Below, one piece after another: positions 1 to 39,530 of a stretch of 39,530 nt of DNA. Positions within the stretch are counted from its first letter, which is position 1, and the number at the start of each line of letters is the position of its first letter. Both the position numbers and the translations under genes were made by a program. The stretch lies in the NCBI GenBank assembly GCA_025450815.1, contig JANWLO010000053.1, positions 1 through 39,530 on the forward strand, written 5' to 3'. This DNA is from Gemmatimonadaceae bacterium (GTDB lineage: Bacteria > Gemmatimonadota > Gemmatimonadetes > Gemmatimonadales > Gemmatimonadaceae). The notes beneath the pieces were generated by a model, which saw only the letters and a list, made by a program, of their open reading frames with translations, searched no databases and was not told the origin of the DNA.

Positions 1-177
1 GAGGCGCGCATCGTGGTCGCATCGATCGATACATATCTCAAGTATTCCGAAGCAGTCGGCATCACGGGCCCGGTGTCGCGGCCGCGCGAGGTCACCAGCG
101 GCATGGAGCTGGAGCTTCTGCAAATGCGGGCTGAGAATGCGGAGCTCAAGCGTATGATCGGTGAGCTCAGCGCGTGA
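1..177 (+). CDS. C-terminal end of an unrecognised protein (5' truncated by window)
   Basis: An open frame runs from base 1 to a TGA at 175-177 and encodes the last 58 residues of a protein whose start lies outside the window. The tail holds a hydrophobic stretch (IVVASIDTYL), a Pro/Gly/Arg linker, and then a Leu/Glu/Lys-rich segment (MELELLQMRAENAELKRMIG) that looks like a short coiled coil ending at the stop codon. I do not recognise the family. The frame overlaps the start of the downstream sensor kinase by 17 bases, which suggests translational coupling and a shared signalling role, but that is inference. Confidence 0.6.
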   Translation, partial: EARIVVASIDTYLKYSEAVGITGPVSRPREVTSGMELELLQMRAENAELKRMIGELSA

Positions 178-2452
178 CCTGACGTCGGCAGCGCCCTCGC
201 TCGTGGATGGAGATCGCGTTGCCGAAATGTTATCCGTTATCGCGGAGGCGCCGGACTTCGCGACCGCGACGCATTTCGTGTGCGAACAGCTCGCGAAACT
301 CACGGGTAGCTCGCGCGCTTTGCTCTTTGCACTTGACGACGACAATGCGGCGTTGACGCTCGCCGGTGCCGTTGGCTTCGACGACGCGGATCTACCGCTA
401 CTGCGGCTGACGCTCGATTGCGAATCGCATCCCCTGGCGTACGCGACGCTGTCGATCACGCCGCTGACATGCGAGCATGGCGGCTTGGGCGTTGCGCTTC
501 CGTTCGATGAATGTCTGATTCTTCCGTTTCCACAGGCGCAGCAGCGAGGCTCACCGGCGGTCATGACGGAGCAGCGCGTGCGCGACTCCGCGCCGACGCC
601 CTGTCGGCCAGTGCCGCATCCCGCATCCATGGCGGGACGACGGCGCATCGGATACTCGCCCTTCGCCGCGATCCTCCTCGAAGGCGCGACCCCGCGCGTC
701 AGCGCGGACTCTCTGGCGGCAACGGCGCTGCTCGCCGGCCCGGTGTTGGCGCGCATGCGGCACCTCGAACGCTACCGCGAGGCGGCAGAAACGCTCGACC
801 AGCAGCGGGATCTGCTGACGACGATCATCAATTCGCTCCCCGACCCGATCGTCATCACCGACGCGGCGAGCGACATCGTGGTGCAGAACCGGCGCGCCGA
901 GCACCTTCTCTCGACTGGGGAGCGCGATTCGGAGGGACGGCGCCGTGCGGTCGAGATCAACAATCTTCTATTCACGTCGTATCTCTCACGCTCGGTGATC
1001 GGCGGCCCTCAGGCGCAGGGGGGTGCGCGCGAGCTCAACCTCGTGGATCCGGACGAAGGGAACGATCTGCTATACGAAGTGCTCGCGCATCCGCTGCACG
1101 AGTCGACTCAGCAGGGCGCATTCGTGTCCGTGCTTCGAGACGTCACTGATTTGCGGCGCGCGGTAGCGGAGCTGGAGCGGCAGGTGCAGCGCGGCCGCTT
1201 GGCCGAGATCGATGCCACGCGCGAGCGCGACCGGCTCAACCTCATCCTCGAGAACGTTGCCGATCCAATTCTGGTGACCGACGAGCAGTCGAACATCATC
1301 CTCATGAACCGGCAGGCGGAGCTGCTCTTTCAGAACGATGCCGCCGCCGGTGGCACCGCGCGCGCGACCGCGGTACGCGGCAACGACACGAAGTTCACGA
1401 CGTTCATCTCCGATTTCACGATTGGACGGGCAGACGCGCGACGCGAGCAGATGAGGCTGACGCAGCCAGCCACCGGCGCGACGCTGCCAGTGGAAGTCGC
1501 CTCTGGAAAGATCATGAATGCACGTGGCGAGCCGCTGGCGATCGTCTCCGTGTTGCACGATCTCACGAAGCAGGTGGAGAACGAGCGCCTGTACGAGGAG
1601 CTCAAGCACTTCAGCTCCCAGCTCGAGGCCCGTATTCTTGCGGCGACGGCGGATCTGGCCGATCAGAATGCGCGACTGCAATGGTCGTCGCAGGAGCTGG
1701 AGAAGGCCAACCGGCTCAAGAGCGAGTTCCTCGCGAGCATGTCACACGAGTTGCGCACGCCGATCAACGCAATCATGGGATACACTTCGCTGCTCGCGGA
1801 TCGTATCTATGGCGACGTTAACGACCGACAAGGTGAGGGGCTGCGGCGCATCAGCGTGTCCGCGCAGCATCTGCTGGCGCTAATCAACGACATCCTCGAC
1901 CTGGCCAAGATCGAGGCGGGAAAGATGCCGCTTCATTTGGCGCCGGTATCGCTCGCGTCAATCGTAGCGGAAATCTCGCAACAGATGGAGCCGATCGTTC
2001 GACGCAAGGCGCTGTCCTTCGTCGCGGATGTGCCAAACGATCTGCCGGCCATGGTGAGCGACGAGACGAAGATCAAGCAGATCCTGCTCAACCTGTTGAG
2101 TAATGCAGTGAAATTCACACATCATGGCGCCGTCGTCGTGCGTGTGCGCCCGGAAGAAGACATGGTGCGCGTGGACGTGCAGGACAGCGGCATCGGCATC
2201 CTGCCGGAGGATCTCGAGGAGATCTGGGAAGATTTTCGCCAGGTGGATCAGTCGCGCACGAGGGAATTCGGCGGTACCGGACTCGGCTTGAGCATCACGC
2301 GCAAGCTGATCAGGGCGCTGGGCGGAACGGTACGCGTCGAGAGCGTGTACGGCGAAGGCTCGACGTTCTCGGTGGCGCTGCCGCTACATCTGTCGCCGCG
2401 GGTCGCGGGCGACGTGATGCGCGCCGAGATCCCCGCCCGCGCGTCTACCTGA
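161..2452 (+). CDS. Sensor histidine kinase with GAF-like and two PAS domains
   Basis: This is a 763-residue protein with no obvious transmembrane segment, so it is probably a cytoplasmic sensor. Residues about 24-205 resemble a divergent GAF domain. A first PAS domain starts near residue 219 (SLPDPIVITDA) and a second near 357 (VADPILVTDE). A coiled linker leads to a HisKA dimerisation domain with the phospho-acceptor His529 in SHELRTP, then a HATPase_c domain with the N-box (NLLSNAVKFT, Asn644/Asn648), a G1 box (DSGIGI) and a G2 box (GGTGLGLS). All catalytic motifs are intact. No receiver domain follows, so a separate response regulator must be encoded elsewhere. The GTG start at 161 overlaps the upstream gene; an in-frame ATG at 227 is an alternative and would cost only 22 residues. 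The 3' end overlaps the convergent DUF4242 gene by 8 bases. Confidence 0.9.
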   Translation: MSSARDLTSAAPSLVDGDRVAEMLSVIAEAPDFATATHFVCEQLAKLTGSSRALLFALDDDNAALTLAGAVGFDDADLPLLRLTLDCESHPLAYATLSITPLTCEHGGLGVALPFDECLILPFPQAQQRGSPAVMTEQRVRDSAPTPCRPVPHPASMAGRRRIGYSPFAAILLEGATPRVSADSLAATALLAGPVLARMRHLERYREAAETLDQQRDLLTTIINSLPDPIVITDAASDIVVQNRRAEHLLSTGERDSEGRRRAVEINNLLFTSYLSRSVIGGPQAQGGARELNLVDPDEGNDLLYEVLAHPLHESTQQGAFVSVLRDVTDLRRAVAELERQVQRGRLAEIDATRERDRLNLILENVADPILVTDEQSNIILMNRQAELLFQNDAAAGGTARATAVRGNDTKFTTFISDFTIGRADARREQMRLTQPATGATLPVEVASGKIMNARGEPLAIVSVLHDLTKQVENERLYEELKHFSSQLEARILAATADLADQNARLQWSSQELEKANRLKSEFLASMSHELRTPINAIMGYTSLLADRIYGDVNDRQGEGLRRISVSAQHLLALINDILDLAKIEAGKMPLHLAPVSLASIVAEISQQMEPIVRRKALSFVADVPNDLPAMVSDETKIKQILLNLLSNAVKFTHHGAVVVRVRPEEDMVRVDVQDSGIGILPEDLEEIWEDFRQVDQSRTREFGGTGLGLSITRKLIRALGGTVRVESVYGEGSTFSVALPLHLSPRVAGDVMRAEIPARAST

Positions 2453-2711
2453 ACATCGCCGGACTGATCTCCAGCGCGACCTCCGTAATGCGATCCACCG
2501 GCAGCCCGGCGCGCCGCGCATGCTCGCGCACCGCCTCGGGACTCGGCGCATCGTATTCGCAGTAGATCTTGCCGTCGGTGTCGGACACGTAGCTCCGGAT
2601 CCATACGATCCCGGTCATGCCGGTCATCGCTGCAATGGACTTGCGCGATGCAGCGTTCAGCTCGTCGCGAGTGATCGTACCAACAGTTCGTTCGATCAGA
2701 TATCTTGGCAT
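2445..2711 (-). CDS. DUF4242 (SCO4226-like) small protein
   Basis: This 88-residue protein begins MPRYLIERTVG and carries the family pattern of a short alpha/beta ferredoxin-like fold: an N-terminal strand, the segment GIVWIRSYVSDTDGKIYCEYDAPS, and a C-terminal helix with VREHARRAGLPVDRITEV. That is characteristic of DUF4242 proteins, of which a Streptomyces member binds nickel. The biological role is not established. An AGGGAGC ribosome site sits 6-7 bases before the ATG. It lies 43 bases downstream of the large kinase gene on the same strand, so the two are probably co-transcribed. Its tail overlaps the convergent sensor-kinase gene by 8 bases. Confidence 0.85.
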   Translation of the reverse strand: MPRYLIERTVGTITRDELNAASRKSIAAMTGMTGIVWIRSYVSDTDGKIYCEYDAPSPEAVREHARRAGLPVDRITEVALEISPAMFR

Positions 2712-2754
2712 TCTGCGCTCCCTGTTTCGGTTCGTTGTTCGTTGTTCGTTGTTG

Positions 2755-5700
2755 TTACAGTCCAGCCGTGTGGCGCAATCGTTCACATGCGTGGCCGAGC
2801 TCCGAGTCGCCGCACTCCTGCGCTGCTCGTGCTCCAACATCCAGCATCGCGCGCGCCCGGTCCGGCATCGACGCGGCCGCCGCGGCGCGCGATAGCTCGT
2901 AGCACATCCATCCTTCACCGCGTGCATCGCCACTCTGAATGCGTATCGCCCGCGAGCGCTCGAAATGCGGCAGCGCGCGATCGGGCGCACCCGCATCCAT
3001 CTCCACGTTCCCGAGCATGCCGAGCGTGTGACCGAGCAAGTCGGCGCGCGGACAGAGCTCGTTGTACGCCAGTGCACGCTGAAGAGTTTCGCGCGCGTCG
3101 TCGAGGCGTCCCAGCGTTCGCAACGTGAGGCCGAGGCTGTTGAGTGCCAAGCCGACTCCTTCCGTGTCCTCGCATGACGAGAACGCGTGGAGCGCCATCT
3201 CGTACTGATCGAGCGCCGCCTCGTAGTTTGCCCGTCCAAACTCTAGAATGCCGATGACGTTGCGCAAACGGCCTTCAGTACGACTATCGGCGAGCGATGC
3301 CGCAAGCCCCGCCGCATCGTGAAAGTGCGGCAGCGCAAGAGAAGGCTCGGTCGAGATCAGTCGCGTCACGCGTCCGAGGCCCTCCACCGCAGTGAGCTCG
3401 CCGGCTCCGTCGCGGAGCTCGCGCCGAAGCACACGCGCCTGGGTCCATGCGCCGAGCGCCTCGGCGTCGCGGTGCTCCTGCTCGTGCACACGCGCGATGT
3501 CTTCCCACAGATCCGCTTCACTCGGGCGGTTCTCAAGCTGCGCGAACAGGCGTGCCGCCTCCTGGAGAAGCGGCATCGCGTCCGCGCCTCGACCGAGTGC
3601 GAGTAGCACCTCGCCCAGCACGCGCAGCGAGTGCGAGAGTCCTGGAACGAAGTTCGCGCGGCGCGTGAGGTCGATTGCCGTTCGATAGTGGTCGAGACTC
3701 TCGTCGATGCGCCCCGCCTGCAGGGAGAGGTGCGCGATCGCCGTGTAGTGATACGAGAGCTGGATCGGCAGCCGCTCACCGATCGTGCTCTCGGTTGCAC
3801 GCTTCATGAGCTCGAGGGCGCGCTCGACCTCGCCCATCTGACGATGAACGTTGGCCAGGATGTGAATGAGGTAAAACTGCTTCACTGCCGCGTCGTTCCT
3901 GACGGCAGCGTCGGTCGTTTGCGACAGGATGCGCTCCGAGAGATCGATACCCTCCGCGAGACGCGACTTGGCCTCCTCGTAGCGTCCGAGTCCCTTGAGC
4001 ACGTCGCCGAGGTTCGAGAGGTCGCCGAGCACGGCCATCTCGTCGGCGCGATCGCGATCGATATTGAGCGCTTCCTCGATGTTGAGCAGTGCCTCGGCGT
4101 CGCGCCCCTGGTGCCAGCGCAGCAATCCCAGGCTGCGCAGCGCGTGCCGCACGCCAACCGGATCGTGGATCTCGCGGCGCAGACGCAGCGAGTGTTGAAG
4201 GGCTGCATCCGCTGCCTCGAACCGGCGCAGCAGGGTGTGCAGATCGCCTTGGCGCATATAGACCTCGGCGAGCTGCGCCGGATCGTCATCGGCCTGAAGC
4301 AGCGCCACCATCTCGTCGATGAGATTCTGCTGTCGTTCGCGCAGCCCGAGAGTTTCTCCCAGTCGCTCCTGGCGGAGAAGCAGCTCGACCGCGCGCGAGC
4401 GGGACGAGGCGTTGGCGGGGACCCTGGCGAGCCAACCCTGCGCCCGCTCGAGCAGCTGCATTCCTTCGGTGAACTCAGCGAGGATGGTCGCGCGGTCCGC
4501 AGCGAGTATCGCATATTGCACCGCCTTCTCCCACAGCTCGGCACGCGAGAAGTGATGCGCGAGGCGCTCCAACTGGTCGTCCGGAAGCGCGTTGCCGAGA
4601 GATTCGATGGCGTGGCCGACGCGGCCGTGCAGCGTTCGCCGGCGGTGCTCGAGCAGCGTCGCGTATGCCACTTCCTGCATGAGGACGTGCTTGAAGCGGT
4701 AGGTGGCCATGGGAGCAACGCGGATCTGCTCGATGAGACCGGCCATCTTCAGCGACCTGATCGCCGCGTTTAGCGAGCTCGCGTCGTCGAGCGTTAGCTC
4801 CAGCACGTCGCGTCCGAACTCGCGCCCCACCACCGATGCCACGAGGAGGGCGTCGCGGGACTGAGAGTCGAGGCGATCGAGTCGCGCGCGAATCACCGCC
4901 TGCACGGTGCCGGGCAAGCGAAGGGTCTCGATGGAGCCGGCAATCTCGATGGCGCCATCTGCCACGCGCAGCGTGCCGTCTTCCTGGAGTGCGTGACACA
5001 TCTCCTCGAGAAAGAACGGATTGCCGCCGGTGCGCTCGCGCAACAGCGCGGCGAGAGGTGCCGGAACGTCATCCGCCCGCAGAGCGGCGCGCAGCAGATC
5101 GTGCGTGGAGCGCTCGGCCAGCGGCGCGAGCGTAACCGTTGCGTGTGGCGCGACGGTACCCCAGTCGTTCACGTAGCCCGGGCGGCACGTGACGACGACC
5201 AGCAGCGAATAGTGCGAGACGAGCTCCGCGATCTGAGCGAGAACGGCGTGCGAAGCGTCGTCCACCCAGTGCCAATCCTCCAGCAGCAGCGCAGTGGGGC
5301 GAGTACGGCTCGCGGCGGTGATGAATGCGGCGATGGCCTCGCGCGCCATGAGACGAAATTCCTCGCCCTGCAGGTGCGGTGAGATGCGGAGGTCGGTTGC
5401 GGGAACCGAGAGCAGACGCAAATAGAGTGGGAGGAACTCTTCGAGCTCCGGCGCACTCGAGTGCATGCGCGCCAGATCATCCACGATCGTTTGCGATGCG
5501 TCGGCGGCGGGAGCAACTCCTAGTGCATCTCTCAATACATCGATGAAAGGCAAGTAAGCGGTGGATGCGCCGTGCGACAGGCAGCGTCCACGCAGCACCG
5601 TGAGGTCGTCATCGCTGGCTGAGGTGAGCAATTCCTGGAGAAGGCGGCTCTTGCCCATCCCGGCTTCTCCGATGATCGTCACGAATTGGCCGTCGCCCGC

Positions 5701-7566
5701 GCGCGCCTGAGCGAGGCAGTCGCGCATGAGTGCGAGCTCGCGATCACGGCCGGTGTAGGGCGTGATCTCGCCGTGCTGCAGCGCGGCCTCAATGCGGGTT
5801 CGCACCTCCGACTCGCCGGAGATCTCGTACGGTGTTACTTGCCGGTCGTCGTCGAGCACAGTGACGCCGTCGCGCGACGAGAGACGAATGGGCGGCTCGA
5901 TGAGCCGGCGGCAACGCGGCCCCACGAGGACGCCGCCCGGCGGTGCCATTCCGGCCAGGCGAGACGCGAGGTCGAGCGCGGGGCCAGCGGCGTGAAACGG
6001 AGCTGCGGCGTCGGCAGACGGGCGAACGATCAGGCGGCCCGCATCCATTCCGACGTGAATGCGCAGGTGCGACGCTGCGGTTGCGGAATCTCCATCCTTC
6101 TGATGATTCTCATCGGTCGCGCACTGGGCAAGCGCAATGGCGGCGCGCGCGGCGCGAAGGCAGTCGTCTTCGCGTGCATGCGACACGCCGAACAACACGA
6201 CGGCGCCATCGCCATCGAGTCGATTCACGACGCCGTCGAATTGCGCGGCGATGTCAGTCACGCGTGCGCGGACGCGCTGCATCTCTCGCGAAGCATGCTC
6301 CGGACCGCGCGTCTCCAGGAGTGACGCGTGCCCGGACACGCGAATGGTGAGTACAGCGGCTTCTCGCCCCTCGCCATCGACGTTGAACTGCGGCGAATCC
6401 GCGCGATCGCGTTCGCCACGGCGCTTATGCGTGCTCGCCATGTCGAGTCCGAGCAGCGAGCCGATCGTCTCGAGCTCCGCCGCGAATCGCGCGACGGAGG
6501 CGGGCCGGTCCGCCGGATTCTTGGCGAGTGCCGCGCACACGAGATGGTTGAGCGACGGCGGAACGTCACCGCGCCGGGCGATGATCGATTCCGGCTCCGA
6601 GATACAGATGGCGGCGGCGACCGTGCGGGGGTCGGTGCCGCGGAACGGCCGCGCTCCCGTGAGCATCTCGTACATCACCACGCCGAGCGACCAGATGTCG
6701 GTGCGTGCGTCCACCGGATCGGCGCACGTTTGCTCGGGACTCATGTAGGCGGCGGTGCCGGGAGTGTAGCCGGGCGCCGTGATCGCCAGATCGCCGAGCT
6801 TGGCGATGCCGAAGTCCAGGATTTTGAGAACTCCTTCAGGGGTGACGATGAGATTCGCCGGCTTGATGTCGCGGTGAACGATGCCGCGCTCGTGGGCCGC
6901 CGCGAGCCCGCGCGCCGCCTGCAATGCGAACGACACAGCGTCTTCGATGGAAAACGGTCCGCGCGTGAGCCGGGAGGCGATCGTCTCGCCACCGTAATAG
7001 GGCATGGCGATGAAGAAGCGATCGTCGGACGTCTCGCCCACTTCGTAGATGGTGCACACGTTCGGATGATCGAGGCTCGCGGCAGCCTGCGCCTCGACTC
7101 GCATACGTTCGCGCGCGACCGCATCGCCAAGGAGATACGAGGGAAGAAACTTGAGCGCGACCGTGCGCTCGAGGCGCTGGTCCCACGCCTTGACCACGAT
7201 ACCCATGCCGCCGTCGCCGAGTGGGCCCATGAGGCGGTAGTGCGAGCCCACGGTGTCGGGTCCCCACGCAGCGTCCTTCGTCGCGTCCTCGAGCGAGACC
7301 GAGACCGTATCGATCACTGGATGATCCAACGGGCTGGTGCGCTCGTGTGCACGGAGCAGCGACTCCAGGTCGCGACGCAGCTGCGCATCCGATGCGCCGA
7401 GCGAGTCGAGCATCGCTGCTTGTTCGACCGGAGAAAGATCGAGCAGCGACGCGAGCGCATCGCTCGTGCGCCGCCAGTCGTGCGCGGTGCGCGATGCCCG
7501 ATTTCCTGGCAGAAGGTCGCGCAACCGTCTTTCGATGGCTCGGACCGTTGCTCTCACGTCTCGCAC
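2755..7566 (-). CDS. Giant Ser/Thr kinase - cyclase-like - AAA ATPase - TPR regulator
   Basis: This 1603-residue soluble protein combines four modules. Residues about 30-75 match the helical region that often precedes such kinases (LDLSPVEQAAMLDSLG). An intact Hanks-type kinase follows at about 108-375, with the glycine loop GPLGDGGMG, VALKFLP, the catalytic loop HRDIKPAN (Asp233) and DFG. Residues about 400-575 resemble a class III nucleotide cyclase, but the first metal-binding Asp is Arg409 (TIRVSGH in place of FADVVGF); the second site is kept as DGDGAVVLFG (Asp451/Asp453). An AAA_16-type NTPase begins near 615 with Walker A GEAGMGKSR (Lys639). The C-terminal half is TPR repeats. Such proteins act as signal-integrating ATPases, and the substrate is unknown. 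The cyclase module probably does not make cAMP. Confidence 0.92.
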   Translation of the reverse strand: MRDVRATVRAIERRLRDLLPGNRASRTAHDWRRTSDALASLLDLSPVEQAAMLDSLGASDAQLRRDLESLLRAHERTSPLDHPVIDTVSVSLEDATKDAAWGPDTVGSHYRLMGPLGDGGMGIVVKAWDQRLERTVALKFLPSYLLGDAVARERMRVEAQAAASLDHPNVCTIYEVGETSDDRFFIAMPYYGGETIASRLTRGPFSIEDAVSFALQAARGLAAAHERGIVHRDIKPANLIVTPEGVLKILDFGIAKLGDLAITAPGYTPGTAAYMSPEQTCADPVDARTDIWSLGVVMYEMLTGARPFRGTDPRTVAAAICISEPESIIARRGDVPPSLNHLVCAALAKNPADRPASVARFAAELETIGSLLGLDMASTHKRRGERDRADSPQFNVDGEGREAAVLTIRVSGHASLLETRGPEHASREMQRVRARVTDIAAQFDGVVNRLDGDGAVVLFGVSHAREDDCLRAARAAIALAQCATDENHQKDGDSATAASHLRIHVGMDAGRLIVRPSADAAAPFHAAGPALDLASRLAGMAPPGGVLVGPRCRRLIEPPIRLSSRDGVTVLDDDRQVTPYEISGESEVRTRIEAALQHGEITPYTGRDRELALMRDCLAQARAGDGQFVTIIGEAGMGKSRLLQELLTSASDDDLTVLRGRCLSHGASTAYLPFIDVLRDALGVAPAADASQTIVDDLARMHSSAPELEEFLPLYLRLLSVPATDLRISPHLQGEEFRLMAREAIAAFITAASRTRPTALLLEDWHWVDDASHAVLAQIAELVSHYSLLVVVTCRPGYVNDWGTVAPHATVTLAPLAERSTHDLLRAALRADDVPAPLAALLRERTGGNPFFLEEMCHALQEDGTLRVADGAIEIAGSIETLRLPGTVQAVIRARLDRLDSQSRDALLVASVVGREFGRDVLELTLDDASSLNAAIRSLKMAGLIEQIRVAPMATYRFKHVLMQEVAYATLLEHRRRTLHGRVGHAIESLGNALPDDQLERLAHHFSRAELWEKAVQYAILAADRATILAEFTEGMQLLERAQGWLARVPANASSRSRAVELLLRQERLGETLGLRERQQNLIDEMVALLQADDDPAQLAEVYMRQGDLHTLLRRFEAADAALQHSLRLRREIHDPVGVRHALRSLGLLRWHQGRDAEALLNIEEALNIDRDRADEMAVLGDLSNLGDVLKGLGRYEEAKSRLAEGIDLSERILSQTTDAAVRNDAAVKQFYLIHILANVHRQMGEVERALELMKRATESTIGERLPIQLSYHYTAIAHLSLQAGRIDESLDHYRTAIDLTRRANFVPGLSHSLRVLGEVLLALGRGADAMPLLQEAARLFAQLENRPSEADLWEDIARVHEQEHRDAEALGAWTQARVLRRELRDGAGELTAVEGLGRVTRLISTEPSLALPHFHDAAGLAASLADSRTEGRLRNVIGILEFGRANYEAALDQYEMALHAFSSCEDTEGVGLALNSLGLTLRTLGRLDDARETLQRALAYNELCPRADLLGHTLGMLGNVEMDAGAPDRALPHFERSRAIRIQSGDARGEGWMCYELSRAAAAASMPDRARAMLDVGARAAQECGDSELGHACERLRHTAGL

Positions 7567-7905
7567 GATTCCGTGGACTCCCTGCTTTTAGCCGTGCGCT
7601 CGGCTCGGAGCTCTGGGGTGCGCTGCGCAAGCGACTTCGTAGCACTTGGCGAATTGAGACTCATTCGCTGGCTCACAAACGTCGCGACGTCTGGCGATTC
7701 GCGCAACAAGGGCGTGTCGCGCTCCGGGATTGTGTGGAATTGGGCCGAAAAGGCGATGAGCTGATCGACCCGGCTTTTCCGCTTCAGGGTTATGCCACTC
7801 GCGCAGCGCCATACCAGTCAATCGTAGAAAGACGCGTGCAGCGGACATTCACCTTCACGTTATGCGGATCACAATCCAGCCCGGACCGACGGTCCAGGAG
7901 GCCTC
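7567..7905. other. Intergenic region between divergent genes (339 bases)
   Basis: This gap separates the divergent kinase gene (minus) and a lipoprotein gene (plus), so it should hold both promoters. I could not assign convincing -35/-10 pairs. A small hairpin GGACC-GAC-GGTCC at 7883-7895 lies just before the AGGAGG ribosome site of the lipoprotein gene. An open frame on the minus strand at 7588-7848 has no recognisable protein character and is not called. Confidence 0.6.
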
Positions 7906-8445
7906 ATGCCGAATCACCTCTTTCTGTCTCGCGCTGCGCTCGCCACGAGCGCGGCGCTATGCATCGTCTTCGCGGGATGTAGCGACTCCAGTGCGCCGAC
8001 GCAGCAGGACAGGGACGTCTCGTCGCTGCGGCAGTCGGTGTCGTCGATTCAAGCGTTGAGCGCGGCGCAAACGGCGGGATACACCGTAGCGGTAGGTGAT
8101 CCCGGCGATGGCCACACGTGTTTGTCGGACCCGACGCTTGGTGCTATGGGAGTGCACTACCTGAACACCTCGCTCGTGAGCGCCACTCCCTCGGTCACGC
8201 AGCCGCAAATCATGATCTACGAGCCGCAGCAGGATGGGACGTCGAAGTTCGTGGGTGTCGAGTTCATCATTCCGTATAGTGTTGTTGGCGAAGATCAGGC
8301 GCCCCCGGAGCTGTTCGGCCAGCAATTCATGAAGAACGCGACCTTTCAGCTGTGGGGATTGCACGTCTGGATTGGTCGCAGTAATCCGAGCGGAATGTTC
8401 GCGATGTGGAATCCCGACGTGTCATGCCAGTTCGGCGATCGGTAG
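7906..8445 (+). CDS. Putative lipoprotein, conserved hypothetical
   Basis: The 179-residue product has a type II signal peptide: a short Arg-containing n-region, an Ala/Leu-rich core and the lipobox VFAG with lipid-accepting Cys25. The mature part contains TVAVGDPGDGHTCL, GAMGVHYLN, QIMIYEPQ and FVGVEFIIPY, followed by a Trp/His-rich end (FQLWGLHVWIGRSNPSGMFAMWNP). These blocks occur in a family of exported hypothetical proteins that I recognise by pattern only; no function is known to me. An AGGAGG ribosome site lies 5 bases before the ATG. It probably faces the periplasm from a membrane anchor. Confidence 0.8.
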   Translation: MPNHLFLSRAALATSAALCIVFAGCSDSSAPTQQDRDVSSLRQSVSSIQALSAAQTAGYTVAVGDPGDGHTCLSDPTLGAMGVHYLNTSLVSATPSVTQPQIMIYEPQQDGTSKFVGVEFIIPYSVVGEDQAPPELFGQQFMKNATFQLWGLHVWIGRSNPSGMFAMWNPDVSCQFGDR

Positions 8446-8632
8446 AGGGGTGGGGCGGGGAGGGGCTCGTGGAGTTTGGCGGGCCCCTTCTTGGGCGAGC
8501 ATTTGGATGCCATCATCAACTCGAGCGCGGGGCGATCCTTGTCGTCGCCGCAGAACGATTCGCCGCCGAACCGGCGGGCGAAGATGCTCGGCTAGTATCG
8601 CGCGTCGCTGGGAAACAGTTCGGGAGGACGCC

Positions 8633-10384
8633 ATGGCTCCCACGCTCTCGAACGGGGATATCCGTTGCCTCGAGATTCCCACCGCCGGCATATCGCGGTC
8701 AGGGGAGTCTTGTCGGGCCGTCTTCCGCGCGCTTCGCTCTCCTTTCTGGCTACCGGTCGCAGGCGTCTTGGTCGCTTCGATGGGCGCCTGCTCGCACCAG
8801 TCACGAAGTTCAATCCCCCAACACGACGCGCACACTCTGGGCACGGTCAACTTTCCAATCTCGTGCTCAAAACCGGCGCAAGCGGAATTCAATCACGCGC
8901 TCGCGCTACTGCATCACATGACGTACGCGCCAGCGCGCGACGGATTCCTGCGTGTTGCGACGACGGACCCCACGTGCGCAATGGCACAGTGGGGAATCGC
9001 GATGACGCTGTTCCAACCACTGTGGCCCACGCGACCCAGCCTCGAAGAGCTGCAGCGCGGATGGGGTGCCGTGCAGGCGGCCGAGGCACTTCATCCGCCC
9101 ACGAAACGTGAGCGCCTTTTCGTGGCTGCGGCCGAGGCGTTTTATCTCGATCCGGCGTCGACCGACTATTGGCTGCGCATCCGGAGGTGGGAGCATGCTG
9201 CGGAAGCGGTGTACGACTCGCTGCCGGGCGACGACGAGGCCGCTGCCTTCTATGCTCTCGCGTTGCTCTCTACGGCGCCCTCCGATACAAACTCCCGAGC
9301 GCACGCGGATCGCGCGGCGGAGATTCTGCTGCAGCTGTATCATCGAAATCCGGACCACCCCGGCGCCATGCACTATCTCGTACACGCGGGCGACGTGCCG
9401 GGCCGAGAGCGGGAAACGCTCGACATCACGCGCAAATACGAAGGGGCCGCTCCGAGCAATGCGCACGCGCTCCACATGCCGACTCACATCTACACCCGAC
9501 TCGGGGATTGGTATGGCGTGATCCGCGGGAATCTGCGCGCAGCCGATGCGGCGCTGGCGACTCCCGCGGGGGAGCACGATGAGCTCATCTCCGATGAGTT
9601 CCCTCATGCGATCGAGTATCTGGTGTATGCGTATCTGCAGGAGGGCGCGGACGATGACGCCGCAATACAGATACGGCGACTGCGCTCGACGGCCAACATA
9701 GAGCCCACGTTCAAGCTGGCCTTTCACCTGGCGTCAACGCAGGCTCGATTTGCACTCGAGCGGCACGATTGGAGCGAGGCTGCGATGATAGTTCCTCGCG
9801 AGCCTGCATCGATTGACTGGGATCGATTCGCGTGGCCGGAGGCGGTCTCGCAGTTTGCGCGTGGATTGGGGGCGGCGCATCAGGGTGACATCACTGCGGC
9901 GAAAGCCGCCAGCGAGCGAATCGGCGTTCTCGAAGCCGCAACAGCCAAGGGAGGGGAGGTGCAGTTCGCGCGGAACATCCGCATGCTCCGCCTCGAGTTG
10001 AACGCCTGGCGGGCTCACGTGGCTGGTCTCGATGATTCCGCTGTCGCGCTCATGCTCGAAGCGGCGGAGCTCGAGGAATCGACGCCGAAGCCCGCCGTGA
10101 CGCCTGCACCCACGCTTCCAGCGCACGAATTGATGGGCGACCTGTTCATGGAGCAACATCGGCCGGCGGAGGCGCTCGCATCCTACCAGCGATCGATGAA
10201 GCTATATCCGCGACGGTTCAACGGACTTCTTGGCGCAGCTCGAGCGGCACACGCGACCGGTGATTCATCTCTGGCGCGCGGCTACTATAAGGAGCTTCTC
10301 GAAGTCGCCAGTGCCAGTTCGCGACGGGCGGCTCTCGTGGAGGTGCGCAGTTATGTCGCGGCGCCGGCGCGCTCTCGTCGGTAG
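8633..10384 (+). CDS. TPR-repeat lipoprotein
   Basis: The start is the ATG at 8633, preceded by GGGAGGACG; the frame is open further upstream but only through the previous gene's tail. The 583-residue product has an unusually long N-terminal region before its membrane segment (LPVAGVLVASMGAC), where Cys53 could be lipidated. The mature part is almost wholly helical tetratricopeptide-like repeats, with blocks such as AEFNHALALLHHMTYAPARDGFLRVA, MAQWGIAMTLFQPLW, HPGAMHYLVHAGD and AHALHMPTHIYTRLGDW. This HYLVHA/HMPSHIY pattern is seen in a group of exported TPR proteins of unknown role. It follows the hypothetical lipoprotein by 187 bases and precedes a GNAT gene by 9 bases. Confidence 0.85.
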   Translation: MAPTLSNGDIRCLEIPTAGISRSGESCRAVFRALRSPFWLPVAGVLVASMGACSHQSRSSIPQHDAHTLGTVNFPISCSKPAQAEFNHALALLHHMTYAPARDGFLRVATTDPTCAMAQWGIAMTLFQPLWPTRPSLEELQRGWGAVQAAEALHPPTKRERLFVAAAEAFYLDPASTDYWLRIRRWEHAAEAVYDSLPGDDEAAAFYALALLSTAPSDTNSRAHADRAAEILLQLYHRNPDHPGAMHYLVHAGDVPGRERETLDITRKYEGAAPSNAHALHMPTHIYTRLGDWYGVIRGNLRAADAALATPAGEHDELISDEFPHAIEYLVYAYLQEGADDDAAIQIRRLRSTANIEPTFKLAFHLASTQARFALERHDWSEAAMIVPREPASIDWDRFAWPEAVSQFARGLGAAHQGDITAAKAASERIGVLEAATAKGGEVQFARNIRMLRLELNAWRAHVAGLDDSAVALMLEAAELEESTPKPAVTPAPTLPAHELMGDLFMEQHRPAEALASYQRSMKLYPRRFNGLLGAARAAHATGDSSLARGYYKELLEVASASSRRAALVEVRSYVAAPARSRR

Positions 10385-10393
10385 GTTGAGCCC

Positions 10394-10924
10394 ATGAGTC
10401 CCACGGACAATCCCTCCGCGCGCATCCGGCGCGCGGTTCCGGGCGATGCGCCTGCGCTGCTCACGCTGATGCGCGGACTGGCGAAGTTCGAGGGTTATGC
10501 TGCCAACTTTGCGGTGGATGAGGCGACGCTACAACGGCAGGGATTCGCGCGCGTGCCTCCCGACTTCTACGCACTGGTCGCCGAGTCGCCGCGCGAGACG
10601 CGTGAGCTGGTTGGCATGCTCGTGTACTATCTCATCCCTTTCACCTTCCGCGCGCGTCCCACGCTCTACATCAAGGAGCTATTCGTCGCGGAATCCGGAC
10701 GCGGGCTTGGCGTCGGCGAGGCGCTCATGCGCGCGGCGGCCGGCGCTGCGATCGAGCACGACTGCGCGACGATCAAATGGCAGGTTGCGGAGTGGAATGC
10801 GGATGCACAGCGATTCTACGAACGCCTCGGAGCGATGCCGGCGCGAGAGTGGGTGGAGTACGCACTGTCGGAGTCAGCGATGCGGGCGCTCGCGCGCCGG
10901 ATGCCGGCGGGCGACCGCTCCTGA
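10394..10924 (+). CDS. GNAT N-acetyltransferase, diamine acetyltransferase-like
   Basis: This 176-residue protein opens with IRRAVPGDAPALLTLMRGLAKFEGY and has the GNAT acetyl-CoA site at about residues 96-115 (LYIKELFVAESGRGLGVGEALM, with R/Q-x-x-G-x-G/A represented by GRGLGVG). The C-terminal block IKWQVAEWNADAQRFYERLGAMP is typical of spermidine/diamine acetyltransferases (SAT1-like), including the WN.A..FYE.LGA signature. The likely reaction is transfer of acetyl from acetyl-CoA to a primary amine; the substrate is inferred only from family resemblance. It starts 9 bases after the TPR lipoprotein gene, so the two are probably co-transcribed. Its 3' end overlaps the convergent tetR gene by 51 bases. 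Confidence 0.88.
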   Translation: MSPTDNPSARIRRAVPGDAPALLTLMRGLAKFEGYAANFAVDEATLQRQGFARVPPDFYALVAESPRETRELVGMLVYYLIPFTFRARPTLYIKELFVAESGRGLGVGEALMRAAAGAAIEHDCATIKWQVAEWNADAQRFYERLGAMPAREWVEYALSESAMRALARRMPAGDRS

Positions 10925-11530
10925 CGTCGGGCGCGCGGAGAGCCCCTCCAGGAAATACTGGACCACCTGCTTCACGAATCGTTCGGTGACGGGCTCGTGG
11001 CGGACGAACATGCGGTAGAACAACGGCCCGAAGAGAAGGTCGACTGCCACCTGAGGCGAAACATCGGCGCGGAGCGTGCCAGCTTCCTGCGCGCGAATGA
11101 GCGCGCCCATGGATCCCTCGCGGCGCGGATAGAAGAGTCGGTCGAGCAGGGCGGTGCGGACCTCGGGGTCCTGCTGCGCTTCGCCGAGTAGAGAGGTGAG
11201 CAGCTGGCCAGTGAGGCCGTTGGCGGCGATGGCACCGCGACGGAGCTCGGTGAGGATCTCTCGCAGCGGGTCGCCGCTCTTTTTCGGAGGCGGCGCGGCC
11301 TCGGCGGCGACTTCCACGAGCAGGTCGACGAGCAGCGATGCTCGATTGGGCCACGAGCGATACACTGTGGTCTTGGCGACGCCGGAGCGTGCGGAAACGG
11401 CCTCGATGGTAGCGGATGCGTAGCCGCCTTCTTCGACGAGCGAGCGCGCGGCGTCGAGCACGGCGCGATGAGCGCGCTGGCTGCGCGGGCGACCGGGGGG
11501 CGCGGCGGTAGGTCCGGAGTGTGAGGGCAT
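10874..11530 (-). CDS. TetR/AcrR-family transcriptional repressor
   Basis: The 218-residue product has an N-terminal TetR helix-turn-helix at about residues 20-65 (AVLDAARSLVEEGGYASATIEAVSARSGVAKTTVYRSWPNRASLL, cited here in its diagnostic parts) and a C-terminal ligand-binding domain of the TetR_C type (MGALIRAQEAGTLRADVSPQVAVDLLFGPLFYRMFV). The start chosen is the ATG at 11530; a longer frame to 11596 would run through the operator. A 23-bp palindrome lies 9 bases upstream and a second copy of its arms lies before the divergent lamin-tail gene, so autoregulation and control of that gene are likely. The inducer is unknown. The 3' end overlaps the convergent GNAT gene by 51 bases. Confidence 0.92.
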   Translation of the reverse strand: MPSHSGPTAAPPGRPRSQRAHRAVLDAARSLVEEGGYASATIEAVSARSGVAKTTVYRSWPNRASLLVDLLVEVAAEAAPPPKKSGDPLREILTELRRGAIAANGLTGQLLTSLLGEAQQDPEVRTALLDRLFYPRREGSMGALIRAQEAGTLRADVSPQVAVDLLFGPLFYRMFVRHEPVTERFVKQVVQYFLEGLSARPTSGAVARRHPARERPHR

Positions 11531-11539
11531 GATAGGACG

Positions 11540-11562
11540 ATACGCTCCAGCGCGTAGCGTAT
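11540..11562. promoter_or_regulatory. Putative TetR operator O1
   Basis: The site is an inverted repeat ATACGCT-N9-AGCGTAT. Flanking G and C extend the arms to 8 bases. It ends 9 bases before the tetR start codon, where binding would block tetR transcription or its initiation. The same arms and spacing recur at 11607-11629. Confidence 0.75.
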
Positions 11563-11589
11563 CAAGACTGGCATCCCAATGGGCGCTCA

Positions 11590-11618
11590 TTGACAATTGA
11601 ACCTTTATACGCTACGCT
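11590..11618 (+). promoter_or_regulatory. Candidate promoter of the lamin-tail lipoprotein gene
   Basis: A perfect -35 hexamer TTGACA lies at 11590-11595. With a 17-base spacer the -10 would be TACGCT at 11613-11618, which keeps the three most conserved positions (T, A and final T). Operator O2 covers this -10, consistent with repression by the neighbouring TetR protein. The -10 is weak, so this is a candidate only. Confidence 0.4.
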
Positions 11619-11629
11619 ACGTAGCGTAT
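11607..11629. promoter_or_regulatory. Putative TetR operator O2
   Basis: This is the second copy of ATACGCT-N9-AGCGTAT. Here the symmetry is even better: ATACGCTAC and GTAGCGTAT form 9-base arms around five bases, and an internal 14-base perfect palindrome ACGCTACGTAGCGT is also present. It lies 42 bases before the lamin-tail lipoprotein ATG and overlaps its candidate -10. The centre-to-centre distance to O1 is 67 bases. Confidence 0.75.
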
Positions 11630-11670
11630 TTGATAGTGAACCCTCGACGACCACCGTACGGAGACCACCC

Positions 11671-12438
11671 ATGACTACCCTGCCGGAAGCGCGACGAGCT
11701 CGCGCGCGCGCGACCCAAGTCGCATCGACACTCGTGCTGTTCGGCGCCGCTGTCCTCGCCACGGCGTGCGATTACAACGCGTCCGAAACGCCACGCCTGG
11801 TCACTACCGTTAGCCTCGATGTCGCCGACACCACGATCGAAGTAGGGCAAGCCACCGAAGTCACGGCGATCGCGCTCGACCAATACGGCGATTCGATCGC
11901 GAGCTCGCCGGCATCGTACGCCTCCTCGGCTCCCGAAATCGCCGCCGTCAGCCCCACGCTCGGAACGATCCTCGCCATCTCCGCCGGCACGGCTCGCATC
12001 GACGCGACGATAGAGTCGAAAAGCGCCCATCTAACTCTGACCGTCGTCCAGGCCGCGATTCGGATCAACGAGATCAGGCCGAATGGCGACATCCCCGGTG
12101 GCTGGGTCGAGCTCTTCAACCCAACGGCGACGGCCGTAGACATGTCGGGATGGACGATCACTTCGGGTGACGTGTCGCACGGCTTCGAGTTCCCCAGCGG
12201 AGCCTCGATTCCCGCTAGCGGTTACCTGGTGATCGCCGAACAGATTCTTCCGCTCGGGCTCAAAGCGGTGGACGCGGTCCACCTATTCAGTCGATTCGGC
12301 GTGCAGGCGGATTCGTACTCGTGGACGGCGAACCCGTTGACCTCGTTCGGCCGATGCCCGGACGGAACGGGTGCCTTCGTTACGACTGCGGCGGCAACCC
12401 GCAAGGCGACGAACGTCTGTCCGGCTGTCGACCCGTGA
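11671..12438 (+). CDS. Lamin-tail-domain lipoprotein with Ig-like domain
   Basis: The 255-residue product has a long Arg-rich n-region, a hydrophobic core and the lipobox LATA before Cys33, so it should be a lipoprotein. Residues about 44-125 resemble a bacterial Ig-like (BIG2) domain, with SLDVADTTIEVGQATEVTAIALDQYGD and the ending AGTARIDATIES...LTLTV. Residues about 127-250 are a lamin-tail (LTD) domain: IRINEIRPNG, WVELFNPTATAVDMSGW, FPSGASIPASGYLVIAE and a terminal SFGRCPDGTGAF. LTD domains occur in secreted nucleases and surface proteins, but no enzyme domain is present here, so a binding or scaffolding role outside the cytoplasm is likely. The start is ATG 11671 after GGAGA. It is divergent from tetR with two shared operators. 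Confidence 0.85.
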   Translation: MTTLPEARRARARATQVASTLVLFGAAVLATACDYNASETPRLVTTVSLDVADTTIEVGQATEVTAIALDQYGDSIASSPASYASSAPEIAAVSPTLGTILAISAGTARIDATIESKSAHLTLTVVQAAIRINEIRPNGDIPGGWVELFNPTATAVDMSGWTITSGDVSHGFEFPSGASIPASGYLVIAEQILPLGLKAVDAVHLFSRFGVQADSYSWTANPLTSFGRCPDGTGAFVTTAAATRKATNVCPAVDP

Positions 12439-12520
12439 CGCCGTCGCGTTCGCGTCCGGCGCCGACTATCGTTCGATGCAGCTCACGACCTTCTTCATCA
12501 CTCGATACTCGGACACGGCA

Positions 12521-13045
12521 ATGGAGTTCGATCTCGCGCACGGCACAGCGGTTCTCGAGCGCACGCCGCAAACAATGCGCGCATTGCTACTTGAGCTTCC
12601 CGCTTCGTGGGTAGATGCAACTGAGGGCCCGAAGACGTGGAGTCCATACGTCATCGTGGGCCATCTCATTCACGGCGAGCGCACGGACTGGATTCCGCGG
12701 GCGAAGATCATCCTCGCGCAGGGCGCGAATCGTCGCTTCGTCCCCTTCGATCGATTTGCGCAGCTCCGCGAGAACCGCGACAATTCGCTCGCCGACCTGC
12801 TCGATGAGTTCGCCCGACTTCGCACGCAGAATCTGGCGACGCTCGCCTCGTGGCGACTGACCGATGCCCAGCTCGCGCTCGAGGGAGAACACCCTGAGCT
12901 CGGCCGAGTCACGCTGCGCCAGCTGCTGGCCGCCTGGATCGTTCACGATCTCGGACACGTGGCGCAGAGCGCTCGCGTGATGGCCACGCAGTATCGCGAG
13001 GCGGTTGGCCCGTGGCGAAAGTATCTGACGATTCTGGATCGCTGA
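12521..13045 (+). CDS. DinB-family protein
   Basis: From the ATG at 12521 the product is 174 residues and begins MEFDLAHGTAVLERTP, the usual beginning of this DinB subgroup. The family forms a four-helix bundle with a three-His metal site. Candidates are His48 (VGHLIHGERTDW) and His142/His146 (WIVHDLGHVAQ). DinB-fold enzymes act as thiol-dependent transferases for bacillithiol, mycothiol or glutathione in some bacteria; the substrate here is unknown. The frame is open upstream and an ATG at 12476 would add 15 residues, but neither start has a strong ribosome site. It follows the lamin-tail gene by 82 bases and precedes the MOSC gene by 8 bases. Confidence 0.85.
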   Translation: MEFDLAHGTAVLERTPQTMRALLLELPASWVDATEGPKTWSPYVIVGHLIHGERTDWIPRAKIILAQGANRRFVPFDRFAQLRENRDNSLADLLDEFARLRTQNLATLASWRLTDAQLALEGEHPELGRVTLRQLLAAWIVHDLGHVAQSARVMATQYREAVGPWRKYLTILDR

Positions 13046-13053
13046 CGCGCACG

Positions 13054-13707
13054 ATGACAACTCCGAGTGTGCTCTCTGTGAACGTCGGCAGCATCCGCGA
13101 GATCGAGTGGCGCGGCGAAATCGTCACCACCGGCATCTGGAAGAACCCTGTAGCCGGACGCGTGGCGCTACGCGGCGTGAACCTCGCCGGCGATGACCAG
13201 GCCGACCGCACGGTGCACGGTGGTCCGGACAAGTCGGTCTACGCGTACGCGCGAGAGGACTACGACTTCTGGCGCGACCAGCAGGGACTGGAGACCCCGG
13301 CGGGATTGTTCGGCGAGAATCTAACCGTCCAGGGAATCGATCTGTCGTCGGCGCTCGTGGGTGAGCGATGGAACGTGGGCTCGACATTGCTCGAAGTGAC
13401 GCAGCCGCGCCTTCCGTGCTACAAGCTCGGGATTCGCATGGGCGATCCGTATTTCCCAAAGCGATTTCTCCAGGCGCGGCGTATGGGGGCGTACTTCCGA
13501 GTGATAGAGGAAGGCGACGTAGGTGCGGGCGACGAAGTACACGTCACGACTCGGCCGGAGCACGGCGTCACACTCCGCATGATGACCCAGGCGCTGCGCG
13601 ATAGCGATAAGGCTGCGCGGCTGCTGGCGGTGGACCGACTACCGGCATTCTGGCGACGGCTGGCGGCGGACTCGAGACGTAACTTCGACGCGCCTCCGGA
13701 GGTGTGA
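13054..13707 (+). CDS. MOSC-domain protein, YiiM-like
   Basis: The 217-residue product matches the MOSC beta-barrel seen in YiiM: VLSVNVGSIREIEWRG, the HGG block in DRTVHGGPDKSVYAYAREDYDFW, GLFGENLTVQG, VGERWNVGSTLLEVTQPRLPCYKLG and a C-terminal helical part. The Cys in LPCYKLG corresponds to the conserved cysteine thought to handle the molybdenum cofactor or sulfur. YiiM reduces N-hydroxylated bases using molybdenum cofactor; a similar detoxifying role is possible. ATG 13054 was chosen because homologues start close to the VLSVNVG strand; the frame is open to 13012 inside the dinB-like gene. It lies 8 bases after that gene, so co-transcription is likely. Confidence 0.87.
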   Translation: MTTPSVLSVNVGSIREIEWRGEIVTTGIWKNPVAGRVALRGVNLAGDDQADRTVHGGPDKSVYAYAREDYDFWRDQQGLETPAGLFGENLTVQGIDLSSALVGERWNVGSTLLEVTQPRLPCYKLGIRMGDPYFPKRFLQARRMGAYFRVIEEGDVGAGDEVHVTTRPEHGVTLRMMTQALRDSDKAARLLAVDRLPAFWRRLAADSRRNFDAPPEV

Positions 13708-13786
13708 GACTACGTTCGACTTCCTCGCTGTCGTACTGTCCGTCGGCATCCTGATCGCGCTCGGCGTATTCGTCATCGCTCCCCTG

Positions 13787-14584
13787 ATGCGCCGCATCGT
13801 GATAGGCGAAGCGGAGCGCCAGGATGCGGTCGCGATCGACCCGCACTGGTTCTCCGTCCTCGATCGATCGGTGCCGTGGGCGAGCGGCCTCACGTCGCCG
13901 GAGCGCGCACGCCTGCTCAAGGCGGCGCGCGAGCTGCTCAACACGCGGCACTGGGAAGGGTGCGGCGGACTCACGCTCGACGCGGACATGCGGCTCGTGA
14001 TCGCGGCGCAGGCCTGCCTGCTCACGCTCGGGATTCCGGGAGAGCCCTTCCCGGGCCTTCGCGAGATTCTCGTGTACCCGGCTGGATTCCTGGCTCGACG
14101 CGTACGCGACCGGCGCAAGTGGACCGTCTCGAGCACCGGCGAGCAACCGACACCGGAGCTTGGCGAAGCGTGGACGAATGGCGTCATCGTGCTGGGCTGG
14201 GAGGCGGCGCGCGAGGGAGCCAGCGATCCGCAAGATGGACAGAATCTGGTGCTCCACGAGTTCGCGCACCAATTCGCGTACGACCATCATCTCGTGCCGG
14301 CGCCGGTCTCGCAGGCGATAGTGCTCGAGGACGTGTCGCCAGTGGTTCGCGACGCCGAAGCGTGGGGACGCGTGCTCAGAGAGAGCTACGATCGCCTGTG
14401 CGCGAAGGGAGTCGCCGCGACGGTGCTCGACAAGTACGGCACGACCGACCTCGCCGAGTTTTTCGCGGTGGCCACCGAGGCGTTCTTTGAGCGGCCTGCG
14501 GAGCTGAGACGCGAGGATGGTGAGCTGTTCGCCCAGCTCGTCTCGCTGTATCGTCAGGATCCATCGACCCGAATCGCGGCCTGA
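13787..14584 (+). CDS. mtfA: MtfA-like zinc peptidase (M90)
   Basis: From ATG 13787 the product is 265 residues with the M90 zinc motif HEFAH (His157, Glu158, His161) and the downstream block EFFAVATEAFFERP that supplies the third ligand. GLTLDADMRLVIAAQACLLTLG and ILVYPAGF are further MtfA hallmarks. In E. coli MtfA is an aminopeptidase that binds Mlc and affects the glucose PTS; the target here is unknown. The same reading frame continues upstream of the ATG through a clean hydrophobic helix (FDFLAVVLSVGILIALGVFVIAPLM in pieces), but no ATG, GTG or TTG is available there. The true start may be a CTG at 13736 or 13751, or a base may be missing, and the real protein may be membrane-anchored. 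Confidence 0.85.
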   Translation: MRRIVIGEAERQDAVAIDPHWFSVLDRSVPWASGLTSPERARLLKAARELLNTRHWEGCGGLTLDADMRLVIAAQACLLTLGIPGEPFPGLREILVYPAGFLARRVRDRRKWTVSSTGEQPTPELGEAWTNGVIVLGWEAAREGASDPQDGQNLVLHEFAHQFAYDHHLVPAPVSQAIVLEDVSPVVRDAEAWGRVLRESYDRLCAKGVAATVLDKYGTTDLAEFFAVATEAFFERPAELRREDGELFAQLVSLYRQDPSTRIAA

Positions 14585-14594
14585 CGTTTCGCAG

Positions 14595-15104
14595 ATGACA
14601 GCGTTCCCAGCACCAGCCCTCTCGCTCGCCGGCTTCGCGCTAGCGCACGCGGCGTGGAGCATCGCAGACGCCGAAGGCGACGAGATGCTGCGTCCGCTCG
14701 CGGTAGTCGAGCGGCGCGACGGCGCGCGGCGACTCCGCAGATTCGATGCGGACACTCAGGAACAGGCGATCATCGCCGGAAAGGACGCGATGCACGAGGC
14801 GAGCGCCGAGATGGCCGCGTGGGCGTTTGCTCGCGAGGGAGCGTGGCGCAAGATGGACGGCGACAAGTCCGGCGACGTGCTCGCCATCGATTTCTGGGCG
14901 ATCGGTATGCCGGATGTCGCCACACTCATTCAGCCGTTCAATCGTGCGCGGCACGGCGGCCGATTTCGAATCGGCGGGGTTCCGACGCTCGTGGTTGGCG
15001 AGAGACTGCTCTCGCGCGACGCCGCCGATCCATTCATCGAGGCGATCGTAGCCGGAGTTCACGCCCACGTAGTCGTCGGAAAGCTCTGGGCGACGTGGCG
15101 ATGA
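14595..15104 (+). CDS. Hypothetical protein
   Basis: This 169-residue protein starts at ATG 14595, 10 bases after the mtfA-like stop, in the same operon. It is soluble and rich in Ala, Asp and Arg. Visible blocks are LAGFALAHAAWSIADAEGDEMLRPLAVVE, FDADTQEQAIIAGKDAM, AWAFAREGAWRKMDG and GDVLAIDFWAIGMPDVATLIQPF. It lacks cysteine, has no signal peptide and shows no catalytic motif I can name. The codon use and third-position GC are like those of its neighbours, so I consider it a real gene of unknown function. Confidence 0.75.
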   Translation: MTAFPAPALSLAGFALAHAAWSIADAEGDEMLRPLAVVERRDGARRLRRFDADTQEQAIIAGKDAMHEASAEMAAWAFAREGAWRKMDGDKSGDVLAIDFWAIGMPDVATLIQPFNRARHGGRFRIGGVPTLVVGERLLSRDAADPFIEAIVAGVHAHVVVGKLWATWR

Positions 15105-15138
15105 TACCGGTATGTCGAGAAGCGCCACTACGCCACAG

Positions 15139-15201
15139 TCAACTCTCGATCTTGTAAATCTTCCGTTTGCCGTGTTCCTTCAGATCGTGGGACCCCTTCA
15201 T
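15139..15201 (-). CDS. Candidate 20-residue micro-ORF
   Basis: On the minus strand an AGGAGG-type ribosome site (GAGGAGGTC) lies immediately before ATG at 15201, and a 20-codon frame MKGSHDLKEHGKRKIYKIES ends in TGA at 15139. The peptide is very basic and free of rare codons. It could be a true small protein, the 3' remnant of a longer decayed gene (the frame stays open a short way upstream), or chance. It lies in the gap between two plus-strand genes. Confidence 0.3.
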   Translation of the reverse strand: MKGSHDLKEHGKRKIYKIES

Positions 15202-15252
15202 GACCTCCTCGATCTGTAGCTTACTCCGACTCCCGCCGCACGAGGTATACGC

Positions 15253-15669
15253 ATGAGCACGAGCACAAGAACAAACGCTTCACCGTCCTCTCTTACGGCG
15301 CACAGGCTTCAGGCGTCGCTGACGGTCAAGGACCTTTCAAGGAGTCTTGCCTGGTACCGCGACGTCGTGGGTTTTTCCGTGAAGCAGGAGCACGTGCGCG
15401 AGGGTCAGCTGCGTGCCGTTTCGCTTCAGGCCGGCGATGTGCAGCTGCTCATCGCGCAAGATGACGGAGCGAAGGGGTTCGATCGCGTGAAAGGCGAGGG
15501 TTTCTCGCTGCAAATAACGACGACGCAGAACATCGACGAGCTTGCGAACGGGATCAGGAAACGCGGCGGCACACTCGCGACCGAGCCGGCTGACATGCCG
15601 TGGGGCGCGCGCGCCTTTCGGGTTGTTGATCCCGACGGATTCAGGCTCGCCTTCTCGTCCGATCACTAG
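15253..15669 (+). CDS. VOC-family (glyoxalase/bleomycin-resistance fold) protein
   Basis: The 138-residue product is a single VOC domain: LQASLTVKDLSRSLAWYRDVVGFSV at the start, a central strand region AVSLQAGDVQLLIAQDD, and the closing block ARAFRVVDPDGFRLAFSS. The arrangement of paired beta-alpha-beta-beta-beta modules and the VxDPDG turn is typical. VOC proteins bind a metal through His/Glu residues; here the expected first-strand His is replaced (QASLTV), so the chemistry is uncertain and it may be a binding protein. It is separated from the convergent DUF1697 gene by 29 bases. Confidence 0.85.
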   Translation: MSTSTRTNASPSSLTAHRLQASLTVKDLSRSLAWYRDVVGFSVKQEHVREGQLRAVSLQAGDVQLLIAQDDGAKGFDRVKGEGFSLQITTTQNIDELANGIRKRGGTLATEPADMPWGARAFRVVDPDGFRLAFSSDH

Positions 15670-15698
15670 GTGAGCACACAGGGCGCTGTAGAGCGAAA

Positions 15699-16220
15699 CT
15701 ACTTATTCGCCGCCTCGCTGCCCATGGAGGCCAGCTTTGCTACCGTGTTCATGTTGCGCGCGGTACCGCTCTTCGCAGCCGGGATTTTCAGCTTCGATCG
15801 GCCCATGTTCGGACCGTAGGATACGTAGATCTCTCGTTGCCCCAACTCCATTTCCTCGTCGACGCAGCCTGTCACGGTCGCGAGAGCGCCCGACGATGGC
15901 GGGGCATCCAGAAAGATCGCAACGGTGTGATTGCCTGGTCGCTCGGCAAAAGGATTCCGAGCGAGCACTCCGGCCATCTCCTCTGCGCTACGCACGACTA
16001 CGCCGATCGGCTTTCCCGCGTGCGCGAGCAACCGCTCCTGTAGCGTCTTCTGGATCGCCTTCTCGCTGTGCCGGCTCTCGAACACCACGTTGCCGCTGGC
16101 GATGTACGTTCTCACATTGCGAAATTCTGCGGCCTCGCAAATCGCTTTGAGATCGGACATGGCGATCTTGCCGGTTCCTCCGACGTTCACCGCGCGTAGA
16201 AGGGCAATCCAGGTTGTCAT
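15699..16220 (-). CDS. DUF1697 family protein
   Basis: The 173-residue product matches DUF1697 throughout: WIALLRAVNVGGTGKIAMSDLKAICEAAEF, NVRTYIASGNVVFES, IGVVVRSAEEMAGVLARNPF, and a C-terminal block LKIPAAKSGTARNMNTVAKLA, where the family normally has a T.RNWNTV motif. Function is unknown. The start at ATG 16220 (MTTWIALL) fits the family better than a frame extending to 16235. No strong ribosome site precedes it. Upstream on the same strand lies a decayed fragment of a signalling gene. Confidence 0.88.
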   Translation of the reverse strand: MTTWIALLRAVNVGGTGKIAMSDLKAICEAAEFRNVRTYIASGNVVFESRHSEKAIQKTLQERLLAHAGKPIGVVVRSAEEMAGVLARNPFAERPGNHTVAIFLDAPPSSGALATVTGCVDEEMELGQREIYVSYGPNMGRSKLKIPAAKSGTARNMNTVAKLASMGSEAANK

Positions 16221-16584
16221 CTGTTGAATATGCACGGCCCGCGGAATCCTGGCATGCAGTACGAACAGATCGGCAGTATCTCACGCAGTGAGTTCACCTC
16301 GGCCAGCGCCGACTGCAGCGCGCGCACGAGCTGTTCGCGCTCCTCGCCTCGCCGCCGTGATGTCGCGCTACATGGAGTAGAACACGCTCTCGGCGGAGTC
16401 GGGAATGGCATTCCACAGCAACGAGTGATACGAGTCGCGCAATCGCCTGGCGGCGAGCGAAACCCGTAATCCCGAGAAAGAGAGATGCGACGGCGGTCCA
16501 AGGTTGCTACGTTCGATCCATATCTCATTTTGATGCGATCGCTCGCTGACCCACCCCTCCCCCACGTCGATCGGAGAACCACTC
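16221..16584. other. Gap with a gene remnant (364 bases)
   Basis: This region lies between the divergent DUF1697 gene and the cupin gene. It contains the signalling-gene fragment described separately at 16256-16357. The rest shows no intact gene. It should hold promoters for both flanking genes, but none could be assigned with confidence. Confidence 0.5.
16256..16357 (-). pseudogene. Remnant of a PAS/response-regulator gene (ILPICSYC motif)
   Basis: The minus-strand frame encodes REEREQLVRALQSALAEVNS followed by LREILPICSYC. This coiled coil plus LxGILPICxxCKKIRD tail is well known at the C-terminus of many PAS, GAF and receiver-domain proteins. Here it breaks off immediately after SYC: the expected KKIRDDxGYW is replaced by an unrelated sequence, and no receiver or PAS domain lies upstream. 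It is therefore read as a piece of a deleted signalling gene. Confidence 0.6.
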
Positions 16585-16917
16585 GTGTCGCATATCGATA
16601 CCAGTCGGCTCGAGGTGAAGGAGGTACGCGAAGGGTGGAAGGGTAGATTCTTCCACTCTCAGAGCATGACGTTCGCGTACTACACTGTCGAGGCGGGCGC
16701 GTCGATTCACGAGCACCACCATCCCAACGACGAGGTCTGGAACGTCATCGAGGGCCAGCTCGAGATCACCGTTTCGGGCGTGGCGGAGTTGGTTGGGCCC
16801 GGATGCGCGGTCGCCGTTCCTCCCGGCGCGGTCCACTCGATTCGCGCGCTCGCGTTCACGCGTGCGATCGTTGTAGACCATCCACGCCGGGACGCGATTG
16901 GCGGAATTCAGCTGTAG
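16585..16917 (+). CDS. Single-domain cupin protein
   Basis: The 110-residue product begins at a GTG with GGAGAA 9 bases upstream. It contains a cupin barrel with motif 1 in SIHEHHHPNDEVWNVIEGQLEITV (three candidate His metal ligands and Glu) and motif 2 in GPGCAVAVPPGAVHSIRAL with the usual PxGxxH. Small cupins of this kind bind a metal and may act as isomerases, dioxygenases or binding proteins; no substrate can be read from the sequence. It stands alone between a gene remnant and a GNAT gene. Confidence 0.85.
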   Translation: MSHIDTSRLEVKEVREGWKGRFFHSQSMTFAYYTVEAGASIHEHHHPNDEVWNVIEGQLEITVSGVAELVGPGCAVAVPPGAVHSIRALAFTRAIVVDHPRRDAIGGIQL

Positions 16918-17082
16918 GACCGCTCAGAGATATCAACGCGACGCCACGACTCGTGGTCGTAGACATAACGCATATTCGAAGGCCCTGGATATGATTTCCT
17001 TGCTCCTAAAGCCCGCGCGAGACCTGGCTTCACGCATCCACGACGCGCTGCGTGGCCGTTGGTCAGGATTATCGAAAACCCG

Positions 17083-17715
17083 ATGGCTCGCGCGTGCCGG
17101 TTGGAAGATCGTAACATCGACTTCCTGGATCACGTGACGATTCGAGAGAACCCTTTGCTCGCCGCTGACTTGCGCGTCGCCAATACTTCCGACATCCCCG
17201 CACTCGACGCCCTCATCACCGCGTCCGTTCGCGGACTCAGCCCCGGCTACTATACCGCCGCACAAATCGATGCCGCACTTGCCGGCGTCTTCGGTGTCGA
17301 CACGCAGCTCATCATCGACGGCACATACTACGTCATCGATGGACCTGCCGGCATCATCGCGGCGGGGGGGTGGAGCGGACGTCGCACCCTGTACGGTGGC
17401 GATCAGATGAAGGGAACCGAAGATCCGAAGCTCGATCCCCAAACCGAGCCCGCGCGCATCCGCGCCTTCTTCGTGCACCCCGACTTCGCGCGACGCGGTC
17501 TCGCCCGCCTACTCTACGAGAAGTGTGCGGCCGCCGCCCGAGCAGCTGGCTTTCGCCGCTTCGAGCTGATGGCCACACTTCCGGGCGAGCAGTTATACCT
17601 CGCGCTCGGCTTCGCCGCTATCGAACGCCTAACGGTGACGCTCGACAATGCAGTCGATGTGCCGTTCCTGAGAATGACCCGTAACATCGACGTGGCTGAT
17701 GCCTCATCATCGTGA
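17083..17715 (+). CDS. GNAT-family N-acetyltransferase
   Basis: The protein contains a GNAT domain with DLRVANTSDIPALDALITASVRGLSP at its start, the acetyl-CoA site ARIRAFFVHPDFARRGLARLLYEKC (R-R-G-L-A), and the end block FRRFELMATLPGEQLYLALGFAAIERL. The start is uncertain: a TTG at 17059, ATG at 17083 and GTG at 17134 are in frame, and only the last 190 or so residues are domain. I used 17083. The substrate is unknown. It stands 75 bases before the PhnB-like gene, possibly in one transcript. Confidence 0.8.
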   Translation: MARACRLEDRNIDFLDHVTIRENPLLAADLRVANTSDIPALDALITASVRGLSPGYYTAAQIDAALAGVFGVDTQLIIDGTYYVIDGPAGIIAAGGWSGRRTLYGGDQMKGTEDPKLDPQTEPARIRAFFVHPDFARRGLARLLYEKCAAAARAAGFRRFELMATLPGEQLYLALGFAAIERLTVTLDNAVDVPFLRMTRNIDVADASSS

Positions 17716-17790
17716 TGTGACGGCTGCGCCCTTGCAGAAGGTCCGCTTCGTTCTCATACCGGGAAATGAGCCAATTCGAACAGGAGAATC

Positions 17791-18300
17791 ATGATCAAGA
17801 CTCAGAGAATTATCCCTTGCCTCTGGTTCGCGGATAACGCCGAGGAGGCGGCTCGGCATTACACGGGGATCTTCAAGAACTCGAGAATCACGGCGATCAC
17901 GCACTATGGGACCGCCGGTTTCGAGTCCCACCATCGTCCGCCCGGATCCGTGATGACCGTCGCCTTCGAGCTCGACGGCCAATCGTTCACCGCGTTGAAT
18001 GGGGGCCCGCTGTTTCAATTCACCGAAGCCATCTCGTTCCAGGTGAACTGCGAGACGCAGGAGGAGATCGATCACTACTGGGACAAGCTCTCCGCCGACG
18101 GCGATCCCGATGCGCAGATGTGCGGTTGGCTGAAGGATCGCTACGGGTTGTCGTGGCAGGTGATTCCGAACAGCATGGACGAGCTGTTCAAGGATGAGGA
18201 ATCCGCTGCATCGCAGCGCGCGATGGAGGCAATGCTAACGATGAAGAAGCTCGACATCGCCGCCCTCCAGCGCGCGTACGATGGGAAGGGCAAATCGTGA
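17791..18300 (+). CDS. PhnB-like VOC protein (3-demethylubiquinone-9 3-methyltransferase-type fold)
   Basis: The 169-residue protein starts at an ATG after AACAGGAGAATC. It carries the full PhnB/YjdN-like pattern: IIPCLWFADNAEEAARHYTGIFKNSRI, FELDGQSFTALNGGPLFQFTEAISFQVNCETQEEIDHYWDKLS, and CGWLKDRYGLSWQVIPNSMDELF, ending in a helical tail. The family has no proven enzymatic role; in this group it is often found next to other small detoxification or stress genes. Its stop overlaps the GTG of a truncated GNAT frame by two bases (GTGA). Confidence 0.87.
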   Translation: MIKTQRIIPCLWFADNAEEAARHYTGIFKNSRITAITHYGTAGFESHHRPPGSVMTVAFELDGQSFTALNGGPLFQFTEAISFQVNCETQEEIDHYWDKLSADGDPDAQMCGWLKDRYGLSWQVIPNSMDELFKDEESAASQRAMEAMLTMKKLDIAALQRAYDGKGKS

Positions 18301-18374
18301 ACGTACGTCCTCTTCGGCAGACCGACTTCGAGCAGTGGCAGCCGCTCTGGGCTGGGTACAATGCTTTCTATGGA
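18297..18374 (+). pseudogene. Truncated GNAT gene (N-terminal 26 residues only)
   Basis: A GTG overlapping the preceding stop begins VNVRPLRQTDFEQWQPLWAG followed by YNAFYG. This is the well-conserved opening of a GNAT subfamily (DFxxWLPLWxGYNxFYG). After FYG the similarity ends abruptly at a perfect 10-base-arm inverted repeat and the frame runs into unrelated sequence. The rest of the acetyltransferase is missing, so this is a gene cut off by a deletion or insertion. Confidence 0.65.
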
Positions 18375-18394
18375 GGTCGGCGCTCGCCGACCTC
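18373..18394. repeat. Perfect inverted repeat at the GNAT break
   Basis: GAGGTCGGCG and CGCCGACCTC form 10-base perfect arms around the two bases CT. It lies exactly where similarity to GNAT proteins stops. It could be a short palindromic element, an old insertion end, or a terminator stem, although no T-tract follows. Confidence 0.6.
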
Positions 18395-18445
18395 AACAAT
18401 CCGCCGAGCTCCCGCGGTCGTTCGCCCCACAAAATGATTCCTTCA

Positions 18446-18472
18446 CCGGACTGTGCTTGACGCACCGTCCGG
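18446..18472. repeat. Hairpin in the susC leader region
   Basis: CCGGAC and GTCCGG pair, and after one mismatch GTGC and GCAC pair, around a five-base loop TTGAC. It belongs to the same non-coding stretch as the inverted repeat at 18373-18394 and may be part of the same short repeat element. Confidence 0.5.
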
Positions 18473-18616
18473 AATTCGGCATCGAAGAAAGTTCACGCAG
18501 GATCCTGACCGCGCGCGTACAGCACTCGGACCGCTCTCGCATGCACCGCTGTCATTCGATCGGCAGCTCAAGGAGGTGACGCGCCAGGGCACTCGCACGG
18601 CCCCGTCGTTTCTTTT

Positions 18617-18641
18617 TGCCGGATCACCCATCGATCCGGCA
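18617..18641 (+). promoter_or_regulatory. Stable stem-loop in the susC 5' leader
   Basis: TGCCGGATC and GATCCGGCA form a 9-base perfect stem with a seven-base loop. The stem is preceded by a T-rich run (TTTCTTTTT) and is followed by no T-run, so it is not a plain intrinsic terminator on this strand. It ends 58 bases before the susC ATG and would sit in the untranslated leader if transcription starts upstream. Confidence 0.45.
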
Positions 18642-18699
18642 TCCACCAGTATGCCGCACGCGACGCGCACCATCGCGCGCGGACATGGAGAGGCCGCTT

Positions 18700-21600
18700 A
18701 TGCGTAATCGATTTTGTCGGTACGCGTTCATCGTCGCGGCGTGGCTCGCGCCAGCCACGGTGATCGCACAGCAGGCCACGATTTCCGGACGAGTCATCGA
18801 CAAGGCAACACAAGCTCCCGTTCCCAGCGCTCAGGTCACGATCGTCGGTAGCACGCGCAACGCTCTCACTAACGACAAGGGCGAGTTCACCGTGCGCGCC
18901 GTGGCGGCAGGAAACATCACGCTCCGCGCAACTCGCATCGGATACGCCGCGAGCACGCAAGCCGTCACTGTGCCCGACAGCGGATCCGTCACCGCCGACT
19001 TCGCGCTCGGCGCAACGCCCTCCAGGCTTGGCGAGATTGTCGTGAGCGCCACTGGCGAGCAGGAGTTGAGACGTCAACAGGCCGTCTCTGTCGGCACGAT
19101 CAACATGGATTCCGTCAACCTCGCGCCCGTCAACAGCTTCTCGGAGCTGCTCACGTCGCGCACGCCGGGCGTCGTTGCAACCTCCGATGGAGGCACGCTC
19201 GGCTCCGGCACGCGCATTCGCATTCGCGGATCCAATTCCGTCTCCCTCAGCAACGACCCGCTTATCATCATCGACGGTGTCCGCGCGAACGGTAGCGAAG
19301 GGTCGTCGACAATCGGTGTCGGCGGTCAGGTGCCGTCACGACTCGACGACATCAATCCCGAGGATATCGAGACCATCAACGTCATCAAAGGGCCCGCCGC
19401 GTCTTCGCTATACGGCACGGCCGCCGCGAACGGAGTCATTCAGATCACCACAAAGCGTGGCCGCATCGGGAAGTCGCAATGGAGCGCGCATGTGTCCGGG
19501 GGATCCGTCTCCAACTACATCAAGTTCCCCGCCAATTACGCTGCACTCGAAGTGGACGGAACCGATACGGTCTTTTCGCAGAATACGCCGGGGACCGGCC
19601 CCTGCATCACCGACTTCCAGGCGTTCGGCCTCTGCACGTTCACCGGGCTGCAGTCATTCAACCCGCTGGAGGCGAATAGCCCGTTCATCACGGGAAATAC
19701 CCAGAGTTACGGACTCGCGGTGAGCGGGGGCAGCGAGGCCATGACCTACTACATCAGTGGCCAGCTGGACGATGACAAGGGCGTCTACGAGATCAACAAG
19801 CTCCGCCACGCCACGCTGCGCGCGAACGCGACCGCGCACCTCAGCCCAAAGTTCGACCTAACTGTGAATAGCTCGTTCGGACAGAACCGGCTTCGTTTGC
19901 CGCAGAACGACAATAACGTGCGCGGCGTGATACCCACCGGAATTCTCGGCCTCGCGTTCGATGATCCGGTGAATCACGGCTTCGCTTTTCAGCAGCCGGC
20001 CAACATCTTCGCGATCAATACGCAGCAGAACACCGAGCGCTATACCGGATCGGCGACTGCCACGTGGCGCCCGCTCACGTGGCTTAGTGTGCTAGGCGTA
20101 ACCGGATTGGATTTCTCAAACCGCATCGATCAGGAACTGATCCCGACGTATCTCGACAACGGCATCACGAGTCGCTTTGCCGATGATTCAATTGGTCAAC
20201 GCACGTCGAATCCGTTCCAGACGTTCATCTACACGCTGAATGCGAGCGCCACTGCGAGTTACGGACTGCGCCCCGGTCTCTCGGCATCGACCACCATAGG
20301 CACGCAGTACTCGCAGGACTATTCACACGGAACCTTCGCGTTCGGAAAGAATCTCGCTCCGGGCACCGGCTCCCTAAGCGGCGCGACGGAACAGGCCGCC
20401 GTCAATGAGGCCACAACCAAGGACATCATCCTCGGCGCGTACGGACAAGAGCAGATCAACTGGCGCGACCGCGTATACATAAGCGGTACGATTCGGGTCG
20501 ACAAGAACAACGCTTTCGGACAGAACTTCAAGTCCATCGTGTATCCCGGTGCCGGAATCTCATGGGTGATTGGCAACGAGGACTTCTTTCCTAAACAGAA
20601 CTTCCTGTCGGACACTCGACTTCGCGCCGCGTACGGTCAATCGGGCCAACAGCCTGGATTCCGCGACGCGACGGCGTTCTACTCTCCTGTAGCGGTCCAC
20701 GCGGACAACATCGACCAGGCATCATTTACTCGCGGCAACATCGGGAACCCGAACCTCAAGCCCGAGCGCACCGGCGAAACCGAGCTCGGATTCGAGACGA
20801 ACCTCTTCAAGAACATTTTCGCGCTGGACTTCACGTGGTACGACAAGAAGACCAGCGACGCGCTCATCCAGACTCAGCTCGCCCCGTCGAACGGCTTGCA
20901 GCAGCTCTTCTTCCGAAACCTCGGCAGCGTTCAGAACAAGGGAATCGAGCTGTCGCTCAGCGGTACGCCGGTAAAGCTTGCGAACTTCAGCTGGGATTTC
21001 ACGGTTGGCGGGTCGCACAACAAGAACACGGTGCTCAATCTCGGAAAGGATATCAAGCCGATCATCTTCGGCGATCAGCGTCACCAGAACGGCTATCCGC
21101 TCGGCGGCTACTGGGCGGTGCCGTACACGTTCAAGGACATCAACGGGGACGGCGCGATCACCAGCGAGAACTGTCCCGGCACCGGATGCGAGCTCGTGCT
21201 CGGCGACACCGCGGTGTACCTCGGATCACCGTTCCCGAGCTGGGAGCTGACTTTCGGCTCCGGCATAACGGTGTTCAAGTACATCCGGGTCTCCGCGCTA
21301 GTCGATCGCCGCACCGGAAACAAGCTTCTCAACCTCACCGAGGACTTTCGCTGCTCAGCACTGCTCATCTGTCAGGCGCTCAACCAGAACATCGATCCGT
21401 CGGTGAAGAAAACGTCCTCGCTCGCGGATCAAGCTGCCGGAATTGCCGCGTTCGAGGATGGAACGGATGCCGGCTATATCGAGGACGGGGGCTTCTGGAA
21501 GATTCGTGAGGTCGCAGTCACCCTCACGGCTCCCGATCGCCTCGCTCATCGCTTCGGCGTTTCCGGGATCAGCCTCTCGCTCGCTGGTCGCAATCTCGGT

Positions 21601-21729
21601 ACGTGGACCAAGTACAAAGGACTCGACCCTGAGATCAACGAAAACGGCGGTCTGAATTTCAGCACCGATGAATTTCTAAGCCAGCCGCCCGTTCGCACGT
21701 ACACCGTGCGCATGGATCTCCATTGGTAG
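18700..21729 (+). CDS. SusC/RagA-type TonB-dependent outer-membrane receptor
   Basis: The 1009-residue product starts at ATG 18700, 6 bases after GGAGAGG, and has a signal peptide cut after residue 23 (ATVIA). Residues about 26-105 are a carboxypeptidase-regulatory-like beta-sandwich (ATISGRVIDKATQAPVPSAQVTIVG), followed by a plug domain at about 115-230 with RIRGSNSVSLSNDPLIIIDGVRANG and IETINVIKGPAASSLYGTAAANGVI. The rest is a 22-strand barrel ending VRMDLHW with a terminal aromatic residue. SusC proteins use TonB energy to bring oligomers across the outer membrane in a complex with a SusD lid. The substrate is unknown and no glycosidase or peptidase gene lies in the same operon. The susD gene follows within 33 bases. 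Confidence 0.93.
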   Translation: MRNRFCRYAFIVAAWLAPATVIAQQATISGRVIDKATQAPVPSAQVTIVGSTRNALTNDKGEFTVRAVAAGNITLRATRIGYAASTQAVTVPDSGSVTADFALGATPSRLGEIVVSATGEQELRRQQAVSVGTINMDSVNLAPVNSFSELLTSRTPGVVATSDGGTLGSGTRIRIRGSNSVSLSNDPLIIIDGVRANGSEGSSTIGVGGQVPSRLDDINPEDIETINVIKGPAASSLYGTAAANGVIQITTKRGRIGKSQWSAHVSGGSVSNYIKFPANYAALEVDGTDTVFSQNTPGTGPCITDFQAFGLCTFTGLQSFNPLEANSPFITGNTQSYGLAVSGGSEAMTYYISGQLDDDKGVYEINKLRHATLRANATAHLSPKFDLTVNSSFGQNRLRLPQNDNNVRGVIPTGILGLAFDDPVNHGFAFQQPANIFAINTQQNTERYTGSATATWRPLTWLSVLGVTGLDFSNRIDQELIPTYLDNGITSRFADDSIGQRTSNPFQTFIYTLNASATASYGLRPGLSASTTIGTQYSQDYSHGTFAFGKNLAPGTGSLSGATEQAAVNEATTKDIILGAYGQEQINWRDRVYISGTIRVDKNNAFGQNFKSIVYPGAGISWVIGNEDFFPKQNFLSDTRLRAAYGQSGQQPGFRDATAFYSPVAVHADNIDQASFTRGNIGNPNLKPERTGETELGFETNLFKNIFALDFTWYDKKTSDALIQTQLAPSNGLQQLFFRNLGSVQNKGIELSLSGTPVKLANFSWDFTVGGSHNKNTVLNLGKDIKPIIFGDQRHQNGYPLGGYWAVPYTFKDINGDGAITSENCPGTGCELVLGDTAVYLGSPFPSWELTFGSGITVFKYIRVSALVDRRTGNKLLNLTEDFRCSALLICQALNQNIDPSVKKTSSLADQAAGIAAFEDGTDAGYIEDGGFWKIREVAVTLTAPDRLAHRFGVSGISLSLAGRNLGTWTKYKGLDPEINENGGLNFSTDEFLSQPPVRTYTVRMDLHW

Positions 21730-21761
21730 CCGGCGACCCCAACTCAAGCGAGATGCCAATC

Positions 21762-23132
21762 ATGCATAAAATTCGCGACAAGCGTTCTGGTCGCCGGATC
21801 TGGCTCGCGATTGCCGCAGGAGCGCTGCTCCTCACCGCGTGCAACGTCGACAAGTTGCTCAAGGCGACCGATCCGGACAACACGCCTCCTGGTGTGCTCA
21901 AAGGAGCACAGTCTCTTCCAGCCTTTCGTGCGAGCGCCATCGGTGACTTTGGCGTGGCCTTCGATGGAAACGCGCTCAATCCGGACGGCAATGAATACGA
22001 AGGGCTCGTCAACATGACGGGGCTGCTAACCGACGAGCTTCAGAATACCGAGACGTTTCCGACGCGCACGGAGGTAGATCGCCGTCACACGAACGTCGAC
22101 AACTCCACCATGCGCGACATCTTCTTCAACGTGCACGTCGCGCGCGTGTCGGCAGGGCGTGCGGCCAGCGCATTCGCCGCGTTCGGTCCGACCGATCCGG
22201 GGTGGTCCGAGGTGACGAGCCTTCAGGCGTACGCCATTCTTTTTCTTGCTGAAGACTACTGCTCCGGTGTTCCGATATCGAGCTTCGATACGGCGGCGTC
22301 GGTGTTCGTGGGTGGCGATCCGAACACCACGCAGCAGCTATTGGCGATAGCTGCCGACACCTTCACCGCCGCTCTCGCCCTTCCCCACGATCCCGACCGT
22401 CACTTTCTGGCTGAGGTGGGAAAGGCGCGCACGCTGCAATTCGAGGGTCGCTCACAGCTCGCGGCCGCGGCGACGCTCGTGGCCGACGTTCCGACGAACT
22501 GGACGTACAAGATCACCCATTCGAAGAACTCGCAGCACGAGTGGAACGGCATCTACGAGTTCATGTGGCTCGAAGGACGCTGGGTCCAGGCGAATGTCGA
22601 GGGTATCAATGGGCTGCCGTACCGTAGCGATCCAAGGAACCCATTCTCGACGAACGGCTCGACGTTCATTGGAAGTCCGTTCTTCGGAACGCTGCGCTAC
22701 AACTCCCAGGATTCGTCGACGGTTCTGGCAAGCGGCATCGAGGCACGGCTCATCGAGGCCGAGGCGGCGCTGCAGGCCGGGACGCCCGGTGTATTCCTGC
22801 AGAAACTGAATGATCTCCGCGCTGGCAGCGGATTGGGGCTGCCCGCGCTGACGGATCCGGGTAATGACAGCGCTCGCGCGAATCTGCTCTTCAGCGAGCG
22901 CGGTCAGTGGTTGTATCTCACCAACCATCGTCTCGCCGACCTTCGCCGGCTTTCGCGCCCGACGGCGAACGACGGGTACGGACGGGATCCCGAGACGGTG
23001 TTCCCCACGGGCGCATGGTTTCGCGGAGGCCCTTACGGCACCGACGTCAACTTCCCGATTCCGATCGAGGAGTTGAACAACCCCAACATTCACCAGACTG
23101 CACCAAATACCTGCATCGATCGCAATCCGTAA
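21762..23132 (+). CDS. SusD/RagB-type substrate-binding lipoprotein
   Basis: The product (456 residues from ATG 21762) has a clear type II signal peptide, IAAGALLLTAC, with lipidated Cys27. It has the helical TPR-like SusD fold: LQAYAILFLAEDYCSGVPIS, IEARLIEAEAALQAGTPGVFLQKLNDLRAG and the C-terminal block LLFSERGQWLYLTNHRLADLRRLSRP, ending NFPIPIEELNNP. It pairs with the SusC protein as an outer-leaflet lid that captures ligand. An ATG at 21753 or an upstream GTG could extend it by a few residues, but the AAGCGAGA site suits 21762. A bidirectional terminator lies 22 bases downstream. Confidence 0.9.
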   Translation: MHKIRDKRSGRRIWLAIAAGALLLTACNVDKLLKATDPDNTPPGVLKGAQSLPAFRASAIGDFGVAFDGNALNPDGNEYEGLVNMTGLLTDELQNTETFPTRTEVDRRHTNVDNSTMRDIFFNVHVARVSAGRAASAFAAFGPTDPGWSEVTSLQAYAILFLAEDYCSGVPISSFDTAASVFVGGDPNTTQQLLAIAADTFTAALALPHDPDRHFLAEVGKARTLQFEGRSQLAAAATLVADVPTNWTYKITHSKNSQHEWNGIYEFMWLEGRWVQANVEGINGLPYRSDPRNPFSTNGSTFIGSPFFGTLRYNSQDSSTVLASGIEARLIEAEAALQAGTPGVFLQKLNDLRAGSGLGLPALTDPGNDSARANLLFSERGQWLYLTNHRLADLRRLSRPTANDGYGRDPETVFPTGAWFRGGPYGTDVNFPIPIEELNNPNIHQTAPNTCIDRNP

Positions 23133-23154
23133 CGCACGACCGATCGATGGGATG

Positions 23155-23191
23155 CTAATGGGGGAGGCGGAAAGTCCGCCTCCCCCGTTAG
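23155..23191. terminator. Bidirectional terminator between susD and the plug lipoprotein
   Basis: GGGGGAGGCGGA and TCCGCCTCCCCC form a 12-base perfect stem around the loop AAG, and the stem continues through CTAAT/GTTAG with one wobble pair. No T-run follows, but both flanking genes converge here (stops at 23132 and 23208), so it probably ends both transcripts. Confidence 0.65.
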
Positions 23192-23207
23192 CTTCAACTC
23201 CTCTCAC

Positions 23208-23660
23208 TCAGCCAGCAGATTTGCTCCTGCTGTGAATCAGGATCACTCCCGCGTTCGAGTTGGTGCCGTAGTACGCGGTCGCCTCAACCGATCCCATCTC
23301 CTCGATGCTGTCAACGTCGGACGCGCCGATCTGTCGTAGCTGGCGAATGTCGTCGATCGGAACGCCGTCGACATAGACGGTCGGGTCGTCCTGCAGATAG
23401 AGACTCGTGTGACCGCGCTTCGACTCCAGTCGCTTCGGCTGGCCATCGTACGCCTCGGTGGTGCGCGCGGTCGTGCTCAGCCGCTTGAGCACCTCCCAGA
23501 CGTCCGTCGCCCCGCAGCGGGCTATGTCTTCGGAGGTGATGACGTGGGCGTGGTACGCCTGGTTAGCGGGCGGCGCCGGCGCGCTGCCGCCAGTGCGACA
23601 GCCGGCGAATAGAAGCGCGGGGGCGAGCACGAGCACGGTTCGGAACTGTGCGACGGTCAT
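23208..23660 (-). CDS. Stand-alone TonB plug-domain lipoprotein
   Basis: The 150-residue product starts at ATG 23660, 5 bases after GGAGG, with signal peptide VLVLAPALLFAGC (lipidated Cys21). The mature part is a TonB-receptor plug domain with no barrel: ITSEDIARCGATDVWEVLKRLS, PTVYVDGVPIDDIRQLRQIGASDVDSIEEMGSVEAT and AYYGTNSNAGVILIHSR. These correspond to the plug blocks IxGxxxxLxVVDGVP...ISxIEVLKGxxAxxxYG...GVIxIxTK. It is placed convergently with SusCD. It may act as an adaptor or competitor for TonB or a SusC barrel, or simply be a domain adopted for another purpose. Similar plug-only lipoproteins occur in related bacteria from memory, without known function. Confidence 0.82.
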   Translation of the reverse strand: MTVAQFRTVLVLAPALLFAGCRTGGSAPAPPANQAYHAHVITSEDIARCGATDVWEVLKRLSTTARTTEAYDGQPKRLESKRGHTSLYLQDDPTVYVDGVPIDDIRQLRQIGASDVDSIEEMGSVEATAYYGTNSNAGVILIHSRSKSAG

Positions 23661-23785
23661 ACGTGCCTCCGTTCGCCGGCGCCTTTGCGCCGTTGCTCCG
23701 AATCTGCGAGATGCGAGCTCGGGCGTCAATCACCAGCTTGTCGTTCGATAGCGACGTCTGCCGCGACGATGGGAACGACTCTCGC

Positions 23786-24598
23786 ATGTCGTCGACATCC
23801 ATGACCGACTTCGATCCGCGCGCGTTTTGGGAAACGAGGCACACGCGTAAGTACGGCCCGGAGAGCGTTGGCTACGCAGGGCTGGGTGTGCCTTACAACG
23901 AGTGGATGTACCGCGTGCGCGGCCGCGTCGTGACGCGGCAGCTGCACAGGTCGCACATCGATTTGTCCACGCGCGATGTGCTCGATATCGGCTCCGGTAC
24001 CGGTTTCTACATCCAGCTCTGGAAACACCAGCACGCACGCTCGGTGACCGGCAGCGACTTCGCGCCGTACGCCGTGCATGCGCTGCGCGAGAAATTCCCC
24101 GATGCACGCTTCGTCGAGCTCGACATCACGGGCGCGAATGTATCCTCCGAGCTCGAGCGCTACGATGTGATCTCGGCCTTCGACATTCTCTATCACATCG
24201 TTGACGACGGGAAATACCGGCAGGCCATCGCGAACATTCGGTCGCTGCTTCGGCCCGGTGGCTACTTCATCCTGTCCGAAAACTTCCTCGCGCAGAATCG
24301 CGAAACGGGGCTGCATCAGGTGAGCAGGACCTACACCGAGATAGTCGCGATGCTCGAGGAGTACGGCTTCGTGGTGCTGCAGCGCGCTCCAGTGTTCTTC
24401 CTGATGAACCGGCCCCTGAAGTCGTCGAGCGGCGTTCTGCAGGGGACATGGAAGATCATCAAGCGCGTCACCGGCATGACGCAGCGCCCGTGGCTCGGCG
24501 CGTGGCTTGGCGCGCTCCTGTATCCGCTGGAGCTGGCGTCGCTGCCATTCATGTCGACCGGCCCATCCACGGAGATGCTGATCTGCCGGGTGGTGTAG
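23786..24598 (+). CDS. Class I SAM-dependent methyltransferase
   Basis: The 270-residue product from ATG 23786 has SAM motif I in VLDIGSGTGFYIQLW, an acidic residue after strand 2 (VTGSDFAPYAV), motif II ELDIT and YDVISAFDILYHIVDD, and motif III LLRPGGYFILSENFL. The C-terminal part (TWKIIKRVTGMTQRPWLGAWLGALLYPLELASLPF) is hydrophobic and may contact the membrane. The substrate is unknown; position gives no clue. A second ATG at 23801 is possible. It is divergent from the plug lipoprotein gene across 125 bases. Confidence 0.87.
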   Translation: MSSTSMTDFDPRAFWETRHTRKYGPESVGYAGLGVPYNEWMYRVRGRVVTRQLHRSHIDLSTRDVLDIGSGTGFYIQLWKHQHARSVTGSDFAPYAVHALREKFPDARFVELDITGANVSSELERYDVISAFDILYHIVDDGKYRQAIANIRSLLRPGGYFILSENFLAQNRETGLHQVSRTYTEIVAMLEEYGFVVLQRAPVFFLMNRPLKSSSGVLQGTWKIIKRVTGMTQRPWLGAWLGALLYPLELASLPFMSTGPSTEMLICRVV

Positions 24599-24680
24599 CC
24601 CCGACGACGATGTGCCGTCGGCCACTCTTCATCAGTCAGAATGAGTGTGACCCACTCCCATCGCTTTCGGAGGACGTCGG

Positions 24681-25127
24681 ATGCTCAAGAGACAATTGAA
24701 CTGGCTGGGCGCTCTGTTCGTATCGTGCATGGTCGTGACCAGCTCCGCGCTCGCGCAGCAGGGGTACGGGAATGGCCATGGCGACCACGATGACCATGGC
24801 GACCACGGCGGGCACTGGGTATTTCTCGGCGATCGTCACGTGGACGGGAAAGCGGATCGCGACAACATCGAGATCAAGCCGGGAGATAAATTCCGGGCGA
24901 TTCAGTTTCGCGTCGACGGCGGAATGGTGCGGTTCACGAAGGTGATCGTGCACTTTCGCAACGGCACGCGCGAGGAGCTCGATCTGCACGCGAACATACC
25001 GTCGGGTGGGCGAAGCGGCTCGATCGATCTTCCGGGCCAGCGCCGCTCCATTCAGAGCGTCGAGATGTGGTACGGCAAAGCGAACTGGCGAACGCGTCCA
25101 GCGATCAACCTCTACGGCATGTTGTAG
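24681..25127 (+). CDS. Exported His/Asp-rich protein
   Basis: The 148-residue product follows GGAGG by 7 bases and has a signal peptide cut near SSALAQQ. The mature N-terminus is a low-complexity segment of His, Asp and Gly (GHGDHDDHGDHGGHW) suited to bind divalent metal. It is followed by a compact beta domain: GDKFRAIQFRVDGGMVRFTKVIVHFRNGT, ELDLHANIPSGGRSGSIDLPG and RRSIQSVEMWYGKANW. That domain resembles the DUF2541-type beta-sandwich of secreted proteins by pattern. A metal-binding role is inference. A strong terminator follows 24 bases after the stop. Confidence 0.8.
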   Translation: MLKRQLNWLGALFVSCMVVTSSALAQQGYGNGHGDHDDHGDHGGHWVFLGDRHVDGKADRDNIEIKPGDKFRAIQFRVDGGMVRFTKVIVHFRNGTREELDLHANIPSGGRSGSIDLPGQRRSIQSVEMWYGKANWRTRPAINLYGML

Positions 25128-25151
25128 GACAAATCGCAGCGCGGCACCCGC

Positions 25152-25187
25152 GACCGCACGCCACCGACGAGTGGCGTGCGGTCTTTT
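25152..25187 (+). terminator. Rho-independent terminator
   Basis: GACCGCACGCCAC and GTGGCGTGCGGTC form a perfect 13-base stem with loop CGACGA, followed directly by TTTT. It ends transcription of the His-rich exported protein gene and isolates the next gene, which must have its own promoter in 25188-25272. Confidence 0.88.
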
Positions 25188-25272
25188 CGCATTTCCAGCA
25201 GGTTGTGGACCGAGTATTGTAATCGAGGCCTTTCAATATTTCGCCGCTCGTCCACGGAAACAGGAGATGCCG

Positions 25273-26370
25273 ATGAGGGGCTCCATGCGACGCGAGCTAC
25301 CAGTCGTTCGTACGGGCCAGGGAGACGTCAAGCTCACGCGCGAGGAGTTCGAGCGGCGATTCCGCGAGAGATTCTACGACCCGGCATTCGACGCCGTGCA
25401 CGCCGAGCTCGATCGCATCGTGGATGTCGCCTGGAAGAATTACGACGACTACCACAAAAGTCCGCGCAAGCGAAAAGCCGGTCCGGAGTTCGAGAATCCG
25501 GACTTCGAGCTCCCGATCGAGTGGCTCGATACACGCGAACGAATTCACGCGGCCGCGAAGGTGCACGACGACGCCGCGTCGCGAAGGCGCGTTCTCATCA
25601 TCTGCGGCGCGGCGCGCAGCGATCAGACGTGTCCTGGCGAGATGTCCAAAACCTTCCGGCTCGTCCAGCTCGCGCGCCAGATCGTGGAGGCGAGCGAGGG
25701 ATTCGAGTGCGACGTGCTCGACCTGAGCCACCTCGCGGCGGAGTACGGCCGACAGATTCTGCCGTGCAAGGCGTGCGTGTCTACCGCGATGCCACTGTGC
25801 AACTGGCCATGCTCCTGCTATCCGAATCATGCGATGGGGCAGGTGAACGACTGGATGAGCGAGCTCTATCCGCGATGGGTCGCCGCGCACGGCATCCTGA
25901 TCGTGACGCCAGTGTACTGGTACCAGGCGCCGAGTGTGCTCAAACTGATGATCGACCGGCTGGTGTGCGCGGACGGGGGGAATCCGGATCCGACGCGCAC
26001 GCACGGCAAGAATCCGAAGGAGGCGAAGGCGCTCGAGCTGGCCGGGTGGGACTATCCGAAGCACCTGGCCGGTCGCGCGTTCGGCATCGTCGTACACGGC
26101 GACGCCGGAGGAACGGAAACAGTGCGTCGCGATCTCACCGACTGGCTGCTCGACATGGAGCTCGTGTATGCGGGCAACGCATCGACTCTCGACCGCTACA
26201 TCGGATACTACGAGCCGTACGCCACGAGCCACGAGGCACTGGACCGCGACACCGCCGTGCAGGAGGAAACGCGAAACGTCGCGCGCAGCCTCGTCGCGGC
26301 GGTGCAGCTCATCCGCGACGGGAAGTACGAGCGTACGGATGCGCAGTTGCGGAGGGTGCGACCGAAGTAG
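25273..26370 (+). CDS. Flavodoxin-fold NADPH-dependent FMN reductase with Cys cluster
   Basis: The 365-residue product starts at ATG 25273, 6 bases after AGGAG. The N-terminal 100 residues are helical (REEFERRFRERFYDPAFDAVHAELDRIVDV). A flavodoxin-like domain follows at about 105-330: RRVLIICGAARSDQTCPGEMSKTFRLVQLA, LDLSHLAAEYGRQILPCKAC, ILIVTPVYWYQAPSVLKLMIDRL and RAFGIVVHGDAGGTETVRR. The YWYQAPS loop is the usual FMN-contacting TPVYW motif. Between strands there are five cysteines, C165-x2-C168-x7-C176-x3-C180-x-C182, which may bind an Fe-S cluster or zinc; iron-sulfur flavoproteins of the Isf type carry a comparable insert. Substrate and partner are unknown. Confidence 0.85.
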   Translation: MRGSMRRELPVVRTGQGDVKLTREEFERRFRERFYDPAFDAVHAELDRIVDVAWKNYDDYHKSPRKRKAGPEFENPDFELPIEWLDTRERIHAAAKVHDDAASRRRVLIICGAARSDQTCPGEMSKTFRLVQLARQIVEASEGFECDVLDLSHLAAEYGRQILPCKACVSTAMPLCNWPCSCYPNHAMGQVNDWMSELYPRWVAAHGILIVTPVYWYQAPSVLKLMIDRLVCADGGNPDPTRTHGKNPKEAKALELAGWDYPKHLAGRAFGIVVHGDAGGTETVRRDLTDWLLDMELVYAGNASTLDRYIGYYEPYATSHEALDRDTAVQEETRNVARSLVAAVQLIRDGKYERTDAQLRRVRPK

Positions 26371-26401
26371 CGCGCACAGCGACAATCCAACGGTACGAGT
26401 G

Positions 26402-27796
26402 ATGCCGCTTCCAGGATCCCGATCGATGATTGCCATCATTGCCGTCGCGGCGGCTTTGCCCGCGACATCGTTTGCGCAGAGCGGAACAGTAGTGCGCGCG
26501 ATCGACGCGTACGTCGCGCCATACGTCGAGACGAACAACTTCTCGGGTCAGCTGCTCGTGATGCGCGGGTTCTCCGTGTTGTATGACAAATCGTTCGGCG
26601 CGGCAGATCGTGATTTGGCGCGGCCAAACACTCGCGACACGCGGTTCCATATCGCGTCGGTCTCGATGCAGCTCACGGCAGCGGCCGTGATGCGGCTGGT
26701 GGACCAGGGGAAGTTGACGCTCGACACACACGTGAGCGAGATCGTGCCGACCGTCCGCGGCGGCGACAGGATCACGATTCGCAATCTTCTCGAGATGCGC
26801 TCGGGACTCTCCGACATCAACTCGCGCGCGGATTACGACGAGATCCTGCAGCGGCATCAGACTCCGGCGAGCCTCGTGTCGGTGATCAGCGGCGACACGC
26901 TCTCGTTCGTGCCCGGATCGCGATACGCGCACGAGGAGCACTCGGCGTACAATCTTCTCGCGCTGATCGTCGAGAAGAAGACCGGACTGACGTTCGCGCG
27001 GGCGATGCGGCGGCTCGTTTTCACCCCTGCCGCCATGTCGCATTCCGGCGCGGACGACGACACGCCGAATGCGGGACCAATGGCGAAGGGGTCCAGCCCG
27101 GAAGGCGTCTACGGTCTCGAGCCGTCGGAGCCGTTTCACTGGTCGGCGAAGAGCGGCAACGCCTCGGCGTACACGACCGCCGGCGACCAGGCGCGCTGGA
27201 TCCACGCGCTCGTGCACGGCACGCTGCTCTCGCCGACCGCGCGTGCGATCGTGCTCGACACCGCGGGACCGCCGGCGGGCTACGGCTGGTTCCGACGCGC
27301 GAACACGCGATTCGGCGAGTTCGCGTATTCGATGAGTGGACGGTCGCCCGGCTTTGCGTCGGCAGTGCTCTATCTGCCGCGCGAGGACGTGATGGTGGTC
27401 GCGTTCAGCAACGTCTACTCCTCCGCGACGAGCGACATTGCGTATGATGTTGCCGCGATCGTACTCGGATTGCCGTACACACCGATCGCTCTCAGGACGC
27501 CGCCGCTGCCACCGGATTCGCTGGCACTCGTTGGAGCGGCGTTCGCGTTCCCGAAGGACTTCTATCAGCCGAATGCCGTGCTGCGATTCGAGGCGAACGG
27601 TGGTGAGCTCTTTCTCCGCTGGCCTTCCGGCGACGCCACGCCCATCATTCCGGTGGATGCAAATCATCTCATCGATCGCGCGTACTGGGAGCCGATCGCG
27701 GTCGTTCGCGACTCTGCCGGAGAGGCGATGGCAATGACGTACGATCGGTTCCGTGGAAAGCGCGTCGCGTCGGAAAGGGATTCGACTCGTCAGTGA
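26402..27796 (+). CDS. Exported beta-lactamase/serine-hydrolase-fold pseudoenzyme
   Basis: The product is 464 residues from ATG 26402 and has a signal peptide (MIAIIAVAAALPATSFAQ). It has the class C beta-lactamase (S12) fold throughout, including FHIASVSMQLTAAAVMRLVDQGKL, ITIRNLLEMRSGLSD, FVPGSRYAHEEHSAYNLLALIVEKKTGL and SGRSPGFASAVLYLPREDVMVVAFSNV. However, SxxK reads SVSM (Ser86, Met89: ATG replaces AAG), the YxN motif reads YAH, and the HxG motif reads MSG. All three catalytic motifs are therefore altered, so hydrolytic activity is unlikely. It probably serves as a binding or regulatory protein. The last bases overlap the arsN1-like start (GTGA). Confidence 0.85.
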   Translation: MPLPGSRSMIAIIAVAAALPATSFAQSGTVVRAIDAYVAPYVETNNFSGQLLVMRGFSVLYDKSFGAADRDLARPNTRDTRFHIASVSMQLTAAAVMRLVDQGKLTLDTHVSEIVPTVRGGDRITIRNLLEMRSGLSDINSRADYDEILQRHQTPASLVSVISGDTLSFVPGSRYAHEEHSAYNLLALIVEKKTGLTFARAMRRLVFTPAAMSHSGADDDTPNAGPMAKGSSPEGVYGLEPSEPFHWSAKSGNASAYTTAGDQARWIHALVHGTLLSPTARAIVLDTAGPPAGYGWFRRANTRFGEFAYSMSGRSPGFASAVLYLPREDVMVVAFSNVYSSATSDIAYDVAAIVLGLPYTPIALRTPPLPPDSLALVGAAFAFPKDFYQPNAVLRFEANGGELFLRWPSGDATPIIPVDANHLIDRAYWEPIAVVRDSAGEAMAMTYDRFRGKRVASERDSTRQ

Positions 27797-28293
27797 GTGA
27801 GCCGATCGACCTCGCCGTGATGTCAGCCGCCCACTGGCCGCTCGTGCGCGCCATCTACGAAGCGGGAATCGCGACCGGCAATGCGACGTTCCAAACGGAG
27901 GCGCCGAGCTGGGAATCGTGGGATGCGGGTCATCTTCGCACGTGCCGCCTGGTCGCGCTCTCGAGCGCACTCGTCGTGGGCTGGGCCGCGCTGAGTCCCG
28001 TATCGGCGCGCCCCGTGTACGCCGGTGTCTGCGAGGTGAGCGTGTACGTCGCGCCAGACGCGCAAGGGCAGGGCGTCGGACGCGCGCTGCTCGACGCCCT
28101 CATCGCGTGCTCGGAATCCGACGGGCGCTGGACTCTCCAGGCCGGAATATTTCCCGAGAACGAGAGCAGCGTCGCCCTGCACCTCCGCGCAGGCTTCCGG
28201 GTGCTCGGCCGGCGCGAGCGCGTGGGTCGCCTCAGTGAGCGCTGGCGCGACGTGCTGCTTCTCGAGCGCCGGAGCGCGGTAGTGGGGACTTGA
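27793..28293 (+). CDS. arsN1: ArsN1-like GNAT acetyltransferase (phosphinothricin/arsinothricin type)
   Basis: The 166-residue product opens LAVMSAAHWPLVRAIYEAGIATGNATFQTEAPSWESWD and has acetyl-CoA motif VYVAPDAQGQGVGRALLDALI. It ends with LQAGIFPENESSVALHLRAGFRVLGRRERVGRL and ERWRDVLLLERR. This is the phosphinothricin acetyltransferase family, in which the ArsN1 branch acetylates the arsenical antibiotic arsinothricin. Position just before arsR supports that reading, but it is translated as part of the upstream pseudoenzyme gene (start GTG overlapping its stop) rather than behind an ArsR box, so the arsenic link remains probable rather than certain. Confidence 0.75.
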   Translation: MSEPIDLAVMSAAHWPLVRAIYEAGIATGNATFQTEAPSWESWDAGHLRTCRLVALSSALVVGWAALSPVSARPVYAGVCEVSVYVAPDAQGQGVGRALLDALIACSESDGRWTLQAGIFPENESSVALHLRAGFRVLGRRERVGRLSERWRDVLLLERRSAVVGT

Positions 28294-28319
28294 CTCATCA
28301 ACGAATGTTGATATATACT
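28290..28319 (+). promoter_or_regulatory. arsR promoter, apparently leaderless
   Basis: TTGACT at 28290-28295 and TATACT at 28314-28319 each match the sigma-70 consensus at five of six positions with an 18-base spacer. The expected start point, about seven bases after the -10, coincides with the arsR ATG at 28327, so the mRNA is probably leaderless; no ribosome site precedes the ATG. The ArsR box lies within the spacer. Confidence 0.65.
28297..28312. promoter_or_regulatory. ArsR box 1 (before arsR)
   Basis: The site is ATCAA-CGAATG-TTGAT, an exact ATCAA-N6-TTGAT operator of the ArsR/SmtB type; symmetry extends to ATCAAC/GTTGAT. It lies between the -35 and -10 elements, where bound ArsR would block RNA polymerase until arsenite releases it. 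Confidence 0.8.
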
Positions 28320-28326
28320 TCCGGCC

Positions 28327-28656
28327 ATGACCACCGCCGTCGCCCCCAACCTCAGCCGAGCCGCTGAGCTCTTCCACGCCCTCTCCGACGAGACACGTCT
28401 CGAGATCCTCGAGATGCTGCGAAGCGGCGAACGCTGCGTCTGCGAGCTCACCAGCGATCTCGATGCCGCGCAATCCCGCCTGTCGTTTCACCTCCGCGTA
28501 CTTCGTGATGCCGGACTGGTCTCGGATCGCAAGGAGGGGCGCTGGTCGTATTACACGATCGTTCCTGAGGCGCTCGCGGAGATTCACGATCTGAGCATCG
28601 CGCTCCAGCCCACGAAGCGTCGTCGGGAGTTGCGCATCGCCGGACGCTGCTGCTGA
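28327..28656 (+). CDS. arsR: ArsR-family arsenite-responsive repressor
   Basis: The 109-residue product is a winged-helix repressor: LFHALSDETRLEILEMLRSGERCVCEL, then the recognition region LDAAQSRLSFHLRVLRDAGLV and the wing DRKEGRWSYYTI. Cys37 and Cys39 form the CVC metalloid-sensing pair at the start of helix 3, as in the ELCVCDL group. An additional Cys108-Cys109 pair closes the protein and could complete the arsenite site. It should repress its own promoter and that of arsM through the two ATCAA-N6-TTGAT boxes. It opens the cluster directly behind its operator. Confidence 0.92.
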   Translation: MTTAVAPNLSRAAELFHALSDETRLEILEMLRSGERCVCELTSDLDAAQSRLSFHLRVLRDAGLVSDRKEGRWSYYTIVPEALAEIHDLSIALQPTKRRRELRIAGRCC

Positions 28657-28695
28657 TCATTCGTTCGTTATGAAAGGATCTTTCGCATTCGATAC

Positions 28696-28711
28696 ATCAA
28701 CCTTTTTTGAT
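28696..28711. promoter_or_regulatory. ArsR box 2 (before arsM)
   Basis: The site is ATCAA-CCTTTT-TTGAT, the same format as box 1. It lies 15 bases before the arsM ATG and just ahead of its TTGGAGG ribosome site, in the 70-base gap after arsR. It gives ArsR a second point of control over the enzymes. Confidence 0.78.
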
Positions 28712-28726
28712 ACTTTGGAGGATACT

Positions 28727-29575
28727 ATGACCGGCACACCTGAGCTCACCAACATCGTTCGCGAGCGATACGGCCGAGCCGCGCAGCGCGTGCTCACGGG
28801 CGAGGGACTCCCCGCCGAGTGCTGCGGCCAGACCAGCTGCTGCACCGGCTCGGCGACCGCGTCGTGCGATCCTATTACGTCCAACCTCTACGTCAACGGC
28901 GAGACGGACGAGCTTCCCGAATCCGCCGTTCTCGCCTCCCTCGGCTGCGGCAACCCGACGGCGCTCGCCGAGCTCAAAGCCGGCGAGGTCGTGCTCGACC
29001 TGGGCTCCGGCGGCGGCATCGATGTGCTGCTCTCCGCGCGCCGCGTCGGCCCAACCGGCAAGGCGTACGGGCTCGACATGACCGGCGAGATGCTCGAGCT
29101 CGCGCGACGCAATCAGCGCGAAGCGGGCGTGGAGAACGTCGAGTTCCTCGAGGGACACATCGAGGCGATTCCGCTTCCCGATGCAACCGTCGACGTCATC
29201 ATCTCGAACTGCGTCATCAACCTGTCGGCCGACAAGCGGCGTGTGCTCGCGGAAGCATTCCGTGTGCTCAAGCCCGGCGGCCGATTCGCCGTGAGTGACG
29301 TCGTGGTTCGAGGCGAGGTACCCGCCGGCGTGCGCGAAAGCATGGAGCTCTGGGTGGGCTGCATCGCTGGTGCGCTCGAGGAGTCCGAGTTTGCGCGTCT
29401 CCTCGCCGAGGTCGGCTTCGAGAATCCGACGTTCGAGCCCACGCGTTTCTACGAGGCGGCGGACGCGGCTGCTTTCCTCGCGCAGTCGGGCCTCGACATC
29501 GACACCGTCGCACAGGAAATCGATGGGAAATTCATGAGCGCCTTCGTTCGTGCGACGAAGCCCGACGTGTCATGA
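28727..29575 (+). CDS. arsM: Arsenite S-adenosylmethionine methyltransferase
   Basis: The 282-residue protein follows GGAGG by 6 bases. It starts [14 protein letters not shown] and has SAM motif [22 protein letters not shown], the acidic motif [13 protein letters not shown] and the conserved [29 protein letters not shown]. The arsenic-binding cysteines are Cys74 (SLGCGNP), Cys162 (SNCVINL) and Cys212 (WVGCIAGAL), matching the three required in studied ArsM enzymes. An extra N-terminal set at Cys32/33 and Cys38/39 is also present. It methylates As(III) to methyl- and dimethylarsenicals using SAM, with reduction by cellular thiols. The stop overlaps the arsN2 start (ATGA). Confidence 0.93.
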
Positions 29576-30033
29576 GCGCCACGACCATGCCCGGCATCGT
29601 CATACGGCCAGCCGTGATCGAGGACTTGCCCGCCGTCGAGCGACTCCTCATCTCGAGCGACTTGCCAATAGCCGGAGTTGCCGGCTCCCTGTGCGCCTTC
29701 GTGGTGGCCGAGAGCGACGAGCGAATCGTCGGCGTCGTGGGCCTCGAGGTTTGTTGTGCGCACGCTCTGCTCCGCTCCACGGCCGTCGATCCCGAATTCC
29801 GCGATCGCGGGCTCGGCCGACTCCTCGTCGAGCGGATCATCGCCGAGGCGGAGGCGCGCGGCATTCGCGCCTTGTATCTGCTCACGACAACGGCAGAGCG
29901 CTACTTCCCGAGCTTTGGCTTTGTGACGACGACCCGCGATGCCGTCCCCGAGCCGATACGCGAGACGACCGAGTTCACGTCGGCGTGCCCGTCCTCCGCG
30001 ACCGTGATGTGCCTCGCCCTACCTACGCATTGA
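29572..30033 (+). CDS. arsN2: ArsN2 arsenic-resistance N-acetyltransferase
   Basis: The 153-residue GNAT protein begins VIRPAVIEDLPAVERLLISSDLP and has GLEVCCAHALLRSTAVDPEFRDRGLGRLLVERI, then ALYLLTTTAERYFPSFGFVTTTRDAVPEPIRETTEF and TSACPSSATVMCLAL. This combination, especially LLTTTAExYF and IRxTxEFxSxCPxSA, is the ArsN2 signature seen beside arsC and arsM in many bacteria. Its substrate is not settled; it is thought to protect against an arsenical. It shares four bases with arsM and is followed nine bases later by arsC, so it is part of that operon. Confidence 0.88.
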   Translation: MSATTMPGIVIRPAVIEDLPAVERLLISSDLPIAGVAGSLCAFVVAESDERIVGVVGLEVCCAHALLRSTAVDPEFRDRGLGRLLVERIIAEAEARGIRALYLLTTTAERYFPSFGFVTTTRDAVPEPIRETTEFTSACPSSATVMCLALPTH

Positions 30034-30042
30034 CGGAGACTC

Positions 30043-30540
30043 ATGCCGGCGACTCCCACGAGCGTCCTCTTTCTTTGCACCGGGAATTCCGCGCGCAGCC
30101 AGATCGCGGAGGCGCTCCTCGCGACGCGCGGAAGTGGTCGATTCCGTGTCGGGAGTGCGGGAGTGCATCCCGCGCCCGAGGTGAACTCGTTCGCCATCCA
30201 AGTGCTGCGGGAACGGGGGATCGATTGGCGCGGGAAACGCTCCAAAGCAATCGACGAGGTACTCGGCGAAACGTGGGATCTCGTCATCACCGTGTGCGAT
30301 CGCGCGAAGGAAAGCTGCCCGATTCTGCCCGGCCATCCGACATACGCACACTGGAGCCTCGACGATCCCGCAGCTGTTGAGGGCGACGAGGAAGCCAGGC
30401 GCGCTGCGTTTCGCCTCACCGCTCTCGATCTCTCGCGTCGCATCGACCTTCTGCTCGCGATACCAGCCAATCGCCTCGCGCCCGACGCATCCCAAAATCC
30501 CCGCTCTGTCGATTTCCCCTCCCCCCATTCGACGTACTAG
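30043..30540 (+). CDS. arsC: Arsenate reductase, low-molecular-weight phosphatase type
   Basis: The 165-residue product has the phosphatase P-loop CTGNSARS (Cys12, Arg18), the resolving cysteines Cys85 and Cys92 (ITVCDRAKESCPILPG), and the closing region HWSLDDPAAVEGDEEARRAAFRLTALDLSRRI. This matches the thioredoxin-coupled class of S. aureus ArsC (Cys10, Cys82, Cys89). It converts arsenate to arsenite, which ArsM then methylates. The C-terminal 30 residues are extra and Pro/Ser-rich. It begins 9 bases after arsN2. A small hairpin at 30545-30564 may end the operon. Confidence 0.92.
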   Translation: MPATPTSVLFLCTGNSARSQIAEALLATRGSGRFRVGSAGVHPAPEVNSFAIQVLRERGIDWRGKRSKAIDEVLGETWDLVITVCDRAKESCPILPGHPTYAHWSLDDPAAVEGDEEARRAAFRLTALDLSRRIDLLLAIPANRLAPDASQNPRSVDFPSPHSTY

Positions 30541-30544
30541 TGAA

Positions 30545-30564
30545 GCCGGATAGCATCGTCCGGC
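30545..30564 (+). terminator. Possible weak terminator after arsC
   Basis: GCCGGA and TCCGGC form a 6-base stem with an eight-base loop four bases after the arsC stop. No T-run follows, so the assignment is weak. Confidence 0.25.
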
Positions 30565-30595
30565 CCATCACTCACCGCCGAGCGGAGAATCGACA

Positions 30596-31042
30596 ATGAA
30601 ATTCATGATGATCATCAAGGCCAATAAGGACAGCGAAGCCGGTGTGATGCCGAGCGAGAAGCTTCTCTTGGCCATGGGGAAGTACAACGAGCAGCTGGTG
30701 AAATCCGGCGTGCTCCTCGCGGCCGATGGGCTGCAGGCGAGCTCGAAGGGCGCGCGGATCAATTTCGCGAACGGCAAAAGCACGGTCGTCGACGGACCGT
30801 TCGCTGAATCCAAGGAGTTGATCGCCGGCTACTGGATCATCCAGGTGAAGTCGAAGGCCGAGGCCGTCGAGTGGGCGCGCCGCGTTCCGTTCGACGTCGA
30901 CGGTCCCTCCGGCTCGGGCGGCCAGATCGAAGTCCGCCAGCTGTTCGAGACCGCCGATTTCGAACCCGAGCTCAGCGGATCCGCCGAGGGGCGTGCGCTT
31001 CTCGACGCCGAGCAGAGTTTCAGAAAGCGCACGAACACGTAG
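30596..31042 (+). CDS. YciI/DGPF-domain protein
   Basis: The 148-residue product begins MKFMMIIKANKDSEAGVMPS after GGAGAATC and includes the family motif VVDGPFAESKELIAGYWIIQVKSKAEAVEWARRVP. YciI-like proteins have a ferredoxin-like fold; those with the DGPF motif are typically encoded beside an ECF42 sigma factor, as here (31124). Their role is not defined, but a signal or partner function for the sigma factor has been proposed from this context. A hairpin occurs in the 81-base gap before the sigma gene. Confidence 0.88.
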   Translation: MKFMMIIKANKDSEAGVMPSEKLLLAMGKYNEQLVKSGVLLAADGLQASSKGARINFANGKSTVVDGPFAESKELIAGYWIIQVKSKAEAVEWARRVPFDVDGPSGSGGQIEVRQLFETADFEPELSGSAEGRALLDAEQSFRKRTNT

Positions 31043-31060
31043 CGACGATCGAGCCAACAT

Positions 31061-31082
31061 CGGCGCCGGCGTTCCGGCGCCG
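31061..31082. repeat. Hairpin between yciI and the sigma-factor gene
   Basis: CGGCGCCGG and CCGGCGCCG form a 9-base perfect stem with a CGTT loop. It has no T-run. It could weaken read-through or protect the mRNA 3' end of the upstream cistron, giving unequal amounts of the two proteins. Confidence 0.5.
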
Positions 31083-31123
31083 CTCCCTTGTCCGCGTGAC
31101 GCCGGCTGGCGTGATTCCTAGCC

Positions 31124-32404
31124 ATGACGGTCACGGACACACACCGCGCAATCGACGCTGTTTGGCGCATCGAGTCGGCAAAGCTCATCGCCGGACTCGC
31201 TCGCATCGTGCACGACGTCGGTCTAGCGGAGGATCTCGCGCAGGACGCCCTCGTCGTCGCGCTCGAGAAATGGCCCGAGACGGGCGTGCCTGACAACCCC
31301 GGTGCGTGGCTGATGGCCACAGCCAAGCATCGCGCGATCGACCAGCTGCGTCGACAGAAGCTCCTGGAACGCAAGCATGAGCAGCTCGGGCACGAGCTCG
31401 ACGCTCGCCAGGATTCCACTGTCCCCGATCTCGACGCGGCCATCGACGACGACATCGGCGACGATCTCCTTCGCCTCGTCTTCACGGCCTGCCATCCCGT
31501 GCTCTCCACCGAGGCGCGCGTCGCGCTCACCCTCCGACTCCTGGGCGGCCTCACCACAGACGAGATCGCGCGCGCCTTTCTCGTCCCCGAATCCACGATC
31601 GCGCAGCGAATCGTCCGTGCGAAACGCACTCTCGCGGACGCGCACGTCCCTTTCGAGGTGCCGCGCGGCGCCGACCTTGCCGAGCGCATGTCGTCCGTTC
31701 TCGGAGTCATCTACCTCATCTTCAACGAGGGCTACTCCGCCACCGCCGGTGATGACTGGATGCGTCCCGCGCTCTGCGATGACGCCCTCCGACTCGGCCG
31801 CATTCTCGCCGAGCTCGCTCCGACCGAGCCCGAGGTGCGCGGGCTCGTCGCGCTCATGGAGATCCAGGCGTCGCGATCGCGAGCGCGCGTGGGGCCGTCG
31901 GGCGAGCCCGTGCTCCTGCTCGAGCAGGATCGCTCGCGGTGGGATCAGATGCTCATCCATCGCGGACTCGACGCGCTCGCTCGCGCCGAGGAGCTGGGCG
32001 GCGCGGAGGGTCCGTACGCCATGCAGGCGGCGATCGCCGCCTGCCACGCGCGCGCGCGCACGGGCGACGACACGGACTGGCCGCGCATTGCGGCGCTCTA
32101 CGAACGTCTGGCGCAGCGCACGCCGTCGCCGGTGGTCGAGCTCAATCGTGCGGTGGCGGTAGCGATGGCCTACGGGCCGGCCGAGGGCCTCGCGCTCGCG
32201 GACAAGCTCGTGTCGGAGCCGTCGCTCCGGAATTACCACCTGCTGCCGAGCGTGCGCGGCGACTTTCTGGCGAAGCTCGGCCGCATGGATGAGGCCCGCG
32301 CCGAGCTCGAGCGCGCGGCGTCGCTCACCCGGAATGCGCGCGAGCGGGAGCTGCTCCTCTCTCGCGCAGCCGCCTGCACTGGCGCCGCCCGCACTGGACT
32401 TTGA
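31124..32404 (+). CDS. ECF42-type RNA polymerase sigma factor
   Basis: The 426-residue product is more than twice the length of a normal ECF sigma factor. Sigma region 2 is at about 20-85 (LARIVHDVGLAEDLAQDALVVALEKWPETG, GAWLMATAKHRAIDQLRR) and region 4 at about 125-175 (LSTEARVALTLRLLGGLTTDEIARAFLVPESTIAQRIVRAKRTL). The remaining 220 residues are the ECF42 extension with DUF6596 motif SSVLGVIYLIFNEGYSAT and TPR-like helices (VVELNRAVAVAMAYGPAEGLALAD). No anti-sigma gene adjoins; in this group the C-terminal extension itself is needed for activity. The YciI gene upstream is its usual genomic partner. Confidence 0.92.
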   Translation: MTVTDTHRAIDAVWRIESAKLIAGLARIVHDVGLAEDLAQDALVVALEKWPETGVPDNPGAWLMATAKHRAIDQLRRQKLLERKHEQLGHELDARQDSTVPDLDAAIDDDIGDDLLRLVFTACHPVLSTEARVALTLRLLGGLTTDEIARAFLVPESTIAQRIVRAKRTLADAHVPFEVPRGADLAERMSSVLGVIYLIFNEGYSATAGDDWMRPALCDDALRLGRILAELAPTEPEVRGLVALMEIQASRSRARVGPSGEPVLLLEQDRSRWDQMLIHRGLDALARAEELGGAEGPYAMQAAIAACHARARTGDDTDWPRIAALYERLAQRTPSPVVELNRAVAVAMAYGPAEGLALADKLVSEPSLRNYHLLPSVRGDFLAKLGRMDEARAELERAASLTRNARERELLLSRAAACTGAARTGL

Positions 32405-32452
32405 GTGCGGGACTCGGCAACGTAAATGCTTACCCTAACCGAGTGGAAATCC

Positions 32453-32986
32453 ATGCGCGTCAGCGTCCTCGCGATCACTATCGCCGCGTCCTTCCTGCCG
32501 CAGCTCGTCGCGGCGCAGGGGACTCCAGTTGCCGATGCCTTCCGCGACTTCGCGCAACGGGAGGGGAAAAACCTCGTGGCCTCCGCCGAGATGATGCCGG
32601 CGGACAAGTACTCTTTCAAGCCGACGCCGGCGCAGATGAGCTTTGGTGACATCGTCGCGCATCTCGTGGAAGGGAACGACTACCTCTGCGGCACGATCGG
32701 CGGCACGAAGGCGCCCGCGCGCGCGAAGATCACCGGCGCCGACAAGAAGGACGTGCTGCTCGGGCAGCTCAAGGAGTCGTTCCAGTTCTGCGACGAGGCG
32801 CTCGCGAAAGTCGACGACTCGAAGCTCTCGGAGCAGCTGCCGTTCTTCGGCGGAAAGACACGCAGCCGTGCCGCGATAATGACGATCGCCACCGGCGACT
32901 GGGCAGACCACTACAGCCAGAGCGCGATCTATCTGCGTCTCAACGGCCTGCTTCCGCCAACGGCGAAGAAGAAGGAAGGGGAGTAG
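32453..32986 (+). CDS. Exported DinB-like protein
   Basis: From ATG 32453 (upstream GTGGAAATCC) the product is 177 residues with a signal peptide ending QLVAAQG. The mature domain is a DinB-like four-helix bundle: VADAFRDFAQREGKNLVASAEMMPADKYSFKPTPAQMSFGDIVAHLVEGNDYLCG, then ATGDWADHYSQSAIYLRLNGLLPP. Metal candidates are the His residues of VAHLVEGND and DHYSQ; the usual third His seems replaced. DinB proteins with export signals are common in this group of bacteria, with unknown role. It is followed by a convergent terminator. Confidence 0.83.
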   Translation: MRVSVLAITIAASFLPQLVAAQGTPVADAFRDFAQREGKNLVASAEMMPADKYSFKPTPAQMSFGDIVAHLVEGNDYLCGTIGGTKAPARAKITGADKKDVLLGQLKESFQFCDEALAKVDDSKLSEQLPFFGGKTRSRAAIMTIATGDWADHYSQSAIYLRLNGLLPPTAKKKEGE

Positions 32987-33001
32987 AACCAGTCAACGCG
33001 A

Positions 33002-33036
33002 GAACGGCCAGCCTCGAATGTCGGGGCTGGCCGTTC
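33002..33036. terminator. Bidirectional terminator
   Basis: GAACGGCCAGCC and GGCTGGCCGTTC form a perfect 12-base stem around an 11-base loop. It lies between the convergent DinB-like and ZU5 lipoprotein genes (stops 32986 and 33073) and is followed on the plus strand by a modest T-rich stretch (GTTGTCTT). Confidence 0.75.
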
Positions 33037-33072
33037 GTTGTCTTCCGGATTTCGATTCGCTCGAGCGATCGC

Positions 33073-33630
33073 TCAGTAGGCGACTGCGTAGGACGAAAAG
33101 TGCCTGATCGACGCCGACACCCAGCGCTGGTCGCGATAGTCGTGCGACGGCTCTCTCTCGGTGACGGTGGTATCCGACTTCATGTACACCACCTGTGCCG
33201 GGCCCTTCGGCACCGTACACTGCGCGTAGCTCAGCGTGACAGTCGCCGGCACGTCGAACTGCAGACCGGTCGGTTGGAACTCTACCCGCGCATGGTAGCC
33301 GCGGATCGCCTGCGCCGTGATGCGCGTGTTTGCCTGCAGCGCGCCCTTTGGAATCACGAGCGAGTGCGGTCCGAAGGAGATCTTGCCGCCGTTTGGTCCG
33401 ATCGTCGCCGAGTTCTGCTGAGGAAGCTGCAGCGTACAGACCAGCAGGTTGTCGACGAGGTTCGTGACGATCTTCGTGACTCCGAGCAGCCCCTGAACGA
33501 CACCGATGAGACTGGGATCGGGCGTTGGCGCGGGCTTCGGCGACATTGGAGCACCCGCGTCGCTGCACCCGAGCACGAGGCCGAGCGCTACGAGGACGAG
33601 CTGTGGGCGAAACCGAGCGAGGGGACGCAT
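33073..33630 (-). CDS. ZU5-like domain lipoprotein
   Basis: The 185-residue product starts at ATG 33630 after CCGGAGATCG. Signal peptide LVALGLVLGC makes it a lipoprotein (Cys22), followed by a Pro-rich linker. The mature part contains a ZU5-like beta domain: GGKISFGPHSLVIPKGALQANTRITAQAI, then VEFQPTGLQFDVPATVTLSYAQC and a C-terminal strand region SASIRHFSSYAVAY. ZU5 domains mediate protein-protein contacts and in bacteria often belong to surface or secreted proteins. Function is otherwise unknown. Confidence 0.83.
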   Translation of the reverse strand: MRPLARFRPQLVLVALGLVLGCSDAGAPMSPKPAPTPDPSLIGVVQGLLGVTKIVTNLVDNLLVCTLQLPQQNSATIGPNGGKISFGPHSLVIPKGALQANTRITAQAIRGYHARVEFQPTGLQFDVPATVTLSYAQCTVPKGPAQVVYMKSDTTVTEREPSHDYRDQRWVSASIRHFSSYAVAY

Positions 33631-33731
33631 GTACGATCTCCGGAAGGTGGTTGTGAGCACGTGGAGAGGAACCTAAGAGCTTTCCAATGTGCCACTGTCA
33701 CGCCGCGGGCCCTCCATGTCATCGCTTCCCA

Positions 33732-33751
33732 CTGTGTGAACTGTCACACAG
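33732..33751. promoter_or_regulatory. Palindromic site in a divergent promoter region
   Basis: CTGTGTGA and TCACACAG form perfect 8-base arms around ACTG. The core TGTGA-N4-TCACA recalls CRP/FNR-family sites, but the 4-base spacing is FNR-like while the arms are CRP-like. It lies between the divergent ZU5 lipoprotein and DUF2911 genes, 92 bases from the latter's ATG. Confidence 0.5.
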
Positions 33752-33842
33752 CGGCCGGAACAGGTGGTTACGGCCCCGTTCGCTACTTTAACCAGATCCT
33801 GCGCCGTTGCGCGGCCGCTGACGAAGGCTCAACTTCGAACCC

Positions 33843-35027
33843 ATGCACGTTCTCCCGGCCCCGTCAATTTTCCTCGCCGCGCTCGCGTTTCTGTCGTCAT
33901 CGCACGCCGATGAGCGCGCAGCGTTCGTAACCACTCTCGGTCGGGACACCGTGGCGATCGAGAGTTTCACGCGCTCGGCGTCGCACATCGAGGGCGACAT
34001 CGTTGTTCGAGTGCCAGGAACCGTGCTCTGTCACTATGCACTCGACCTCACCAGCAACGGTGACGTATCTCGTTCAGTGCTCGACGTGAAGCCGCTCGGT
34101 GACACGAAGGTCCCCGAGCGCCATGTCACTCTCGACTTCACCGCCGATTCGATCCGCATCGATGTCGACTCGGCCGGCCATCGCACGAAGTCGAGCCGCG
34201 CGCGCGAAAAGGGCGCGTATCCGCAGTTCATGACGGGATTCGGTTCGTCGTACGGACTGTATTCATCGCTCGGCGTCTACGAGGTTCTGATCGCGCACCT
34301 GGGCGCGGCGTTCGACTCGGTGACGATCCCGTCGGTGGACATGGCGACTGGACGCACCGTGGTACGACAGTTCGTGCGTCGATCGCCCACGCTCGTCGAC
34401 GCCGACTACTTTCGCATCGCGTTCACGCATCTCACGCTCGATGCATCGGGAGAGATCGTGAGTGCAGACGCCAGCGAGACGACCGAGAAGACGGAGTCGC
34501 GTCGCACCGGCTTCATCGATGTCTCGCAGGTCGCAAAGCAGTTCGTCGCCGCGGACAAGGCGGGGAAGGGTCTCGGGATCGCGTCGCCTAGCGAGGTGGC
34601 GAAGGGTGCGGTGGGCGATCAGCAGATCGTGGTGACCTACAGCAGCCCGCGGCGCCGGAACCGCTCCATCCTCGGCACCGTCGTTCCATACGGCCAGGTG
34701 TGGCGCACGGGCGCGAACGAGGCGACGCTGTTGTTCGCCGATCATGCTCTCGAGATCGGGGGCACGCCTATTCCCGCGGGGACGTACAGTCTGTGGACGC
34801 TGCCCAAGAAGGACGGGTCCGTGCAGCTGATCATCAACGCGCAGCACGGGCAGTGGGGAACGGACTACGACGCCTCGCATGATGTTGCGCGCGTGCCGAT
34901 GAAGGTCGCCACCGCGGCCGCGCCGCAGGATGACTTCACCATGGCGGTCACCGGTAGCGGCGGTGGAGGCGAGCTCCGGATCGCGTGGGATACGTTCATC
35001 TGGACGGTCCCGATCACGGTGAAGTAG
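33843..35027 (+). CDS. Exported protein with DUF2911 domain
   Basis: The 394-residue product has a signal peptide (IFLAALAFLSSSHADE). Residues about 25-235 are a beta-rich region of unknown family. Residues about 255-394 are DUF2911: VGDQQIVVTYSSPRRRNRSILGTVVPYGQVWRTGANEATLLFADHALEIGGTPIPAGTYSLWTLP, and the terminal ELRIAWDTFIWTVPITVK. DUF2911 is common in Bacteroidetes and relatives and has no known activity. It is probably periplasmic. The start ATG 33843 is preceded by no strong ribosome site, although CTTCGAACCC is nearby. Confidence 0.85.
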   Translation: MHVLPAPSIFLAALAFLSSSHADERAAFVTTLGRDTVAIESFTRSASHIEGDIVVRVPGTVLCHYALDLTSNGDVSRSVLDVKPLGDTKVPERHVTLDFTADSIRIDVDSAGHRTKSSRAREKGAYPQFMTGFGSSYGLYSSLGVYEVLIAHLGAAFDSVTIPSVDMATGRTVVRQFVRRSPTLVDADYFRIAFTHLTLDASGEIVSADASETTEKTESRRTGFIDVSQVAKQFVAADKAGKGLGIASPSEVAKGAVGDQQIVVTYSSPRRRNRSILGTVVPYGQVWRTGANEATLLFADHALEIGGTPIPAGTYSLWTLPKKDGSVQLIINAQHGQWGTDYDASHDVARVPMKVATAAAPQDDFTMAVTGSGGGGELRIAWDTFIWTVPITVK

Positions 35028-35159
35028 CGCTCGAAACTCGCGCTGTCGCGCTCCCGTACGATGGGGAGAGATCGCGACGACCGCTGAGAGCTGACTCAAA
35101 CCATCGCCGCCGCGGCGTTGTCCAACGGGTGCTCGACTCACCTTCGCCCCAGTGTGTGC

Positions 35160-37742
35160 ATGCTGCTGCAGCTCGCCCTCCTCGCGCTCTTCCAGGTCGC
35201 TCAGCCGGGTGTGGGACCAATCTCGACGGCGCCGGGCGGAGTAAAGCCGCCGGAGCCCACCCCAGCGGCGGCGGCGTCCACGATGGCTACTGCCGTTCGC
35301 GCTACACACCCTCCCGTGATCGATGGGCGCGACGACGACGAGGTGTGGCGGCAGGCGCAACCCATCACCGCCTTCAGGCAGTTCAGCCCCATCGCGAACG
35401 GAGATCCGCGCTTTCGAACCGAGGGTAAGGTCGCATACGACAACAAGAATTTTTACGTCTTCATTCGGATGTACGATCCGCACCCAGACAGCATCCTGCG
35501 GCTCCTGGGGCGACGCGATGTGCGAGTCGCCACCGATCAGATCAAGATCGTCATCGATTCCTACCACGATCGCCGCACCGGATACGAGTTCGCGGTGAAT
35601 CCCGCAGGCGTGAAGCGCGACTACGCGATATACGGGGACATCAACGAGGATCCTTCGTGGGACGGCGTGTGGGAGGCCGCCACGACCATCGATTCCCTCG
35701 GCTGGACCGCGGAGTTCCGAATACCACTGTCGCAGCTACGCTATCCGAACTCCCCCACACACTCCTTCGGATTCGCCATCTGGCGCGACATCGACCGCTT
35801 CAAGGAGCGCGACAGCTGGCCGCTGTACAACCAGTCGGACGCGCGTTTCGCATCGCAGCTCGGCACCGTGGAGAAGATCGATGGCATTCCGTCGCCGCGG
35901 CGTATTGAGTTCGCGCCGTACGTGCTGACGAAGAACGTCTCGGTCGATCCGGTGTCCGGAAACGCCCGCGATCAGAAACTCTCTGGTGGCGCCGATCTCA
36001 AGTACGGACTGACGTCTAACCTCACGCTCGACGCGACGGTGAATCCCGACTTCGGCCAGGTGGAGTCCGATCCATCGGTGCTCAACCTCTCCGCGTTCGA
36101 GACGTTCTTCGCCGAGCAGCGGCCGTTCTTTGTTGAGGGAACGGGCATCTACAATTTTCAGCTCAATTGCAATATTGTGAATTGCAACAACGAGGGGCTG
36201 TTCTACTCGCGACGCATTGGCCGCTCGCCGCAGCTGGGCTTCCTGTACGGCGACAATGAGTCACCCACATCGTCGACGATTCTGGGCGCGACGAAGCTCA
36301 CGGGACGTCTCGCGGATGGGATGTCGATCGGCGTGCTCGACGCGGTGACCCAGCGCGCGGCGGGATCGCTGGACAGAACCATTGAGCCCACGACCAACTA
36401 CGCGGTAGTTCGCGCGCAGCAGGATCTTCGCAACGGCGAAAGCGGCATCGGTATGATTGTCACCGGCGTGAATCGCGCCAACGACAGCTGGACTGGCGAC
36501 GTGCTGCAACGCGATGCGTATACCGGCGCCACCGACTTCCGTCACCGATTCGACAACCGGAAGTTCGAGATAACCGGCTCGATCGGTGCGAGCCGCGTGG
36601 CCGGCAGCGCCGCGTCGATCGCGGCGACTCAGCGCGACGCGGTGCACTTCTATCAACAGCCGGATGGCAACCTTCACTTCGATTCCACGCGAACGTCGCT
36701 GTCGGGAGACGAGGAGCAAATAACGTTCGGGAAAGTCGGCGGCGGGCTCACGCGTTTCCAGACGTCGTACAATCGGCTCTCGCCCGGATTCGAGCCCAAC
36801 GATCTTGGATACCTGCAGCGCGCCGACCTGCAGAACTGGTCGAACTGGTTCTCGCTCAACTGGAACACGCCCGCGATGTTCTTCAACTCGGCGGGATGGA
36901 ACTTCAACTTCTGGAACTACTGGAATACTGCGGGGCTGCCGATCGAGCGCGCGTTCAACACCAACGCGCACGTCACGCTCAGGAACAACATGCTCGTGAA
37001 TCCAGGTATCACCTTCTCCCAGCTCCCTGGTACGTACAGCGATCGCAACTCGCGCGGCGGTCCTGCTGTGCGACACTCACCGCTCGTCAACGGGTTTATC
37101 AACTTCACCGGCGACGATCGCAAGCAGGTGATTCCCTCATTTACGGTGAATGCCGGCAGGAGCGACTATGGGCACGGCGGCTGGTTCGACCTGAATCCGA
37201 GCGCCGATCTTCGCGTCTCCAGTCGTTTCCACATGAACCTCGGCGTGGATTTCAACCACAACCGGGACGACACGCAGTGGTACGGCAACTTCACCGATTC
37301 CGTGGACGTCACCCACTACACGTTTGCGCACCTCAATCAGCAGACGCTGAGCGCCACGCTGCGCTTCGACGTCACGGCCACGCCGAACCTGACGTTCCAA
37401 CTCTACGCGTCGCCATTCGTCACGAAGGGGAGCTACTCGAACATCCGCGAGATCGACGACCCGCGGGCGGCGGATTACTTCAAGCGATATAAGCCGTACA
37501 CCGATGAGACGGTGCTCGCCGGTCAGCCATCGGGCTTCAATGTGAAGCAGTTCCGATCGAATGCGGTGGTGCGCTGGGAATACAGGCCGGGGTCGACGCT
37601 GTATCTGGTGTGGACGCAGCAGCGCGCCGACGCACTGCCCGTTGTCGGAAGCGAGAACTTCTCCGGCAACTACGGCAATCTGTTCAACCTGCACCCGGAC
37701 AACACCTTCCTCGTGAAGATGTCGTACTGGTTCAATCGCTGA
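35160..37742 (+). CDS. DUF5916 / CBM9-like outer-membrane protein
   Basis: The 860-residue product from ATG 35160 has signal peptide LLQLALLALFQVAQ. A family-9 carbohydrate-binding-like domain spans about 40-235: PPVIDGRDDDEVWRQAQPI, GKVAYDNKNFYVFIRMYDPHPD, TDQIKIVIDSYHDRRTGYEFAVNPAGVKRDYAIYGD and WTAEFRIPLSQLRYP. The rest is DUF5916, a barrel-like region with YGLTSNLTLDATVNPDFGQVESDPSVLNLSAFETFFAEQRPFFVEGTGIYNF. The ADPSVVNL/E.RPFF.EG signature is typical. The protein is thought to be an outer-membrane barrel with a surface or periplasmic binding domain; its ligand is unknown. An in-frame TTG at 35118 is less likely as the start. A 132-base gap separates it from the DUF2911 gene. Confidence 0.88.
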   Translation: MLLQLALLALFQVAQPGVGPISTAPGGVKPPEPTPAAAASTMATAVRATHPPVIDGRDDDEVWRQAQPITAFRQFSPIANGDPRFRTEGKVAYDNKNFYVFIRMYDPHPDSILRLLGRRDVRVATDQIKIVIDSYHDRRTGYEFAVNPAGVKRDYAIYGDINEDPSWDGVWEAATTIDSLGWTAEFRIPLSQLRYPNSPTHSFGFAIWRDIDRFKERDSWPLYNQSDARFASQLGTVEKIDGIPSPRRIEFAPYVLTKNVSVDPVSGNARDQKLSGGADLKYGLTSNLTLDATVNPDFGQVESDPSVLNLSAFETFFAEQRPFFVEGTGIYNFQLNCNIVNCNNEGLFYSRRIGRSPQLGFLYGDNESPTSSTILGATKLTGRLADGMSIGVLDAVTQRAAGSLDRTIEPTTNYAVVRAQQDLRNGESGIGMIVTGVNRANDSWTGDVLQRDAYTGATDFRHRFDNRKFEITGSIGASRVAGSAASIAATQRDAVHFYQQPDGNLHFDSTRTSLSGDEEQITFGKVGGGLTRFQTSYNRLSPGFEPNDLGYLQRADLQNWSNWFSLNWNTPAMFFNSAGWNFNFWNYWNTAGLPIERAFNTNAHVTLRNNMLVNPGITFSQLPGTYSDRNSRGGPAVRHSPLVNGFINFTGDDRKQVIPSFTVNAGRSDYGHGGWFDLNPSADLRVSSRFHMNLGVDFNHNRDDTQWYGNFTDSVDVTHYTFAHLNQQTLSATLRFDVTATPNLTFQLYASPFVTKGSYSNIREIDDPRAADYFKRYKPYTDETVLAGQPSGFNVKQFRSNAVVRWEYRPGSTLYLVWTQQRADALPVVGSENFSGNYGNLFNLHPDNTFLVKMSYWFNR

Positions 37743-37760
37743 GCCTCGGCCGTGGCGAGG

Positions 37761-39518
37761 CTATTGCCAGGCGAAGATGTTCGACGCTGCCGTGCCGGCG
37801 CGTGCGCGCGCGAGGTCATCCGCCTGAGTCAGGGACCTGCGCGCCCGGTTCTCGCTCACGAATCGAACCTCGATGCTGCGATGCACGCCTGGTCCTCTGT
37901 CGAGCGGCGCGGCGATATCCACGCGCCACGTCGTCTGCGACTGCGCCGGCACCGCCGCGAGCAGACTCACGCCCACGGAGCTTCGAATAGGGCTGCCCAC
38001 GCCGTATGGCACGTCGCCGGCCCACACCTTACCCGCGTCCGCGAACACCGCGGCTCCAATGGCTGACCAGCTTCCGAATCGGCGAATCGCCCAGCGGTCT
38101 TCGATGCGCGCAACCGCGCGCTGCGCGCCGGCCTCCTCCGAGCCGCGAAAGCCACGCACGCCCGATCGCGAATTGCCGAGGGTGAGCTCGTAGGGGAACA
38201 GTGAGCGCCACGCGCCCGCGAAGTCCCCAGTGACGATGAGCGTGTGGTATTGACCCGGCTTCACGTAGTAGGCGAGACGCGCCGTCGTTACGAGCCCCGT
38301 CCAACCGCCCGTGGAGGCGTCGCGTTGTACCTCGCCAGAAAGGCGCGTTCCAAGATATGATGTGCCGAACGCGCGTCCGGCCAGCACATCTCCCCCAAAG
38401 AGCCAGTTGGTGTTGCCGAGATGCGGGATGCCGCGGCCGATCTGCGTCGCGAGCTGCATGCCCAGCGGTAGATCCTGCGTGCCGTAGAGAGCGTCGTAGC
38501 CGACGACTCGCTTGTAGTCGAGCATGCGCAACCCTGCTACCGCGGCGAGACGTGTGGCGTGGTAGTCGGGATATCGGTCGTCGAACAGGTTGTCCGGCTC
38601 GTGCACGAATCCAGAATCGGTGATCACGATGCCGCGATCGTGAGTGCTCATGCGCTCGTGCGTGAGCACGCCGCCCAGAAACAGCCGTCGTGTGCCGATG
38701 TCCACTCGGCTCACTGCGCCAACGTCCGCCAGGAAGTGGTGCACGCCCAGCGACAGCGGATCGTCCTCGATGCGATCGAAGCCGGTGTAGCTGTTCGTGT
38801 ACGACAATCCGGTGTGCCATGCGACGTGCTGCAGATTCGTGTAGAACGGATGGTCGAGCGCGGCTAGCGCGTGGCCACCGATCGGATCGCGGGCAGCGTC
38901 GAGCGTGAGTCGCTCGGGCGAGTTGAACGCCGCGTAGTTCACGTAGCGCGCTCCGAAGCCGTCGCGGTACGCGTCGCCCTGCCGCCACGAGACGTCGGCA
39001 TACTGGCCAGTGCCGAGCACGTTCGAGTTCCCGAATCGCAGCGACGTGAGCTGCAGCCCACTGAACGATGCGTCGACGACGAGCGAGATCTCGTCGACGG
39101 TCGTGACGTCGATCGCGACCGCTCCGGGGCCGTCGGGCGTCGCGGTGACCTTTGCGTTGGCGAGGAACGGCTGGGCGCGCAACACGCGCTCCGTCTCGGC
39201 GCGACGCAGCTCGGTGCACACGCCGCCCTCCTTCAGCTCGAGGAAGCTCTGAACGACGCGCGGCTGAGTGGTGCGATGCTGCATCAGCACACTGCTCACG
39301 GCGTGACGCAAGGTGCCGGAGCGCCCGAGCATCGGCGGGCCTTGCGGATGAATCGTGATTGTGGTGATACGCTCGCCGTCGCACGATTGAACGGCCGGCG
39401 ACGGCGGAGCCACCGTTGTGCTGTCCTGCGCCGGGAGCGCGGTGGCCACCCACGCGCATGTCGCGATGCGGGCCCCCCCTAGTCGAGCCGCAAGGCGAGG
39501 TCGAGATCGGCGCCACAC
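37761..39518 (-). CDS. BamA/Omp85-like barrel protein with one POTRA domain
   Basis: The 585-residue product begins at GTG 39518, 12 bases from the window edge, so the true start may lie outside. After a putative signal peptide ending ALPAQ comes a POTRA-like domain at about 40-140 (ERITTITIHPQG, LELKEGGVCTELRRAETERVLRAQPFLANAKVTATPDG). A barrel follows: LRFGNSNVLGTGQYADVSWRQGD, LTLDAARDPIGGHALAALDHPFY and GNSRSGVRGFRGSEEAG, the latter matching the VRGF/Y signature of Omp85 loop 6. Such proteins insert or move proteins or lipids at the outer membrane. The G-rich run near 39473-39479 is a risk point for frameshift. The gene converges with the DUF5916 gene. Confidence 0.85.
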   Translation of the reverse strand: MWRRSRPRLAARLGGARIATCAWVATALPAQDSTTVAPPSPAVQSCDGERITTITIHPQGPPMLGRSGTLRHAVSSVLMQHRTTQPRVVQSFLELKEGGVCTELRRAETERVLRAQPFLANAKVTATPDGPGAVAIDVTTVDEISLVVDASFSGLQLTSLRFGNSNVLGTGQYADVSWRQGDAYRDGFGARYVNYAAFNSPERLTLDAARDPIGGHALAALDHPFYTNLQHVAWHTGLSYTNSYTGFDRIEDDPLSLGVHHFLADVGAVSRVDIGTRRLFLGGVLTHERMSTHDRGIVITDSGFVHEPDNLFDDRYPDYHATRLAAVAGLRMLDYKRVVGYDALYGTQDLPLGMQLATQIGRGIPHLGNTNWLFGGDVLAGRAFGTSYLGTRLSGEVQRDASTGGWTGLVTTARLAYYVKPGQYHTLIVTGDFAGAWRSLFPYELTLGNSRSGVRGFRGSEEAGAQRAVARIEDRWAIRRFGSWSAIGAAVFADAGKVWAGDVPYGVGSPIRSSVGVSLLAAVPAQSQTTWRVDIAAPLDRGPGVHRSIEVRFVSENRARRSLTQADDLARARAGTAASNIFAWQ

Positions 39519-39530
39519 CCCCGGCTCTCC

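Follow-up and report, generated by a model that had tools for sequence, protein, structure and literature searches.

The locus under study in the window, i.e. the complete 39.5-kb stretch of DNA that was analysed, consists of two divergently oriented genes that are separated by an intergenic gap of 140 bp. The tetR gene (positions 10874-11530, minus strand, ATG at 11530) was identified by Pfam models and encodes a predicted repressor of 218 amino acids with TetR_N and TetR_C_11 domains, in a host that we take to be a soil-type bacterium. The divergent gene (11671-12438, plus strand) specifies a protein of 255 amino acids with one Big_2 domain (1.5e-5) and one lamin-tail domain (LTD; PF00932, 1.7e-12, 48.1 bits with a gathering cutoff of 34.3). 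An N-terminal hydrophobic stretch resembling a signal peptide and a LATAC motif that represents a possible lipobox would place this protein at the cell surface as a lipoprotein, an assignment read from the sequence only; its fold model was of moderate quality (pLDDT 69) and was left out of use. The LTD gene is followed on the plus strand by genes encoding a DinB_2 family protein (12476-13045; PF12867, 2e-14), a YiiM-like MOSC-domain protein (13054-13707; PF03473, 1e-34) and an M90 peptidase domain protein (13787-14584; PF06167, 6e-60). The gaps in front of the DinB_2 and MOSC genes measure about 37 bp and 8 bp, respectively, and a terminator scan revealed no terminator-like site between the LTD and DinB_2 genes, nor on to the MOSC gene. 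Since the LTD gene appears to head this same-strand run, the divergent unit may extend beyond the lipoprotein gene, with the DinB_2 and MOSC genes possibly co-transcribed and the M90 gene possibly at its end. Cytoplasmic enzymes, which TetR proteins ordinarily control, may thus be among the regulated products.

The TetR protein matched the PF16859 (TetR_C_11) model with 8e-24 (84.6 bits, cutoff 32) and the PF00440 (TetR_N helix-turn-helix) model with 4e-11 (42.9 bits, cutoff 24). The AF2 model is all-helical, with nine helices and a pLDDT of 89. The closest solved structures were 2FQ4 from Bacillus cereus (E 1e-27) and SCO0332 from Streptomyces coelicolor (2ZB9; E 4e-26), which also share the fold (TM about 0.7-0.8), although the identity over the fold alignment amounts to only about 30-33%. 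Features of the TetR_C_11 subfamily that were found here are the N-terminal helix-turn-helix, the C-terminal ligand and dimerization domain and a palindromic operator-like site near the gene itself.

A pattern scan of the whole window detected the motif ATACGCT-N9-AGCGTAT twice without any mismatch, at 11540-11562 (ATACGCTCCAGCGCGTAGCGTAT; putative operator O1) and at 11607-11629 (ATACGCTACGCTACGTAGCGTAT; putative operator O2). Both palindromes are located inside the 140-bp gap at intergenic bases 10 and 77, with a start-to-start spacing of 67 bp; their coordinates and spacing are those given in the earlier note. A third copy was absent from the window even when up to three mismatches were allowed. 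Two palindromes with identical 7-nt arms did not occur in any of 20,000 dinucleotide shuffles of the gap. In the MAG from which the window originates (2.94 Mb, 68.5% complete), a search intended to define the regulon returned nothing beyond the local promoter, as the sites at 11540 and 11607 were the sole copies at 0-1 mismatch and the three extra sites at two mismatches correspond to the level of the reversed-pattern control. Approximately one third of the genome is missing from this assembly, so that further sites could exist.

With respect to the transcription start signals, a consensus scan predicted a tetR promoter TTGATA-N17-TATCGT (11537-11565, minus strand; TTGATA at 11565-11560 and TATCGT at 11542-11537), which is overlain by O1. 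The earlier note had placed O1 on the start region of tetR; the site in fact begins 10 bases upstream of the ATG, leaving 9 bases in between, and it is the consensus-type promoter that is covered. On the opposite strand, a possible promoter TTGACA-N17-TACGCT of the divergent unit (11590-11618, plus strand; TTGACA at 11590-11595 and TACGCT at 11613-11618) was read by eye and was not picked up by the strict consensus scan. O2, 41 bp away from the LTD start codon (ATG at 11671), would overlie the -10 region of this promoter. That O2 covers the likely -10 position of the lipoprotein gene holds for the best-placed candidate, but this -10 hexamer is weak when judged by the E. coli consensus, which covers Gemmatimonadota promoters poorly.

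To compare this arrangement within the phylum, a sample of 395 genomes was searched. The sole close and intact relative of tetR was found in genome G041, belonging to another genus of the same family, with 53-55% identity of the deduced proteins; the remaining full-length matches in the phylum showed about 40% identity or lower. In G041 (locus L037), the gap between tetR and the divergent gene also measures exactly 140 bp and contains the sites TTACGCGACACGGTGTTTCGTAA, which like O1 starts at gap position 10, and TTACGCTGCGCTGTGTGTCGTAT at position 75, shifted by 2 bp from O2. Both are 23-bp sites of the form WTACG-N13-CGTAW, with arms TTACG..CGTAA/T instead of the ATACGCT..AGCGTAT found here, and the second one lies 43 bp from the divergent start codon compared with 41 bp in the window. 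None of 20,000 shuffles of the G041 gap contained a pair of such sites. Moreover, no further match occurs in the whole G041 genome (96% complete; reversed-pattern control 0), and fetched loci totalling about 490 kb contained no additional copy of the pattern. A blind search for twin sites in the 395 genomes, performed without protein information, yielded these two loci along with two matches in one unrelated repeat element. The latter is a chance match on two contigs of a single genome (G125:C250:12790-12877 and C252:9350-9437; loci L114 and L115) and is composed of inverted repeats and 22-bp imperfect tandem repeats (TACGGCGAATNGC...).

The promoter layout appears to be retained as well. In G041, the sequence TTGTTA-N17-TAAATT is present at the place of the tetR promoter, and in both species the first site overlies a tetR promoter of the same layout (TTGWTA-N17). 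The probable counterpart of the divergent promoter, again read by eye, is CTGACT-N16-TACGCT, and in both species the second site would cover the -10 position. The leaders between this site and the start codon are weakly similar (123 of 5,000 shuffles were as good). The view that the palindromes are the probable operators of the adjacent TetR protein, already put forward in the earlier note, is strongly supported by these data, because in another genus the orthologue is likewise accompanied by two sites in a matching arrangement, with none elsewhere in the genome; this conservation comprises a single pair of loci, as there is one close orthologue in the phylum sample. A nested 16-bp palindrome within O2 (TACGCTAC-GTAGCGTA) was weighed as the actual binding site but dismissed, since it is the 23-bp register that recurs in G041 and in O1.

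Paired palindromes were also detected upstream of tetR in distant TetR_C_11 homologues with 30-36% identity (loci L040, L052, L053, L059 and L060), where the sites are 49-56 bp apart and 0-2 of 60 shuffles were as good; the shuffles were few, several window lengths were tried and other homologues contain no such pair. Twin sites accordingly recur within the TetR_C_11 subfamily, and the spacings of 49-67 bp fix neither a looping nor a cooperative model. Two further distant homologues (L049 and L039) are preceded by a single perfect palindrome (ATACGCTACGGTAGCGTAT and ATACGATACGGTATCGTAT, respectively) that has the ATACG half-site in common with the sites described here, in a 19-bp and not a 23-bp spacing. 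A scan of the contigs of a wider set of GTDB species yielded only distant TetR homologues (29-36% identity), as did plasmids.

Known repressors offer close parallels. EdcR of Caenibius tardaugens is a TetR_C_11 repressor that responds to estrogens and controls estradiol catabolic operons; its palindrome overlaps the -10 boxes of the target promoters, and a degenerate copy is present at its own promoter (PMC8700777). By its published description, EdcR resembles the protein under study in being a PF16859 repressor with a palindromic operator of similar length (TnnCnnTACnAnTnGTAnnGnnA) over -10 boxes, whereas the operator sequence and the estradiol catabolic targets are different. The Streptomyces proteins SAV576 and CalR3 are divergent TetR repressors with multiple footprinted sites in a bidirectional promoter and repress themselves and the neighbouring gene (PMC3742746, PMC5712553). 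They share with the locus described here a divergent neighbour and operator-like sites apparently at both promoters, in our case as judged from the positions of the sites relative to both start codons, but they act on a P450/reductase gene and on a transporter gene, and their operator sequences are dissimilar. The mechanism is an ordinary one: the TetR twin-site switch proposed here belongs to a known kind, and this classification is well supported.

The gene that faces tetR is not part of what is conserved. The divergent gene of G041 encodes a DUF6632 membrane protein (113 bits) instead of an LTD protein and appears to stand alone, with a convergent gene next to it. A second tetR-LTD pair was found in none of the 148 to 395 family and phylum genomes searched, and none of eight LTD relatives examined is located beside a related tetR gene. 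The LTD relatives in the family show 38-48% identity, the matches lying within larger proteins, several of which carry a weak phytase-like domain. With the search thresholds applied, neither the tetR nor the LTD gene was found in four genomes of the same genus, and the gene order around the locus is not conserved in same-genus genomes. Among the best literature matches, no bacterial TetR regulator linked to an LTD protein was present. DUF6632 was also considered as the ancestral partner and rejected, since 29 other genomes with DUF6632 contained no related tetR gene in the fetched flanks. Genome G016, of 7.5 Mb and listed as 100% complete, contains what is left of a degraded tetR gene related to that of the window (C4, around position 787400; L071, 5418-5770); the helix-turn-helix is missing, the identity amounts to 55% over residues 82-174 and the frame is broken further on. 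As judged from these comparisons, the conserved entity is the repressor with its twin-operator promoter, while the adjoining gene differs; a conserved pair in which a TetR protein controls an LTD surface protein therefore does not emerge. The unusual feature, an LTD lipoprotein gene at the head of the presumed regulated unit, was seen in a single genome and may reflect a local gene exchange.

We consider it very probable that the locus represents a self-contained one-component switch. A dimer of the TetR_C_11 protein would bind to O1, which covers its own promoter, and to O2 at the promoter of the divergent unit, and the bound protein would block RNA polymerase at both promoters, resulting in autorepression and divergent repression. 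A small ligand would then release the repressor, so that tetR and the divergent unit, i.e. the LTD gene and possibly the DinB_2, MOSC and M90 genes, would be induced together. That the palindromes are instead bound by another regulator, or represent ends of mobile elements or hairpin terminators, is very improbable. Palindromes do have such uses and proximity to tetR alone is no proof, but the position relative to tetR is kept across genera despite diverged sequence, the sites are not repeated elsewhere in either genome and no T-tract terminator was found.

Several explanations may be given for what the switch serves. In the view of the earlier note, the system would serve specifically to place a surface LTD/Ig binding lipoprotein under the control of a ligand, in line with the position of O2 over the LTD promoter and with the signal peptide and possible lipobox of the protein. 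This view is rather doubtful, as the pair recurs in no other genome searched, no related tetR gene adjoins the LTD relatives examined, which are embedded in larger proteins, some with a phytase-like domain, and the gene opposite the orthologous tetR is another one. The lack of synteny even within the genus and the absence of the pair from the relatives would also agree with tetR and the LTD gene having become neighbours only recently by rearrangement, or having even been joined in the assembly, so that the present neighbour of O2 would be accidental. We regard this as unlikely, since the leader from O2 to the start codon is nearly equal in length and weakly similar in both species, pointing to an intact spacing between promoter and start, and since the join is internal to the window. 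It is a reasonable possibility, though not the favoured one, that the biologically meaningful targets are the enzymes encoded downstream (DinB-type, MOSC and perhaps M90), and that the LTD gene simply heads an inducible operon of the detoxification type. The short gaps on one strand with no terminator-like site between them agree with this explanation, and distant TetR homologues adjoin enzymes that, on inspection of their sequences by eye, resemble SDR, aldo-keto reductase and VOC/glyoxalase-like proteins. On the other hand, the MOSC gene is present in the same-genus genome G056 without an LTD or DinB relative in the fetched stretch, and the divergent gene of G041 seems to be solitary, as a convergent gene follows.

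Tentatively, the tetR gene and the 140-bp promoter with its twin operators could be regarded as a portable switch, of which the exact geometry is kept and the driven gene is exchanged (for an LTD surface lipoprotein in one genus and a DUF6632 membrane protein in the other), one ligand-responsive circuit being re-used for different envelope-associated products. For a phylum that has received little study, the locus supplies a clearly delimited and testable candidate operator pair of an uncharacterised TetR_C_11 repressor. The locus further illustrates that a repressor and the layout of its promoter can be retained within 2 bp in two genera in which the regulated gene is not the same. It also argues for caution in deducing a function from one pair of tetR and neighbour, as a repressor dedicated to the LTD protein would have been concluded without G041.

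Further features were noticed in other regions of the window. No matches were obtained with defence-system models. At positions 28327-30540, a gene cluster resembles an arsenic-resistance set and includes an ArsR-type HTH_5 regulator, a methyltransferase that is probably arsenite-methyltransferase-like according to its cysteine-rich N-terminus, a GNAT acetyltransferase and a low-molecular-weight phosphatase/arsenate-reductase-like protein. The region 18616-23132 encodes a SusC-like TonB-dependent receptor with plug, barrel and carboxypeptidase-regulatory domains, and the SusD position thereafter is occupied by a lipoprotein-like open reading frame of 469 amino acids that matched no Pfam model at 1e-5. 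Finally, a protein of 1603 amino acids encoded at positions 2755-7566 on the minus strand combines a protein kinase domain with an AAA_16 domain and TPR repeats.
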